NCBI GenBank assembly: GCA_013297755.1
Contig: JAAFIH010000005.1
Location: 62,001-126,000, forward strand
DNA: 64,000 nucleotides
Reading direction: 5' to 3'
Source of the DNA: Cytophagales bacterium
GTDB lineage: Bacteria; Bacteroidota; Bacteroidia; Cytophagales; UBA9547
The translations under genes and the position numbers were made by a program. Positions 1 through 64,000 of the stretch are shown here, in pieces. Numbering within the stretch: the first letter of the stretch is position 1; each line of letters starts with the position of its first letter. The notes beneath the pieces are model-generated. The model made no database searches. It saw only the letters and a program-made list of their open reading frames with translations, and was not told where the DNA came from.

Positions 1-2
1 TA

Positions 3-1790
3 CAATTTTTTATTATCCTTGTAGCTATCATTATAGTAATATGTATTACAAATTATACACAACTCAATCGAGCAGTATATTTATTAATATTACTAAATAT
101 TACTGCTTATACCATTTTGTTGCTTTGGATATACAATACCTATATCAAACCACTAAAATCGATAAAATCACTTATCGAAAACGATGATTTAGAACTTCAA
201 CAGTATCAATATTCAAAAAAAAGTTACTTATTTGAGTTAGAAAAAAAAATAATTGAATTAAAAACTAATAAAAACGAGGCTATTGCCTTTGCCGAAATCA
301 TTGGTAATGGAGATTTTCAAAAATCATTTGTTTTTCAAAACCCACAAAACGACCTAGCACAGATGTTGGTAACTATGCGTCAGAAATTAAAACTAGCCAA
401 CGAAGAGGAAACAAAACGCAACTGGGCCATTGATGGATATGCCAAATTTGACCAAATTTTTAGAGAAAATCTTAATTCAAACCTTGATGTTTTAGGACGA
501 ATTCTTGTTTCTAATCTCGTAAAGTATGTCAATGCTAATCAATGTGGTATTTTTGTAATACAAGAAAACGACAATCAACCTTCTTTTATATCATTGCTGG
601 CTTCTTATGCGTTTTCTAAAAACCAACAAAAAGAACAAATTGACCTAGACGAAGGATTAGTGGGCGAATGTATAAGAACAAAAGAAGTTATATTTATAGA
701 CAATTTGCCAGAAACTTACCTCACTATAGAATCTGGCTTAGGAGTAACAGCCCCAAAATGTGTACTTATAGTGCCCACAGTGATCAACAATACTGCACTT
801 GGCGCCATAGAAATAGCCTCTCTCAACACTTTTGAACCCTATCAAATAGATTTTATAAAGAAAATTGCGACCAACTTTGCCTATACCTATCAATACCTCA
901 AATCGAGTGCTACCATGAGCCATCTATTTGAAATTTCTAAGAAAAATGCCGAAGAGCTTACTGTTAAAGAAAAAATATTACTCGAAAACGAAATAGAACT
1001 AAAAAATGCCCAAGAAACACTAAACCAAAATTTGATAGAATTATTGGCCGAAACCAACCTGACCAAATCAATTTTGGACGCTATCAACAAAAGCAATGCC
1101 TGCATACATTTTGATACTCATGGCAATATTTTAGATGCAAACGATATGTTTTTGTCAGTGATGCAATTCGAGAAACACGAAATTGTGGGCAAAAACGAAT
1201 CTATTTTTATTCCTCAAGATGAGATAGATTCAGAAATACATAAAATGATGTGGCAAAGCCTCAGAGAGGGTAATTTTAACTCTGGCGAATTTAAGAGAAT
1301 TAACAAACATGGCAAAGAAATTTGGATGGATGTAACATTTAATCCCATTTACTCTCTCGACAAACGTGTATTTAAAATTTTGATGTTTGCCAGCTTTACC
1401 ACCGACCAAAAAGAAAAAGAAAAAGAATACCTCAACAAACTGCAAGCCTTAAACGAATCTGTAGGATTGCTTGAACTCAATCTCGATTACACGGTCAAAT
1501 CTGCTAATCCTTTTTTTCTAAACAAGTTGAATATAAAACGAAAAGACCTCAAAAGTTACACTTTTATAGACATGATTTCAAACCCAAATAATGCAAGCCA
1601 AGTTATCGATAAAATCAAAAATTTCCCAGAAACCAAAGTGCCAATCATAGAAGATTTACACATTCATTTAGGAACACATCCGCCCATGTTTTTTAATATT
1701 ACTATTTCTGCTGGTTTGGATTTATCCAATAAAGTATCTTGTTATTATGCCATTTTGATATTAAAAAACGATAGCTTATATCTCCAATAA
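3..1790 (+). CDS. Membrane-anchored GAF/PAS sensor protein, 5' end outside window
   Basis: The reading frame is open from base 3, so the gene starts outside the window; the first possible start inside it (TTG at 117) is not the real one. Two hydrophobic segments lie near the visible N-terminus (about bases 5-50 and 75-135), followed by a short coiled linker, a GAF domain (about bases 430-890), a coiled coil (about 900-1060) and two PAS-like domains (about 1070-1400 and 1430-1780). The PAS part contains typical text such as GNILDANDMFL and NKHGKEIWMDVTF. No histidine-kinase or cyclase domain follows, so output probably goes through the downstream genes. The stop overlaps the start of CheR by one base, which implies translational coupling. 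The ligand is unknown. Confidence 0.8.
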   Translation, partial: QFFIILVAIIIVICITNYTQLNRAVYLLILLNITAYTILLLWIYNTYIKPLKSIKSLIENDDLELQQYQYSKKSYLFELEKKIIELKTNKNEAIAFAEIIGNGDFQKSFVFQNPQNDLAQMLVTMRQKLKLANEEETKRNWAIDGYAKFDQIFRENLNSNLDVLGRILVSNLVKYVNANQCGIFVIQENDNQPSFISLLASYAFSKNQQKEQIDLDEGLVGECIRTKEVIFIDNLPETYLTIESGLGVTAPKCVLIVPTVINNTALGAIEIASLNTFEPYQIDFIKKIATNFAYTYQYLKSSATMSHLFEISKKNAEELTVKEKILLENEIELKNAQETLNQNLIELLAETNLTKSILDAINKSNACIHFDTHGNILDANDMFLSVMQFEKHEIVGKNESIFIPQDEIDSEIHKMMWQSLREGNFNSGEFKRINKHGKEIWMDVTFNPIYSLDKRVFKILMFASFTTDQKEKEKEYLNKLQALNESVGLLELNLDYTVKSANPFFLNKLNIKRKDLKSYTFIDMISNPNNASQVIDKIKNFPETKVPIIEDLHIHLGTHPPMFFNITISAGLDLSNKVSCYYAILILKNDSLYLQ

Positions 1791-2617
1791 TGAACAAATT
1801 TGTACAAAATGACATTACAGACGAAGAGCTCAACTCTATTACCTTTGCCTTGATAAATAGATATGGCCTTGATTTTTCTGATTATGAACCCACTTCATTC
1901 AAAAGGCGAATATCAAGAATTATGCACAAAAATAATTTTGAAAACATACTTCAATTATGGCAAAAATTACTTTACGATGCTCCATTTGCCACCTATTTTA
2001 AAGATGAAATCTCGATTGGCCTTACAGAAATGTTTAGAAATCCTCCAGTTTGGGAACATTTAAAAAATACTTATCTAAAAAAATTCTTATCTACTAACTC
2101 TTTAGATATTTGGCATGCAGGTTGCTCTACTGGCGAAGAGTACTATTCTATGGCCATAATCCTTAAAGAAGCAGGTTTATTGCCTATCACAAAGGCTACT
2201 GTAACCGATTTGAGCCATCATTTTATAGCCCTAACCCAAAAAGGAGAATATGACTTAGATCTGTTGCATAAATATCAAAAAAATTACCAATTAATCAATA
2301 AAACTGGAAATTTTAATTTATATTATACAAAAAATGATTCAGTGGGAGTAATAAAAGATACTATCAAACCTCAAACTGATTTTAAGCAACATAATTTGGT
2401 GTCTGACGTTATGAACAAACAATTTGATATTATTTTTTGTAGAAATGTAATGATATACTTTAATGAAACTCTTAAAATGAAAGTCTTAAAACTTTTTCAT
2501 CAAGCCCTCAAAAAAGATGGAATCCTTGTGATAGGTCATTTTGATGCTTTACCAAGCGAATATGCAACTTTTTTTAACTATTATGACCCATCTTTAAAAA
2601 TTTTTAAAAAGCAATAG
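1790..2617 (+). CDS. CheR-type protein-glutamate O-methyltransferase
   Basis: 275 residues, the usual CheR length. An N-terminal CheR helical region (about 1-75) precedes the SAM-binding fold with the family signature HAGCSTGEEYYSMA (about residues 107-120) and the later FDIIFCRNVMIYF strand. CheR enzymes transfer methyl groups from S-adenosylmethionine to glutamates of chemoreceptors. No chemoreceptor, CheB or CheA gene is visible, but the upstream GAF/PAS membrane protein and the following Hpt and receiver genes are in the same operon, so the substrate may be the sensor itself or an unseen partner (inference). The start ATG overlaps the stop of the upstream gene. Confidence 0.88.
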   Translation: MNKFVQNDITDEELNSITFALINRYGLDFSDYEPTSFKRRISRIMHKNNFENILQLWQKLLYDAPFATYFKDEISIGLTEMFRNPPVWEHLKNTYLKKFLSTNSLDIWHAGCSTGEEYYSMAIILKEAGLLPITKATVTDLSHHFIALTQKGEYDLDLLHKYQKNYQLINKTGNFNLYYTKNDSVGVIKDTIKPQTDFKQHNLVSDVMNKQFDIIFCRNVMIYFNETLKMKVLKLFHQALKKDGILVIGHFDALPSEYATFFNYYDPSLKIFKKQ

Positions 2618-2618
2618 G

Positions 2619-2960
2619 ATGATTAATGTAATATCTTACTTAAAAAATAACTTTTTGCTCACAGATTCAGAAATATCAGATTTTGTTTCTATTTTTGTAA
2701 ATAGCTTACATGCAGATAAAATTGTGTTTGAAAAAAGTTTAGAAACGTATAACTTTTCTGAAATATTGAATATCTCGCACAAATTAAAAACAGCTTTTTA
2801 TTATATTGGCAAAACACACATTGGCGAAACATTTGAACTCATACATAAATCTGCTCAAACCAAAAAAGACATAAATCAAATTATAATTTTATACCAACAA
2901 ATACAAAGCGAAATAGCCTCTTTGATGGAACAACTACTAATAATGAATAAACATGAATAG
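2619..2960 (+). CDS. Histidine phosphotransfer (Hpt) domain protein
   Basis: A 113-residue, all-helical single-domain protein. The helix SEILNISHKLKTAFYYIG matches the Hpt active-site pattern (H-x-L-K-x-x), with His54 as the probable phosphoryl-accepting residue. Hpt proteins relay phosphate between receiver domains or from hybrid kinases. It begins 1 base after the cheR stop and overlaps the next gene by 8 bases, so the four genes are one transcription unit and the receiver encoded next is the likely partner. Confidence 0.8.
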   Translation: MINVISYLKNNFLLTDSEISDFVSIFVNSLHADKIVFEKSLETYNFSEILNISHKLKTAFYYIGKTHIGETFELIHKSAQTKKDINQIIILYQQIQSEIASLMEQLLIMNKHE

Positions 2961-3360
2961 ATTTAAAAAAATAATGTTAATAGACGACCACGATGTTTCG
3001 CTATTTATAACACAACATATTTTACAAAAACTAAACTACGAAGGCCAAACAATACTGATGCCCTCTGGATTTTCGGCACTTAATTATTTTAACGAAAACA
3101 TTGATGATAGTGATAAACTTCCAGATTTAATCCTGCTTGATATACAGATGCCTCTGGTTGATGGATGGGATTTTCTAAATCAATTTCAAAAAATCAAAAA
3201 TATTATCAATAAAAAAACCCACATTTTTGTGCTCTCTGGCCAAGATAATTCTATAAAATGCAACGAATTGAAAAGTATGAATTTAATTGACGGTCATTTT
3301 ATAAAACCTTTCCAAATTGCTAATATGAAATCAATTTTAGAAACGATAAATAAGTTATAA
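2953..3360 (+). CDS. Single-domain response regulator (receiver)
   Basis: 135 residues, a stand-alone receiver with no output domain. The acidic pair is Asp11/Asp12 (MLIDDHD), the phosphorylation site is Asp63 (LILLDIQMP), a Ser follows in FVLSGQD, and the conserved lysine is in FIKPF near the C-terminus. It overlaps the Hpt gene by 8 bases and is the last gene of the signalling operon. A heptanucleotide array starts on the base after its stop codon. A CheY-like or phosphorelay role with the upstream Hpt protein is inferred from context. Confidence 0.9.
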   Translation: MNRFKKIMLIDDHDVSLFITQHILQKLNYEGQTILMPSGFSALNYFNENIDDSDKLPDLILLDIQMPLVDGWDFLNQFQKIKNIINKKTHIFVLSGQDNSIKCNELKSMNLIDGHFIKPFQIANMKSILETINKL

Positions 3361-3406
3361 GTTGGGAGTTGGGAGTTCGGAGTTCGGAGTTGGGAGTTGG
3401 GAGTTT
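3361..3406 (+). repeat. Heptamer tandem array GTTGGGA/GTTCGGA
   Basis: Six and a half head-to-tail heptamers in the order GTTGGGA x2, GTTCGGA x2, GTTGGGA x2, then GTTT. The array begins on the base directly after the TAA of the receiver gene. Seven-base periodicity is also seen in the array at 60697-61021, where the other end of the window also abuts a stop codon. Confidence 0.9.
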
Positions 3407-3428
3407 CGATCGTTGCCTTTGGCACACA

Positions 3429-3455
3429 GCATACAAATAAGTTGTTTTTGTATGC
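3429..3455. repeat. Short hairpin between convergent genes
   Basis: GCATACAAA (3429-3437) is the reverse complement of TTTGTATGC (3447-3455) with a 9-base loop. It lies between two convergent genes and could act as a weak terminator or RNA-stabilising hairpin. There is no clean T-run directly after it on either strand. Confidence 0.45.
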
Positions 3456-3494
3456 CATAACCCACGTAGCAATCAGGCTTTTTTAAATATTATC

Positions 3495-6400
3495 TTATTT
3501 GCTTATCACTATTTTTTTCATACTTTCTACATCATTTATATTTTTTATTTTTAATAAGTATGTCCCATTGGCAAGATGGCTTACATCAATATAGCTTTGA
3601 TGATATTCTCTGATTTCTCTTCCTTGCATATCATATATTATTACTGATTTAAGGCTTTCTTCAGTTATTATTTTTATGACATGACTCGCTGGATTTGGCA
3701 CAATATTTATACTGGATTCTATACTTTTTAATACTCCTTTTTCTTGTGTGGTAGGGCAATCTTTGCCTCCAATTTGTATGGTTTGTGTTGTTTTACAACC
3801 AAAATTGCTTGTGCCTACTACTGTAAAAACATCAATACCTGATACCGAAAGTTGGGCTATACTGTTGATATTGTTTGTAGGAAGCCATTGATAAAAAGCA
3901 GCTCCACTGGCACTAGCCACGACCAATGTGCCATTACAAATCGTTTTAGGATAATCAATCGTAATATTTGGAGTAGTATTGACTGTAATGGTAAATAGCA
4001 TTGAGTTGTTGCAACCAAACGAATTGATGCCTACTACTGTATAGTTTGTGGTAGACATAGGTGCCAGTACTTGATTTGTTCCCACCATACTATTAGGAAA
4101 CCAAGTATAACCATTGGCACCACTGCCCGTAATAGTGGTGTTTTGGTTAGCACAAATACTCATGATGCCATTGATGGATACCATAGGCAAAGTATTGACA
4201 GTAATAGTTACAAAAGCTGTATTTTGGCAAGTAGGGTTATTGTACCCAATCACTGTATAGGTTGTGGTGCTACTAGGGTTGGCTACCAAAGTAGCTCCTG
4301 CTATACTGCCTGGCATCCAAGTAGACAGTAATAGTTACAAAAGCTGTATTTTGGCAAGTAGGGTTATTGTACCCAATCACTGTATAGGTTGTGGTGCTAC
4401 TAGGGTTGGCTACCAAAGTAGCTCCTGCTATACTGCCTGGCATCCAAGTAAAGCTATTGGTGCCAGTGGCTACCAATGTAGTAGATGCTCCCTGGCATAC
4501 ATTTTTGGTGCCATTGATGGCCAGTGCAGGCGAGCCACTCACAGAGATAGTAAACAATCGACTTGCTTTGCATCCATTGAGGTCGGTGCCCACAACAGTA
4601 TAATTGGTATTGATGGATGGATTAAACGACTGTATTTGGCCAGCCAAGCCGCCAGGAAACCACTGATAACTATTGGTGCCTGTACTTGTGAGGGTAGTGG
4701 CTTCGCCATTGCAAATAGTGTTTGAGCCATTAATTGTAAAAATTGGATGTTGAAAAATAGTTTGATTTACAACACTATTTGAAGTACATCCATTGGCATC
4801 TGTACCTGTGATAGAAAATATGGTTGCAGCTGTAACTAATGGGTTTATGGTTTGCCCAACAAAACTGCCTGGCATCCAGGAGTAAGTTATTGCACCAAAT
4901 CCAGTAATACTTGCTAAAGCACCTATGCAAACTGCCCCTGTTGTGGTAGCTCCTATTTTTGGTGCACTCAAAACTGTAATTGTAAAATTACTAAAAGTAA
5001 AACATCCACTGCTTGAGGTTGATTTTACGGTATAAGTAGTAGTTGTGGTAGGGTTGAGTGTGGTGGCCAAATTAATAAATCCACCTGGTTGATATAGTAC
5101 AAATGGTGCCCCTGTAGTAGTAATAGTTGTGCTTTTGCCTTCACATATTTTCATGTTTCCACTTATAGTTACTATTGGCAGTGGATTAATAATTTGGTCT
5201 ACTAAAGTAGTTTTTTTGCATCCATTTATATCTGTACCTGTTACTGTATATGATTTTGAATCAGTAAGTATTTGATTAATATTTTGGCCAGTCAGATTGC
5301 CAGGCATCCAAGTATATGAACTAGCGCCAGTGGCCGATAGATAGGCCGTGAGTCCACTACATACTGCACCAGATGTAGTTGCTACTACATTGGGCAAACC
5401 AAATACTGTCAATGTAAATATATGATGATTGATGCAGTTTTTGCTATTAACTCCTATCAAAGTATAATTTGTGGTTGATATTGGATTTAAGATGACACTA
5501 TTATTGGTACTATTATCTGGTAGCCAAGTGTAGCTATTGGCACCAGTGCCTGAAATGGTGGTAGATTCGTTTATGCAAATAGACTTTTTGCCTGTGGTTG
5601 ATACTAAAGGCAAGGCATTGACTGTAATGGTAAATAGCATTGAGTTGTTGCAACCAAACGAATTGGTGCCTACTACTGTGTAGTTTGTGGTAGATATAGG
5701 TGCTAGTACTTGATTTGTTCCCACCATACTATTAGGAAACCAAGTATAACCATTGGCACCACTGCCCGTAATGGTGGTATTTTGGTTGGCACAAATACTC
5801 ATGATGCCATTGATGGATACCATAGGCAAAGCATCGACAGTAATAGTTACAAAAGCTGTATTTTGGCAAGTAGGGTTATTGTACCCAATCACTGTATAGG
5901 TTGTGGTGCTACTAGGGTTGGCTACCAAAGTAGCTCCTGCTATACTGCCTGGCATCCAAGTAAAGCTATTGGTGCCAGTGGCTACTAATGTGGTAGATGC
6001 TCCCTGGCATACATTTTTGGTGCCATTGATGGCCAGTGCAGGCGAGCCACTTACAGAGATAGTAAACAATCGACTTGCTTTGCATCCATTGAGGTCGGTG
6101 CCTACAACAGTATAATTGGTATTGGTGGATGGGTTAAACGACTGTATTTGGCCAGCCAAGCCGCCAGGAAACCACTGATAACTATTGGTACCTGTACTTG
6201 TGAGGGTAGTGGCATTGCCAGTACAGATGCTTGTAGCCCCTGATATATTAAAAATTGGTGTTGATAGGACTGTAAAATTGAAAATATTAGTCTTAGAACA
6301 TCCCTGTAAACTTGTGCCTCTTACCGTATAATTGGTATTTGTGAGAGGCGAAACAGATATACTATTTCCAGAAACATTGCCTGGATACCAAGCATAAGAA

Positions 6401-8688
6401 TTGGCTCCCAAAGCAGTAATGTTTGCTATATTTCCAGCACATATATTTTGAGGTGTTTTTACTGTAATTATGGGCAATGAATTGACAGTTACATTGATAG
6501 GTTTTGTATCGCTAAGCCCAGATGTGTGGTTTTTTTTAATATAATAAGTTCCCGAAATCGACACGGCATTTGCCCCAATAAGAGTGGTAGTTGCTGCCGC
6601 ATTTGTCCAATAGGTTACTGTGCCAGCTACAGAGTTTACGTCTGTAAACAAAGACGTTATATTTATTGTATTGCCCTCACAGATAGGGCTAGGTTGGCTG
6701 ATGGACAAATTGGGCTGACAATTAATTCCAAAAACAGATACTGCCTTTGTATCACTGCTCCCATTTATGGCTGAGGTTTTTTTGATATAATAAATGCCTG
6801 GCACAGATACAGATGTAGGATTGGGTAGTACTACTGTGGCAGTGGCATTAGACCAATAGCTAATACTGCCAGCTACACCATTGGCATCTACAAAAGTAGA
6901 AGTAATATTGGCAGTAGAACCCAAGCAACTTGCAGCAGGATTTGTAACCACCAAGTTTGGATTACATATATTAAATCCTAGAACTGTTACAGGTTTTATA
7001 TCAGAAATACCAGCCACTATGGCTTGTTTTTTGATATAATAGACCCCAGCTACACTGACCATGTTGGGCGAGGTTACGCTGATAGTAGCTAGTGCATTGG
7101 CCCAATAGGTTACAATACCTGTGATGCTTTTGGTGTCTACAAATGTTTTGGTAAGGTCTATAAAAGCACCTGCACAAGTACTTGGTGGGTTTTTTGTTAT
7201 TAAATTTGGAGCTGTTATTGTAAAATTTGGATTTGTTCTGTTAAAAAATGGTCTATAAATACGAATTTCTTTGATAGGTGTGTTCTTATTGCCTTTGGCA
7301 TCTAATACCAAAGTATGATTATCGTTGGTAAGCCCCTGAGCTAAGACAGATACACTATCTATGGCACCACCAGAGATGGTAGTTGGACAAAAAGTATCTG
7401 TATAAAAAGCCTTAGCTTGCCATTTAATGGTGTATCCTGGGGCTAGTGGCAAGGGGGCATAAGGTCCATTATTAAAATAAAATTTGTCGTTCAGAAACCT
7501 TACTTGCCCAGAAGTAGAATTAAAATCAGCCCCAGAGGTGTTATAATTATTGTCGATATTTGAACTACCAGAGCCATCGTTGCCAGTGGCAGAACCCGAA
7601 ACATTGTAAGTAAAATTAACATTGGCATTGTAGGTTACAAAACTCAAAGTCCAGTTTTGGGCTTTTAGCAAACTGGTTGGGTTTTCAAACTTGGCAATAG
7701 TGCCCGTTTGCCAAGGAAAATCTACTGCTGGATAATGTCTAAAAATAGTATCATAGCCATCGTTGGGGCGAGTAAACATCACATTACCAGCAATGGTTGA
7801 TGGTCTTTTATTGTCTATAAATACGGCTGCACTATCCATGTTTGGCACTGGGCTGGCATGTACTAGGTCTACTTTGCTGCCATTGAATGGGAGTGTTATT
7901 TTGCCATTTACTGCAAATATATCTTGCCCTACTACATACGTTTTTACTAATCCAAAGGTGTCGCTGGCCCAGTTGCTTTTATAATTAAGGTATGGTCGAT
8001 ACAAGCGAGCCATCAAAAAATTGCCCCACTGGTTCAGATGTGTGCCATCTGTAGTGAGGTCGTTGGCATTTGCTACGTTGTTATCATTCAGGTATTGAAG
8101 CCAACGGGTACGCACATCTATCAGCTCTATGCCATATTTTGTGGCCAGTTCTTCAAAATATCTAGCTCCACCACTATTTTCATTTCTAAATTCTGTACCT
8201 GTTACATGGTGGTTTTGCATACCAATTTCGGCCGTTGTGTTTGTGCGAATATAGTTCAATATATTTTCATATTGATTTCCCTGATCGCCACCCCACTGTC
8301 CCCAACCATATACATCAAAAAGAATCAAATCAGGATAAAATGTTTTGATATCATAAGCCACATAGTCTTCTAAACAACCTGCCCAACAACCACCAATAGA
8401 CCGATTTATCATAATTAGATGGGCATAAGGATATTTTTTTTTGATATATAACCTTACAGAATCGCTCCATTCTTGTTTTGCTATGGACTGGCCATAGACC
8501 ATTATTTTAACAGTGTTTCTTTTAGTTGGGGTACTTGTGGCGAGCAACCTCATCGTTCGTTGAATTTTTCGTCCAAACTGCGAAGTATCCACATTTACAG
8601 GCAATGGATAAGGCAGCTGTGCCTGACACAAAATAGAAAATACTAAGCAGTAGAATATAACTTGAACCCTTTTTATCATATTAAACAA
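3495..8688 (-). CDS. Giant SGNH-hydrolase, Ig/PKD-like repeat protein with T9SS type A sorting domain (split by 127-bp artefact)
   Basis: As given, the frame from 8688 stops at 4273, and a second frame (about 4316 to 3495) carries the C-terminus. Deleting one copy of the exact 127-bp duplication at 4197-4450 joins them into 1689 codons (1688 residues). Domains: signal peptide (1-24, ending LCQAQ); an SGNH/GDSL hydrolase-like domain (about 58-235) with Ser68 in YGQS, Gly99-Gly100, and Asp214/His217 in DGTHLNQWG; a jelly-roll-like region; three short 'YWxNA' repeats; then about twelve Ig/PKD-like repeats of the form 'ICxGxxxTLTxTGxNxYxWxPG'; and a C-terminal type A sorting domain (IVPNPASHVIKI...). 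It is probably a secreted surface esterase or adhesin. The block III Asn of classical SGNH enzymes is not obvious. Confidence 0.82.
4197..4450. repeat. Exact 127-bp tandem duplication (probable assembly join artefact)
   Basis: Bases 4197-4323 are identical to 4324-4450, with identity beginning and ending exactly at the unit borders. The unit also occurs once at 5836-5962 in the same gene. It starts immediately after base 4196 (T), which differs from the corresponding base 5835 (C) of the other copy. The unit is not a multiple of three and shifts the frame of the SGNH gene. Confidence 0.95.
5620..6213 (-). repeat. 594-bp in-frame internal duplication within the SGNH repeat gene
   Basis: Bases 5620-6213 correspond nearly base for base to 3981-4701 once one 127-bp artefact unit is removed (721 minus 127 equals 594, or 198 codons). 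Only scattered substitutions separate them. This is a recent duplication of about two and a half Ig-like repeats within the gene. It is also the repeat that would have confused a short-read assembler. Confidence 0.85.
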
Positions 8689-8929
8689 TTTTAAATCAAA
8701 TTTAATACCTAAAATAGTATAATAAAAATAAAGAGTATCATTTTTTTAAGAATTAACACAAAACATTTGTCTAACCCAAAGCAAAAATTGATTTTGGAGG
8801 GGGTTATTTTAACAACTAGCCAACTTTATATAAACTACAACTTAAATCATATTTTGTAACTGAAACAAAACTACAACCCAACCAACCCTAATTTTATTCA
8901 TTTACAAGTAAAAAGGCCATCAAAGCAAG

Positions 8930-9095
8930 TAAAAATGTAACTTCAACACTCTTTTTGCTCGCTTTAGCTCACTTTCGCTAATCTAAGCGAGTTGTTTACT
9001 TGCTTTAGTGAGCTTTTTACTTGCTTTAGCGAGAAAACAACAAACTACAATGGCTTATAAACAACTAAAGCGAGTAAAATACTCGCTTTAGTGAG
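8930..9095. repeat. Cluster of CTTTAGYGAG motifs with a 12-bp-stem hairpin
   Basis: The 440-base gap between the SGNH gene and the 158-residue gene holds no ORF of note. It contains about six copies, in both orientations, of a motif like GCTTTAGCGAG. The last two form a perfect hairpin, CTAAAGCGAGTA (9065-9076) with TACTCGCTTTAG (9080-9091) and an AAA loop. It lies just past the stop of the minus-strand gene at 9129, so it may serve as that gene's terminator. Function beyond that is unknown. Confidence 0.6.
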
Positions 9096-9128
9096 GTTTT
9101 TGGTCGCTTCGGCAAGCTATTTACTGAC

Positions 9129-9605
9129 TTAGTCTTGTTTTTTGCCTTTAGCTTTTTGGGCTTCGAAGCGTTTGCTGAGGTCTTCGTAAATGGCTTTGGC
9201 AGATGGCACATTCGATTTGGCTGCGTGTTTTACTGAATTGTAATACGTAAGGGCTGCCAAATAAGCCTCGCTGCCCGATAGCATTTCGGTATCGCTCACG
9301 TTGTCGCATATTGGTTGGAGCAGTTGCATGATGGCAGTAAAATCTTGCACCGCTTTCATGTCTATCTGCAATTCGGGCACACTCATATATGCAGGCGTAA
9401 ACTCAGGATTCGACAAGGCATAATCTAAGGCTTTTTCTACAAAAGGCTGCGTTTTGTCGCTCATTTTGGGGATTGTTTTACGCTCTTCGGGAGTGAGAGC
9501 TATCAAATAAGGTTTTAAAATAGTGCTTATTTCTTGCAATTTGAACAATACTTGCTGCAATTCGCTAGGCGGAATCACAATCGATACTACATTTTCGGTC
9601 GACAT
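9129..9605 (-). CDS. Conserved-looking hypothetical protein, soluble, helical
   Basis: 158 residues with no signal peptide or membrane segment. It is predicted mostly helical, with a charged, lysine-rich C-terminus (FEAQKAKGKKQD). The text (ELQQVLFKLQEISTILKPYLIALTPEERKTIPKMSDKTQPFVEKALDYA, in part) resembles small Bacteroidota proteins of unknown function often annotated only as hypothetical. Base composition is noticeably less A+T-rich than in flanking genes. It has its own unit: a roughly 200-base gap upstream and a hairpin cluster downstream. No function is proposed. Confidence 0.65.
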   Translation of the reverse strand: MSTENVVSIVIPPSELQQVLFKLQEISTILKPYLIALTPEERKTIPKMSDKTQPFVEKALDYALSNPEFTPAYMSVPELQIDMKAVQDFTAIMQLLQPICDNVSDTEMLSGSEAYLAALTYYNSVKHAAKSNVPSAKAIYEDLSKRFEAQKAKGKKQD

Positions 9606-9803
9606 ACTATGATGGTTTTTAAGTGAAACATATATTGATTAGTAAAAAAAACGATTTTTTTGAAATAAAAGTATAAAAGTCTGAAAAAATTTGAGTTTAG
9701 TATGATTTTGTATTTCTGTGCGGTGTTAATTTTTTGTTAATTAGTAATTAAAAGTATTGAAAAGTGAAAAATTAATATTTTTTACTTTTTTAACTAAGAG
9801 ATA

Positions 9804-11501
9804 TTATTTTTGATTGTTTAATGCTTTAACAATTTTCTTTTGTTGGGCTTTTTCTTTTCTATTTTGATTTAAGCGTGATAAATATTCAGTAAATCGAATA
9901 TCAAAGCTTATTTGAAAATAAGGATATTGAAAAATATCTTTTAATGGCATATTTTTAATCAAAGGAACTCCAACACTCATGTTTAGGTCTAGAAAGTTAA
10001 AAAAAGTTATTCCAGGACCAAAACCAAAGATAGGGCTATTAAAATTTTTAGAATTACCAGTATTAATCAAGTTATATAAAATACCAGAACCATACAAAAT
10101 TAAATGCCAATTATTGATAAATGGCTCTTTGGGTGGAGTTAGTTTAACATAATTTTTTAATCCATATTGATATGTCTCTCCTGGACTTCGAGCCTGCCAA
10201 GATCTATCAGCAAGTTTAAATTTAATTCCTATTTTTTCGCTTACATAAGAATAATTGTATAAAGGTTCATTTTCTATTGTAAGCTGTTTATTAAAGAAAT
10301 AGGCTGTATTTACACCTACATTAAATAAAAAATCCACCTTAGTGTAGCGGCTGGGCTTCATTTCTTGTAGCTGCACTAAAAAGCTTTCTATATTTACTTC
10401 TAATACTTTTTTATTATCTCTCTCAGTTACTTTTACATAATCTTTAACAAAAGATGCTATTTTAGATAATTTCTGACTTATAGCATTGTCAGAAAACAAA
10501 TAACTTATATCAGAAATCTTGTTTAAATACTCTTCATAAGTTTCTGGGCAATTAAAGTTTCCTAAACTTTTATAAAAATCAGTTTTTTCATTTTTTTTAA
10601 TTTCATTTTTCAATTTATCTTCTAAGCAACTATATAAATAGATTGCATTTTCTTTTTGGGTATACGATATTAATGAATCAATTTTACTGATATTAGTTTT
10701 TGAACTACATTTATTTTCTTTGATTATTTTTTGATGTAAACATTTAAGGGCAATAGTTTGATTTATATCTTTACATATTTTTGAAAAGTCATAACTAGAA
10801 ACAGTAATATCTTTTCCACTATTTTGCATTAGATTAAGATACTTATTTAGATATTCATACGAAACAGAATAAGGCACTCTCATTAAACCCAATCTTTTTA
10901 AGTCTTGATTTTTCATAATTGCGTAGCTAGCCATATCAAGCAAAAGCGACATAAATTCAGTTTCTTTATCAATAACATAATTTTGAGTTTTGTCATTATT
11001 GTTTTTTCTTTTATTTTTCAAAAGCTCAAAAACTCCATTATTAAGGTCTTCTTTTTTTAAATCAATATCATACGTTTTGGCTAACACCAAAAACTTATTT
11101 AAGTCGTCTCCATTTAATTCTTTAATCCAGTCATCAACCAAATAAGCTGTGAAAAGATAATTTACAGTTTGTTCTAAAATTTTTCTTGTTATTACTTCTA
11201 CATCTTTGTCGTTGATTACACTTTCCAAAATTACTTCCGAAAAAACATAAGTTGCAGCTCCTGCATCATTCATCCATTCTAGAAGTGCATTTTTTGTAAT
11301 TCGTGCTTTGATTTCAGCTTGTTTTTCAGCAATTATTTCCATAATGAGCTTGGCATCTAGATTTCCTTTTCCAAAAGTTAATCCATTTAATCCTACCTGC
11401 AATGTAGGACTTGTCTGATTATCTTCTTCTTTTGCATAACTGCTAAAAGAAAATAATACAAAAACACACGCAAAGACAGATTTTAAAGTATAATTTCTCA
11501 T
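9804..11501 (-). CDS. Exported hypothetical protein with possible outer-membrane barrel C-terminus
   Basis: 565 residues. A clear signal peptide (about 1-23, ending FSSYA) is followed by a long helical, Lys/Asn-rich region (about 40-360). The C-terminal third has alternating hydrophobic strands with aromatic residues (for example VGVNTAYFFNKQLTIENEP and FGPGITFFNFLDLNMSVGVP), ending in a final strand FQISFDIRFTEYL and a basic tail. This looks like an outer-membrane beta-structured domain joined to a periplasmic helical domain. The gene is divergent from the 343-residue exported protein at 11746. I do not recognise the family. Confidence 0.65.
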   Translation of the reverse strand: MRNYTLKSVFACVFVLFSFSSYAKEEDNQTSPTLQVGLNGLTFGKGNLDAKLIMEIIAEKQAEIKARITKNALLEWMNDAGAATYVFSEVILESVINDKDVEVITRKILEQTVNYLFTAYLVDDWIKELNGDDLNKFLVLAKTYDIDLKKEDLNNGVFELLKNKRKNNNDKTQNYVIDKETEFMSLLLDMASYAIMKNQDLKRLGLMRVPYSVSYEYLNKYLNLMQNSGKDITVSSYDFSKICKDINQTIALKCLHQKIIKENKCSSKTNISKIDSLISYTQKENAIYLYSCLEDKLKNEIKKNEKTDFYKSLGNFNCPETYEEYLNKISDISYLFSDNAISQKLSKIASFVKDYVKVTERDNKKVLEVNIESFLVQLQEMKPSRYTKVDFLFNVGVNTAYFFNKQLTIENEPLYNYSYVSEKIGIKFKLADRSWQARSPGETYQYGLKNYVKLTPPKEPFINNWHLILYGSGILYNLINTGNSKNFNSPIFGFGPGITFFNFLDLNMSVGVPLIKNMPLKDIFQYPYFQISFDIRFTEYLSRLNQNRKEKAQQKKIVKALNNQK

Positions 11502-11611
11502 AATAGTAAATTATTTTAATTAGTAATATAAAACTTCTTATTATAATGCAATGTATTCATTTTTTTGATTTAAAAAAATACAAATTTTTCGCCTTAGGGG
11601 TATTCTTTTTT

Positions 11612-11714
11612 GCCTTTCTTGGTGCTCTTCACCAACAAACCATTGAAATAAAGCAAAATGTTGTGGAAAAATAGTAAAATTGCTTGTTGGTAAAGAATAC
11701 CAACAAGAGCGAAA
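11612..11714. repeat. About 103-bp inverted-repeat element, copy 1
   Basis: The ends are imperfect inverted repeats: the left end reads TTTCTTGGTGCTCTTCACC and the right end GGTAAAGAATACCAACAAG. A near-identical element lies at 12746-12847 in the same orientation. Together they bracket the 343-residue gene. The core (AATGTTGTGGAAAAATAG) is shared exactly. Confidence 0.75.
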
Positions 11715-11745
11715 CTTACATTTACCAAAAATTTTAAAACCAAAG

Positions 11746-12711
11746 ATGATGAAAAACAAATTAACACAAATAATTGTAGCTATATTACTAATGACAAGTA
11801 TAGTAGGAAATGCACAAAAAAAAGAAAAATCACAAAAAAAAGGGGATAATTGGAAAAAATTTGCAAAAAAATTATATACAAAATCTCCTGAAGTGCAAGC
11901 AACAATGAGAAAAGAATGGGCTCATAAGTGGTGTAACAACATTATTGATACAACTTTTGACAATTCAGAATTTATATTTGAAGCTGAAAACGCATCTGAC
12001 TCTAACCAAAATTGTATAAGTACACAATATCAAATAGATTCTTTAACTTTTATTGATGGTAGCAAAATATTTGAAAGAGAATTAAGATATCACAAGATAT
12101 ATATTACTAAAATTTATAAAGGGCAAAAGCACTTGAAATTAGGTACTGCATTTGTTTTAAATGAAGTAAGCAATAGACATGGAGGTAGTTATGGAAAAAA
12201 GTATAATTTTGGAATAAGTAGGTTTAGAAACATTTTTTTTTCAAAAAAATCAAATTTCCCTACTCCTACTATTGTAAATGATAAAGTAGATAATCAGATT
12301 TTTTTAACAAACCATCACACTTATTTGTATGAAACAACAGATTCAACTAATACTACTTTTTATCAATTGTTCTCAGACATGAATTCCTCTCTTTCTTTAA
12401 AGAAATACTACAACATAGAACAAGAATTGCTCAAAGGCAGAAAAGGAGTAAAAATTAATGGAGATAGAGTAGAACAAGTGATACCTAAGCGTAAACCAAT
12501 AGTTGTAGAACCCCTAATAATAGATACAACTGGCTATTTTCAAAAAGAAAAAAAACGCAAAGCTGATAGCGTACTTAGGTGGCAAGATATCCACCAAATA
12601 GATTTAGACTACAAACAATACAAAATAGACAGTGCCGCCAACCCCGAAAAAAAATTAAAATTTGCCCCTGCTTGGTACTTCAAAAAAATGGGAGTTAAGC
12701 CCAAAATTTAA
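11746..12711 (+). CDS. Exported hypothetical protein
   Basis: About 321 residues from the ATG at 11746 (or 11749). This start is preferred over an upstream TTG-like start because it puts a good signal peptide first (MMKNKLTQIIVAILLMTS, cleavage near GNAQ). The longer frame would begin inside the inverted-repeat element. The mature part is basic and rich in Lys, Asn and Tyr, with no membrane segment, no cysteine pattern and no recognisable catalytic motif. The C-terminal quarter has a DYKQYKIDSAANPEKK-type helical segment. It is flanked on both sides by copies of one inverted-repeat element and is divergent from the exported protein at 9804. Function unknown. Confidence 0.6.
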   Translation: MMKNKLTQIIVAILLMTSIVGNAQKKEKSQKKGDNWKKFAKKLYTKSPEVQATMRKEWAHKWCNNIIDTTFDNSEFIFEAENASDSNQNCISTQYQIDSLTFIDGSKIFERELRYHKIYITKIYKGQKHLKLGTAFVLNEVSNRHGGSYGKKYNFGISRFRNIFFSKKSNFPTPTIVNDKVDNQIFLTNHHTYLYETTDSTNTTFYQLFSDMNSSLSLKKYYNIEQELLKGRKGVKINGDRVEQVIPKRKPIVVEPLIIDTTGYFQKEKKRKADSVLRWQDIHQIDLDYKQYKIDSAANPEKKLKFAPAWYFKKMGVKPKI

Positions 12712-12745
12712 CTAAAAATAATACTTTTTTTTATTTATTTATTTC

Positions 12746-12847
12746 GCCTTTCTTGGTGTTCCTTACCAACAAATCATTGAAACAAAGCAAAATGTTGTGG
12801 AAAAATAGTAAAATTTCTTATTGGTAAAGAATACCAACAGGGGCGAA
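12746..12847. repeat. About 102-bp inverted-repeat element, copy 2
   Basis: This is a second copy of the element at 11612-11714, in the same orientation and differing by a handful of substitutions. The terminal inverted repeats include CTTGGTGTTCCTTACCAAC on the left and TTGGTAAAGAATACCAAC on the right. It starts 34 bases after the stop of the 343-residue gene. Confidence 0.75.
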
Positions 12848-12888
12848 ATTAAAAGTTTTAGAAAGTGAAAAACTTTCCAAAAGTTGAA

Positions 12889-12918
12889 CACTGGTCTTAG
12901 CGGACGCTAAGACCAGTG
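12889..12918. repeat. Perfect 14-bp-stem palindrome with flanking AACTTT inverted motifs
   Basis: CACTGGTCTTAGCG (12889-12902) is followed by GA and then its exact reverse complement. The palindrome is bracketed by CTTTCCAAAAGTTGAA on the left and a related TTTTGGAAAGTTTAAAAC segment on the right. No T-run follows, so a rho-independent terminator is unlikely. It is probably a small palindromic repeat; the 309-base gap holds nothing else. Confidence 0.7.
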
Positions 12919-13020
12919 GGAGAACACCAACAAGGACGAAAAATTCTAACTTTTGGAAAGTTTAAAACTTTTCAAAAGTTGAACTAGCTTACACACTTTT
13001 TTGAACAGTATCTTTTTTTT

Positions 13021-14469
13021 CTAAAAACGATGCAATGTATCACCACGAAATAAAAACTGCTTTTTGCCAAAAAGCTCGATCGAATCTACTTTTACAAACA
13101 AAAAAGAATCAAGTTTCGATATCTGTGTTGTATCCAATAAGTAGTAAGCAGAATTTTTTATGATGGGTTCGGATAGATAATCGGTATAAAGTAGTTGATT
13201 GGGCTGTATTTTTGTATGTTGAAATTGCTCAATAATCATACAATTTTTGGGAAAAAATCCAGTTTCGTAATAGATAATGCTATTCGTTTCGGTGGCATCG
13301 CGAAGTATATAAATGGCATTAGGATTGGCTTTAACACGATTTACCCATTTTTGATAGGGTTGTAACACCATAAAATGTGCTGGAAGCAACCCAAAAACCA
13401 CATTCCAACAAAGCATTAAACATGAAAAAATGAAAAAATGGATGGAGATATTTTTTATCCATTCATGAATGACAAGGCATACCAAAAATGGAACCATAAC
13501 CATAAACTCAGAATTGCCGCCTCCTAATAAACTATAGGCTAGGTTTAGTGCAATAATAAGTAGGTACACAATACTGTTTGTGTTGAATTGATTGAAAGAA
13601 ACTGCTTTTAAGGATTTGTATAAATAATATCCCAGGGCAACAACTAAACTAATTCCTATACATTCTAATAAAATAGAACCAGAAACCCAGAGCCAAATAC
13701 TGGGATGAAACTGTAAAAATGTACGTAAAATGCTTACAACAAATCGAAAGGAATACATCAAATCAATATCTAGTGAAGCAGCTCCATTATAAAATGTTTG
13801 AAACGTAAATTGCCAAATAGTAGCAAAACTAAATGCTTGGTGATAGTAAAAAACAACCACTAACACATAGCAAAGCGGAACAATGAGTGCAGAAATAGAA
13901 TACATCATAAAATGATATAGGGGTCTTTGTTTTTCAACCATCCATATCCAAAGACCAAAAATGAGCCACCAAAAAAATTGAATTTGATGAAACAAACAGG
14001 CAAAAGCCATAAAAAAACCCGAAAGCAAGTATGATTTTTTGGTATTACCAGCGTAAAAAAATGTACCAACAAGGGAGAAAAAAATAGGAATTATGTACGT
14101 TTCGTTTTCGGTTGCAAAACGAAGTGAGGCAAAACTACAACCTGCAAAAAAAGACAGAAATATGGGTGTATTATTTTCAGCATTGTGCTTTTTTAGAATC
14201 TGGTAAAGCATAATCATACATCCAAAAAGATACAACGCATTGATTAACTTTCCGAGAACCAAGACGTTGTGTGCAGCTATTATATGCTTAAATAAATATA
14301 AATGAGCTGTGTACAATAAATGATGAGCAGAAAATAAATCAATGCCATATTTTGCATCAGCAGCATAGCCAAAGGCATCTTGCGTAGAATTGTTTGTGGG
14401 TAAAACCAAACAAATCATACCAGGAAGTAGTAACAAAAAAATATATTTCGATTCAAACCATTTATTCAT
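13021..14469 (-). CDS. Multi-spanning membrane protein, possible GT-C glycosyltransferase
   Basis: 482 residues with about ten hydrophobic segments spread over residues 8-370, followed by a soluble C-terminal domain of about 100 residues. The first loop carries acidic residues shortly after TM1 (STQDAFGYAADAKYG), the position where GT-C glycosyltransferases keep their catalytic Asp. No definitive family signature is visible, and O-antigen-ligase-like or other polytopic proteins are alternatives. The gene is monocistronic and lies between a palindrome region and a 475-base gap. Confidence 0.55.
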   Translation of the reverse strand: MNKWFESKYIFLLLLPGMICLVLPTNNSTQDAFGYAADAKYGIDLFSAHHLLYTAHLYLFKHIIAAHNVLVLGKLINALYLFGCMIMLYQILKKHNAENNTPIFLSFFAGCSFASLRFATENETYIIPIFFSLVGTFFYAGNTKKSYLLSGFFMAFACLFHQIQFFWWLIFGLWIWMVEKQRPLYHFMMYSISALIVPLCYVLVVVFYYHQAFSFATIWQFTFQTFYNGAASLDIDLMYSFRFVVSILRTFLQFHPSIWLWVSGSILLECIGISLVVALGYYLYKSLKAVSFNQFNTNSIVYLLIIALNLAYSLLGGGNSEFMVMVPFLVCLVIHEWIKNISIHFFIFSCLMLCWNVVFGLLPAHFMVLQPYQKWVNRVKANPNAIYILRDATETNSIIYYETGFFPKNCMIIEQFQHTKIQPNQLLYTDYLSEPIIKNSAYYLLDTTQISKLDSFLFVKVDSIELFGKKQFLFRGDTLHRF

Positions 14470-14944
14470 TTTTCAAAACCATGCTTTAGTTGCTGATGCG
14501 GTCTATAACACAAAATATACGCCAAACTTATTTAAAACACCAACTATATAATAGGCACTTTTTTGAATTCTACACACAAAGCAATCTAATTTTATTATAA
14601 AACAAAAAAATACTTCTTTTGCAAGCTATATTATTGCGAACTACTTAAAACCCACATTCATTTGATTTTCTCTTATTATTCAAAACAAAAGTTTTGAGCT
14701 TAGCTAAATGCCTAGGCTCTAGGTTTTGAAAATAAAAAAGAGAGGTTTCTAGGAGCTACCGAAAACTGGCTTTTGTATAAATCATGTACAAAAAATGTCT
14801 ATTTTATTCATTTTATGATTATATTTTTTTGCCCTGCAAAAAACAACTTACAAAGATGTGATTTATAAAAAATGTATATATTTGCACTATCAAAGCAAAT
14901 ATTTTTGATTTTTGATAATAGCATTAACATTATAGCACACCGTT
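14470..14944. other. Non-coding gap upstream of dnaX
   Basis: 475 bases between divergently transcribed genes. Apart from a short palindrome (CAAAACAAAAGTTTTG near 14680) and the dnaX promoter box close to its right end, nothing is recognisable: no tRNA, riboswitch or ORF. Confidence 0.5.
14877..14884 (+). promoter_or_regulatory. Bacteroidota -7 promoter box (TATATTTG)
   Basis: TATATTTG matches the Bacteroidota -7 consensus TAnnTTTG and lies about 60 bases upstream of the dnaX start. No good -33 TTG box at the ideal distance was found, so this is a tentative call. Confidence 0.35.
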
Positions 14945-16093
14945 TTGGAAAATTTTGTAGTATCGGCCCGAAAATATAGACCAGCCACCTTTGATACAGT
15001 GGTAGGTCAGGGGCACATCACTACAACGCTCAAAAATGCTATAAAAAACAACCATCTGGCTCAAGCGTTTTTGTTTTGTGGGCCACGTGGGGTTGGCAAA
15101 ACCACCTGTGCACGTATTTTGGCCAAAACTATCAATTGTACCAATGTAACAGCCGATTTTGAAGCCTGTGGGCAGTGTAGCTCTTGTGTCAGTTTTCAGC
15201 AAAATGCTTCTTTTAATGTGCATGAATTAGATGCAGCATCCAACAATTCGGTAGACGACATTCGCAATTTGGTAGACCAAGTTCGCTATCCACCTCAGCA
15301 AGGCAATTTTAAGGTATATATTATTGATGAGGTGCACATGTTGAGCAATGCTGCCTTCAATGCTTTTTTGAAAACATTAGAAGAGCCACCAAAATATGCT
15401 ATTTTTATATTAGCAACTACCGAAAAAAATAAGATTATTCCTACTATTTTATCGCGATGCCAAATATTTGATTTTAATAGGATTCAAGTCAAAGATATTT
15501 CGAGCCATTTGGTCAAAATAGCTCAAAACGAAAATGTAGCCTTTGAAGACGAAGCCCTCAGATTGATAGCCATGAAAGCCGATGGAGGCCTAAGAGATGC
15601 CCTTTCTATGCTAGATAGAATGGTTACTTTTTCGCTTGGTGGTGTGCTAAGCTATAAAATAGTCATTGATAATTTACACATTTTAGATTATGAATATTTT
15701 TTTAAAACTACCGATTTCTTACAAAAAGGTAACTTATCAGAAGCCTTACTTTTGTTTGACGAAGTAGTACGACAAGGCTTTGATGGCCACAACTTTTTGA
15801 TTGGCCTGATGGAGCACCTACGCAATGTGTTGGTATGCAAAGATAACGCCACTATTCAGCTATTGCCAGTATCAGATAGTGTAAAAGTCCAATATCAACA
15901 ACAAGCCAATGCTACTTCTTTGTCGTTTTTGCTTTCGGCACTCAATATTGCCAATAAGTTTGACATAGAGTATCGCAATAGCAAAAATACGCGACTGCAC
16001 ATAGAGCTGGCCTTGATGAAAATGGCACATCTGCAACAGGCATTACAACTTACCCAAGTTCTTTCTGACACGGAAGCACTAAAAAAAAAATAG
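14945..16093 (+). CDS. dnaX: DNA polymerase III gamma/tau subunit, gamma-length product
   Basis: 382 residues from a TTG start; it is the only possible start, because an in-frame TAG lies 12 bases upstream, and MENFVVSARKYRP is the usual family beginning. AAA+ clamp-loader ATPase: Walker A GPRGVGKT (46-53), a zinc-binding set of four Cys (in TINCTN..ACGQCSSC), Walker B IIDEVHML, sensor 1 ATTEKNKI, and then the collar domain. The frame ends EALKKK-stop directly after ten A residues (16081-16090). This gives a gamma-like protein lacking the polymerase-binding tau domain, which continues in the -1 frame (next entry). Confidence 0.93.
   Translation: MENFVVSARKYRPATFDTVVGQGHITTTLKNAIKNNHLAQAFLFCGPRGVGKTTCARILAKTINCTNVTADFEACGQCSSCVSFQQNASFNVHELDAASNNSVDDIRNLVDQVRYPPQQGNFKVYIIDEVHMLSNAAFNAFLKTLEEPPKYAIFILATTEKNKIIPTILSRCQIFDFNRIQVKDISSHLVKIAQNENVAFEDEALRLIAMKADGGLRDALSMLDRMVTFSLGGVLSYKIVIDNLHILDYEYFFKTTDFLQKGNLSEALLLFDEVVRQGFDGHNFLIGLMEHLRNVLVCKDNATIQLLPVSDSVKVQYQQQANATSLSFLLSALNIANKFDIEYRNSKNTRLHIELALMKMAHLQQALQLTQVLSDTEALKKK
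16081..16090 (+). other. dnaX: Slippery A10 run in dnaX (candidate programmed frameshift or transcriptional slippage site)
   Basis: In frame 0 the run is read CTA-AAA-AAA-AAA-TAG, so the stop follows immediately. A -1 shift on the run reads on through 207 more codons encoding the tau C-terminus. A small hairpin GCCT-CTTG-AGGC lies at 16110-16121, 19 bases past the run, which is farther than a classical stimulatory structure. Long A runs favour RNA-polymerase slippage, as known for Thermus dnaX. Confidence 0.75.
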
Positions 16094-16713
16094 ATAGTAC
16101 CACTCAGCAGCCTCTTGAGGCAAATATTGCAGACAAAGAAAGCACTGCCAAACCCCCACAAACCCCTAATAATCAACAAGCTGGGGCTACAGCTTCCATA
16201 AAAGTAATGCCACCCATGCCAAAATTGGAGTCGGCCATACCAGTATTGCCATCGTTTGACCAAATCAAAAAAAAATCGTTGATTGAAAACGACATTCAAG
16301 CCACCAAAAAAGATACCAATAGTCAAGCTGATGTTCAAGCAATCAATACCAAAGAAGTAAGTTTTGAGGAAATTAAAAAATGTATTTCAGAATTTTCAGA
16401 GCTTTGCAAAACTGAAGGTAAAATGATAGAATTTGCTATTTTATCTGAAAACAACTTTAGTTTAAACGAAAATACAATACAATTACAATTACAAAACGAA
16501 TTAGAGGCAAATCAGCTTGGTCAGTTTAAGTCCAAACTACAAGATTTTATAAAATCTAAAACATCACATCTATTTCAAATTAATTATAAAATTGAAGAAA
16601 AAACAGCAACCAAAACTTTATATTCTTCGACTGATAAATATAATTATATCAAAGAAATATATCCAGAAATAGAAGAGCTTAAACGCAGATTGGGATTAGA
16701 AATAGAGCATTGA
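16090..16713 (+). CDS. dnaX: Tau-specific C-terminal part of DnaX, in -1 frame
   Basis: The frame is open from the A run to 16713 with no stop. It starts with a Thr/Gln/Pro-rich linker (about 45 residues) and then a conserved-looking C-terminal domain (FEEIKKCISEFSELCKTEGKMIE ... EIYPEIEELKRRLGLEIEH, in part), typical of the C-terminus of Bacteroidota DnaX. A -1 shift at 16081-16090 gives a fused protein of 589 residues, close to the usual tau length for this phylum. The first ATG in this frame (16207) would drop the linker and has no promoter signal, so a separate gene is unlikely. Confidence 0.8.
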   Translation: MDSTTQQPLEANIADKESTAKPPQTPNNQQAGATASIKVMPPMPKLESAIPVLPSFDQIKKKSLIENDIQATKKDTNSQADVQAINTKEVSFEEIKKCISEFSELCKTEGKMIEFAILSENNFSLNENTIQLQLQNELEANQLGQFKSKLQDFIKSKTSHLFQINYKIEEKTATKTLYSSTDKYNYIKEIYPEIEELKRRLGLEIEH

Positions 16714-16719
16714 AACCAA

Positions 16720-17775
16720 CTAATTTACAATAATAAATATTTCAATGTTATCATATTTATTACTAACTATCTGGGCTACCTCTCGGCTTCGACTACTTGT
16801 GTTGCAGTATAAATATACCACATTTTTTGATTCCAAAAAAGTAATAATAGAGTCTATTTGCTGACTAGGTATACACAAGCCACCTATGTTGTTATCCATA
16901 AATTCTGCTTTGGTTCTTACGTCTATCAAAATTGTATTTTCGGTTTGTATTTCTAAAAAATCTTGTAATGAAATAGTAAGAAATGTTTTCTTATTTGTAT
17001 CTGGTTCTATATCAATTTGATTTATAGTTTCCTTTTTATTGGTATTGAAATGAGCCAAAGAGGGAAAATTGAAAATGTATTGTTGGTTGGTGTCAAAATT
17101 ATAAGACAATATCTTGCCAGAAATAGAATGATTGCTTTTTAATATTATTTTTATGACCTCGTTGGCTTGCATCAATCCTAATAAACCAGTATGCACAGCC
17201 AAAACACCAGCTTGAGTACACGTAGGAATTTGCGTACTTGCTTTTGGATATAAATGATGTAATGTAAATAAAGGATGCAGATGAAAAACTGTTAATTGAC
17301 CTTCATTTTTAAAAATAGAGGCATAAACCAAGGGTTTTTGTTGAATTTTACACTCGTTGTCTATCAAATATCTGGTTTCAAAATTATCTGTACAATCTAC
17401 AATAATATCATATTTTGAAACTATATTACTAATATTAGTATTGTCAAGAGCCATATCATAAACATCAAATATAGTATGAGGATGTATGTATTGAAGTTTT
17501 TTGAATGCTGTTGTGGCTTTATTTAATCCAATATCTGTAATCGAAAATAAAATTTGGCGTGGCAAATTTGACAATTCTATGGAGTCGAAATCAATCAACC
17601 CAAGCCTACCCACCCCAGTCGAAGCCAGGTATAATGATACAGGACAGCCCAAACCCCCAACCCCTACAACCAATACTTTGGCCTCAGACAAGGCTCTTTG
17701 TCCATGTTGGCCAATAGAAGGGAGTAATATTTGTCGTGAATATTTTTCAATATCTAAATCTGAAAGTGGTGTCAT
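16720..17775 (-). CDS. ThiF/MoeB-family adenylyltransferase with C-terminal rhodanese domain
   Basis: 351 residues. The E1-like domain (1-235) has the ATP-binding VVGVGGLGCPVSLYLA, the DFDSIELSNLPRQ segment, the DNFETRYL motif and CTQAGVL. The C-terminal rhodanese domain (about 255-351) has LIDVRTKAEF and the active-site Cys in YCNTSSRS. Enzymes of this kind adenylate the C-terminal Gly-Gly of ubiquitin-like sulfur carriers (MoaD or ThiS) and pass on sulfur, for molybdopterin, thiamin or thiolation pathways. No carrier gene is nearby, so the pathway cannot be assigned. No CxxC zinc pair is evident. Confidence 0.87.
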   Translation of the reverse strand: MTPLSDLDIEKYSRQILLPSIGQHGQRALSEAKVLVVGVGGLGCPVSLYLASTGVGRLGLIDFDSIELSNLPRQILFSITDIGLNKATTAFKKLQYIHPHTIFDVYDMALDNTNISNIVSKYDIIVDCTDNFETRYLIDNECKIQQKPLVYASIFKNEGQLTVFHLHPLFTLHHLYPKASTQIPTCTQAGVLAVHTGLLGLMQANEVIKIILKSNHSISGKILSYNFDTNQQYIFNFPSLAHFNTNKKETINQIDIEPDTNKKTFLTISLQDFLEIQTENTILIDVRTKAEFMDNNIGGLCIPSQQIDSIITFLESKNVVYLYCNTSSRSREVAQIVSNKYDNIEIFIIVN

Positions 17776-17934
17776 ATCTAAAAATAATTTTCATAAAATT
17801 TTTGGTTCTAAAAGTAGAGGGTATTAGAAAATTGATTAAATTAAAAATAAGATTATTTTATTTTCAATTATTCAAATTCCATTCATTAAACATTGTTTTT
17901 GATTAGTATTTTAAATGTTATAAATGCTACTTAT

Positions 17935-20850
17935 TTACTTTTCTTTTAGGGTTACTCTGTCGGTAACTGCTGAACTCAAAATTTGATATAAAGATGGAAT
18001 TATTTTGTCGTCAATTCCAAAAGCTTTTAAAACAACTTTGTCAAAATTAATCCTATCTATACTTTTTAATTCTTCAAATACTGTTCCAATTTCTCTGTTT
18101 TTTAGTGGTAGAAATGCTGTTTTAATACTTTTTTTATCGTCCTTTGATAACTTATTTGGGTTTAATACTTTTAAAGATTTAAAATAATTAGCATTCAAAT
18201 CCAAAGCACCTAGACTCCTTGAAGTTCCTCTCATTTCAATAGTAAAAAAAGTGATTATTGAGTTTAGCAATGCAGTAATTAGCTCAATATCATATCCATT
18301 TTTTACAGTTATGGCAATAAGTCGCTGATCTATCGTAAACGGTATATTAGAAAACGAAAAGAAAAATCGTTCAAATGGGTTAATTGCCGTTACTATACTT
18401 GCTTGTTTGGGTCGCAATGAATACCAAAAGGGTTTATTTCCTTGACAAGATTCTTGAATTGTTTTTGTTCCATTTGAATTAAAGACTTCTTTGAATTTGA
18501 TTATCCAATTGTAGGCACCTTTATAGTCTTCTTTTAATTTGTCAAGTGGCAAATCACAAACAAAAAGATAATTTTCATAATTTCCACTAAATTCAAGGTT
18601 AGTCAATTCTTTTGGACTTTTGACATAAGGGACCAAAAATTTGTCTTCTATTTTATTTACTTTTAGCTCTTTTGCAGAAATTACAAACATATCATTCCAG
18701 CCTGTTCTTGCGCCTCTAAAAGCATCAATAACTTCAGGGAATAGTTGGATAATTTGGTTTTCAAATTTTTCAAAAAGTTGTGAGGAAATAAAGAAAGTAT
18801 CCCAATTTTCTTTTTGAGTGATTGATTTTAAAAGGTTGCTTTTTGAAACAATACTTACTGTTACCAAACCGTCTAATCGATGGTAAAGGTTTTCAAATGT
18901 TACATCTTTTATCCAATTTTTGTTTCTTGAATCAGAACACAAATCGATATCACTATAAAATTCTTCTATTTGTTTTAATTGAATTTCTATGTTTTCTTGT
19001 TCAAAATACTCTTCAAGTTTGAAATCTATGGTTATAAATTTAGTAGGATCTTCATTATTACAATGTTGATAAACAGAATAAATCGTTGAAACTTTTGAAT
19101 CTGAAAACCAATGTTCGGCATTACTTTTTACTATGTATTTTGTATGAAAATTGTCGAGTAAAAATCTTTTAAACTGAAAACCATATTCTTTTCCAAGCCA
19201 AGCATTTGAAGTTATTGCTGATAAATGTCCATTTGGTTTTAAAAAATGAATTGAATTGTAAATGCAATAAGTAAAATAATCTGCTCTTTCGTTAATTTTG
19301 AAAGTGTTATCTTTTAAAAATGCTTTTTGCTTTGTTTCAAATTTTTCTTTGAAGAATGCAGTTAAAATATCATTTGGAATATCCTCTTGCTGAATAAAAG
19401 GGAAATTACTGGAAATTGCATCAAATGTTGGTATTGGTTGTGTAATTAGTTTTGTGTAATCTCTAGAATCAGGAAATACGATTTGCTTTCCTGTTTCTAA
19501 ATTAAAATAATCATCTCTTATTACTCTTGGAAAATTATCTACATCTTTAACTTTCTGCTTATAAAGATTAATAACTGAAAGGATAGCAGGAAAATGTGAA
19601 ATATCGTTTCCCCAAATTTGGTTTAAAAGTTGAGAATGATTTGTGTTTACATGATAATTTAAAATTTGGTAAAATGAATTTAAAAATGTTCCTGTACCTG
19701 ATGTTGGGTCAAAAACTAAATCATTTGCTGTTTCTATGGCAGGAAATGCCACTAAATTTGAAAGTGTAGAAGATGTAAAATATTGCCCAAATTTTTGTTT
19801 TTCGTCTTTTGGAACCAAGTTTTCAAGTATTGTTCCAATTACATCTGTTGGTAATATTATGAAATCGAAGGTCGTTATTGTTTTGAACAAAGCAAAAATT
19901 GCTTGATTTACATTTGTATTAAAATCTATTTTGTCTGTAAAATAGGGCTGAAATACAGCCTGATAATCAATTCTGCTTGCATCGTCAAAGTAACTATCCA
20001 AAGTTTGCTTAATATTTGTGGAATTTTTGATTTCCATTTTTTTGAGGCTTCCAGATAAATTTTCCGATAATGTAAGATAGAAAATTATTTTGCCTATCAA
20101 ATTATAAAAACTAAATTTAGCTAAAACCTCTTCTTCAATAACATTTTCTCGTTTTCGAGAAGATGAAGCAAGTATTTTTAAAGTTGAACTTTCATAAATT
20201 TTCCAACGATTAAATTCTTTACGAAAAGGTGAGTTAGCACCTTTTAATATTTCAATTTCATTTTTGAATTGTGGCAAAATTATTTCAGATGCTTGCTTTA
20301 CTGCATCAATAAAATTTCCTGAAATATTTATTGCTTGCTTAAGTTCTCCACCAAGGTAGAGTTGTTCTAAGTGGTGTAAAATTTGCTTTAAACGAGTTCT
20401 TAGATTCTTTTCATTTTGTTTGTATTTGATTGGGTCAGCTAAATCCTCTCTTGTGTTTATGTTTTGCTCTTTGGTGTATTCTTTCAATTTTGAAATGCTA
20501 CCAATATTATAAGTATTATTTTCAATTTTCCAAATTATGGCTTCTGAGCCATTCCACGTTACAAAAGAATCAGATTTAAGTCTATCTGCTTTTTCAATGG
20601 CATTTAAAAGCATTTCATTATCATCAACGCTAGTATCAGGAAATTTTAATTCCCAACCATTAAAAACAATACCAGAAATTTTGTCTATAAAAAGTAAAAC
20701 GTCAGGAAATTTAGTTCTACCTGAGTCAAGTTTTATGCCTGTATCGTTTGTAGCATCTTGAAAAACAGTTTTTCCTTCTTTTATCTCTTCTTGAATCCAA
20801 CTTATTATTTGCCCTGCCCAAACCCTCTCGTTATATTTCATATTAATCAA
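17935..20850 (-). CDS. Type IIG-like restriction enzyme: PD-(D/E)XK nuclease fused to N6-adenine methylase
   Basis: 971 residues. The N-terminal nuclease domain has Pro49-Asp50 (KFPDVLLF) and Glu67-x-Lys69 (GWELKF), a PD-(D/E)XK signature. The methylase core has a motif X-like QKFGQYFTSS (about 353-362), motif I FDPTSGTGTF (380-389), and motif IV as SSNFPF (480-485), where most gamma-class enzymes read NPPY/F. The C-terminal 400 residues probably hold target recognition. The start overlaps the stop of the upstream methylase gene by 8 bases, so the two form an operon. The ATG at 20850 is used; a second Met three codons on is equally possible. Recognition site unknown. Confidence 0.85.
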   Translation of the reverse strand: MINMKYNERVWAGQIISWIQEEIKEGKTVFQDATNDTGIKLDSGRTKFPDVLLFIDKISGIVFNGWELKFPDTSVDDNEMLLNAIEKADRLKSDSFVTWNGSEAIIWKIENNTYNIGSISKLKEYTKEQNINTREDLADPIKYKQNEKNLRTRLKQILHHLEQLYLGGELKQAINISGNFIDAVKQASEIILPQFKNEIEILKGANSPFRKEFNRWKIYESSTLKILASSSRKRENVIEEEVLAKFSFYNLIGKIIFYLTLSENLSGSLKKMEIKNSTNIKQTLDSYFDDASRIDYQAVFQPYFTDKIDFNTNVNQAIFALFKTITTFDFIILPTDVIGTILENLVPKDEKQKFGQYFTSSTLSNLVAFPAIETANDLVFDPTSGTGTFLNSFYQILNYHVNTNHSQLLNQIWGNDISHFPAILSVINLYKQKVKDVDNFPRVIRDDYFNLETGKQIVFPDSRDYTKLITQPIPTFDAISSNFPFIQQEDIPNDILTAFFKEKFETKQKAFLKDNTFKINERADYFTYCIYNSIHFLKPNGHLSAITSNAWLGKEYGFQFKRFLLDNFHTKYIVKSNAEHWFSDSKVSTIYSVYQHCNNEDPTKFITIDFKLEEYFEQENIEIQLKQIEEFYSDIDLCSDSRNKNWIKDVTFENLYHRLDGLVTVSIVSKSNLLKSITQKENWDTFFISSQLFEKFENQIIQLFPEVIDAFRGARTGWNDMFVISAKELKVNKIEDKFLVPYVKSPKELTNLEFSGNYENYLFVCDLPLDKLKEDYKGAYNWIIKFKEVFNSNGTKTIQESCQGNKPFWYSLRPKQASIVTAINPFERFFFSFSNIPFTIDQRLIAITVKNGYDIELITALLNSIITFFTIEMRGTSRSLGALDLNANYFKSLKVLNPNKLSKDDKKSIKTAFLPLKNREIGTVFEELKSIDRINFDKVVLKAFGIDDKIIPSLYQILSSAVTDRVTLKEK

Positions 20851-21721
20851 CCCAATTGCTCAAAGATGAAAAAATATTTCTTGAATTTTCAATTCTATAT
20901 TTGCATATTTTTATATAGTCAATGGCTACTTTTTTATGTAGCAAAACATCTTCATTTTTTTCAATACCTATAAAATTTCTATTTTCTTGTACGGCTGCAA
21001 CTAAGAAACTTCCACTCCCACATGTATTATCAAGTACTATATCGCCTTCGTTAGTGTAAGTTCTAATTAAATAGCGACCAAGTTCAATAGGTTTTTGTGT
21101 AGGGTGATAAACAGTTCCTTCACTTTCGGCAGTTTTGTAGTGAACTACATCATTATAAAAATGAATGTCAGCTTCAGGACTCATTATATCGAAATCATCC
21201 TCTTCAGAATCTTCTAAAATGATAAAATCATTAGGATATCTTTCTCCATTGCTTTTTACATGTCGTGGTTTAAAATCCCCGTAGCTTCCTGTAAATTGGT
21301 CTTTTCTTATACCTTTGTCATAAGGCTCGCCTAGAGTCATTTGAGGATTATAAGTGGGTTGATTTTTGTAAAATACGCAAATATCTTCATGCTTTCTCAA
21401 AGGTTGCTTTTTTGCATTTAAAAAATTAGTTGCTTTAGATTTTACCCAAACTATTTTGTACTTAAATAACTTTTCATTACTTAAGATTAATTTTGCAGTA
21501 AATATTCCTTGTGCTGTTAAGGCAATACATCCATTATCAGTAATAATTCTTTCATATTGTTCCCAAAGTTTATTTAGGTCTATTATAGAATCCCATTTGT
21601 TTTGGGTTGTGCCATAAGGCAGATCACACAATATCATTTGTATAGATTTGGCAGGAAAACCTTTCATAACCTCTAAACAATCTCCTTGTATAACTTTATT
21701 CTTATAATTTTCAATACTCAT
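20843..21721 (-). CDS. Beta-class DNA adenine/cytosine-N4 methyltransferase
   Basis: 292 residues. Motif IV comes first (CDLPYGTT, Asp33 to Thr39; DLPY where many have DPPY) and the SAM-binding motif I comes last (LDNTCGSGSFLVAAV, about 228-242, followed by FIGIEKNE). This order defines the beta class. Enzymes with DLPYGTT are common in R-M systems and phages. It is the first gene of a two-gene operon with the fused nuclease-methylase, so it probably modifies the second strand or an overlapping site (inference). Confidence 0.88.
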   Translation of the reverse strand: MSIENYKNKVIQGDCLEVMKGFPAKSIQMILCDLPYGTTQNKWDSIIDLNKLWEQYERIITDNGCIALTAQGIFTAKLILSNEKLFKYKIVWVKSKATNFLNAKKQPLRKHEDICVFYKNQPTYNPQMTLGEPYDKGIRKDQFTGSYGDFKPRHVKSNGERYPNDFIILEDSEEDDFDIMSPEADIHFYNDVVHYKTAESEGTVYHPTQKPIELGRYLIRTYTNEGDIVLDNTCGSGSFLVAAVQENRNFIGIEKNEDVLLHKKVAIDYIKICKYRIENSRNIFSSLSNWVD

Positions 21722-21866
21722 TTTTACATCATCTATTGAAATATAAAGTTACAAAAAATAATAATTTTATTTTACATTTATTTTTTAATTAAAGTTGATT
21801 TTTGATTTTAACTCTTTAAATGCTTTTATTTTTAAGAATATTTGAAATAAGAAATTTTTAATTCAT

Positions 21867-22997
21867 TTATTTTTCATTCAATCTCAAAGCTTGATGATAC
21901 ACTTTCTCGTATAAAGGTAATATATTGGCAATATCAAAAAGTTTTGCTCTCGACAAAGCTCCTTGTTTGAATCTTTTTAAGTTGGCATCGTCAAGTACAA
22001 AAAGTGCGTTTTGGGCCATAGTTGCTACATCGCCTACAGGGCTCAAAAAACCAGTTTCGCCATTGATATTGAGCTCTGGTATGCCACCAGCGTCAGACGA
22101 AATCACGGGTACTTCGCACGCCATAGCCTCTAAGGCTGCCAACCCAAAACTCTCTGATTCTGAGGGCAATATAAACAAATCGCCAACCGAAAGCACCTCT
22201 TCTACGGCTTCTAATTTGCCCAAAAATCGTACATCGTTGCAAATTTGGTAATCTCTGCACATTTGCTCGGCCATTTGTCGCTCGGGTCCATCGCCTATCA
22301 TCAGTAATTTTGATGGTATTTTAGAATGAATTTTGAAAAATACTTCTATCACATCCTCTACCCTTTTTACTTTTCTAAAATTAGACGTATGCACAATTAA
22401 TTTTTCGTTGTTTGGGCATATTGCATTTTTAAAATGGTCTTTTTTTTGTTTAGAAAAACGAGTAAGATCTATAAAATTTGGAACAACTACAATTTCTCGA
22501 TTGATAGCAAAATGATTGTAAGTATCTTGTTTTAAATTTTCGGACACAGAAGTTACAATATCAGACTGGTTGATACTAAATGTAACTACTGGCTCATAAG
22601 ATGGATTTTTGCCTACAAGTGTAATATCAGTGCCATGAAGGGTTGTAATGACTGGTATATGTATGTTTTTGGTTTTCAATATTTGCTTGGCCATATAAGC
22701 AGCTGAGGCATGCGGTATGGCGTAGTGAACATGTAATAAATCGAGTTTTTCGTATTCAACTACATTTACCATTTTGCTTGCTAAAGCAAGCTCATAAGGA
22801 GTATAATCAAAAAGTGGATAATCATACACATCAACCTCGTGATAAAAAATATTTTCGTTGAAAAAATCTAATCTGCCAGGTTTTGAATAAGTAATAAAAT
22901 GTACTTTATGTCCATTTCGGGCAAGTGCTTTGCCAAGTTCTGTAGCCACTACACCACTGCCCCCAAAGGTTGGATAACATACAATTCCTATTTTCAT
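21867..22997 (-). CDS. bshA: N-acetyl-alpha-D-glucosaminyl L-malate synthase (bacillithiol pathway)
   Basis: 376 residues, a GT4-family glycosyltransferase. The N-terminus MKIGIVCYPTFGGSGVVATELG with later HVHYAIPHASAAYMA and TTLHGTDITLVG is the typical BshA text and sets it apart from other GT4 enzymes. The C-terminal domain has the donor-binding MIGDGPER and the E-x7-E segment SESESFGLAALEAMACEVPV. It joins UDP-GlcNAc to L-malate, the first step of bacillithiol synthesis in the cytoplasm. It is monocistronic; no bshB or bshC lies in the window. Confidence 0.95.
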   Translation of the reverse strand: MKIGIVCYPTFGGSGVVATELGKALARNGHKVHFITYSKPGRLDFFNENIFYHEVDVYDYPLFDYTPYELALASKMVNVVEYEKLDLLHVHYAIPHASAAYMAKQILKTKNIHIPVITTLHGTDITLVGKNPSYEPVVTFSINQSDIVTSVSENLKQDTYNHFAINREIVVVPNFIDLTRFSKQKKDHFKNAICPNNEKLIVHTSNFRKVKRVEDVIEVFFKIHSKIPSKLLMIGDGPERQMAEQMCRDYQICNDVRFLGKLEAVEEVLSVGDLFILPSESESFGLAALEAMACEVPVISSDAGGIPELNINGETGFLSPVGDVATMAQNALFVLDDANLKRFKQGALSRAKLFDIANILPLYEKVYHQALRLNEK

Positions 22998-23321
22998 TCA
23001 TTTTACTTTTGTGTATTGATAACCTTTAATTGTAGTATATTGTTCCATGTTGGATTATTAAATGAATTTTTGGTGTTAAAGAAACTTCTAAAAATCTCAC
23101 ATTTATTTTCAAAAGCCCTACCCAGACCAATAATACAACCACAGAATCCAAAATGGAGATTCATAAGATTTGAAATTTTTGTAAGTTGCCTTAAATTTTT
23201 TTGTTAATTTTTTTTAAATAAAACAGAAATATTTATCAATTAAATTATTAATTTTAAAGTGTTTAAAATATTTTTGAATACATTTATGTAATATAACCTT
23301 AGACCAATAAATCTAAATAAG
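22998..23321. other. Non-coding gap between divergent genes
   Basis: 324 AT-rich bases. A possible -7 box TATTTTTG (23269-23276) lies 46 bases upstream of the gene at 23322. Nothing else was seen. Confidence 0.4.
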
Positions 23322-23726
23322 ATGAATACAAGTATATTCAAATCAGACTATATAGAAATCTTTTTATCCTCAAATAAAGATATTCTATTTGCACAATGGC
23401 TCAATAAATCGTTATTACACGAAGATTTTAAGAAAAGTGTCGAGATGGTAGCTAAGCTATTGGCCGACAATGGTAGAACTGCTATGTTGGTAGATGCTCA
23501 GGGTTTTAAATATGTGGCTTCTACAGAAGTTTTGGCTTGGCATGATACCCAAATTGTACCTAAATATATCAAGGCTGGGCTCAAAAAAATAGCTTTTATA
23601 CAACCTGCCAGTTTTTTTACAGAGCTTAGTACCAAAAAAATATTTGAGCAAGAAAAAGCCTCCAACGAAATGAAGCAGGCATTTTTCAAAACCGAAAAAG
23701 AAGCCATAGACTGGCTTACAACGTAG
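23322..23726 (+). CDS. Small STAS/SpoIIAA-like domain protein
   Basis: 134 residues with no signal peptide or membrane segment. The layout matches SpoIIAA/STAS-like Bacteroidota proteins: an N-terminal strand with FKSDYIEIFLS, a central AMLVDAQGFKYV strand, a KIAFIQPASFF strand, and the C-terminal signature FKTEKEAIDWLT. Such proteins are often small stand-alone regulators, but their partners are unknown. It stands alone between bshA and the decayed R-M operon. Confidence 0.6.
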   Translation: MNTSIFKSDYIEIFLSSNKDILFAQWLNKSLLHEDFKKSVEMVAKLLADNGRTAMLVDAQGFKYVASTEVLAWHDTQIVPKYIKAGLKKIAFIQPASFFTELSTKKIFEQEKASNEMKQAFFKTEKEAIDWLTT

Positions 23727-23830
23727 TTTTATTTTATTTTATAATTAAAGACAATAACTTATAAATAGCATTTTTCGATTTTCAAAAAACTTCACGCTAG
23801 TTAATTCTAATGTTTTGGTAAAACTTTTTT

Positions 23831-23942
23831 GGGCTTAGCGAAGGTAGTGGGTTAGAAAGCATCAAAGTTCAAATTTAGTACAAGTGCTAATAGAAAGTAC
23901 AAATGCTCAATTTAGCACTAAATTCCCACTTTTGCCAAACCC
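23831..23942. repeat. About 112-bp imperfect palindrome (attC-like), copy 1
   Basis: The left arm GGGCTTAGCGAAGGTAGTGG (23831-23850) pairs imperfectly with the right arm CCCACTTTTGCCAAACCC (23925-23942). The inner part has a second pair around TTTAGTACAAGTGCTA and TTTAGCACTAAA. A related element sits at 45124-45234, and a half-copy near 46473-46492. The right arm lies inside the 3' end of the methylase remnant. Confidence 0.6.
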
Positions 23943-25075
23943 ATATTGTGTGCAGTGCTTGTTTCAGCTAAATATTTGTATTCACACTTTGAAGTAAAAA
24001 GGTCGCCCTCAATTGTGTCAAGTTTTGTTATTATTGCTTTTAATGCTTCTTCTGACTGGTCAATGCCTATCCATTGTCTGCCGTTTTTTTGAGCAGCTTT
24101 TAGGGTTGTTCCTGAACCTGCAAAGCAGTCTAAAACAATACTATTTTCGTTTGAAGAAGTTTTAATAATTAAGTCTAGTAAATCAGCATTTTTTTCAGTT
24201 GGATAAACTGGATATTGTGAATCTTTAAATTCCCAAATGTCTTACATTCTTTTCCCATCTTGTTCGTCTAAATAAATTTTTTTTCTTGGGTTTCCTTTAT
24301 CACTCCATTCAATTAAGCCTTCTTTGTCTAACTGTTCTAAAACTGACACATCGCTTCTCCAATGTCTGCCTTGAGGTGGCAAAATTCCTTTAAATGATTG
24401 TGAAGTTTTACCATTTGTTTCTCCTGGTGCATGTAATGGAATAGTCGTATATCTTCGATCATTTTCTATTTTTGGAAATAGTTTTATTTTATCTTCTTCT
24501 GTATATGGTGTTTTGGGTTCGTTCCAAATTAAGTTTTCAGACTTAGAATAAAACAAAATCAAGTCTTTCATGTTGCCATACCCTTTACGAGCAAAATTTT
24601 TAGGATTACATTTTACTCTTGTTATGTCATTTCTGAAATTTTCAATTCCAAAAATTTCATCCATTACAATTTTTACATAATGTCCAATTTTGTAATCTAT
24701 ATGTAAGTAAATTGAACCTTTGTCAGATAATAGCATATTTAATAAAACTAAGCGATCTCTTATAAATTCAATAAATTCAAATCCTTTTAAAGTGTCAGTA
24801 TAAGCGACTGTACCGTTGTTACTATTACTAATGGTACTTGCTCTGCCGTTGGTTATAGTAAAAGTATTATTTGTTGCAAAAGGTGGGTCAATATATATTA
24901 AATCTATTTTGCCTGCTAAATTATGTTTTGTGATAAGTTGCTTTAATGCTTCTAAATTATTAGCTTGAATAAGAAGATTTGGGTTAAGGCTTGAATTAAT
25001 TTGTTCCAATTCAATTTCTGAAATACTATTAAATATTTCAGTTTCTGTTTTTTTATTTAAGTAGTTTAGTTGCAT
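23918..25075 (-). pseudogene. Beta-class DNA methyltransferase interrupted by an in-frame TAA
   Basis: The frame from 25075 encodes 277 residues with motif IV IDPPFATNN (about 82-90) and stops at TAA (24242-24244) after GKRM. The same frame then runs on without shift for 107 codons (24241 to 23918) with DIWEFKDSQYPVYPTEKN and the SAM-binding motif LDCFAGSGTTLKAA. Family members read GKR-x-Q-DIWEF here, so a single CAA to TAA change fits best. The full product would be 385 residues. The stop separates the catalytic and SAM-binding halves, so the enzyme is probably inactive unless the stop is read through. It begins 5 bases after the nuclease gene. Confidence 0.85.
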
Positions 25076-25080
25076 AGAAT

Positions 25081-25862
25081 TTAGATTTGGTATAAAAATT
25101 CACGCAGAACTAAACTGCTCAATATGTTTAATTCTTTGTACTTGGTTGTAATATTCTTGTACATTTTATTATTACCTTTAATGTACAAAACGCCATCAAG
25201 AATTGCAATTTTAATAGCTTTTACTCCTTTACTTTGAACAGTACTAATTGCATCATTAAATTGTGCATTTTGGTGTCCACCAAAATCTGTTAAAAATTTA
25301 GCTTCACCAATTACATATTTACCATTGAAACGACCAATAAAATCAAGTCCTTTGGGGTGTTTATAATTTAATTCGTTGGAAGCAAAATCCATTAATTGTT
25401 TGTCGCTACCATTTAAAATCGCATCGTCTTTGGTACTTATGAATTCTTCTAAAGTAACTGGTTGAATACCTAAAGATTTGCTATTTGTCCATCTCCTAAA
25501 AAACGGTCCTATTTGTCTGTTAGTTTCTTTTGGTTCACTACAACGTTCAAATATCTTGTCAAGGCCCATTTCATAAATTCGTCCACAAATACGATTGATA
25601 GTTTTGGGGTTTCTTAAAATAGAAGTAGCGTCTCTTTTTAAATAAGCTACATAACTATCTTTTATGGGAAACAAGTCAAGTTTCAAAAACTCAGTAATTA
25701 ATGCTTCGTTGTCTTGTTTATTAAAGGCAATCTCAATATTTATCAACGTTCTGTATTTATTTCTCTAATTCCATCTGGAATTGTTGGATATACATGAAAA
25801 AGGTCGTCTAAATATGACCTTTGATTTGCGTACTCAATACTTAATTCTGTCCAATAATTCAT
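25081..25862 (-). pseudogene. Type II restriction endonuclease, PD-(D/E)XK, apparently frameshifted near its N-terminus
   Basis: The main frame (25746 to 25081, 221 residues from TTG) has a PD-(D/E)XK-type core: LDFIGRFNGKYVIGEAKF, with Asp in LDF and Glu-x-Lys in EAK. Immediately upstream, another frame (25862 to 25743) encodes 39 residues starting MNYWTELSIEYANQRSY and ending INTER-stop. Adding one G at the junction (CGTTG to CGTTGG) gives INTER-W-INIEIAF and one 260-residue protein, which looks like the natural length. A single-base deletion is the simplest reading. An alternative is a short active form from TTG. It is related in layout to small Type II enzymes (Tsp45I-like at best, weak). 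Confidence 0.7.
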
Positions 25863-25988
25863 GTTGCAAAGATATTGATTTTTCTTGGTTTTGTTTAGTT
25901 GTTTATCTTTAAGCACGGACTTTCATGGCATTGCGTAAAACACCCAAATAGCAGAAGTTAAAATGAACTTAGGTTTTTAGTGTTAGCA

Positions 25989-27830
25989 TTATTCAAACAT
26001 TTCTTTTATTTTATTTATATCAAAACTTACTATTGTAAAACTACCATCAGGAGCATAACTTGGATTTTGGCTGCTTAGTAATAGTTCTATTAAGTTTTGC
26101 ATTTCTTGTATGCTAAGTTTAGTGCCTTTTTTTATGGCTAGTTTTTTTGCTAATGAGCGAGCCAAATTTTCGTTGGTAGGTAGTTTAAGACTAGCCTTAT
26201 TTTCTTTGAACTGAGATATAAATCCTTCAAAAAGGGTTTTTTCGGTACCTGCACGCACATCTGCAGGAATACCATTGATTACGATAGTATTTTTTTCGAG
26301 TACAGAAAATGAAAAACCTAAAGAATGAATTTGTACCTTTAAATCAATAATAAGCTCAAAGTCGCTGGCAGAAAGTTCGATTGTAAGCGGAAAAAGAAAT
26401 TGTTGTGAAGCGCCAAATTTAGACTCTATTGTTTTATTAAATTTTTCATATAACACCCTTTCGTGTGCAGCTTGTTGGTCGATAATCATCATTCCAGCTC
26501 TTGTTTGAGTGATTATATAGCTATGATGAATCTGAAATAGGGTATTGTGCTCGGCCTTGATTTCTGATTGTTCAATATTATGTATGTTATCAAAATTACT
26601 AACAAATTTTAGTTCTATGTTTTCTTGACTGCTCATTTGTGTTTGATTTAGAGTTTTTGAGGCCATATTTTGATATAATTCTTGCCAATGTTGTGTTGGT
26701 TTTTTTTCATTATTATTACTCTTCCATTCATTAGCATTTTCATTATTTGTATTTGTATTAGTATAATTATGTTTTGTATTTTTTGTAAAATGAGCAAACA
26801 TTTCATTGTTTACATTTTCCGAAAAATTGATAGTTTGTAGATTTGCTTGTGCCAAGGCTTTGCGAACTGCCGAATTTATGATTTGGAATACAGTACGCTC
26901 ATCGTCAAACTTGATTTCAGTTTTGGTTGGGTGCACATTTATATCTATATGTTTGGGGTCGATTTCTAAAAATAAAACATAAAAAGGATGTTCGGCAGGG
27001 TCTATCAATCCATCAAAACATTCTTTTACTGCATAATGTAATAAATGATGTTTTATAAAACGCTTGTTTGCAAAAAAATACTGGTCGCCTCTTTTTCTTT
27101 TTGCACAATCAGGTTTGCCAACATAGCCTGTTATTTTAAGATAAGAGGTTGTTTCTTGGCATACAGAAAGTTGGTTTTTGAATTGGTTTCCATAAAGTGC
27201 CAATATGCGCTGTGCAAGTTTACCACCTGCAAGTTGATAAATTTCGTCATCGTTGTTTACAAATGTAAAACTAATATTAGGATGGGCTAGGGCAATTCTA
27301 AAAAATTCGTCTTGAATGTGGCCAAATTCTACAGTATTGTTTTTTAAGAAATTTCTTCTGGCTGGCACATTAAAAAACAAATTTTTTACCAAAATAGACG
27401 TTCCTTTTGATGTTTGCGTAGGCTGAAGGTTGATTATTTGCGAACCCTCAATTTGTATAAAAGTACCAGTTTCGTCAGTTTCTTTTCTGGTTTTCAATTC
27501 TAATTGAGCAACAGCAGCAATCGAGGCCAAAGCTTCGCCCCTAAAACCCATTGTCATTATAGTAAATAAGTCGTTTGTTGAGCTTATTTTGGATGTTGCA
27601 TGGCGTTCAAAACTCATGCGAGCATCTTTTTCGCTCATACCAGAGCCATTATCTAAGACCTGAATCCATGTTTTGCCACCTTCTTTTACAATTAATTTAA
27701 TGTTTGTAGCTTGAGCGTCTATGGCATTTTCTAAAAGTTCTTTTACAACAGATGCTGGTCTCTGTACGACCTCGCCTGCAGCAATTTGATTTGCAAGTGA
27801 TTCAGGTAAAAGTTTGATTAAATCTGCCAT
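25989..27830 (-). CDS. mutL: DNA mismatch repair protein MutL
   Basis: 613 residues. The N-terminal GHKL ATPase has ENAIDA (Asn35 binds Mg-ATP), DNGSGM, RHATSKI and GFRGEALASI. A long, Asn-rich, low-complexity linker (about 340-420) leads to the C-terminal dimerisation/endonuclease domain with DQQAAHERVLYEKF, a variant of the DQHAx2Ex4E nuclease motif in which the His is Gln. MutL couples MutS mismatch recognition to strand incision. It is upstream of, and same strand as, the decayed R-M operon (126-base gap), and may or may not share a transcript with it. Confidence 0.96.
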   Translation of the reverse strand: MADLIKLLPESLANQIAAGEVVQRPASVVKELLENAIDAQATNIKLIVKEGGKTWIQVLDNGSGMSEKDARMSFERHATSKISSTNDLFTIMTMGFRGEALASIAAVAQLELKTRKETDETGTFIQIEGSQIINLQPTQTSKGTSILVKNLFFNVPARRNFLKNNTVEFGHIQDEFFRIALAHPNISFTFVNNDDEIYQLAGGKLAQRILALYGNQFKNQLSVCQETTSYLKITGYVGKPDCAKRKRGDQYFFANKRFIKHHLLHYAVKECFDGLIDPAEHPFYVLFLEIDPKHIDINVHPTKTEIKFDDERTVFQIINSAVRKALAQANLQTINFSENVNNEMFAHFTKNTKHNYTNTNTNNENANEWKSNNNEKKPTQHWQELYQNMASKTLNQTQMSSQENIELKFVSNFDNIHNIEQSEIKAEHNTLFQIHHSYIITQTRAGMMIIDQQAAHERVLYEKFNKTIESKFGASQQFLFPLTIELSASDFELIIDLKVQIHSLGFSFSVLEKNTIVINGIPADVRAGTEKTLFEGFISQFKENKASLKLPTNENLARSLAKKLAIKKGTKLSIQEMQNLIELLLSSQNPSYAPDGSFTIVSFDINKIKEMFE

Positions 27831-27867
27831 GTGTGTATGTGAATTGATAAAATAATATATTTAGAAA

Positions 27868-27960
27868 TCAATGTCGTTTACTTAATCTTTTTTTATTACC
27901 TCTATCTTAGTCTTTCTCCAAAGGAGAAAGTTAATCTGATTTTTAAGTAAACAACATTGA
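27868..27960. mobile_element. MITE-like element family 1, copy A
   Basis: 93 bp. Terminal inverted repeats TCAATGTCGTTTACTTAA and its partner match at 17 of 18 bases. A perfect inner hairpin CTTTCTCC-AAA-GGAGAAAG sits at its centre. Four related copies are at 32032, 32936, 42903 and 50583. No coding capacity. Confidence 0.85.
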
Positions 27961-28160
27961 TTTAGAAATCCAAATTATATATTATAAAAGTTAGAATTAA
28001 ATTTATTACTTAGGAATGGCATTAAAATTGCTTTTATAAATTTTTTGATAAATTAAATATGTATTAATTTTTGATATTTTATATTTGTTAGTGTATATTT
28101 ATTTTTATTAACTTATTACTTTTGGTATAAATTTATTTTTGATATTATAAAAAAGATTAT

Positions 28161-28691
28161 TCAATAACATAGTGAATCCAAATCAAAGTTGTTGCCCGAG
28201 GTCAGATGTTTATATTTTAATTCTGAATTTTTGTCTTGAAAATAGTCTAGATTTTTAGGTTTAGTTGTGCCTTTAAATGTCTTATGTGAAAAGATTAATC
28301 CACGATATTTAATGTCAACTTCAGGATTATTGAGCATTCTTTTTGCAGTTCCACAGATATATTTACTTAATTCAAAACTTGCACGAACTTGTTTTATAGC
28401 TCCCGTTGGATTTGAAGATTTTAGTTCAACTATGAAAACAAATAAAGAGTCTGTTTTTGGGTATATCATTACTTTGTCAGATACTTTGCAAAGGTCTTCA
28501 ATTGATGTTTCAAAAAACGGGAAAATACTTGTGTTCCTTTTGTCAAGTTGCAAGCATAAAAAACTACCCGTCTTATTTATTTTCACGTTCTTACTTGTGC
28601 TATCTTGTAGAACAACATTGCCACCTGCAAAAGTATCCTTGAAATCAGATTTTATAATATCTGATATTTTTTGAAATATAGTGTCTGTCAT
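28161..28691 (-). CDS. Putative PD-(D/E)XK nuclease-like partner of the upstream AAA ATPase
   Basis: 176 residues, no signal or membrane segment. The region CKVSDKVMIYPKTDSLFVFIVELKSSN has the spacing of a PD-(D/E)XK core: Asp72, then Glu89-x-Lys91 on a hydrophobic strand, and Gln101 in the following helix (GAIKQVRASFELSKYI). The leading Pro of the motif is not present. It starts 2 bases after the stop of the ATPase gene at 28694, so the two are translated together. An effector role in a defence module is inferred; the family is not recognised. Confidence 0.6.
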   Translation of the reverse strand: MTDTIFQKISDIIKSDFKDTFAGGNVVLQDSTSKNVKINKTGSFLCLQLDKRNTSIFPFFETSIEDLCKVSDKVMIYPKTDSLFVFIVELKSSNPTGAIKQVRASFELSKYICGTAKRMLNNPEVDIKYRGLIFSHKTFKGTTKPKNLDYFQDKNSELKYKHLTSGNNFDLDSLCY

Positions 28692-28693
28692 TT

Positions 28694-30070
28694 CTATTCA
28701 AGGTCATCGTTGAAAATTAAAGCCTGAGAACGTTCGTTTAGTTCATTGATTACGTTGTCAATTGTTTCAACCTCAAAGCCAGTTTCTGAAACTTCCAAAG
28801 CCACAGATTTGCGAGTGTTATAATGAAATAAAATTGCACCTACTTTGCTATGTGTTAATAATGTGTCGTCAGCATAATTATACTTTTTAGCAAAATTAGG
28901 TTTGCTCTTTAGCATAATTAAGTTGTTGAGTTCTCTTATAATGTAGTCGCTATGAGTACTTATCAAAACCTTAAATCCATTATTTACAATTTTTGCAATA
29001 ATTCTAGCAATAATTACTTGATTATCAGGATGTAGATTTAACTCTGGTTCGTCAATGATTATGAAATCACCTTTTGTTGCTAGATGTCTAAAATAAATAA
29101 CTAAGTTAGATAATGATTTTACAACCGAAGCAGTAAGGTGGATTGGCAATTTTAAAGACTTTGCTTTGTCGGGTTTAAATTGAACATCGCCTTCTTTTGA
29201 AATTAGAACTTGACCCTTCAAAATTTCCTTTTCTATTTCGTCAGCGAAATGCTCAAATTCACTATTGTTTTTCTCGAAATTATTTAAGTCTTCTGAAATT
29301 TCAAGGCTATCCCTTACAGGCGAAGGGTATCTTGTTGCACGTCTTTTTATTAAATCAAATGGGTCGTCATCCTTGCCTACATCTTTTAATTCGAGTAATT
29401 TGTCAACTAAAACATTTCTTTTGAGGGATAGTTCTTTAGAGAATATATTGATTGCTATTCTTTCTGCAGGTGCTATGTAAGTTTTAGGAAAAATAAAATC
29501 TATCAAAATGCTGAATATCCTGTCAGCAATAAAATCAAGAAGTATGGTAGTTGGTACTTCGTGTTTATTTGTATTTGCTATATTTTCGTTTTCAATTAGA
29601 ATACAGGTTATGGTTGATGAGTTTACTTCTTTTACAATTTTTACAGAAACACTATTTCTTATACCTATTTCTTGACTAATTTTTTCAGCAAGTATTTTAG
29701 TGCTTAAATCTGAAATTTCTCCGAGTTCAATTTTTATTTCTGTTTTTGAAAATGTTGCCTCATCAGAGGCGAAAACTTTTGGAATCTGCTTTATATAACT
29801 TTTTCCTATGGCATTCAAGTAAGATGCACTGTTTTCTGTTAGAAGGTCAATTATATCTAATTCTATCTGTCCCTTCTCCATTAAATTTTTAATTTCATCT
29901 GCTACCTTTCTTGATTTTGGAAGCTCTGAACGAAATTTCATAAGTCCATAAATTGCATAGGCTACATAAGTTTTGCCTGTGTTGTTGGGGCCACAAAGAA
30001 TTATCAAGTCTTTATTCAAGTCTAATTCTACATTTTTCACATAACCCAACTCTTTAAAATTTACTTTCAT
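28694..30070 (-). CDS. AAA family ATPase (AAA_21/OLD-like, ABC-type fold)
   Basis: 458 residues. Walker A GPNNTGKT (27-34) follows an N-terminal strand MKVNFKELGYVKNVELDL, typical of SMC/RecF-like ATPases. Walker B with the D-loop is FIIIDEPELNLHPDNQ, followed by the switch His in LISTHSDYIIREL. A helical insertion fills the middle. There is no TOPRIM domain after the ATPase, unlike OLD nucleases. With the 176-residue partner it forms a two-gene operon of the kind seen in many antiphage modules (Septu, Gabija, PARIS have a similar layout but different effectors). Assignment to a named system is not possible from this. Confidence 0.85.
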   Translation of the reverse strand: MKVNFKELGYVKNVELDLNKDLIILCGPNNTGKTYVAYAIYGLMKFRSELPKSRKVADEIKNLMEKGQIELDIIDLLTENSASYLNAIGKSYIKQIPKVFASDEATFSKTEIKIELGEISDLSTKILAEKISQEIGIRNSVSVKIVKEVNSSTITCILIENENIANTNKHEVPTTILLDFIADRIFSILIDFIFPKTYIAPAERIAINIFSKELSLKRNVLVDKLLELKDVGKDDDPFDLIKRRATRYPSPVRDSLEISEDLNNFEKNNSEFEHFADEIEKEILKGQVLISKEGDVQFKPDKAKSLKLPIHLTASVVKSLSNLVIYFRHLATKGDFIIIDEPELNLHPDNQVIIARIIAKIVNNGFKVLISTHSDYIIRELNNLIMLKSKPNFAKKYNYADDTLLTHSKVGAILFHYNTRKSVALEVSETGFEVETIDNVINELNERSQALIFNDDLE

Positions 30071-30232
30071 GTTGGTTGATAATAAGTGTAAATTTATTCA
30101 AATAATTGATAATTAATCTTAATTTTTACTAAGAAAGTTGACTCTAATAAAAACTTTAGTCGAATAAATTTCTAATTTTTTTAAGAATTAAAATTGAAAA
30201 CACCAAAAAATTTGCCTTATTGATATACAGAA

Positions 30233-31891
30233 TTATTTTGTAATATTACCCTCTGTAAGAATTTTTTTGTATTTGGCATCGTCTTTAAACAACTCCAAGG
30301 CGGCTTTTATATCCAAATCGCTATCAAAAGAGGCTTCTATTTCGCCTTTATGCAAATAATATCTTGAGACAATATCTGATTCTAAAATTTCGATAATTTC
30401 AGACTTAAATTTTTGTAAATCGCTTTCTTTGTTATGGTATATTTTTAGTTTCAGTTGGTCGATAGCCTCTTTTATACCATCATAGTATTTTTCTTTTTTA
30501 GAGTTTTCTATTAAATCTTCCAATTCTGTTTCAACTTTTGTTTTGTAATCATAGTCTTTGCCACTCAACCATTTTATAAAAGAATCATATTCAGCGTCTG
30601 TAAGTTTAAAATCTTTGGCAGAAGCTATTTTTGGGTGGTTATAAAAATATTGTGTGGCATAATCAAAAATTAAATTTTTGGTTATAAGGCTTTGAGTTAT
30701 AGCTGCTATGTCTAGCTTTTGTACTTTTATATCAGGGTTTATACCTGCACCATCGTATACTTTTCTGCCATTTTGAGTTTTAAATTCTCTACGTAGACTG
30801 TCTGCTATTTTTATTGCAGAACCATCCTCTTTTTTCTTTGAATAGTCAATAGCTTGTATGCAACGTCCACTTGGGATATAATATTTGGCAGTTGTTACCT
30901 TGAGTTGAGAATTATACGAAAGTGGTCTGGTGGCTTGCACAAGGCCTTTTCCAAATGTTTTTTCGCCAATAAGTATGCCTCTATCGTAGTCTTGTAATAC
31001 GCCAGAAACTATTTCAGAGGCAGAGGCACTATGGTCGCTTGTCAGAATAATGATAGGAATAGTAAGATCAGTTGGAGTGTCCAAAGCATAGTAAGTTTTA
31101 TTCCATTCTACAACTTTACCTTTGGTATTTACAACCTCTTTTTCTTTGGGTATAAAAATGTTTACAATATTTACAGCCTCGTTGAGCAGCCCTCCTGGGT
31201 TGTCTCTAAGGTCGAAAATCAATTTTTTGGCTCCCATTTCTTTCAATTTAATAACAGCATTTCTTACATCTTTGGAAGCATCTGTGGTAAAATCTGTAAG
31301 ATGAAAATAACCAACTTCATTGTTTACCATACCCATATAAGGTATACTTTCAATTTTAATTTTTTTACGTGTCAATTCTATTTCGATGGGAGCTTTGGTA
31401 TTGTATCTATTGATAGTCATTTTAAAAGAAGTACCAGCCTGACCTTTGAGCAATTTACTAATCTCAGATGTGCTTTTGTCTTTCATCTCTTTTCCATCAA
31501 TTTGTAATATTTCGTCCCCAATTTTAAGACCTGCCAAATGTGCAGGATAACCCTCATAAGGCATCAAAACTATATTTTTATTTCCTTTTCGGCCAATTAC
31601 AGCCCCAATACCAGCATATTGGCCAGTAGTCATGGTTCGATAGTCTTCTATATCGTCTTCGGCAATATAGTTAGTATAAGGATCTAGGGATTCGAGCATG
31701 GCATTTATTCCAGCATTTATTACTGTTGTAGGATTTATTTCGTCTACATAATAGGTATTTACTTCTTTGAACAGGGTAGCAAAAATGTCTAAGTTTTTGG
31801 CAATTTCAAAATACTTTTCATTGGCCTGTTGAAAAGCAAAAAAAGTTAATCCTACTGCGATTATTGCAATTATTATTTTTATTTTTTTCAT
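30233..31891 (-). CDS. Carboxy-terminal processing peptidase (S41 family)
   Basis: 552 residues. An N-terminal hydrophobic anchor (about 4-20) directs it to the periplasm. A PDZ domain (about 90-180) contains MPYEGYPAHLAGLKIGDEILQIDG. The protease core has LIFDLRDNPGGLL, the serine cluster SDHSASASEIVSG (285-297) and the general-base Lys315 in GEKTFGKGLVQ. The C-terminal 150 residues are helical, as in Bacteroidota tail-specific proteases. It degrades or trims periplasmic proteins from their C-terminal ends. It lies downstream of rnpA with a MITE copy between them. Confidence 0.94.
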   Translation of the reverse strand: MKKIKIIIAIIAVGLTFFAFQQANEKYFEIAKNLDIFATLFKEVNTYYVDEINPTTVINAGINAMLESLDPYTNYIAEDDIEDYRTMTTGQYAGIGAVIGRKGNKNIVLMPYEGYPAHLAGLKIGDEILQIDGKEMKDKSTSEISKLLKGQAGTSFKMTINRYNTKAPIEIELTRKKIKIESIPYMGMVNNEVGYFHLTDFTTDASKDVRNAVIKLKEMGAKKLIFDLRDNPGGLLNEAVNIVNIFIPKEKEVVNTKGKVVEWNKTYYALDTPTDLTIPIIILTSDHSASASEIVSGVLQDYDRGILIGEKTFGKGLVQATRPLSYNSQLKVTTAKYYIPSGRCIQAIDYSKKKEDGSAIKIADSLRREFKTQNGRKVYDGAGINPDIKVQKLDIAAITQSLITKNLIFDYATQYFYNHPKIASAKDFKLTDAEYDSFIKWLSGKDYDYKTKVETELEDLIENSKKEKYYDGIKEAIDQLKLKIYHNKESDLQKFKSEIIEILESDIVSRYYLHKGEIEASFDSDLDIKAALELFKDDAKYKKILTEGNITK

Positions 31892-32031
31892 TACTTTACT
31901 GATTAATTTTAAATAATATTTTTATAATTTTACTTGATACTTTAGAAATTAAAAATAAAAATTATTGACTATTTTATTACGCCTTTAGACTTTAAAAAAA
32001 CAAATATAAGCAAGTTTTTAAAATTATACTG

Positions 32032-32122
32032 CAATGTCGCCTACTAAAGCATTTTTTATTGCCTCTATCTTAGTCTTTCTTTAAAGGAGAAAGATAATTT
32101 GATTCTTAAGTAAACGACATTG
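32032..32122. mobile_element. MITE-like element family 1, copy B
   Basis: 91 bp. Left end CAATGTCGCCTACTAAAGC and right end CTTAAGTAAACGACATTG; the inner hairpin core reads TCTTTCTTTAAAGGAGAAAG. It lies 13 bases past the rnpA stop, between rnpA and the S41 peptidase gene, in the same orientation as copy A. Confidence 0.85.
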
Positions 32123-32134
32123 GATTATACTGAC

Positions 32135-32500
32135 CTATTTTTGATTGATTGACACTAGTTTTTGTAATATTAAAATCATTTTTTTTTCTATCTCAAGATA
32201 ACTTAAAATTTCTTTGTGAATGTAAATAAACGCAATTTGTAGTTTAGAGTTGCTTAATGGGCTCAAAATTTCTTTATTTTTACGATAACTTTCCCTAATC
32301 AGGCGTTTTATACGATTGCGATCTACTGCTTTTTTGAAAGTACGTTTGGGTACAGAAATTAAAACTTGATTAGTTTCAATTTCTACTCCTACACAATAGT
32401 AAGTTTTTAATGGAAAAGAAAAGATGTTTTGTGCATGAGCAAATAAGGTATTGATAATAATTTTTGATTTAATACGCTCTGATTTGCTAAATTTTAACAT
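32135..32500 (-). CDS. rnpA: Ribonuclease P protein component
   Basis: 121 residues. The central SVPKRTFKKAVDRNRIKRLIRESYR carries the family's RNR motif that binds the P RNA. The protein assists the RNA subunit in 5' maturation of tRNA precursors. The usual neighbours rpmH and yidC are absent, so the gene is detached from its common context here. Confidence 0.95.
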   Translation of the reverse strand: MLKFSKSERIKSKIIINTLFAHAQNIFSFPLKTYYCVGVEIETNQVLISVPKRTFKKAVDRNRIKRLIRESYRKNKEILSPLSNSKLQIAFIYIHKEILSYLEIEKKMILILQKLVSINQK

Positions 32501-32531
32501 AGTAATATGTTTGTTTTGACATCTATGTTTG

Positions 32532-32539
32532 CAAAATTA
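32532..32539 (-). promoter_or_regulatory. Possible -7 promoter box for rnpA (TAATTTTG)
   Basis: On the minus strand TAATTTTG fits TAnnTTTG and lies about 32 bases upstream of the rnpA ATG. The -33 box is not convincing. Confidence 0.35.
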
Positions 32540-32935
32540 CATTCAAATTTTATAAATTGCTATTGTTTTGTCTATGTGTTATTTTATGAGAAACTATTTA
32601 ATAGTAACAAAACCAAGTATTAGTTAGAGATAAATACTAAAAAATCCTTTCTTTTGATTCCTTTATAGCAAAAAGAAAGTTTTGAGTAAGTCAATTTTAT
32701 TGAGATTAGGGTTAATTTTTAAGAATAGCACCAATTTTATTTAAAATATAATTACCAAAACGCAATTACTTGAGTTTATTTTTTTTAGTGAAAGTTAGGT
32801 TTTATAAAGCCAATATGAATATTGATAGTAGTTCTAATAAATAAACATATCAAAATCCAAAAAATTACTTTTTGAGATTTTGTGATTGATTTAAGTCTTG
32901 GAATTAAAAAACATTTTGATTTATAAATTTTAAAT

Positions 32936-33023
32936 CAATATTGTTTTAAGCATTTTTTACTGCCTCTATCTTAGTCTTTCTTCTAGGGAGAAAAATAATA
33001 TGATTATTATCTAAACAACATTG
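32936..33023. mobile_element. MITE-like element family 1, copy C (degenerate)
   Basis: 88 bp. Left end CAATATTGTTTTAAGC, right end CTAAACAACATTG, inner core CTTTCTTCTAGGGAGAAAAA. It is more diverged than copies A and B but has the same internal TGCCTCTATCTTAGTC. It occupies the right part of a 537-base gap that otherwise holds nothing seen, and ends 15 bases from the stop of the giant adhesin gene. Confidence 0.75.
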
Positions 33024-33037
33024 GATTTTAAATCAGT

Positions 33038-36000
33038 TTATTTTCTTCTTAATTCAAAAAAGCCTTTCAACATTTCTTCGCCTTGGCTGAAATAAAAATA
33101 ATATGTGCCATCTTGTAATTTGTTTTGGCTAGCATTACCATCAAAATCGTTTTGATAATTTTCGGTTGTGTATTTTATAATGCCATATTTATCCATCACA
33201 GTAAATTTGTTTGTCAATTTTGGATTTATGCCTTTGATTATAAAAAGGTCGTTTTTGCCATCATCGTTTGGTGTAAGCAAGTTGGCAGCTTCTAGGGCTT
33301 GTGGTTTTTTTAGAAAAACCATATAGTCTTCGGTTTCGCCCACTACACCTTCGTCTAGGCAACTTTCGCTTGGGCTTATTTTGCTGGTTTTCATGCTTAT
33401 ACGTATTCTTCGTGGACCTTCGTATTTATCGTTATTTCTGATGGCCATGCTGTTGATTTCATATAAATTGGTGGCTTCAGAGGATGCTCTTATAAAATCA
33501 TCAGGGTCGTTGTAGCTACCATTGTTGTCGTAATCTATCCAAAGAGCAAAAAATATCAAAGCCGATGTATTGGCTGATACTGTGGCACCAATTTTGAAAT
33601 TGTAGGGATTGCCCATAATTAAGGTATCTATTTTGCCAGAGGCAGTAAAATCGCTAAAACCTCCATTACAGGATTTATCGGTTTTATCTTTGGCCCCATC
33701 GTTTATTCTTTTGCCAAAATTGAAAGTTGAAATAAATGTTTTGTTGCAATTTGTAACAGCTGGTGGGCACTCCAAAGTAGCCAAAGTTTGAGCCAACTGA
33801 GCTAGTGCTGCCGCTTGCGAATCTACTGTCAATAGCAGTGATATTTGATTCGTTTTCGATAAATTACCCAAGTCATCGTATACTTTGCAAATGATATCGC
33901 CAATATATACCCTATTGCTATCGTTGGGGTTTGGCAAAGTTATTTCTGCGTTGGTAGGAAACACAATGCTTACTTTTGGTTTGAGTGTATCCAATGGATT
34001 TACCCAATTTATCATGCGAGGCACCAAAGTACTTGGGCGATAGCTCCACACATATTTATAACCAGGTATTTGGGTAGATTGAAATGTAGATTGCACACCT
34101 TTGAACATACTTCGACTGCCAAACATACCTATCAAAGTTGTAGTTTTGATACCTGTGCTTGTGCTAAGTACAGTTATCAAGGCACTATCTGCTGCTAGAT
34201 AATTGTTGTTGCCAGGTTGTTTTAGTTTTATAAATGTAACACCATCGGTTTTGCCATTCATCAGTAATCCTGTGTTTTTTACAATATTTGTATCTAAACT
34301 CGATACTTCTATGGGCAAACCACTGGTAGCATTGGCTGTAAGGGTTACGCTTTCGCCTGTTTTTACTCTTGCAAACGAATTGAAACCTACTATAGTCTGC
34401 GTAGCTGGATTTATTTTGAGGCTGCCATCAATATAGGCAAAATCATAATTATTGTCTTCGGCTTGGCTATACACTACTGGATAGGTTTCGGGCTGCACAG
34501 GGCTTGAGCGAATGGCTATGGTTTGGCCTATGGGCAATTTATTGATAACTCCAATTTGGTCGGAGCCTTTGTAGCCTACTATATTAAAAGCCAAAATAGG
34601 ATTAGGCTGATTATACATACGCTGAAATCTGCTACCAATCACTGTTAGTATTGCTTTGGTAATGGAAAGTGTGCCAGCTACTGTTTGCAAATCGTAGTTG
34701 GGTGGCACAGCTCCTAATATTTGTACAAAAATGGGATAAGTGCCCACGTTAGCAAACTGGTTGGCATTGACATTGGCAAAAGCTATCAACTGGTCGCCAT
34801 TGAGCAACCCCGAAACTGAGGCATTGAAAAAAGGAGGGTTGGCCGTGCCATACACTCTTGTATAATCCAAGGCTTGTACAGTAATTGTATTTTTTTTAAT
34901 CGTAAGCTCTCCTACCACTGTCGTAAAAATATATTTGTTAATATCTGCTCCCTGTATTTGGGGGGTAAGTGAATAATTGTTTCCAATAGGGCTGTTCAAA
35001 GACGCATTTGATTTTATAGTTACTATAATTTTGTCATTGGGATCTATGGTACCTATGGTCGAAAAAGTATAATTTCCTTCGGCTTCGCCATATTTTCTAG
35101 TGAAATTATCGGCCAGTATTGTTACAGGAATTAGCGGTGGAATTACTGTAGCTATATTTAATGTACCATTTGAAGTTGATAGATTATAATTGTCTAATCC
35201 TGTACCAGAAACCGAAGGTGTAATCAGATAAGAACCAGTGGTAGACACATCGGGGGCATTGGTTGTAAAACTTACTTGGATATCATCAGAGCCCACTTTG
35301 CCTATGATGACAGGCGTAAATTCAAATGGAGTAGTGTTGTTGGCCAATCTAGTTTGATTGGCTGCTGTTACACTTAAAGGTGCTTTGGTAATAGATAGAG
35401 TACCCAATACTGTTACATAGCCATATTTGAGGGCATCAGAGCCACTTATTATAGGATAAATGGGGTAGTCGCCAATGGGAGATTCTGCTGTGGCATCTGT
35501 TCTATAACTAACATATACATAAGGTTCAGTGGGTTTTACTCCTACCATCCTGCCCGAAAACGATGGATTGACTTGGCCATACACTTTTGTAAAGTTGGCT
35601 CCTACCAACGAAACTGCTGGTTTGATGTATAAAACCCCAGGAAATAGCACCAAAGAATAAAAATTGAGGTCTAATCCTGCAATTTCGGGTATGATATTCA
35701 ACTTATTGGTATCGTTTGGCACTGCTTCTGTATCAAAGGTAATACTGGCATTGGCACCAGGCAACAATCCTAGAATGGTGTGTGGAAATGTAACTGGTAT
35801 GGCCTGACCTTTGGCAATGGTGTAATCAAAAGTACGCACAATTAAGCGTCTGGTACGAATGGTAAGCCCAGCCACAGTGTTTGAAAAGAGGCTATACCTG
35901 TTGGCATCTAACCCTGTAATAGAGGCCAAAATTGGATAAACTCCAAAGTTGGATTGTGCGTTGGTATTGGTATAATAAAACATGGATACTCTACCAAATG

Positions 36001-39000
36001 CAGGATTGATACCCAGCACTGTGCCATCAAATATAGGATCTGGGCTGCCATATTCTCTAGATACATTGAGGCCACGTACAGTTAGCACTTGTGGCGATAC
36101 TACTTGCAAAGTACCAGGTAAAGTTGTGAGTATATAATTGCTTAGGGTTGCTCCTGTAACCAAAGGATTGATAAAAAAATCTCCAACAGTGTTTGTGTTT
36201 GTAGCATTGGTAAAATAACTAATATTTAAACTTTCGCCAAGAGCCAAACCAGTAATATTGCTTTTATAACTAGAAAGTAATGGTAAAGTAGAATTTTGAA
36301 AAACAGTTGTATCTCTTACTTTCACGGTAAGTAATGCAGGATTTACAGTTATGGTGTAATCTTTGGAACTGGCACAGCTACTAATATTGCTGGTTATTGT
36401 AAAATTATATTCGTTTTTTAAATTAGGAATACCAGTGATAGAACCTAATGTTAAACTTAAACCAAGTGGGATATCGCCAGAAGTAATACTATAATTAAGC
36501 CCGCTCATTGTGCTTAATTGTGATTGGTAGAATTGCCCGTAAGTTGCACTAGAAGGTATATTTAAAAGACTAGGTATACCCAAAACTGTAACTGTTTTAG
36601 TTACAGAACTTACACATCCTTTTGCATTATCGCCAGAAATGGTATAAGTAGTAGTGTTAGATATATTAAAAAAAATATCGTTAGTTATACCACCAGTAAA
36701 AGTATAATTTAAGGCTCCTAGAACTGATAATTTTGCTTTTTCGCCTTCGCAAACTAAATCTTTCGTATTTAGATCAAAAGTTATTTCAGGAGTAAGTTCT
36801 ACCGAAATATTTATATCTGTTGATCTTGCAGAGCAATTACTTGTATTTTTACCTTGCACAAAATATTTTCCAGAAATAGTTGGACGAATTTCAATAGAGG
36901 CAGTATTGAAAGTATTACCTTCAGGGGTTTGCCACAAATAAGTATCGCCACCAAACCCCAAAAATGTAATAGGTTGTCCCTTGCATACAGTAGTAGGACT
37001 TGCAGTACCACTAATAGTGGGGAGAGGTAGGATAGTAATAGTAGCTATGCCTGAAAGTGTTTTTATGCAAGTAATACCAAAATCAATCAAATCGGCAGTA
37101 ATATAAAAACCAGTGGTAGAAGTTAAGGTTGGAGTAGATACAGTAAATGCACTTTCGCCTACAAATGTAAGAGGCCCTGCTATTTTGGTATGGTTGCTGT
37201 TATATACATTATAAGCCACATTGGCTTGTATAATTCCATTTTTATCTTTTATTAACTGAGAACCACCAACAGTAATCACTGCCACACCAGACCCACAAAT
37301 TGATGTGGTACCTAGTACAGGATAATCGTTGAAATCTACATAACCTGATACAGGAAATTTATAGGTAGGCATTATAATAGAATTTGTTGAAATTTCTATA
37401 TCTCCAATTTGCTCGCATATTACAAAACCTGAGAAACTAACTACCAAATCAAAAGTCGAATTTGCAGCTATTGTCAATGGTGTATTAATATTAATTTCAT
37501 AACCATCTGAATTACTACCAATATTATTTATTACCAAGGCATCATTACCATTATGTATTCTAAATGTTCTTACAACTGAGCCATTTATAAGTCTTGTGCC
37601 AAAATCATTGTTTAATGCAATGGATGTAGTAGTAGAATTATTGGCGATTAAGTTGCCATTGCCCGTAACCGAAAATGTAGCATTTGAAACAGTTGGACAT
37701 ATATTTTCAAATTTATTTTGCCCACCAATAACCCAGTTTGAAAATCTATCTACAAGGCTGAAATTTGTGAGGGTACTATTTAGATTTCTTGTACTTCTAT
37801 CAAACAATATATTTTGCCCTGTATTGGTGCCATAAGCCAAGTGTTGATTAAAATTATAATGTAATGCCAATCCAGGAAAAGTATTTTGTAAATTACAATT
37901 ATTTTTGTCTAATATTTCAGAACTATTTAATGCTCTGTTCCAAATTCTGACCTCATCCATTATTATATTTGAAGCCATTGATAGATTAGAAGCATAAGTA
38001 CCTAATTGCAAAGTACCAGATGATGGTAGATTTAAAACACCAGTATAAGTTTTTGTGTCTGCTAATCCGCTATTGATATAAACTTCCATTGTTTTGGTGC
38101 TTCCTCTATAAACAAATGCTAGATGATTGAATGAATTTGAGGGCAAATTGATATTTGTTATCCAATCTTCTGCCGAAAAACGATTGATTTTAATATTATT
38201 TGTGCTTCCGTCTATACCAAAAGTTACCATTTGGTCGGGTTGATTGGCAGTACCAAACCACCCAAACCAACGATCGCCTGATTGATTAGTTACATTGTTT
38301 ACCCACATTTCTACCGAAAAATCACTGTTTCCAGTGGGCATACCCGTAGAGTAATTTGTATTAGTATAATCATCTATACCGTCAAAAATAAGGGCGGTGC
38401 CTGCTGTGGTAAATGTAGCGGCTATCTGAAAGCTATAAGCTGGTGCATTCATATCGCTAGAATTGATAACTACATTGGATGAATAACTTCCAGGTAAAAC
38501 ACTAAAAAACTTACCAATATATAAATTTACTGACCCGTTGGGCAAAATAATATCGCTAGAAAGAGTGAACGTAAAAGCACTGCTACCGCCACCTATCACT
38601 ACTGTCGGACTCGTAATTGTTACGGTTTCTAAACCTGTATTTCGAAGTTCGAAAACACCAGCTATAGCATCGCCATCTACTATGCCCATATCGGTGCCAT
38701 TTGTGGTGGTGGCTAAGGTTTGGTTGGTATTTATTAATAAATTATTTTTGAAAACACGTAAGTCTGTATATAAAAAATTACCACAAATAGAATTTATAAA
38801 AGAATTGTCTTCTACAAAATTTGAAGTAGTGCCAGTACGCTCAAAACCATTCATAGCTGCTAAAAAAGAACTACTTACACGATTGATAACATGGGTAATA
38901 TTTGTATTATTGCTATTAGCAAAACCTTGGTTAAAATCATAATTTATCACAAGTCCGTTTGCAGATTGGTTAGTTACTTGGCAAGCACTCCTAGATTGCA

Positions 39001-40579
39001 CTTCGGCTAAACTTAAAGTACGGCTCCAATATCTAAAGTCATACATGATACCAGCAAATTTTGTAGGAGTAAAAACATCATTTGGCTTAGTACCAATGAT
39101 TATAGAAGCACTAGGATTATTACGAATACTTAGGTTACTTACGGGTGCAACAGCATTTAGCTGTCCATTGGCATATATTTTCAATCCAACACCTTTTTGG
39201 TATGTCATTACTAAATGATATAATCCACCAGCACTTAAATTGCCGCCTGTGGCAGTAAATTCTACATTATTGCTATCCATCACTTTTCCTATAATTAAAC
39301 CATTAATAATTTGAAGAGAATAAGAAAGGTCGTTTATTGATACAGCTTTACCAAATAAGTATTGAGTACCCGATACAGTACTAAAATTAACTTGCATTTC
39401 TACCGAAAACTCATCGTGATTAGGCATAATATTCCCAGTGTGCAAATAATCATCTATGCCATCAAATTTTAGACCACCAGCTGGGTCTACTTTGGCCCCA
39501 CTTATCGAAAACACAAAATTGGGATCATCAATATCATCAGAAGCCACAGAAACAAGGGCATTTTTTGTACCTATTGTATTTGTTAAAAATTGTATATCAA
39601 AGGTACTAATACCACCAACAGGGATATTGGAAGGGGAAAAACCAAAAACTGTAAATTCACTAGCATCTATACCCGAAATAGACACCCCCGACACGCCAAG
39701 GGTTGTAGTACCCACATTTTTGATAGTGTAGGTTTGTGTTTTTGGTGCAAAACTTGGTGTGATAAATTCTGTAAGGTTGGTAAGATTAGGCGTTGTGTTT
39801 TTGAGAATGATATTATTATTACCCAAAATGGCAATTCTAGGGCCAGAAACATATCCAGGAGTAACATAAGTAGCTGAATTTCTGTTATATTTTAGGCCAG
39901 TTACACTATTGGTAAACTGAGTGCTTGGAAGTGTTTCGTCAAAAGGCAGATTTACTAGCAATCCTGGCGTTGTGCTTGGCATCGTTTTTGCATAATTTTG
40001 AGCTATTTCGGTAGCCGTACGCACCCCTTGCCACACCCTTACTTCATCCAAAGAGCCAAACATAAACTCACCACCCCCTACTTGAGCACCAAGTTTTATT
40101 TGAGCCCCAGTTGTATAGTCTGGTAAATAATTTACACTATTAGAAGTAGTAATCAACACACCATTAATGTATAAACTCAAATTATTAGAAGCAGGATTAG
40201 CACTTAAAGCAATATGACTCCAAGCATGTCGAGGTATAGTAGCAGTCGTAGATAAACCATTGCCTGTGCCAAAATATTGAATAGAAAAACCCATATTAGG
40301 CGTATTTACACCACCAGCATCAATTTGTACAAAAAATTTGCCAGTAGGATTACCGCCAATTTCATTAAAACAAATAGGGGTAAATTTGTTGTTGCTAACG
40401 GTACCAAAACTTGGTTTTACCCAAAATTCAAGTGTAAAAGCAGGTTGGTTAGTGGCTAAACCAGGTACAGAGATTACCTGAGCAGCACCAACACCACTGA
40501 AACTAAGGGCATTGTTTTGAGCCTGGCTACCCAAAGCTATCAATTGAAAAAGGGCTAGGGAAATTAATATTTTTTTCAT
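33038..40579 (-). CDS. 2513-residue secreted multidomain protein with gliding-motility/T9SS type B C-terminal domain
   Basis: Signal peptide (1-20, ending GSQA). Three LamG/concanavalin-like domains (for example FTLEFWVKPSF, FSVEMQVNFS, FSVEMWVNNV) alternate with choice-of-anchor D segments (TYTIKNVGTTTLGVSGVSISG). Then two PKD/Ig-like repeats (ICxG and CKGQPITFLGFGGDTYLW) and about eight MBG-like repeats of around 80 residues with 'xYGxxNPxF ... GTLxI'. A GEVED-like domain (WIDYDNNGSYNDPDDFI) follows, and the C-terminus is the gliding-motility type (LTPNDDGKNDLFIIKG ... FFELRRK). It is exported by T9SS and probably acts as a surface adhesin or carbohydrate-binding protein. No catalytic domain is evident. 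Confidence 0.9.
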   Translation of the reverse strand: MKKILISLALFQLIALGSQAQNNALSFSGVGAAQVISVPGLATNQPAFTLEFWVKPSFGTVSNNKFTPICFNEIGGNPTGKFFVQIDAGGVNTPNMGFSIQYFGTGNGLSTTATIPRHAWSHIALSANPASNNLSLYINGVLITTSNSVNYLPDYTTGAQIKLGAQVGGGEFMFGSLDEVRVWQGVRTATEIAQNYAKTMPSTTPGLLVNLPFDETLPSTQFTNSVTGLKYNRNSATYVTPGYVSGPRIAILGNNNIILKNTTPNLTNLTEFITPSFAPKTQTYTIKNVGTTTLGVSGVSISGIDASEFTVFGFSPSNIPVGGISTFDIQFLTNTIGTKNALVSVASDDIDDPNFVFSISGAKVDPAGGLKFDGIDDYLHTGNIMPNHDEFSVEMQVNFSTVSGTQYLFGKAVSINDLSYSLQIINGLIIGKVMDSNNVEFTATGGNLSAGGLYHLVMTYQKGVGLKIYANGQLNAVAPVSNLSIRNNPSASIIIGTKPNDVFTPTKFAGIMYDFRYWSRTLSLAEVQSRSACQVTNQSANGLVINYDFNQGFANSNNTNITHVINRVSSSFLAAMNGFERTGTTSNFVEDNSFINSICGNFLYTDLRVFKNNLLINTNQTLATTTNGTDMGIVDGDAIAGVFELRNTGLETVTITSPTVVIGGGSSAFTFTLSSDIILPNGSVNLYIGKFFSVLPGSYSSNVVINSSDMNAPAYSFQIAATFTTAGTALIFDGIDDYTNTNYSTGMPTGNSDFSVEMWVNNVTNQSGDRWFGWFGTANQPDQMVTFGIDGSTNNIKINRFSAEDWITNINLPSNSFNHLAFVYRGSTKTMEVYINSGLADTKTYTGVLNLPSSGTLQLGTYASNLSMASNIIMDEVRIWNRALNSSEILDKNNCNLQNTFPGLALHYNFNQHLAYGTNTGQNILFDRSTRNLNSTLTNFSLVDRFSNWVIGGQNKFENICPTVSNATFSVTGNGNLIANNSTTTSIALNNDFGTRLINGSVVRTFRIHNGNDALVINNIGSNSDGYEININTPLTIAANSTFDLVVSFSGFVICEQIGDIEISTNSIIMPTYKFPVSGYVDFNDYPVLGTTSICGSGVAVITVGGSQLIKDKNGIIQANVAYNVYNSNHTKIAGPLTFVGESAFTVSTPTLTSTTGFYITADLIDFGITCIKTLSGIATITILPLPTISGTASPTTVCKGQPITFLGFGGDTYLWQTPEGNTFNTASIEIRPTISGKYFVQGKNTSNCSARSTDINISVELTPEITFDLNTKDLVCEGEKAKLSVLGALNYTFTGGITNDIFFNISNTTTYTISGDNAKGCVSSVTKTVTVLGIPSLLNIPSSATYGQFYQSQLSTMSGLNYSITSGDIPLGLSLTLGSITGIPNLKNEYNFTITSNISSCASSKDYTITVNPALLTVKVRDTTVFQNSTLPLLSSYKSNITGLALGESLNISYFTNATNTNTVGDFFINPLVTGATLSNYILTTLPGTLQVVSPQVLTVRGLNVSREYGSPDPIFDGTVLGINPAFGRVSMFYYTNTNAQSNFGVYPILASITGLDANRYSLFSNTVAGLTIRTRRLIVRTFDYTIAKGQAIPVTFPHTILGLLPGANASITFDTEAVPNDTNKLNIIPEIAGLDLNFYSLVLFPGVLYIKPAVSLVGANFTKVYGQVNPSFSGRMVGVKPTEPYVYVSYRTDATAESPIGDYPIYPIISGSDALKYGYVTVLGTLSITKAPLSVTAANQTRLANNTTPFEFTPVIIGKVGSDDIQVSFTTNAPDVSTTGSYLITPSVSGTGLDNYNLSTSNGTLNIATVIPPLIPVTILADNFTRKYGEAEGNYTFSTIGTIDPNDKIIVTIKSNASLNSPIGNNYSLTPQIQGADINKYIFTTVVGELTIKKNTITVQALDYTRVYGTANPPFFNASVSGLLNGDQLIAFANVNANQFANVGTYPIFVQILGAVPPNYDLQTVAGTLSITKAILTVIGSRFQRMYNQPNPILAFNIVGYKGSDQIGVINKLPIGQTIAIRSSPVQPETYPVVYSQAEDNNYDFAYIDGSLKINPATQTIVGFNSFARVKTGESVTLTANATSGLPIEVSSLDTNIVKNTGLLMNGKTDGVTFIKLKQPGNNNYLAADSALITVLSTSTGIKTTTLIGMFGSRSMFKGVQSTFQSTQIPGYKYVWSYRPSTLVPRMINWVNPLDTLKPKVSIVFPTNAEITLPNPNDSNRVYIGDIICKVYDDLGNLSKTNQISLLLTVDSQAAALAQLAQTLATLECPPAVTNCNKTFISTFNFGKRINDGAKDKTDKSCNGGFSDFTASGKIDTLIMGNPYNFKIGATVSANTSALIFFALWIDYDNNGSYNDPDDFIRASSEATNLYEINSMAIRNNDKYEGPRRIRISMKTSKISPSESCLDEGVVGETEDYMVFLKKPQALEAANLLTPNDDGKNDLFIIKGINPKLTNKFTVMDKYGIIKYTTENYQNDFDGNASQNKLQDGTYYFYFSQGEEMLKGFFELRRK

Positions 40580-40814
40580 CTTGGGTAAATTTATTTATTA
40601 AAATTTTTTTTGAATTTAAAATTCTATGGATGGGCTTATGTTGCACCAATTACAAAAGTAATAAATATAATTTAATTAACATTATATTTTGAAAAAAGAC
40701 TTTTTGTAACCCATAAACTTAAAAAAATAGTCTTTTGAGAATGATTTTTGATAGACTTTAAATTGAAAAAAATTAAGGTATTAAAAGTAAGATTTATTTA
40801 GTAGTGAAGTAAAA

Positions 40815-41219
40815 TTATTTCACAAGCCCAAGTATTTGACCTATCAATGTAATATTTTCTCTATTTAATACAATCATGACACACAATAAAATGATAAAAT
40901 AGAGCCTTGATTCATGTTTTGATGACTTTATTTCTGATTGCAATTCAACTTTTACAACATCAATTTCAGACCTTACAACATCAATTTCAGACCTTACAAC
41001 ATCAATTTCAGACCTTAGAATAGCAATATCTGCCTTTGAGGCCAATTCTTTGCTAAGCTCATCTTTGATTTCTAGTTTCTTTTGCGTGGCTATTTGTTCT
41101 ACTTTTTTGTCGGCTTGAGCAAACGAAAAATCAAGCAATTTGGTTACTTTTTCGGCAATTGCATTCTCAAATTCTTTTTCTGAAGAAATGTATGTTTCTA
41201 ATGTAATGTTTTGTGGCAT
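40815..41219 (-). CDS. Coiled-coil protein with C-terminal membrane anchor
   Basis: 134 residues. The middle is a heptad-rich coiled coil (about 30-100) with a threefold SEIDVVR repeat encoded by a 21-bp tandem repeat. A single hydrophobic segment (LYFIILLCVMIVLN, about 106-119) follows. It resembles DUF1640/CCDC90-like proteins, which are often neighbours of retroelement or defence genes, but this is a weak match. Copy number of the 21-bp unit probably varies. Function unknown. Confidence 0.6.
   Translation of the reverse strand: MPQNITLETYISSEKEFENAIAEKVTKLLDFSFAQADKKVEQIATQKKLEIKDELSKELASKADIAILRSEIDVVRSEIDVVRSEIDVVKVELQSEIKSSKHESRLYFIILLCVMIVLNRENITLIGQILGLVK
40952..41014 (-). repeat. 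21-bp coding tandem repeat, three copies
   Basis: The unit TTACAACATCAATTTCAGAC plus one C occurs at 40952, 40973 and 40994 without mismatch. It encodes seven residues per unit and extends the coiled coil by whole heptads. Confidence 0.9.
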
Positions 41220-41476
41220 TTCTTTATCAACTTTTTCAAAATTAGTAATTAAACATGTATATTAAAAAAAATTTTAAATGAATTATAATTATCCTAAAAT
41301 TTTATTTAAAGGATTTTTTAAAAACCATTAATTTTGATTAAAAAGAAGTTTTTTATAAAACAAAAAAATAATTTACAAGTTGAAAGTCAAGAAGATTTGT
41401 CGATTATTTTTTAATTGTTAGCTTTTAAAATTTAATTCACAATTTTTTTTCTTTCATCTCAATCAATATTTACCTT

Positions 41477-42733
41477 ATGAATGAACTCTTTGCCGAAGTT
41501 ATTACCATTGGGGACGAAATCCTATATGGACAAATTACGGATACTAATACACAATTTATTAGTAATAAACTTGCAGAAATAGGTATAAAAACTATTCGCA
41601 AATCTTCTGTTGGCGATGACTCCTCATCTATACTTAGTGTACTTGCTGAGGCTACTCAAAGGGCAAATATTATAGTTTTGACAGGTGGTTTGGGTCCTAC
41701 CAAAGATGATATTACTAAGCACACCATTTGCCATTTTTTTGATACAAATCTTGTTATAGATGAAGCTACTTTGGCTCACGTAACTGCATTTTTTGAAAAA
41801 CGTGGTAGACCCATGCTTGACATCAACGCTCAACAGGCTTTGGTTCCTAAAATTGCCGAAGTACTTTTTAATGATTGGGGTACAGCCCCTGGAATGTGGA
41901 TTGAAAAAAATGGTGTCATTTATATTTCTTTGCCAGGAGTGCCCTACGAAATGAAATTATTAATGGAAAAAAGAGTTTTGCCCAAGATTAAATCTTTGTT
42001 TAAGCTCCCTTGTATCGTCCACAAAATGATACATACTTGTGGGGTGGGCGAATCATTTTTGGCTCAAACTATTGAATTATGGGAAGACAACTTGCCTAAA
42101 AATCTTAAATTGGCCTATTTGCCTTCTCTAGGCATTGTAAAGCTTCGCCTTACAGCCACAGGATACGATGAGTCAGCTATTCATGGTGTCATTCAATCTC
42201 AATTCAATTCTTTGATTAATCTTATAAAACCTTACTATTTTAGTGATGTATTTGACGCAAAACTTGAGGCTATTGTAGGAGATTTGTTAAAATCAAAAAG
42301 TAAGACTATTTCGACCGCAGAAAGTTGTACTGGTGGATTTATTGCACACAAAATTACAAGTGTTGCTGGCAGTTCTGTTTATTTCAAAGGCTCAATAGTG
42401 GCTTATCATAACGACATCAAAGTACATCAACTACACATTAACCCATCTGATATAGACAATGCTGGAGCTGTGAGCGAAACAGTGGTGGCTCAGATGGCTC
42501 AAGGAGCTTTACTCAAATTTGATACAGACTATGCCATAGCTACTTCTGGAATTGCTGGCCCAGATGGTGGGAGTGTAGATAAGCCTGTGGGCACAGTTTG
42601 GATTGCTGTAGCCTCAAGAGACAAAATAATAACAAAAAAATATACTTTTGGTAGTATCAGAGAAAATAATATAACACTGGCTTCTGTTTATGGATTAAAA
42701 ATGTTATATGATTTGCTCCAAGAAAGTAATTGA
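41477..42733 (+). CDS. cinA: CinA-type nicotinamide-nucleotide amidase / competence-damage inducible protein
   Basis: 418 residues. The N-terminal MoaB/MogA-like domain has ITIGDEILYGQITDTN and VLTGGLGPTKDDITK. The C-terminal amidase domain (about 255-418) has TAESCTGGFIAHKIT, YFKGSIVAYHNDIK and ATSGIAGPDGG. It hydrolyses NMN and repairs pyridine-nucleotide by-products in the cytoplasm. Its start is ATG directly after an AT-rich leader. No recA neighbour. Confidence 0.95.
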   Translation: MNELFAEVITIGDEILYGQITDTNTQFISNKLAEIGIKTIRKSSVGDDSSSILSVLAEATQRANIIVLTGGLGPTKDDITKHTICHFFDTNLVIDEATLAHVTAFFEKRGRPMLDINAQQALVPKIAEVLFNDWGTAPGMWIEKNGVIYISLPGVPYEMKLLMEKRVLPKIKSLFKLPCIVHKMIHTCGVGESFLAQTIELWEDNLPKNLKLAYLPSLGIVKLRLTATGYDESAIHGVIQSQFNSLINLIKPYYFSDVFDAKLEAIVGDLLKSKSKTISTAESCTGGFIAHKITSVAGSSVYFKGSIVAYHNDIKVHQLHINPSDIDNAGAVSETVVAQMAQGALLKFDTDYAIATSGIAGPDGGSVDKPVGTVWIAVASRDKIITKKYTFGSIRENNITLASVYGLKMLYDLLQESN

Positions 42734-42791
42734 AATTTATAAAACATATTTTTTTAGGATATTTTTAAAAATTTTATTACTAATTTTATAG

Positions 42792-42890
42792 AACCGAAAT
42801 CAAATATTACAATTTTATTTTAAACCCCTCTTTTAATTTCTCCCCCAAGTGAAAGAAAAATTATAGGAATGTAATTTTAATTTTTCGGTT
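42792..42890. repeat. 99-bp palindromic repeat, family 2, copy 1
   Basis: Ends AACCGAAA... and TTTTTCGGTT form a short terminal inverted repeat. It matches 50396-50494 nearly base for base and has the same length. The internal part has AAACCCCTCTTTTAATTTC and ATTATAGGAATGTAATTTTA. A family 1 element follows 12 bases later. Confidence 0.85.
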
Positions 42891-42902
42891 TGATATAATT
42901 CT

Positions 42903-42990
42903 ATGTCGTTTTCTTAAGAATACGATTAACTTTCTCTTTTGGAGAAAAACTAAGATAGTGTCAATAAAAAATGCGTAAGTAAACGACATT
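42903..42990. mobile_element. MITE-like element family 1, copy D (inverted)
   Basis: 88 bp. Ends ATGTCGTTTTCTTAAG and GTAAGTAAACGACAT. The core GATTAACTTTCTCTTTTGGA and the CTAAGATAG box are the reverse complement of copy A, so this copy is in the opposite orientation. Confidence 0.85.
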
Positions 42991-43036
42991 AAATTTTAAT
43001 AACACAATTGATGTGCTATTGTATATAACAAAAAAT

Positions 43037-43498
43037 TTAGAATTTATACATAGTTCCTATTGCAATAGGCATAGATATTGAAGCACCACCAGTATAGAAA
43101 ATGACTGGCATAGAAACCCTAGCCGAAATATCAATATTGTTTTGTACTGCAATAGCAAAACCAGCTGCTGGAGCCATAAAAGCAGCACCACCAGTATTGA
43201 GAAAATAACCTGCATCAACTCCTAAAAATGGTTTAAATCCTTTTTTTGCCATATAATATTCAATAGTACCACTTGCAGGAATCAAAGTTGTGCCAGAATT
43301 GAATACAAACCCAATATTTGCTCCAAGAAATACATTGTCAGAAATCCCAAAACGTGATTTTAGATTAACTAAAAAACCAGTAGGCGAAAAAGTTGAAATT
43401 GGAAGCCAAGGGCCTATTTCTCCACCTAATTTTACTTGGGCTTGTGTAATAAGTGCTATCAACAATACTATTAAAGTTAAATATTTTTTTGTCTTCAT
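43037..43498 (-). CDS. Small exported beta-rich protein, possible outer-membrane barrel
   Basis: 153 residues. The signal peptide (1-20, ending ALITQAQ) is followed by Gly-rich strands with alternating hydrophobic residues (GANIGFVFNSG, FLGVDAGYFLNTGGAAF) and a terminal aromatic residue (IAIGTMYKF), as in outer-membrane beta barrels. Length is short for an eight-stranded barrel. It is monocistronic, with a MITE copy downstream. Family not recognised. Confidence 0.6.
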   Translation of the reverse strand: MKTKKYLTLIVLLIALITQAQVKLGGEIGPWLPISTFSPTGFLVNLKSRFGISDNVFLGANIGFVFNSGTTLIPASGTIEYYMAKKGFKPFLGVDAGYFLNTGGAAFMAPAAGFAIAVQNNIDISARVSMPVIFYTGGASISMPIAIGTMYKF

Positions 43499-43912
43499 GG
43501 TTAAATAGTTTAATTTTTTTTGTAATCTATAATTATTGTAGTCTTACTTTGTTTATGGCTTTAGAATGATTGATAAAAGTAAAATTATATGAAAAATTTT
43601 GATAAATAGTTTGGCTTAGGTTTTGGGAAATGTATGCGTATACTAAATAGTTTTTAGATTTAATTAATACAAACATACATTATAAATTTGATGTAAGAAA
43701 ATAAATGAACCAGAACTTTAAAAAAATAATAGAAATGAATGGCCAAAAGTTGGATTTAAGCACCTCATTAAGATTAAAAAAAATATAAATTTACTACCTA
43801 TCACAAACTATATTTGCTCAAAAGAATAAAATACAAAATATATCAATTAGCTTTGAAACATTATTGAGTACCTATTGTTCTCAAGCTATCAAATTTAAAA
43901 CTAAAACTACAA
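43499..43912. other. Non-coding gap
   Basis: 414 AT-rich bases between divergent genes; it should hold both promoters, but no convincing box, hairpin or small ORF was seen. Confidence 0.4.
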
Positions 43913-44962
43913 ATGTCAACTATATCGCTAACGGCAGAGTTACGAAAACGAACGTCAGATTATTTTGTTAGCATAAAATCAAAACCAACAGGAGATATAC
44001 ATTTGTATCTGAAGGCTTTGATTTTGATTAGTAGTTTTATTTTTTTTTATATTCATGTAGTATTTTTTACTTCTCCATACTTGATTGTGAGTCTTTTAGA
44101 ATGTTTAATACTGGGTGCACTCACATCTGCTATTGGTTTTAATATAATGCACGATGGAGCCCATGGCAGTTTTAGCAATCAAAAAATAGTCAATCAAATG
44201 GCGGCCATATCTCTGAATGTATTGGGAGCCAATGTTTTTATGTGGAAAACTAAGCATAACATTGTACATCATACTTATACAAACATTGAAGGTATGGACG
44301 ATGACATAGATTTGAAGCCTTTTTTGAGGCTTTGTCATTCTCAAAAACGCTATGGTATACACAAATTTCAGTATTTATATTTTTGGATGGCTTATTCGCT
44401 TTTTTATTTTTTTTGGGTATTTTTTAGTGATTATAATAAATATTTTACCCGTAAAATTGGTGAAATGCAAATTTTAAAAATAAGTTTGTTGGAGCATTTT
44501 AGTTTTTGGGGTTTCAAAATTCTTCATTTATTTTTATTTATTTTTATCCCCATTTATAGTTGTGGATTTTTGGCTTGGCTTGTTGGTTTTCTTACTTATG
44601 GTTTTTTTGCAGGCATAGTTTTAAGTACAGTTTTTCAGCTTGCTCACACTGTTGAGGCAACTCAATTTCCGTTGTTAAACAAAATTACTGGCAAAGTTGA
44701 AGACGAATGGGCTATACATCAATTAAGAACAACAGCAAATTTTGCTACCAAAAACAAATTAATCTCTTGGTTTACTGGTGGCCTCAATTTTCAGATCGAA
44801 CACCACCTTTTTCCTTACATTTCACATATACACTACCCAGCCTTGAGTACAATAGTAAGGCAGGTATGCAAAGAATACAATATTGTGTACAACGAGTACC
44901 CCAAAATGCGACTAGCTATGGCATCGCACATATCGCATCTCAAAGAAATGGGTCGTTCTTAA
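43913..44962 (+). CDS. Membrane fatty-acid (acyl-CoA/acyl-lipid) desaturase
   Basis: 349 residues. The three histidine clusters that bind the di-iron centre are HDGAH (80-84), HNIVHH (115-120) and QIEHH near residue 295. Hydrophobic pairs lie at about 33-75 and 185-235. It introduces a double bond in membrane fatty acids, using an external electron donor. The front-end or linoleoyl-type subfamily is suggested by the QIEHHLFP form of the last box. No cytochrome b5 domain is fused. It stands alone. Confidence 0.92.
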   Translation: MSTISLTAELRKRTSDYFVSIKSKPTGDIHLYLKALILISSFIFFYIHVVFFTSPYLIVSLLECLILGALTSAIGFNIMHDGAHGSFSNQKIVNQMAAISLNVLGANVFMWKTKHNIVHHTYTNIEGMDDDIDLKPFLRLCHSQKRYGIHKFQYLYFWMAYSLFYFFWVFFSDYNKYFTRKIGEMQILKISLLEHFSFWGFKILHLFLFIFIPIYSCGFLAWLVGFLTYGFFAGIVLSTVFQLAHTVEATQFPLLNKITGKVEDEWAIHQLRTTANFATKNKLISWFTGGLNFQIEHHLFPYISHIHYPALSTIVRQVCKEYNIVYNEYPKMRLAMASHISHLKEMGRS

Positions 44963-45123
44963 AAAGTTTTTGAATCTAAACTAGAATCTCAATAATTTAT
45001 AATATTGGTTTAAAAAAACCATTGTAGTAAAGCCCGGATACTATGGCTTGCTTTGAAAAAATCCTCTTCTTTTGGAGTTCTACGCATTGAGTAAAATTTG
45101 TAGGGACGAGGTTAAAACGGACA

Positions 45124-45234
45124 GGGCTTGGTGCAGGTGGGGAAATCTTAGTACAAAAGCCCAAATAAAGTAGTTTAGCCCCATTTATATTCAAAAGTTC
45201 AATTTAGCACTTTCGCCCCACTATTGCAAAACCC
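45124..45234. repeat. About 111-bp imperfect palindrome (attC-like), copy 2
   Basis: The left arm GGGCTTGGTGCAGGTGGGG (45124-45142) pairs imperfectly with the right arm CCCCACTATTGCAAAACCC (45216-45234). The inner TTCAATTTAGCACTTT is shared with the copy at 23831-23942. It lies in the 481-base gap between the desaturase gene and the Rpn locus, whose other content is the terminator at 45376. Confidence 0.6.
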
Positions 45235-45375
45235 TTGTTGAACTGACACTCTACCTGGTGAACAATCGACCAACAATTTTACTATTTTTGCCTTACATTT
45301 AAAAACAAATATATGATTAATTTTCAAAAAAACAATGTAGATAAAATGGGTCTCAACCAACATCAGCTAACAAAA

Positions 45376-45414
45376 AGAAGCCCCCCATCTAAGTTGTAGG
45401 TCGGGGCTTTTTTT
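45376..45414 (-). terminator. Rho-independent terminator of the first Rpn gene (bidirectional)
   Basis: Stem AAGCCCC (45378-45384) with GGGGCTT (45403-45409), and T/A runs on both sides. It is 30 bases past the stop of the minus-strand Rpn gene. Near-identical copies follow at 46724 and 47944. Confidence 0.8.
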
Positions 45415-45443
45415 CGCTAGCTTGCTAGATGTTATACACTGTT

Positions 45444-46392
45444 TTATTTTTCAGCTCTTAATTTTTCAACTTGCTCAATTGTAAGTTCAGTTACAGATGC
45501 AATTTCGGAATTTTGCATTCCTAATTTTATTAATCTTTTAGCAATATCTTCTGCTTTTTTTCTAACAGCAAAAGTCATTCTTCCCCTATCATCTTGCTCT
45601 CTCATAAGTACATAATCATAAGCTTCTAATTCGGCTTTTGTCCAATTATGTTTGTCAGCATCTTCATAAGCAAATTTTAGTCCTTTGTCTTTCAAGTTTT
45701 CTGGAATTACATGAAGATTTTCTGAGTTTTTAATAAAGTAAACCCATTGGTCAATAACGCTTTCCAATTCATTTTCTTTTTTGTTGAACTTCGGAAGTTC
45801 TATAAAATTGAATTCAATATCTTTAATATAATTTTCATTGAAGATTTTCTGAGTTTTTAATAAAGTAAACCCATTGGTCAATAACGCTTTCCAATTCATT
45901 TTCTTTTTTGTTGAACTTCGGAAGTTCTATAAAATTGAATTCAATATCTTTAATATAATTTTCATTGGTTTCAATGTCTATTATTTTGTGTCTATTTATA
46001 TAGCTTGGATTTTTAGTTACTTCAAAGTCTAAAATACCTATAAAGTATGTTGGATTCAAGTTTTCGTATTGGTCGCCTCTTTCGATTTGAGCTGTATAAC
46101 TTTTCGAAGCGTAATATAAAACACGTTTGTCAAAGCCATCAACTTCTGCAACTTGCATTTCTACAATGTAAGTTTTGTCGTTTTGGTCTTTTGCTTTTAC
46201 GTCTACAATTGTCACTTTACCACCTTTTAAGTCGGGAAGTTGGTAAGGTGTTAAAATGTCAACGTTTACTATTTTGTGGTTTTCTTGAAGCAATAAAACT
46301 GCGTTTAGAAAAGAAATTAATACTTCTTTTCTATTTTCGTTTCCAAATATTTTTCGGAAAGCAACGTCATTTTTTATGTCTACAAATTTCAT
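45444..46392 (-). CDS. Rpn family PD-(D/E)XK recombination-promoting nuclease, copy 1 (split by 127-bp artefact)
   Basis: As given, two overlapping frames (46392 to 45835, and 45899 to 45444) each hold part of the protein. Removing one unit of the 127-bp duplication gives 274 codons, 273 residues, exactly the length of copy 2. The N-terminal part has MKFVDIKNDVAFRKIFG and the nuclease strand VTIVDVKAKDQNDKTYIVEMQ (candidate Asp and Glu-x-Gln). Residues to about 225 are practically identical to copy 2, but the last 35 or so (AVRKKAEDIAKRLIKLGM..) differ and end in the shared QVEKLRAEK. Rpn proteins are DNA endonucleases once called YhgA-like transposases and are linked to phage defence. Confidence 0.85.
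45713..45967. repeat. Exact 127-bp-period tandem duplication inside Rpn copy 1 (probable assembly join artefact)
   Basis: Bases 45714-45840 equal 45841-45967. The unit begins right after base 45713 (G), the last position that differs from copy 2 (C at 47062). Period is 127, as in the artefact at 4197-4450. Confidence 0.95.
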
Positions 46393-46685
46393 AATACAAA
46401 TTTACAAAATTCTTTCTAATATAATATTTTTCTGTTATTTTGGTATTTCGGATAATAACACACAACGTATTTGGGGCTTGGCGAAGGCAGGGATTTTTAC
46501 CACAAATGTTGATGCCATGAACCAAACTTTGATTAACCAGAAATGTATCTGCGGAGCCCTGAACCTCCTCTTTTGTTATGCACGTATTTAACTGACCCCC
46601 TATCTTATGAATAATCAACAAACAATTTTACTGTTTTTGCCTTACATTTAAAAACAAATATATGATTTATTTTCAAAAAAACAAT
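45841..46685. repeat. 845-bp direct repeat (with 47063-47907)
   Basis: Bases 45841-46685 appear identical to 47063-47907, a spacing of 1222. It covers most of the Rpn reading frame and the upstream 290 bases, and ends at a T/G difference (46686 versus 47908). The gap 46393-46792 therefore carries only this repeat, a half copy of the attC-like element (GGGGCTTGGCGAAGGCAGGG at 46473) and a terminator. Confidence 0.85.
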
Positions 46686-46723
46686 TTAGGTAAAATTGAT
46701 CTCTCAACCAACATCAGCTAACA

Positions 46724-46763
46724 AAAAAAGCCCCCATTTAAGTTGTAGGTCGGGGCTTTTTTT
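46724..46763 (-). terminator. Rho-independent terminator of the second Rpn gene
   Basis: Stem AAGCCCC.. (from 46728) with GGGGCTTTTTTT (46752-46763). Same sequence as the terminator at 45376 with small differences; A and T runs flank both sides. Confidence 0.8.
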
Positions 46764-46792
46764 CGCTAGCTGGCTAGATGTTATACACTGTT

Positions 46793-47614
46793 TTATTTTT
46801 CAGCTCTTAATTTTTCAACTTGTTTTACTGTCAAAAGAGTGTGTTCAGAAATTTGTATATCTGTTAAATTGGTTTTAAATAAACTTCTTGCAACGTTTTC
46901 CAATGTTTTTCTATTTGACAAAGTAATTCTTCCCCTATCATCTTGCTCTCTCATAAGTACATAATCATAAGCTTCTAATTCGGCTTTTGTCCAATTATGT
47001 TTGTCAGCATCTTCATAAGCAAATTTTAACCCTTCATCTTTCAAGTTTTCTGGAATTACATCAAGATTTTCTGAGTTTTTAATAAAGTAAACCCATTGGT
47101 CAATAACGCTTTCCAATTCATTTTCTTTTTTGTTGAACTTCGGAAGTTCTATAAAATTGAATTCAATATCTTTAATATAATTTTCATTGGTTTCAATGTC
47201 TATTATTTTGTGTCTATTTATATAGCTTGGATTTTTAGTTACTTCAAAGTCTAAAATACCTATAAAGTATGTTGGATTCAAGTTTTCGTATTGGTCGCCT
47301 CTTTCGATTTGAGCTGTATAACTTTTCGAAGCGTAATATAAAACACGTTTGTCAAAGCCATCAACTTCTGCAACTTGCATTTCTACAATGTAAGTTTTGT
47401 CGTTTTGGTCTTTTGCTTTTACGTCTACAATTGTCACTTTACCACCTTTTAAGTCGGGAAGTTGGTAAGGTGTTAAAATGTCAACGTTTACTATTTTGTG
47501 GTTTTCTTGAAGCAATAAAACTGCGTTTAGAAAAGAAATTAATACTTCTTTTCTATTTTCGTTTCCAAATATTTTTCGGAAAGCAACGTCATTTTTTATG
47601 TCTACAAATTTCAT
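46793..47614 (-). CDS. Rpn family PD-(D/E)XK recombination-promoting nuclease, copy 2 (intact)
   Basis: 273 residues. Same N-terminal nuclease domain as copy 1 (VDIKNDVAFRKIFGNE; DVKAKDQNDKTYIVEMQVAE) and a conserved middle (NYIKDIEFNFIELPKFNKKENE). The C-terminal 45 residues diverge between the shared MREQDDRGR and QVEKLRAEK: here LSNRKTLENVARSLFKTNLTDIQISEHTLLTVK. In the known rpn genes of enterobacteria the C-terminal part can be translated alone from an internal start as an inhibitor. A Met stands just before the variable part (DYVLMREQDDRGR), which would allow this here, but I see no clear ribosome site. Confidence 0.88.
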   Translation of the reverse strand: MKFVDIKNDVAFRKIFGNENRKEVLISFLNAVLLLQENHKIVNVDILTPYQLPDLKGGKVTIVDVKAKDQNDKTYIVEMQVAEVDGFDKRVLYYASKSYTAQIERGDQYENLNPTYFIGILDFEVTKNPSYINRHKIIDIETNENYIKDIEFNFIELPKFNKKENELESVIDQWVYFIKNSENLDVIPENLKDEGLKFAYEDADKHNWTKAELEAYDYVLMREQDDRGRITLSNRKTLENVARSLFKTNLTDIQISEHTLLTVKQVEKLRAEK

Positions 47615-47942
47615 AATACAAATTTACAAAATTCTTTCTAATATAATATTTTTCTGTTATTTTGGTATTTCGGATAATAACACACAACGTATTTGGGGCT
47701 TGGCGAAGGCAGGGATTTTTACCACAAATGTTGATGCCATGAACCAAACTTTGATTAACCAGAAATGTATCTGCGGAGCCCTGAACCTCCTCTTTTGTTA
47801 TGCACGTATTTAACTGACCCCCTATCTTATGAATAATCAACAAACAATTTTACTGTTTTTGCCTTACATTTAAAAACAAATATATGATTTATTTTCAAAA
47901 AAACAATGTAGGTAAAATGGGTCTCAACCAACATCAGCTAAC

Positions 47943-47983
47943 AAAAAAAGCCCCCATCTAAGTTGTAAGTGGGGCTTTTTTTT
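47943..47983 (-). terminator. Rho-independent terminator of the SAP/DUF6434 gene
   Basis: Stem AAGCCCC with GGGGCTTTTTTTT, a third copy of the terminator at 45376/46724, with a second GGGCTTTTTTT directly after it. It is 44 bases past the stop at 48027. The surrounding 412-base gap (47615-48026) is the right-hand copy of the 845-bp repeat. Confidence 0.75.
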
Positions 47984-48026
47984 AGGGCTTTTTTTCGCTA
48001 GCTGGCTAGATGTTGTATGTTTGTTT

Positions 48027-48614
48027 TTATGTTAGCGTTAAATCTGTCCTTTCATATTCATTTGTTCCACGCTTTACTCTTTTTAATTTCCAAAATTTCA
48101 TAGCATCTTTACTTGTTAAATTTGGATTGTCAGCCAAAAATGCCCGCATATATTTGTTGTATTCAAATTGTGGTGCAATTTCAGACTGATAGTTTTTATC
48201 TTTTTTCAAATCGTCTAAGCATTTCCACTCTTTTACAGCGTCTGCCATAGTTTTACCAACACTTTCTTTCAGCCAATTCATAAATTTTACGTTGAAAGAA
48301 AAAGTCGTCCCAATTTCGCTTATAAAAAAGGCTCTCACATTTTCGGTATTTTTATAGTTGTCTGTGATAATAGTGGTATTATCTAATTTTTCCGTATTCC
48401 AATCAAAATTAGATTTTGGTTTTTGGGTTTGTTTTTGTTGTATAATTTTTTCGCCTGTTAAAAGAAAGTGCTGTATTCGTTTTGTTAATTCAATTTTTCC
48501 ACCAAAAGTTTTTATATCGTTTTTTCTACAAAATTCTATAAGTTCTTCTTTCAACCAATAAAATTCGTTGAAGTCTGTTAGTGAAATATTGTTGTTTAAT
48601 GGTGGTCTTTCCAT
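48027..48614 (-). CDS. SAP-like / DUF6434 domain protein
   Basis: 195 residues, charged and soluble. The N-terminal 55 residues (LKEELIEFCRKNDIKTFGGKIELTKRIQHFL) form a SAP/HeH helix-extension-helix DNA-binding motif. A short basic linker (IIQQKQTQKPKSNFDWN) leads to a DUF6434-like region. The C-terminal half (KFMNWLKESVGKTMADAVKEW) resembles the extra helical domain often fused there. It shares its downstream terminator with the Rpn genes, so it may belong to the same mobile cassette cluster. Function unknown. Confidence 0.65.
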   Translation of the reverse strand: MERPPLNNNISLTDFNEFYWLKEELIEFCRKNDIKTFGGKIELTKRIQHFLLTGEKIIQQKQTQKPKSNFDWNTEKLDNTTIITDNYKNTENVRAFFISEIGTTFSFNVKFMNWLKESVGKTMADAVKEWKCLDDLKKDKNYQSEIAPQFEYNKYMRAFLADNPNLTSKDAMKFWKLKRVKRGTNEYERTDLTLT

Positions 48615-48729
48615 TTCTTTTACAGATTCGGTTTCTAAAATAACGCACTACAAGTTGAATGATGCTTATCTGGGTGATATAGAAACTTTTTAATATCTGA
48701 TTTTGAGCTTCACGATTTTTTTACAACCC

Positions 48730-49944
48730 CTAGGCGTCCAATTCGCCTGCTATCACATTGAGCGAACTCATGGTAATAATGGCATCAGAAATTACTGATC
48801 CTTTGCACAATTCAGGAAAAGATTGGTAGTAGATAAAGCTTGGTCTACGAAAATGCAATCTATATGGAGTGCGACCGCCATCGCTGATCAAATAAAAGCC
48901 CAATTCGCCATTTCCACCTTCTACAGCGTGGTAAACTTCGCCCACAGGTGCATCTATCTCGCCCATTACTATTTTGAAATGATAGATGAGTGCTTCCATT
49001 TTGGTATATACATCTTGTTTTTTGGGTAGGTATATACCAGGAGCTTCTGCATGAAAAACGCCATTTTTTTCAAATTTTATTTTGCTCATGGCTTGTTTTA
49101 TGATTTTGATAGATTCATAAATTTCGCCATTCAATACACAAAAACGGTCGTAGGCATCGCCATTTTGGCCAACAGGAATATCAAATTCAAAATCTTGGTA
49201 AGAGCAATAAGGGTTCATCACTCGCACATCGTAATCTACACCTGCTGCACGTAGGTTGGGGCCAGTAAAACCATAGTTGAGGGCTCGTTCGCCAGAGATT
49301 GGGCCGCAACCAATGGTACGATCCATAAAAATGCGGTTTCTTACCAACATTCCTTCAAATTCACGGTAGTTTTTTTCAAAATCTTTTAAGAAAGCATTGA
49401 TTTTGATAAAAGTGTTTTCATTGAAATCACGCTCAAACCCACCCACACGACCAATATTGGTTGTAAGGCGAGCACCACAAACCTCTTCAAAAATGTCATA
49501 GATTTTTTCTCTTTCTTGGAAAACATACAAAAATCCAGTAAGAGCACCACAATCAACACCCAAAATAGAGGTACATATAAGATGGTCGGCAATTCTGGAT
49601 AGTTCCATGATAATTACACGCATATAATCTACACGCTTTGGCGTTTCTATACCTAGGAGTTTTTCTACTGTCATATGCCACCCCATGTTGTTGATAGGCG
49701 ATGAGCAATAATTGAGCCTGTCGGTAATAGGGGTGATTTGGTAATAAGGTCTGCGTTCGGCCAGTTTTTCAAACGCCCTGTGTATATAGCCAATGGTAGA
49801 TTCACAGGCCACAATTTTTTCGCCATCTATTTCTAATATATTTTGAAAAATACCATGAGTGGCTGGGTGCGTAGGACCAAGATTGATAGTGGTAGTTTCT
49901 TTTTCAAGTTCGCCTACGAGTTGTATATGGCTGTCGTTTTGCAT
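48730..49944 (-). CDS. nuoD: NADH-quinone oxidoreductase subunit D
   Basis: 404 residues. Family text is clear: NLGPTHPATHGIFQNI, YIHRAFEKLAE, RIADHLICTSILGVDCGALTGFLYVFQ, GRVGGFERDF, RAAGVDYDVR and YDRFCVLNGEIYES. It is the 49-kDa-type subunit that lines the quinone pocket of respiratory complex I. No other nuo gene is present within 4 kb on either side, so the operon is broken up here. Confidence 0.96.
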   Translation of the reverse strand: MQNDSHIQLVGELEKETTTINLGPTHPATHGIFQNILEIDGEKIVACESTIGYIHRAFEKLAERRPYYQITPITDRLNYCSSPINNMGWHMTVEKLLGIETPKRVDYMRVIIMELSRIADHLICTSILGVDCGALTGFLYVFQEREKIYDIFEEVCGARLTTNIGRVGGFERDFNENTFIKINAFLKDFEKNYREFEGMLVRNRIFMDRTIGCGPISGERALNYGFTGPNLRAAGVDYDVRVMNPYCSYQDFEFDIPVGQNGDAYDRFCVLNGEIYESIKIIKQAMSKIKFEKNGVFHAEAPGIYLPKKQDVYTKMEALIYHFKIVMGEIDAPVGEVYHAVEGGNGELGFYLISDGGRTPYRLHFRRPSFIYYQSFPELCKGSVISDAIITMSSLNVIAGELDA

Positions 49945-49967
49945 CTGAAGTATATTAAATCAATGAA

Positions 49968-50366
49968 TTATTTAGTAATTTTATGGTCTATAAAAGAATA
50001 CACATTTTTAGAGGCCACATCTGTTGTTTTATCAAGTTTTATGGCTGTATATTTGATGGTAGAATCGTTTTTGATTTCAAAAACGAAGCTATCATATTTT
50101 TTCATTTCTTTTGTTTTTTCGTAATAAATGTTGTTTTTAGTTTTCCAAGTGCCATTTTCGGTTAGCTCTGTAAACTTTCCATTAAAATCATACTTAAAAT
50201 TGACTGTATATGTGCCATTGGCAAATCTAGTAAACACCCATTTTTTGTTTGCAATAGTATTGTTTACATATCCATCTTCGCCTTTCCAGGTACCTACCAA
50301 AAGTGGGTTTATAGATTTGCATCCCAAAAATAAACAAACAATTAATATTATAAGTGAAAATTTCAA
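49968..50366 (-). CDS. Small lipoprotein, lipocalin-like
   Basis: 132 residues. A lipobox LFLGC (Cys16) ends a hydrophobic leader. The mature part starts LLVGTWKGEDGYV, with GTWK and later FTELTENGTWKTKNNIYY strands, as in the lipocalin-like/DUF4488-type beta barrels of Bacteroidota lipoproteins. It lies 23 bases upstream of nuoD on the same strand, so it may be cotranscribed with it, without an obvious functional link. Confidence 0.65.
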   Translation of the reverse strand: MKFSLIILIVCLFLGCKSINPLLVGTWKGEDGYVNNTIANKKWVFTRFANGTYTVNFKYDFNGKFTELTENGTWKTKNNIYYEKTKEMKKYDSFVFEIKNDSTIKYTAIKLDKTTDVASKNVYSFIDHKITK

Positions 50367-50395
50367 ACTTTTGTTATTTAATTTCTAATATGTTG

Positions 50396-50494
50396 AACCG
50401 AAAAACAAATATTACAATTTTATTTTAAACCCCTCTTTTAATTTCTCCCCAAGAGGAAGAAAAATTATAGGAATGTAATTTTAATTTTTCGGTT
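50396..50494. repeat. 99-bp palindromic repeat, family 2, copy 2
   Basis: Matches 42792-42890 closely and has the same ends AACCGAAAAA and TTTTTCGGTT. It starts 29 bases upstream of the lipoprotein gene; a family 1 element follows at 50583. Confidence 0.85.
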
Positions 50495-50582
50495 TGATAT
50501 AACAAGATATGCAAACATAAAAAAAAATTTGAAAAAACATAAATTTCAGAGCTAAGAATTGCTATTATTTCAATATAGTAAA

Positions 50583-50674
50583 CAATGTCGTTTAAATAAG
50601 CATTTTTTATTGCTTCTAGCTCAGACTTTATCTAAAAGCGAAAGTCTAATCTGATTTTTAAGTAAACGACATTG
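50583..50674. mobile_element. MITE-like element family 1, copy E
   Basis: 92 bp. Left CAATGTCGTTTAAATAAGC and right TTAAGTAAACGACATTG; TIRs match at 11 of 12 terminal bases. The inner hairpin is more diverged (GACTTTATCTAAAAGCGAAAGTC). It sits 124 bases upstream of the response-regulator gene. Confidence 0.85.
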
Positions 50675-50798
50675 CTATAGTAAGATAATTAAAAATAAAT
50701 ATCGTTTGAATTCAATATTTTTTCATTTTTAAGAAAAGAAAATTTTAGTTTTAAAATATAAAACCTAAAATTTTAGCATTTTTTATTAGTTTTATAAA

Positions 50799-51419
50799 AT
50801 GAAAAAAATAATCCTCATAGAAGATAACATAGACATTTGTGTGGGCTACAAAATGCTAATCAATATGACAAAGCAATATGAAATTGTCAATTATTACCAT
50901 CAAGCCGATGAAGCACTCAAAAATATTTGGAAAGACAAACCTGATATTGCCCTGATAGATATTGACTTGCCTGGCGGCATGAATGGCATTGAGGCTACTC
51001 AAAAACTTAAAATGATGATGCCAAGTTGCGAAATTATCATTATCACAGTTTTTGAAAACAGCGTCAAAGTTTTTGATTCGCTAAGTGCTGGGGCAACTGG
51101 GTATCTGACCAAAAACTCTAATCAACTTGAGGTAATAGATGCACTCGACCAAATATCAAATGGCGGCTCACCCATGAGCCCAGCCATCGCTCGAATGGTG
51201 GTAGGTAGTTTCAAAAAAAACAATAATAATCCGTTTACAGAAAAGGAACTTTTGGTGCTAGAAGCCTTGGTAGAAGGGAAAAGTTATCGATCGATTGCTC
51301 AATCTTTTGAGGTTAGTATAGATGCGGTTCGCTTTCATATCAAAAATATTTACCTCAAATTGCAGGTCAATACCAAAGAAGAAGCCATTTCGAAAGCAAA
51401 AATCAATAATTGGGTATAA
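50799..51419 (+). CDS. NarL/LuxR-family response regulator
   Basis: 206 residues. Receiver domain with Asp9, phosphorylation site Asp54 (ALIDIDLPGG) and Lys in YLTKNSNQ. The LuxR-type HTH (about 145-200) has FTEKELLVLEALVEGKSYRSIAQSF and VRFHIKNIYLKL. It is cotranscribed with the histidine kinase gene, which starts 3 bases after its stop, and is the likely transcriptional output of that kinase. Confidence 0.93.
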   Translation: MKKIILIEDNIDICVGYKMLINMTKQYEIVNYYHQADEALKNIWKDKPDIALIDIDLPGGMNGIEATQKLKMMMPSCEIIIITVFENSVKVFDSLSAGATGYLTKNSNQLEVIDALDQISNGGSPMSPAIARMVVGSFKKNNNNPFTEKELLVLEALVEGKSYRSIAQSFEVSIDAVRFHIKNIYLKLQVNTKEEAISKAKINNWV

Positions 51420-51422
51420 GCT

Positions 51423-52691
51423 ATGATTTCACGTTTGATTTACGCCATTTTGCACCCTAGTTTGCACAAAATTGAGCATCCTGATTATAAAAGAGCTACT
51501 ATTTTTGCCAAAGGATTGCTTATTTCGTTTACTGCCGATATGATTTATGCTATTTATTTTTATTTTCACAACCCAACGGATTTCAAAAATATTTCAAATG
51601 TAATTGGTTTGTCTATACTTTCGATTACAACTGCTTTGCTTAGGTTTCAATCCAATTTTAGGCTTACAGTAATCTTTGTGATTAGCTGTATTTTGCCTTT
51701 AATCGCATGGGGAGTAAGTTTTACGGGTGGCATTTATTCTACCAATCTGATTTGGTTTATTGTTATTTCATTAAGTGTTTATTTATATATAGGTAGAACG
51801 GTTGGGTTTTATTTTTCGATTTTTTGTTTTTTGGTGTATATTTTATTTCTGATTTCTGCTTATTTTCCAGAATACAACAATTATTATCTTAGTTTTTTGC
51901 AAATACAAAATCCTGTGGATAGTTTTTTCAATATTGCTTTTTCGAGTTTGTTTTGTTTTATCATGATTTTTGCGTTTGTGAAAGCCCTAGAAGATGTAAA
52001 TCTGCAAATAAAAAAAGTGAACGATGAAAAAATGGAAACATTAAACAACCGTTTGAAAGAAAAAACAGAAGAAATAAGTGCATTGCGAGGAACTCTTGCC
52101 CGAGATTTTCATGACGAAATGGGCAATAAATTGGCAGGTATCAATGTGCTTTCGCAAATGTTGGTAAAAAAACTCAAAGACAGCAGCGACAAAGAAACGA
52201 TAGAAGTCCTAGAAACCATTCAACAGCGAAGCGATGAATTGTTTGTAGGAACCAAAGATTTTATATGGTCGATAGATTTCAAAAGCGATTATGTTTTTTA
52301 TTTGCTTCAATATGTACAAGATTTTGGAGAAGATTTTTTTGCTAAATTGAATATCAGTTTTCGGTTTAATTCCCAAAATTATACAGATTCAAAACTTAGA
52401 TTAAACATTTCGAGTGGACGGCAAACGGTTTCTATCCTAAAAGAAGCCATGACAAACATTGCCAAACATGCACAAGCCACCGAGGTTGTATTTGATATAA
52501 AAGTGAATGAAAATACGTTAAAAATATCTCTTACAGATAATGGCAAAGGCTTTGATGTAGAAAAAGTACGCAAAAATGGACTCTTGAATATGCAAGAACG
52601 AACTAGCCAAATGGGAGCGAAGTTTTCTATTATCTCGGAAATAAATTCTAAAACGGAGATTTTGCTTTTGATACCGTTGGAGATAAGTTGA
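51423..52691 (+). CDS. Membrane sensor histidine kinase (HisKA_3 type)
   Basis: 422 residues. Six hydrophobic segments (about 29-50, 61-76, 82-101, 109-125, 128-148, 168-190) form a membrane sensor without a large periplasmic loop. A coiled coil (192-220) leads to the HisKA_3 phosphoacceptor box RDFHDEMGNKL (His230) and an HATPase domain with KEAMTNIAKHAQATE and DNGKGFD. NarL-type kinases of this kind pair with LuxR-type regulators, and the upstream gene is one. Signal unknown. Confidence 0.92.
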   Translation: MISRLIYAILHPSLHKIEHPDYKRATIFAKGLLISFTADMIYAIYFYFHNPTDFKNISNVIGLSILSITTALLRFQSNFRLTVIFVISCILPLIAWGVSFTGGIYSTNLIWFIVISLSVYLYIGRTVGFYFSIFCFLVYILFLISAYFPEYNNYYLSFLQIQNPVDSFFNIAFSSLFCFIMIFAFVKALEDVNLQIKKVNDEKMETLNNRLKEKTEEISALRGTLARDFHDEMGNKLAGINVLSQMLVKKLKDSSDKETIEVLETIQQRSDELFVGTKDFIWSIDFKSDYVFYLLQYVQDFGEDFFAKLNISFRFNSQNYTDSKLRLNISSGRQTVSILKEAMTNIAKHAQATEVVFDIKVNENTLKISLTDNGKGFDVEKVRKNGLLNMQERTSQMGAKFSIISEINSKTEILLLIPLEIS

Positions 52692-52870
52692 GAAAACATT
52701 GTATTTCCTAAAAATGACTCTTAGTTTATTGTTTTAAATTACGTTTTGTATTCGAGTTTAATGCAACTTTGTATTAAAAAATCTAAATAAATCTTGTAAA
52801 TTGAATTATTTATATTCTATTTGTGTTATTATTGAGTAAATACACTATTGTTTATTAAAAGAACAATGCT

Positions 52871-53104
52871 ATGCCAAATTCCATTTTTGATTTAAAATTA
52901 ACTGTTTTTAATATTAGTTGTTCTTTTATGGGCAAATACAAAAATGATTCAAAGTTAATGATAGATATTGAAAAAAAAATCAAAGAAAGCGTAAATTATA
53001 TCCCTACTTATGCTAATGACAGAGCAAATTATGCCAATGACAAGCGTAATATGAGAAATGATTTAAAAAAATCTATTCTAAAAGTTAAAAAGCAAAATGG
53101 CTAA
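52871..53104 (+). CDS. Small hypothetical protein, coupled to DUF2335 gene
   Basis: 77 residues, basic C-terminus, no signal peptide. The ATG at 52871 is the only sensible start. It overlaps the following gene by 8 bases (53097-53104), which argues for coupled translation. A helical, Asn- and Lys-rich sequence (YANDRANYANDKRNMRNDLKK) with imperfect YAND repeats. No homology recognised. Confidence 0.5.
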   Translation: MPNSIFDLKLTVFNISCSFMGKYKNDSKLMIDIEKKIKESVNYIPTYANDRANYANDKRNMRNDLKKSILKVKKQNG

Positions 53105-53507
53105 GCAAACTCGAACTGTTCAAGCTGCTCAACATGGTAAAATGGTTAAGCACGAAGAAACTTTTGATGATAATTTGCTGCCAAGCTACCAAGAATTAGA
53201 GAAATTAAATCAAATTGATTCCTCATTAATTGAGTTTGTAAAAGAAACTACTAGAAAAGAGCAAGATTTTAGACATAAAGCACATCTTGAAAGTATAAAT
53301 GCTTTCAATAATCAAGACAAAAGAGCTTTCAGAATAAATATTACTGGCATGATTCTAGCTTTTTTGGTATTTGTTTTAGGCATGCTTTTTTCGTACGCAA
53401 TTTTAACAGCAGGATTTTCTACCATAGGAACTATTTTTGCAGGTGGTACAATATTAGCAGCTTGTATTACATTCATAAATGCTGGACAAAAAAAAGTTCA
53501 GAAATAA
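53097..53507 (+). CDS. DUF2335-like small membrane protein
   Basis: 136 residues. A soluble helical N-terminus (LPSYQELEKLNQIDSSLIEFVKETTRKEQ) is followed by two hydrophobic segments (about 82-102 and 106-125) and a short KKVQK tail, the layout of DUF2335 proteins. Those are small membrane proteins found in mobile and phage-like contexts, with function unknown. It forms a coupled pair with the 77-residue gene. Confidence 0.7.
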   Translation: MAKQTRTVQAAQHGKMVKHEETFDDNLLPSYQELEKLNQIDSSLIEFVKETTRKEQDFRHKAHLESINAFNNQDKRAFRINITGMILAFLVFVLGMLFSYAILTAGFSTIGTIFAGGTILAACITFINAGQKKVQK

Positions 53508-53670
53508 GCAACTAATTTTGTTTTACACTTTTCTTTTATTTCGCTTTATGGTAAAATAGTTCAATTTTTTCAAATACTTTCATTCAAATACAAACTGCAA
53601 TTTTTTGCTACCTACATAAATCATGTAGGTAAACGACAGTATTTCTGTAAACAAACAAAACTTGTTGTTT

Positions 53671-53770
53671 TTTATTTTTATAATATACTCATAATCAATG
53701 TTTTAATTATTTTTTATTTTCATTTTTGATGTAGGAGAAATGCCGTTTCTGGGTTTTAATTTTGAGAATT
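53671..53770 (+). promoter_or_regulatory. Leader/promoter repeat, copy 1 (upstream of the T9SS gene at 53791)
   Basis: Nearly the same 100 bases occur at 60231-60330. It contains TAATATACTCATAATCAATG, then a TTTTAATTATTTTTTATT tract, and ends with TTTTAATTTTG, where TAATTTTG fits the Bacteroidota -7 box. The ATG of the downstream gene is 27 bases after that box. No proper -33 box was found at the right spacing. Confidence 0.5.
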
Positions 53771-53790
53771 AATTAAAACAAGTTTCTCTT

Positions 53791-56700
53791 ATGAATAAAA
53801 TTCAACACAAAGTTTCGTCATTAGGTATCAAATTTAGCTTTTTGATATCGTTATTTATTTCAATTACTATTTCTGCACAAACCATTGTATATGTAGATTT
53901 TATGTCTGCAGGATCACCCAAAAATGGCACTACATGGACACAAGCCTATCAACGGCTAGATCAAGCCCTTGCCGCACATCAAAATACAGCTGGGGATGTG
54001 CAAATATGGGTTGCCAATGGCGTTTATTACCCTACTACTACTACGAATAGAAATATTTCTTTTCAAATTTCAAGACCAAACCTGACCATTGCTGGTGGAT
54101 TTGCAGGTGGTGAAACCAGTTTTAGCCAAAGAAATATAACTTCCAATGTGGCAATACTTTCAGGAAATATTGGTTCTACAAGTACAAGTGCTGACAACAG
54201 CCATTGTGTAGTATCTGTAAGTAATGCTGCTGTAAATAGTACAACACATTTGATGGGATTAAGAATAAGTGATGGATTTGGTACTATAGCAGGTGCAGGT
54301 ATGCAAGTGAGTGGTGGGTTCTTGAATGTAACTGATTGTATGTTTTATAATAACATATCTACCGATGATGGAGGAGGTGTACTATTAGGAGGTAGTAGTG
54401 GGTTGACAAACCAAAGTGTTTTTTCAAGGTGTACATTTAGAGATAATACCTCTAATGAGTATGGTGGTGGAGTTTCTATCATTTCAGGTAGAAGTGCGAA
54501 GTTTAAAAACTGCCTTTTTTATAACAATAATGGAGTAAAAGGCGGAGGTGGTTTAATGGTTGGTTCTGCAAACGCAGAGGTTATCAATTGTACTTTTACC
54601 CAAAATGAATGTACTACAGCCACAGGTGTGGGAATATTCAAAGGTGGTGGAATTTTGTTTTACCTTGGAAGTGGTACATATCAACATACTTTAATAAATA
54701 GCATCATTGTTGGAAATACACCATTTAGTGCTGCTAATCCTACTCAAGTGATACGTCCAACAAATTGGGGAACGTATACCAACAATCTTTTTGAAGGACC
54801 AGGTTATGGCATAAATGTATTGACATTTAACCCTGCTTTGCCACTTTTTGGAACAAGTGCTGGTCCGTATTGTGTAGATAAATTTTGTTCACAAGCCTAT
54901 AATGAAGGCACAACTTTTGCAGGTTTTGCTACAGAAACGGACATACTTGGAAGACCAAGAAGTAGTAAAGGACAAATAGATTTAGGAGCTTATGAATTTC
55001 AGTTTGATAGTCCTTCAAGCATTACAGGTATCATCACCTGTGCAGGGGCAAATACTGGAGAAATTGCTATTCCTACAGGAGGTTCAGGTGCTCAATATTA
55101 TTTAGACCAAACTCCTTTTAATGGATGGGGAAGTGGAAGTTCAGGAAGAACTTTTCCTAACTTGGCAGCAGGAAAATATTATACTGCTATTCGCCAAGGA
55201 GGATGTACAGATATAACCCCACTAGATTCAGCTACTATTGTAAACCCTCCAGTTCTTTCCTTTGTAGGAATTGTAAGACCAATAAAGTGCAATAATTATC
55301 CTACAGAAGTAATTGTAACCACAATTACAGGCGGATATGGGTCTGTACAAAAAGGCTTTAGAATGGATGGGGGAACAAATTTTTTTACTTTCCCATACAC
55401 ATTTTCTGGTCTCACAGTAGGAGTTTATACTATTACAGCTTTTCAAGGCAGTTGCTCTAGAAACTATTTTTTATCTAATACAACCCAACCGAGTGGTATA
55501 AATGTTGGTTTAAATGCTATAAATGATGCGAAATGTTTTGGACAAAATTCTGGAAGTATAAAAATTCTAGTGAGCGGAGCGATTCCACCCTATACTTATT
55601 CGATAGCTGGAATTAGTGTCTTTCCATCTTCGGTAAGTGGCGGTTTTTTAGAAATAAATAATCTGAGCATTGGTACAAAAACACTTACAGTACAAGATGC
55701 CAATGGATGTACTGTAAATAGTAATAATTTTACCATTAATCAACCCTCCGCTGCTCTGGTTGGGTCATTAATCAAAAGAAGCCATATTTCATGTAATGGA
55801 TTAACAGATGGTATTATTGTGGCAACTGCCGCTGGAGGGACACTGGGTTATTCCTATTCCATTTCAGGCATTTCTACTTCCACTGTCAATTTAAATACTA
55901 TTTCGGGATTATCGTTTGGTTCTTTTGGTGTGGTGGTCAGTGATTTTAATAATTGTAAAAATACCATTACAGGTATTACCATAACTACCCCTTCGGTTTT
56001 ACAAGCTGGTACTGTTGTTACCAATAATTTATGTAGTGGCTTGAATCAAGGAGCAATTACCATGACTGGTATTGGTGGCACGCCTCCTTATCAATATAAT
56101 ATGGATGGAGGTTCGTACCAATCTTCACGAGCTTTTACAGGATTGTTTCAAGGCACTTTTATTCTTAGGGTGAAGGATGCCAATAATTGTGAAGCTGTTA
56201 CCAATGCCCAATTGGTAGATCCTCTACCGTTTGGAATAGCAGAGCAAAAAGTAGCTCCTACATGCAACGGCAATGCAGATGGAAAACTTTTAGTAACTCT
56301 CACAGGAGGAACAGGAAATTTAAGCACCACCGTAAACGGTCAATGGTTTAGTGGCAATTTCACCGCTACAGGGCTCACTGCATTGCAACAATATCAGCTC
56401 AGAATTCAAGATCAAAACGGATGTTTGGATTTTTACAACACACAGGTTCCTGATAAAGCAGCCATTACACTTACAGGAGCTGTAACCAAAGCTACATGTG
56501 ACCAATTGGTAAATGATTGGATACTCACTTACCAAGCTAATGGTGGCAATGGTGGTTTTACTTACAAAATGAATTCAGCTGGGGTGTACACCACCAATAA
56601 TGTGTTTTCAAATTTGACCCCTTCAACAGTTGTTGGTTTTGCTCAAGACACGAAAGGATGTGTGGCTACGGTTACATCATTTATTACTCCTTCAAACACA

Positions 56701-57423
56701 CCACTTGTTGCTAGTTTTGGTACTAAAACAGACGTTTTATGTTTTGGTAATGCTACAGGAGGAATTCAAGTAAATGTATCAGGAGGCACAAGTCCTTACG
56801 AATATAGTATAGATAATGGCAGTTATGGAGGGTTGGCTTTATTATCTGGGTTAAACTCAGGGAGTAAATCTGTTAAAGTGAAAGATGCAAGTAATTGTAT
56901 TGTAGATTTAGGTCAAACAACTATTTCTCAGCCAAATACAGCCTTACAACTTTCTCTTCAAGTAATCAGCGTTACTTCCATTCAAGCTACAGCTATAGGA
57001 GGTACGGGAGCTTTTTCTTACAGATTAAATAATGGACAATTTTCTTCAACTGATATTTTCGCCTCTTTAAGTGCAGGTACATACACTGTTGAGACTAAAG
57101 ATGCAAATGGTTGTATTGCTTCAGCCAGTGCACAAATCAATCCCATTTCAATAGTACCAACTGTTCCTGGAACTACAACTGGTTTAAATAATTCTGAAAT
57201 GGCAGAATCAATATCTATTTACCCCAATCCTACAGAAGGAATATTGTATATAAAAACCCAAATTGAAGGAAAAATACAAGTAGTTTCTGCAACAGGAGCA
57301 GTAATTTTTGAATCAGAAGTAGTTCCTCCTATATTCGATGTAACCCTCAAACAATCAGGATTATATGTTTTAAAATACACTACAGAAAATGGTGTTTACA
57401 CCCAAAAAATAATTGTCAAATAA
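53791..57423 (+). CDS. T9SS surface protein: right-handed beta-helix / choice-of-anchor Q and SprB-like repeats
   Basis: 1210 residues. Signal peptide (about 1-29, ending TISA). Residues 30-400 form a parallel beta-helix with YYP..TTTN, NCTFTQNE and FYNNNGVKGGGG ladders, closed by the choice-of-anchor Q end GRPRSSKGQIDLGAYEF. Then about eight SprB-like repeats (CFGQNSGSIKILVSGAIPPYTYSI; SVKVKDASNCIVDLGQT). The C-terminus IYPNPTEGILYIKT..KIIVK is a type A sorting domain. SprB-like repeat proteins are gliding adhesins in Flavobacteriia. It is followed 33 bases later by the TIG-domain gene. Confidence 0.9.
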   Translation: MNKIQHKVSSLGIKFSFLISLFISITISAQTIVYVDFMSAGSPKNGTTWTQAYQRLDQALAAHQNTAGDVQIWVANGVYYPTTTTNRNISFQISRPNLTIAGGFAGGETSFSQRNITSNVAILSGNIGSTSTSADNSHCVVSVSNAAVNSTTHLMGLRISDGFGTIAGAGMQVSGGFLNVTDCMFYNNISTDDGGGVLLGGSSGLTNQSVFSRCTFRDNTSNEYGGGVSIISGRSAKFKNCLFYNNNGVKGGGGLMVGSANAEVINCTFTQNECTTATGVGIFKGGGILFYLGSGTYQHTLINSIIVGNTPFSAANPTQVIRPTNWGTYTNNLFEGPGYGINVLTFNPALPLFGTSAGPYCVDKFCSQAYNEGTTFAGFATETDILGRPRSSKGQIDLGAYEFQFDSPSSITGIITCAGANTGEIAIPTGGSGAQYYLDQTPFNGWGSGSSGRTFPNLAAGKYYTAIRQGGCTDITPLDSATIVNPPVLSFVGIVRPIKCNNYPTEVIVTTITGGYGSVQKGFRMDGGTNFFTFPYTFSGLTVGVYTITAFQGSCSRNYFLSNTTQPSGINVGLNAINDAKCFGQNSGSIKILVSGAIPPYTYSIAGISVFPSSVSGGFLEINNLSIGTKTLTVQDANGCTVNSNNFTINQPSAALVGSLIKRSHISCNGLTDGIIVATAAGGTLGYSYSISGISTSTVNLNTISGLSFGSFGVVVSDFNNCKNTITGITITTPSVLQAGTVVTNNLCSGLNQGAITMTGIGGTPPYQYNMDGGSYQSSRAFTGLFQGTFILRVKDANNCEAVTNAQLVDPLPFGIAEQKVAPTCNGNADGKLLVTLTGGTGNLSTTVNGQWFSGNFTATGLTALQQYQLRIQDQNGCLDFYNTQVPDKAAITLTGAVTKATCDQLVNDWILTYQANGGNGGFTYKMNSAGVYTTNNVFSNLTPSTVVGFAQDTKGCVATVTSFITPSNTPLVASFGTKTDVLCFGNATGGIQVNVSGGTSPYEYSIDNGSYGGLALLSGLNSGSKSVKVKDASNCIVDLGQTTISQPNTALQLSLQVISVTSIQATAIGGTGAFSYRLNNGQFSSTDIFASLSAGTYTVETKDANGCIASASAQINPISIVPTVPGTTTGLNNSEMAESISIYPNPTEGILYIKTQIEGKIQVVSATGAVIFESEVVPPIFDVTLKQSGLYVLKYTTENGVYTQKIIVK

Positions 57424-57456
57424 ATAAGAATTAAATCAAACCAAATAATAATCAAT

Positions 57457-59610
57457 ATGAAAAAATCTCTAATGAATCGAATTAAGTTTTCTTGTGTATT
57501 AACATTCTCTCTCTGGTTTTCAGCAAGAGCAGTAACACCTATAGTAACAGGCATATACCCAGCACAAGGTGAAATAGATGGCTATTTTTCAATACTTGGT
57601 TCCAATTTTAGTGATGTTACACAAGTAGATTTTGAAAGTGAATATGGTGGGTTAAATTCAACCAATATTGAAGATATAAATCCCAATTATATTAAAATTT
57701 CGTACCGAAGTGATATTAAAAATAACGGAATTTTGACATTCACAGGAAGTTTTGGAGCTTTAGCTGTAACTAATTTCCCTTTTCAATATGCTACACCCGT
57801 TATTTCGTCCATTTACCCAACAGTAGGCACTTCTAGTCAAGGAAGAGCAACCGTTTTTGGAATAAATATGCGTGGCATTAGTAAGGTTTCTTTTACCTCT
57901 TATGATGGCAATGAGGCTTCTATAAATTCTCCGTCAAATTTAGGAAATGAACTTCGGTTCAATTTTGTGCCTAATAATGCCGCCTTTGGTGTTTTTACCC
58001 TAACTGGGAGTTTTGGAAAAGTGGTCTCAACTATTAATTATGCACCAGCTATTCCTACCATTACAGGAATTAATCCTGTTCAAGGTTTGATAAATGGCTA
58101 TATCACTTTATTAGGCACTAATTTGGATGGTGTAAAAGAAATAAAATATAAAAACGCTTCGGGAGGAATAACTACAGATCCAGTAAATACTTCTCCAAAT
58201 CGAATCGTGCATCCACCCTTTTTTATTAGTACAGGTGCTATTACGCTTACAGGTGGTTTTGGTATAAAAATCTCAGAATTTAGTTATCAAACTCCAATGC
58301 CAAGTATTACTGGAATTTATCCCGCTTCTGGTGTAGCCGATGATGGTGGAGTAACTTTATTGGGCAACAATATGGAAGGTATTACTGGTATAAAAATGAG
58401 AATAAATACAGGCGTATTAACTGATAATTTTGTAAATTCTTCAGCAAACAAAGCTGTTTTTTATGTGTCAGATAGGAGGGTTATAAATGGTGTAATAACT
58501 ATATTGGGAGGTTTTGGCGAAGCAGCTTCACCTATCACTTTTACAGTACCTACTCCATCTATTACTGGGCTAAATCCCCAAACAGGCTTTAGTGGCGATG
58601 GTTTTTTAACTCTTACTGGGCAAAACCTCTATTTTGTAGAATTTGTACGATTTGTAGGTGCTGGAGTAACTGGAGAATATAATGCTCAACCCAATCCAAG
58701 AAGCAATTCTACGTTGGTGATTACCGATCATCCTAATATTTATTCAGGGCAAATATCTTTAGTGGGTACAAATTTTGGAGTAATAAATACAGGAATCCAA
58801 TATACAGATGTAGTTGCAATACCTACTATTACACGTATCTATCCGAGTGTAGGCGTGGATGAAAACAATAACATTACGCTTTTTGGGCAAAATCTTACAG
58901 GTCTAATAACCATTCATTTTGTATCATCTCTTACTGGGTCAGTAGCTACCAGTAATTTTTCACTTCAAGGATATGCGCTTGTACGAGTACCCGCAGATGC
59001 TGTAAATGGAGAAATATCTATAACAGGTGTTAATACAAATGGGCTAATGCCTACAAATGTTAATTTCGTTAGAACAATTCCTCCTACCTCTACCATTTCC
59101 ATTACAGGATTTCAAGCCTCGTCAAGTCTTACTACTATAGTTAGTGAAGTTTTGATTACCCTAACTGGTTCAGGTTTTGTCAATGGAGCTACCATAACGA
59201 TTGGTGGTGTAGTTTTGACTAATGTTTCAGTTACTGGCAATATGATTACAGGTACAATACCAGCTGGTTCTACCATTATCAATCCTAGTAACCCAAGTGT
59301 GATTATCCAAAATCCAGGCAATTCGCCATCTTTGCCAATAATTTCTCCTCCTGTTTTAAAAAAAATTTCGGACAAATCTTTAGAAAATGACAGTCAAATA
59401 TTTATTTATCCAAACCCAAACAATGGAGAATTTATTGTAAAAGCCCCAGTTTCGAGCTTGATTCAAGTAATAAATACAAGTGGATTATTATTAAAAGAAA
59501 TAAAATCCATAGACGAAAGTACAAAATTGACAGTTTACCAAAAAGGATTATTCCTTATCAAAATATCTACTAAGACAGGATTTAAGTTAATAAAGCTAAT
59601 CATAGAATAG
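57457..59610 (+). CDS. T9SS surface protein with IPT/TIG-like repeats
   Basis: 717 residues. Signal peptide (1-24, ending FSARA). About six IPT/TIG-like repeats of around 85 residues share the pattern 'P-x-I-T-G-I-x-P-x-x-G-x-x-x-G-x-x-T-L-x-G-x-N' (for example PTITGINPVQGLINGYITLLG and PSITGIYPASGVADDGGVTL). A type A sorting domain ends it (IYPNPNNGEFIVKA..IIE). Exported by T9SS, cell-surface. It lies 33 bases downstream of the beta-helix gene and is closed by a terminator, so the two form an operon, probably one surface complex (inference). Confidence 0.88.
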   Translation: MKKSLMNRIKFSCVLTFSLWFSARAVTPIVTGIYPAQGEIDGYFSILGSNFSDVTQVDFESEYGGLNSTNIEDINPNYIKISYRSDIKNNGILTFTGSFGALAVTNFPFQYATPVISSIYPTVGTSSQGRATVFGINMRGISKVSFTSYDGNEASINSPSNLGNELRFNFVPNNAAFGVFTLTGSFGKVVSTINYAPAIPTITGINPVQGLINGYITLLGTNLDGVKEIKYKNASGGITTDPVNTSPNRIVHPPFFISTGAITLTGGFGIKISEFSYQTPMPSITGIYPASGVADDGGVTLLGNNMEGITGIKMRINTGVLTDNFVNSSANKAVFYVSDRRVINGVITILGGFGEAASPITFTVPTPSITGLNPQTGFSGDGFLTLTGQNLYFVEFVRFVGAGVTGEYNAQPNPRSNSTLVITDHPNIYSGQISLVGTNFGVINTGIQYTDVVAIPTITRIYPSVGVDENNNITLFGQNLTGLITIHFVSSLTGSVATSNFSLQGYALVRVPADAVNGEISITGVNTNGLMPTNVNFVRTIPPTSTISITGFQASSSLTTIVSEVLITLTGSGFVNGATITIGGVVLTNVSVTGNMITGTIPAGSTIINPSNPSVIIQNPGNSPSLPIISPPVLKKISDKSLENDSQIFIYPNPNNGEFIVKAPVSSLIQVINTSGLLLKEIKSIDESTKLTVYQKGLFLIKISTKTGFKLIKLIIE

Positions 59611-59626
59611 CGTAATTTTTTATTCC

Positions 59627-59664
59627 AAAAAAGGTTGTCAAAGCAATTTGGCAACCTTTTTTTT
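59627..59664 (+). terminator. Rho-independent terminator of the T9SS operon
   Basis: Stem GGTTGTC..(GGTTGCC-like) with GGCAACC and a T8 tail (59657-59664), 17 bases past the stop of the TIG gene. Confidence 0.85.
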
Positions 59665-60554
59665 GTGAATTTTACAATAGAGGTATTTTAAAATTAATGA
59701 TATATCCTTTAGATGCTTGATTATTAGAAATTCTGTATATATTTTTAAAAGCTCAGCTTTTGAAATCGTGCTACAAAGAAATACAAAAAAAAAATGATGT
59801 TTTTTTGAAAACCCTCAAAAATGCTTTGTAGTAGCAATTTATTTTTATATTTTTTATTTATACGGTTCTCAAGTGTTTTAGCATTGAACCATACAAGTAA
59901 ACAAAAAAAGCAAAAATTTTTTAGATAAAGGTCTTTTTTAACGAAAACAAAACGTACAAAAAACAAAAATTATAGATAATTAACTTAATTAAACTTCCCT
60001 TTAAAATTAATTTTAAAGAATTTATTAAAATAATATTCTGTAATAATAAAATATTCATTAATAAGGTAAATTTTATTTTGAACATATAAAATTATTTAAA
60101 ATATTATTTCGTTAAAAATTTTTGCAGTATTATTTCATTTTTAATATTAAATTGTGTGTGTACAATTTATTACCTATAAAATTCATAAAACATTGATAAT
60201 CAGCAGTTTACTTCGTAAAAGAGAGACCTATTTATTTTAATAATATACTCATAATCAATGTTTTAATTATTTTTTATTCTCATTTTTAATGTAGGAAATA
60301 TTATGTTTTGTGGTTTTAATTTTGTGAAAAGTATCATAGAGGTTTGTTGAAAAGGAACTTCACAAAAATTTGATTTAATCGAAAAAATAAAGGTTTTTGG
60401 CAAAGCTCATACAATTACACTTCTTTTGAAAAAAATCCCACTCCATTTCAGGGTTCTAAATATTGCTTAATTATTGTTGGGGCGTGGCTATACTAAACCA
60501 ATAACTTGCTATACGAACTTTAATTTCACAAATTTTACTTATTAAACATTAAAC
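59665..60554. other. Long AT-rich gap with a lone leader repeat
   Basis: About 890 bases with no convincing gene. It contains a second copy of the 53671-53770 leader (60231-60330) with nothing coding after it, and two heptamers ATTAAACATTAAAC directly before the element at 60555. A minus-strand open frame near 59745-59966 has no start signal or recognisable product and was left out. Confidence 0.5.
60231..60330 (+). promoter_or_regulatory. Leader/promoter repeat, copy 2 (orphan)
   Basis: Near copy of 53671-53770, on the same strand. It ends in the TTTTAATTTTG box but has no open frame downstream on the plus strand, so it looks like the remains of a duplicated promoter. Confidence 0.5.
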
Positions 60555-60696
60555 CAGGGTAAACGCATTTAAAAAATTTCGCTCAAAAACCCCTATCCCA
60601 ACCCTTTCCCCAAGGGGGAAAGGGCTTTGTCATTTTGTAATTTTAAGCAAATAGTATTGTAAAATAACAACTATCTTTTTAAATGCGTTTGCCCTG
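60555..60696. mobile_element. MITE-like element family 3
   Basis: 142 bp. TIRs CAGGGTAAACGCATTTAAAA and TTTTAAATGCGTTTGCCCTG match at 19 of 20 bases. The centre is a strong hairpin CCCTTTCCCC-AA-GGGGGAAAGGG. It interrupts the ATTAAAC array: two heptamers lie to its left (60541-60553) and the main array starts at its right edge. Confidence 0.8.
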
Positions 60697-61021
60697 ACAT
60701 TAAACATTAAACATTAAACATTAAACATTAAACATTAAACATTAAACATTAAACATTAAACATTAAACTTTAAACATTAAACATTAAACTTTAAACATTA
60801 AACATTAAACATTAAACATTAAACTTTAAACTTTAAACTTTAAACTTTAAACATTAAACATTAAACATTAAACTTTAAACTTTAAACATTAAACATTAAA
60901 CATTAAACTTTAAACATTAAACATTAAACATTAAACATTAAACATTAAACATTAAACATTAAACATTAAACATTAAACATTAAACATTAAACATTAAACA
61001 TTAAACATTAAACATTAAACA
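60697..61021. repeat. Heptamer tandem array (ATTAAAC/TTTAAAC), about 46 copies
   Basis: Uninterrupted 7-base units over 325 bases, mostly ATTAAAC with about ten TTTAAAC variants that come in small clusters. The array ends one base from the stop codon (TGA, minus strand) of the guanylyltransferase gene at 61022. No coding capacity: each unit carries TAA. Confidence 0.95.
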
Positions 61022-62098
61022 TCAAATAAATTTATTCCCAAATTTAGATTTAGCATCAGTCAAAAATTGTTTTACTTTTTGCTCGTCCTCTTTTTTGCAA
61101 ACCATCAACACACTGTCGTATTCGGCCACTATAAAACCATCCAATCCATTGATTACCACCAGTTTATCAGCAGGGGTTTTTACTATACAATTATGCGAAT
61201 CATACACCATCACATTGCCTTCTATCACATTTTTTTGAGAGTCTTTTTCGGCCAATTCGTAAATAGATTTCCAAGTACCCACATCAGACCAACCAAAATG
61301 GCCCAAAATAGTATGCACATTTGAGGCTTTTTCCATGATTCCATAGTCAAATGAAATACTTTGGCACTTAGGATAAAGCGTATCTATGTGCGATTGTTCG
61401 TTTTCGGTATAATAAACTGTGCTTAGGTTGCTAAAACTAGCACTCATTTGAGGTAAAAACGAACCAAAAGCCTGATCAATGGTAGAAAAATTGAAAATGA
61501 AAAGACCTGCATTCCACACAAAATCGCCACTTGCCAAAAACTGAAGTGCAGTTTCGTGGTTGGGTTTTTCGGCAAACGATTTTACTTTCTTTATATCTTT
61601 ATCAGATTTTTCGTCATATTGGATATACCCATAACCAGTATCAGGCCTTGTTGGTACAATACCTACTGTAACTATATCGTTATTAGATTTGGCATGATTT
61701 GCTGCTATTCTTACTGTTTTTTCAAACTCTTTTTCTTTCATCACATACTGATCTGATGGCGTTACGATAATAGTAGCTAGCGGATTTTTGGTAGCTATTT
61801 TGTAAGATGCGTAAGCAATACATGGAGCAGTATTGCGTCCTTCGGGCTCTAAAAGTATCTGATTATCAACCAAATAGGGCAATATTTTTTTTACTTCATT
61901 TTTGTAAACAGTATTTGTTACTACAAATATATTTTCTTTAGGACAGATACTCAAAAACCTATTTGCGGTTTCTTCTAGCATCGTTAGGCCTTTGCCCAAA
62001 ACATCGTGAAATTGCTTGGGTTTGTGGGCTCTACTAAAAGGCCAAAAACGGCTTCCAATTCCGCCAGCCATAATGACAACAAAATTATTATTATCCAT
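61022..62098 (-). CDS. Mannose-1-phosphate guanylyltransferase
   Basis: 358 residues. Signature MAGGIGSRFWPFSRAHKPKQFHDVLG (nucleotide binding, PKQF) near the N-terminus, followed by EPEGRNTAPCIAYA, VTPSDQYV, TGYGYIQY, FAEKPNHETA and WNAGLFIF. It makes GDP-mannose from mannose-1-phosphate and GTP, for cell-wall glycans and exopolysaccharide. It is a single-domain enzyme without the fused isomerase domain. It starts 8 bases after the VWA gene, so the two are cotranscribed. Its stop abuts the heptamer array. Confidence 0.95.
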   Translation of the reverse strand: MDNNNFVVIMAGGIGSRFWPFSRAHKPKQFHDVLGKGLTMLEETANRFLSICPKENIFVVTNTVYKNEVKKILPYLVDNQILLEPEGRNTAPCIAYASYKIATKNPLATIIVTPSDQYVMKEKEFEKTVRIAANHAKSNNDIVTVGIVPTRPDTGYGYIQYDEKSDKDIKKVKSFAEKPNHETALQFLASGDFVWNAGLFIFNFSTIDQAFGSFLPQMSASFSNLSTVYYTENEQSHIDTLYPKCQSISFDYGIMEKASNVHTILGHFGWSDVGTWKSIYELAEKDSQKNVIEGNVMVYDSHNCIVKTPADKLVVINGLDGFIVAEYDSVLMVCKKEDEQKVKQFLTDAKSKFGNKFI

Positions 62099-62106
62099 AT
62101 TTATTA

Positions 62107-64000
62107 CTATAAACTTCCAAAATATTTACGTAAACCCCATTCTAAAAACAAAAGAATAAGTAACAATACCACCATCCAAGTATGATTTATGGGTGCAGTA
62201 AATGAATCTTCAGAAAACAATTTGCTCACAGCCTTTGCTTTGAAATTAGACTCTATAAAGGCATCAAAATTATTTATCAAATCAAAATTACCTTTGTTTT
62301 TTGAAGCCAAGTCTCTTAAAACTTGAAAATTGGCCGTTTGATTGATGCTTTCTATATCTATTTTGCTAACTACAAATGTACCATTTGCTACTTCTTCTTT
62401 TTTGTTGATAATAGTTTTTGCCGAAAACTTATACACACCTTCTTCAAAACCTGAGGTTTCAAAAACAACTGCGTTGTTGGTATTGGTACAAAGATAGCTA
62501 TATTTTTTGCCAGATGTATTACTAATGGTCAGGCTAATTTGATTTCCAGTAATCCATTCGTCTATATCATTTCTTGATTCAGATTCAAAAGCAATGTTTT
62601 CTGACACATCAAAATTTTGTTTTGTAGGTTTAAAATTAAATTTTCTTTTTTCTTTACTCGATAGTAATAATTGAGCAGTTTTTAAGATTAAATTATTAAC
62701 CAAAGTAGCCTCTTGGTTAGCAACTTTTTCTAATAAGCTCCATTGCCATAAGCCATCGGCCAGGGTTAGGGCTTGATAGCTTTCATTATTGGTAGTGTTG
62801 ACAGCCCACAAAGGCTTGTCGGTAGTAAGATTACCTACTTTTTGATACAAAACAACACTCCAACCAGCCAAATTATAAGCCCCAAAAGGAACCTGAACGG
62901 GAGCAAAATCGGTCATCCGAGAAGTAATATTTTGAGGAATCAAAAATTTATCAAAATCGGCCGCCAATACAGGCAAAACTTTATCTATTTGGCCATTAGA
63001 AATAATCTTAAAATTAGGTATCAACGAATTGCAAAGTTGGATATTCGACTGATTACCAAGGATATACCATATTGGCAAACGTGCTTTTTTAAATTCATTA
63101 ACTTTAGAAATAAAATCAGAACTCTCAGATGATATTTGGTGTAAAATTACTATATCTGGTTTTTGAGTTGGATAGTTTCCTATGCCTTGTATGTAAGTAA
63201 AAACCTCATATTCTTTGTTTTGAAGCAAGGTTTGTTCTATGATTTTGATATCAGGATGTGGCGATTGAGCATATATCAAAATATTTTTTTTGGATTGGAT
63301 TGTTTCTATATAGATAGTTCTATAATTGTTGGTTTTGGTAATCTCTTCTTGTATGGGTGTGAGTTCAAAACTGTAAGAAATAAAGTCTTCGTTATTTGAT
63401 TCTGCATACAATATGATGTCTTTTTGTTTTTCGTTTTCGGCAAATACTATATCTAATTGTTGTAAAATTTTAGAGCCATTTTTGAATAATAATTTTGTAA
63501 TTACATTTTTGAAACCTTGCTTAGCAACAGTAATTTTTATGGGAAATTTTACATTTTTATTTACTGTTTTATTGTAATAAATATCTGCAATACTTAGGTC
63601 TTTTTTTATGGTCGTATCGCCAACACCTAAAGAAAATATGTTGGAGTTAAAATTTTGATAATCAAGCGATTGTCCATCGTTTATTATACCATCAGAAATT
63701 AAAATAATGGATGATAAATTTTGTTCTATGTTTTCGTTTTCTATGTTGTTTAATATTTGCGACAAGTTAGATTTGGGTTGGTCAAACTTGATACTATCCA
63801 AATCAATTACTTCACGTTGTTGAGTAAGATCGTATAGTTTTATATCAAAATTTAGTTTTTTTAAATATTCAATTTTTGAGGCAATTTTTGGTATTAAGCT
63901 CGTTTTGAGGGCAAAATTTTGCATAGAACTAGAGTTATCAATAGCAATAGCTACAATGGGCTTTTCCTCACGAGTAGATGTAGATTTTAAATCAGGCGAA
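62107..64000 (-). CDS. VWA-domain membrane protein, 5' end outside window
   Basis: The frame is open to the window edge; the first internal ATG (63924) would remove the VWA metal site and is not the start. Upstream of it, bases 63930-63962 encode PIVAIAIDNSSSM, the MIDAS motif D-x-S-x-S. The later VWA text is LSSIILISDGIINDG, followed by Ig-like middle domains and a C-terminal transmembrane helix (TWMVVLLLILLFLEWGLRKYFGSL, in part). The layout fits the large Bacteroidota VWA/BatA-like membrane proteins of about 690 residues. Partner genes outside the window are likely. Confidence 0.8.
   Translation of the reverse strand, partial: SPDLKSTSTREEKPIVAIAIDNSSSMQNFALKTSLIPKIASKIEYLKKLNFDIKLYDLTQQREVIDLDSIKFDQPKSNLSQILNNIENENIEQNLSSIILISDGIINDGQSLDYQNFNSNIFSLGVGDTTIKKDLSIADIYYNKTVNKNVKFPIKITVAKQGFKNVITKLLFKNGSKILQQLDIVFAENEKQKDIILYAESNNEDFISYSFELTPIQEEITKTNNYRTIYIETIQSKKNILIYAQSPHPDIKIIEQTLLQNKEYEVFTYIQGIGNYPTQKPDIVILHQISSESSDFISKVNEFKKARLPIWYILGNQSNIQLCNSLIPNFKIISNGQIDKVLPVLAADFDKFLIPQNITSRMTDFAPVQVPFGAYNLAGWSVVLYQKVGNLTTDKPLWAVNTTNNESYQALTLADGLWQWSLLEKVANQEATLVNNLILKTAQLLLSSKEKRKFNFKPTKQNFDVSENIAFESESRNDIDEWITGNQISLTISNTSGKKYSYLCTNTNNAVVFETSGFEEGVYKFSAKTIINKKEEVANGTFVVSKIDIESINQTANFQVLRDLASKNKGNFDLINNFDAFIESNFKAKAVSKLFSEDSFTAPINHTWMVVLLLILLFLEWGLRKYFGSL

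Follow-up and report, generated by a model that had tools for sequence, protein, structure and literature searches.

Short-read assembly is known to leave artificial overlaps at contig ends. SPAdes, in which the largest k is 127, creates overlaps between contig ends (PMC5481147), and papers on phage genomes describe and remove artificial overlaps or terminal repeats of 127 bp on SPAdes contigs (PMC5923482; PMC11210271). Repeat variation of biological origin has been described from the genes of Rpn-family nucleases, which encode a separately translated and highly variable C-terminal inhibitor. The published variation in these genes consists of 12-bp (four-residue) repeats that keep the reading frame (PMC10327210). 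This inhibitor, RpnS, and an activity against phages are known from Rpn systems of other bacteria.

Here, we analysed 64,000 nucleotides from the genome assembly of a Cytophagales bacterium (contig JAAFIH010000005.1, positions 62,001 to 126,000; the whole of this stretch is called the window below). One of two neighbouring Rpn-family genes in the window contains an exact tandem duplication of 127 bp. We conclude, with a probability of about 0.97, that this duplication is an assembly artefact, namely an untrimmed overlap with k=127 left where two paths were joined, and not a biological feature. The real chromosome most likely has one unit and an intact Rpn gene of 273 amino acids at this position.

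The Rpn gene pair and its duplication

Both genes belong to the same nuclease family and are encoded on the minus strand. Copy 2 (46793–47614) is intact, encodes 273 amino acids, and scores above the curated cut-offs of PF12784 (184.1 bits against 27.4; E=4.3e-54) and TIGR01784 (128.1 bits against 52.1; E=5.3e-37). Copy 1 (45444–46392), whose assembled reading frame is shifted by the additional 127 bp, appears as two overlapping, out-of-frame ORFs of 185 and 151 amino acids (45835–46392 and 45444–45899), each of which matches Pfam PDDEXK_2 (PF12784). Copy 1 extends over 949 bp (46392-45444+1), and subtraction of 127 bp leaves 822 bp, or 274 codons, corresponding to 273 amino acids and a stop. 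This is the length of copy 2, and the proposal in the initial annotation that removal of one unit gives 273 residues, like the intact paralogue, is borne out.

The two copies are near-identical in their N-terminal parts and differ mainly in the C-terminal part. Together with the intergenic stretch, which is present a third time in partial form and without a gene (47789–47955), they make up a tandem Rpn array at 45218–48048. An array with differing C-terminal parts fits the known C-terminal diversification of Rpn genes. None of the PADLOC models matched copy 2. In biological terms, the locus consists of two ordinary Rpn-family nuclease genes in tandem, of which copy 1 is spuriously frameshifted.

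The duplication is an exact tandem pair in which 45714–45840 (unit 1) and 45841–45967 (unit 2) are identical at 127/127 positions, and the same 127-mer is found again at 47063–47189 in the region of copy 2. Taken by itself, the boundary slides by two bases, as the dinucleotide TG at 45712–45713 is repeated at 45839–45840. Comparison with copy 2 sets it at 45713/45714, with G at 45713 versus C at 47062. The initial annotation had placed the start directly after this G, the base distinguishing copy 1 from copy 2, and all of its coordinates and bases proved correct, as did the claim of an exact repeat. Twenty-five identical bases separate 45713 from the preceding difference between the two copies. 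The agreement with copy 2 runs on beyond unit 2 and amounts to 845 bp from the first base of this unit (45841–46685 = 47063–47907; repeat R below).

Recurrence of the 127-bp period in the assembly

The initial annotation had proposed looking through the assembly (4.24 Mb in 70 contigs) for exact 127-bp duplications beside repeats. Our scan for exact tandem duplications with a non-simple unit of 40–1000 bp covered 2.80 Mb, about two thirds of the genome, and found six of them, all placed base-exactly at repeat boundaries. In total, 19 exact tandem duplications were present in the 2.80 Mb, 6 with a period of 127 bp, 2 with a period of 45 bp, and 11 each with a length of its own. Above 45 bp, 127 is the only period that recurs, and both 45-bp cases are on one contig. 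A wide range of other duplication lengths had been named as an observation that would speak against an artefact; the 13 remaining cases do have 12 other periods, yet only 45 recurs among them, 127 stands out as a spike of six, and the reading stands. These other duplications range from 40 to 978 bp and may be real.

The six 127-bp cases are strikingly uniform. All are two-copy repeats of complex units with a match run of 127–129. In each case the contig contains the 127-mer once more, as a third, directly oriented copy at a distance of 0.7–1.7 kb. The edge of the duplication is in every case the base at which the third copy diverges, with the duplication beginning there in five cases and ending there in one. 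In the five, the base preceding unit 1 differs from the third copy and the agreement runs on past unit 2; the sixth is the mirror image. Base-exact placement at the outer boundary of two direct repeats is consequently common to all of the 127-bp duplications (6/6). The chance of such placement is about 1e-11 if 127-bp duplications fall at random inside the same repeats.

Within the window, only two non-simple exact tandem duplications with a period of 60–3000 bp exist, at 4197–4450 and at 45714–45967. The former (4197–4323 = 4324–4450) lies inside a large repetitive open frame, with the third copy at 5836–5962 and the divergence at 4196 (T) and 5835 (C). The other four exact 127-bp tandem duplications lie outside the window, likewise at repeat edges, at C1:87999–88252, C1:193185–193438, C13:15613–15866, and C34:133572–133825. 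Since 127 is not divisible by 3, each such site within a gene breaks that gene. The large frame at 3480–7500 (minus strand) has diverged internal repeats and is shifted by the 4197 duplication near its C-terminal end, and open frames shift or end in or near several of the duplications on C1, C13, and C34.

A real and recent tandem duplication, by slippage or unequal exchange, could have inactivated Rpn copy 1. Identical units are expected from a recent event, and the genome has other tandem duplications that look real. Such events would, however, vary in length and position, whereas here six separate loci have duplications of equal length, each bounded at a base of paralogue divergence, and a 127-bp unit also flanks an N gap (see below). 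We consider a real duplication at this locus very unlikely. The argument had originally been made from two unrelated genes, in which 127-bp duplications at paralogue-distinguishing bases were held to be improbable biologically, and it has gained weight with six such loci and the N-gap case. Even less probable is a recombination system that makes tandem duplications of a fixed 127 bp at the boundaries of local direct repeats and thereby switches several genes, including the Rpn nuclease, by frameshift; we give this possibility almost no credence.

The caution that had been advised for all gene models next to long repeats is too broad as a general rule: such duplications are absent from at least 12 other pairs of direct repeats with a length of 127 bp or more.

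The N gap, contig ends, and a model for the join

A run of N normally marks a scaffold join. On contig C56, one and the same 127-mer flanks a run of ten N (84792–84801), being present at C56:84665–84791 and again at C56:84802–84928. The identical 127-mer on both sides means that a joining step abutted pieces overlapping by 127 bases and left the overlap untrimmed. This case is decisive; the tandem cases are the same event without the N, and the length recurs in all at seven sites. An exact third copy was not found for the 127-mer at the C56 gap, its nearest copies being 94% and 92% identical, and this particular join is therefore not at an exact repeat edge. The stretch C56:84665–84928 is within a long repetitive open frame.

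The ends of many contigs match the ends of other contigs over 125–132 bp, and those of C4 and C56 over exactly 127. Contig-end overlaps are as expected from a de Bruijn graph with k=127, with the counterpoint that their lengths vary from 125 to 132 and are not uniformly 127. A different type of repeat is also seen close to contig ends. The 7-mer ACATTAA is repeated about 47 times at 60697–61026 of the window, and similar heptamer arrays occur at C1:212969, C12:223, and C23:630, all at most 1 kb from contig ends.

With k=127, neighbouring edges of a de Bruijn graph have exactly one 127-base vertex in common. In our model, the assembler was probably of the SPAdes type with this k, and a unique edge, A, would end with the same 127-mer with which the repeat edge, R, starts, namely the one following the last base that distinguishes the Rpn copies. 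Unit 1 (45714–45840) would then be the surplus 127-mer, that is, the end of A with its k-overlap, and unit 2 (45841–45967) the true start of R, from which the 845-bp identity with the paralogous copy extends. R would be traversed twice, first at 45841–46685 and again at 47063–47907, on either side of a loop, B, of 377 bp (46686–47062) that, judged from the geometry and the ORF, contains the portion of Rpn copy 2 that codes for its C-terminal part. The path A-R-B-R-C thus described would constitute a local loop of about 2.1 kb. Read pairs were probably too short to span it, such that path A and path R-B-R-C may have been joined at a later scaffolding or gap step and concatenated without trimming of the shared 127-mer, leaving it present twice.

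The spans of the repeats provide an indication of the role of the insert size. Direct repeat pairs with a duplication span 939–2067 bp versus mostly less than 1000 bp for those without, a trend with p=0.0045 without the complex C8 repeat cluster and p=0.08 (not significant) with it. This suggests that it took a later step to join loops exceeding the reach of the read pairs. That step may have been separate from the assembler. One possible, if rather unlikely, variant of our explanation is that the overlap was introduced after assembly by a gap filler, a polisher, or a contig merger and not by the assembler's own scaffolder. The sequences are compatible with either origin, the C56 gap shows that some joining step kept the overlap, and nothing specific speaks against a post-assembly step.

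The initial annotation had further held the scaffold order to be uncertain at both joins. This was not demonstrated, the graph being a simple local loop, A-R-B-R-C. With such a loop, the flank order is less in doubt than the number of passes. How many Rpn repeat units there are, and hence the Rpn copy number, depends on the passes through the R-B loop, and the count in the assembly sequence is tentative.

Relatives and comparison with described systems

Homologous genes were compared in five related genomes, two from the same genus, one from the family, and two from the order. All 11 homologous genes have a single unit, and the overlap in the subject and the gap in the query add up to 127 every time, meaning that the relatives have one unit where the assembly has two. 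In the three relatives checked for synteny, the flanking desaturase and nuoD genes are on different contigs in 3/3, so that the comparison carries no information on the scaffold order. A Cytophagales MAG from another project contains a locus (L161, on contig JAAFKE010000021.1) with a duplication of equal length, an exact 127-bp tandem repeat at positions 2698–2951 of the locus. It is located 41 bp past the end of an Rpn match in a truncated gene, with the match ending at residue 214. A third copy of this 127-mer was sought in that genome and was not found, such that the agreement is in length alone.

The single unit in the homologues also bears on the idea that the 127-bp repeat is programmed or phase-variable, serving as an on/off switch of Rpn or separating a long nuclease from a C-terminal inhibitor, as with RpnL and RpnS. 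The separately translated, variable inhibitor (PMC10327210) and the mainly C-terminal differences between the present copies lend it some appeal. The published units are, however, 12 bp long and in frame, not 127 bp (PMC10327210), and the 127-bp event is found also in unrelated genes and at one 10-N gap. Taken together with the homologues, this leaves a programmed repeat exceedingly improbable, and an untrimmed overlap remains our explanation of the duplication.

Once the artefact is recognized, the frameshift and the tandem repeat can both be struck from the record as false, and the gene models at no fewer than four other loci in the assembly require the same correction. Its signature also provides a test for this error that does not depend on reads: an exact tandem duplication with the length of the assembler's k and an edge at the divergence base of a nearby repeat copy. 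A small literature search found no direct report of false duplications of size k in an internal, tandem form.

Two described systems are closest to the locus. First, the curated models of the Rpn family nuclease or PD-(D/E)XK_2 putative transposase (PF12784, TIGR01784) include both genes. All that sets the two genes apart from the described family is their tandem arrangement and the contrast between their near-identical N-terminal and divergent C-terminal parts. Copy 1 is not truly frameshifted. Second, the duplication resembles the artificial contig-end overlap of SPAdes (PMC5923482; PMC11210271) in being exactly 127 bp, identical, of the length of the largest k, and a k-mer common to adjacent edges. 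The published overlaps concern the two ends of phage contigs, whereas those described here are inside contigs, at joins to repeat edges, where they mimic a tandem duplication within a gene.
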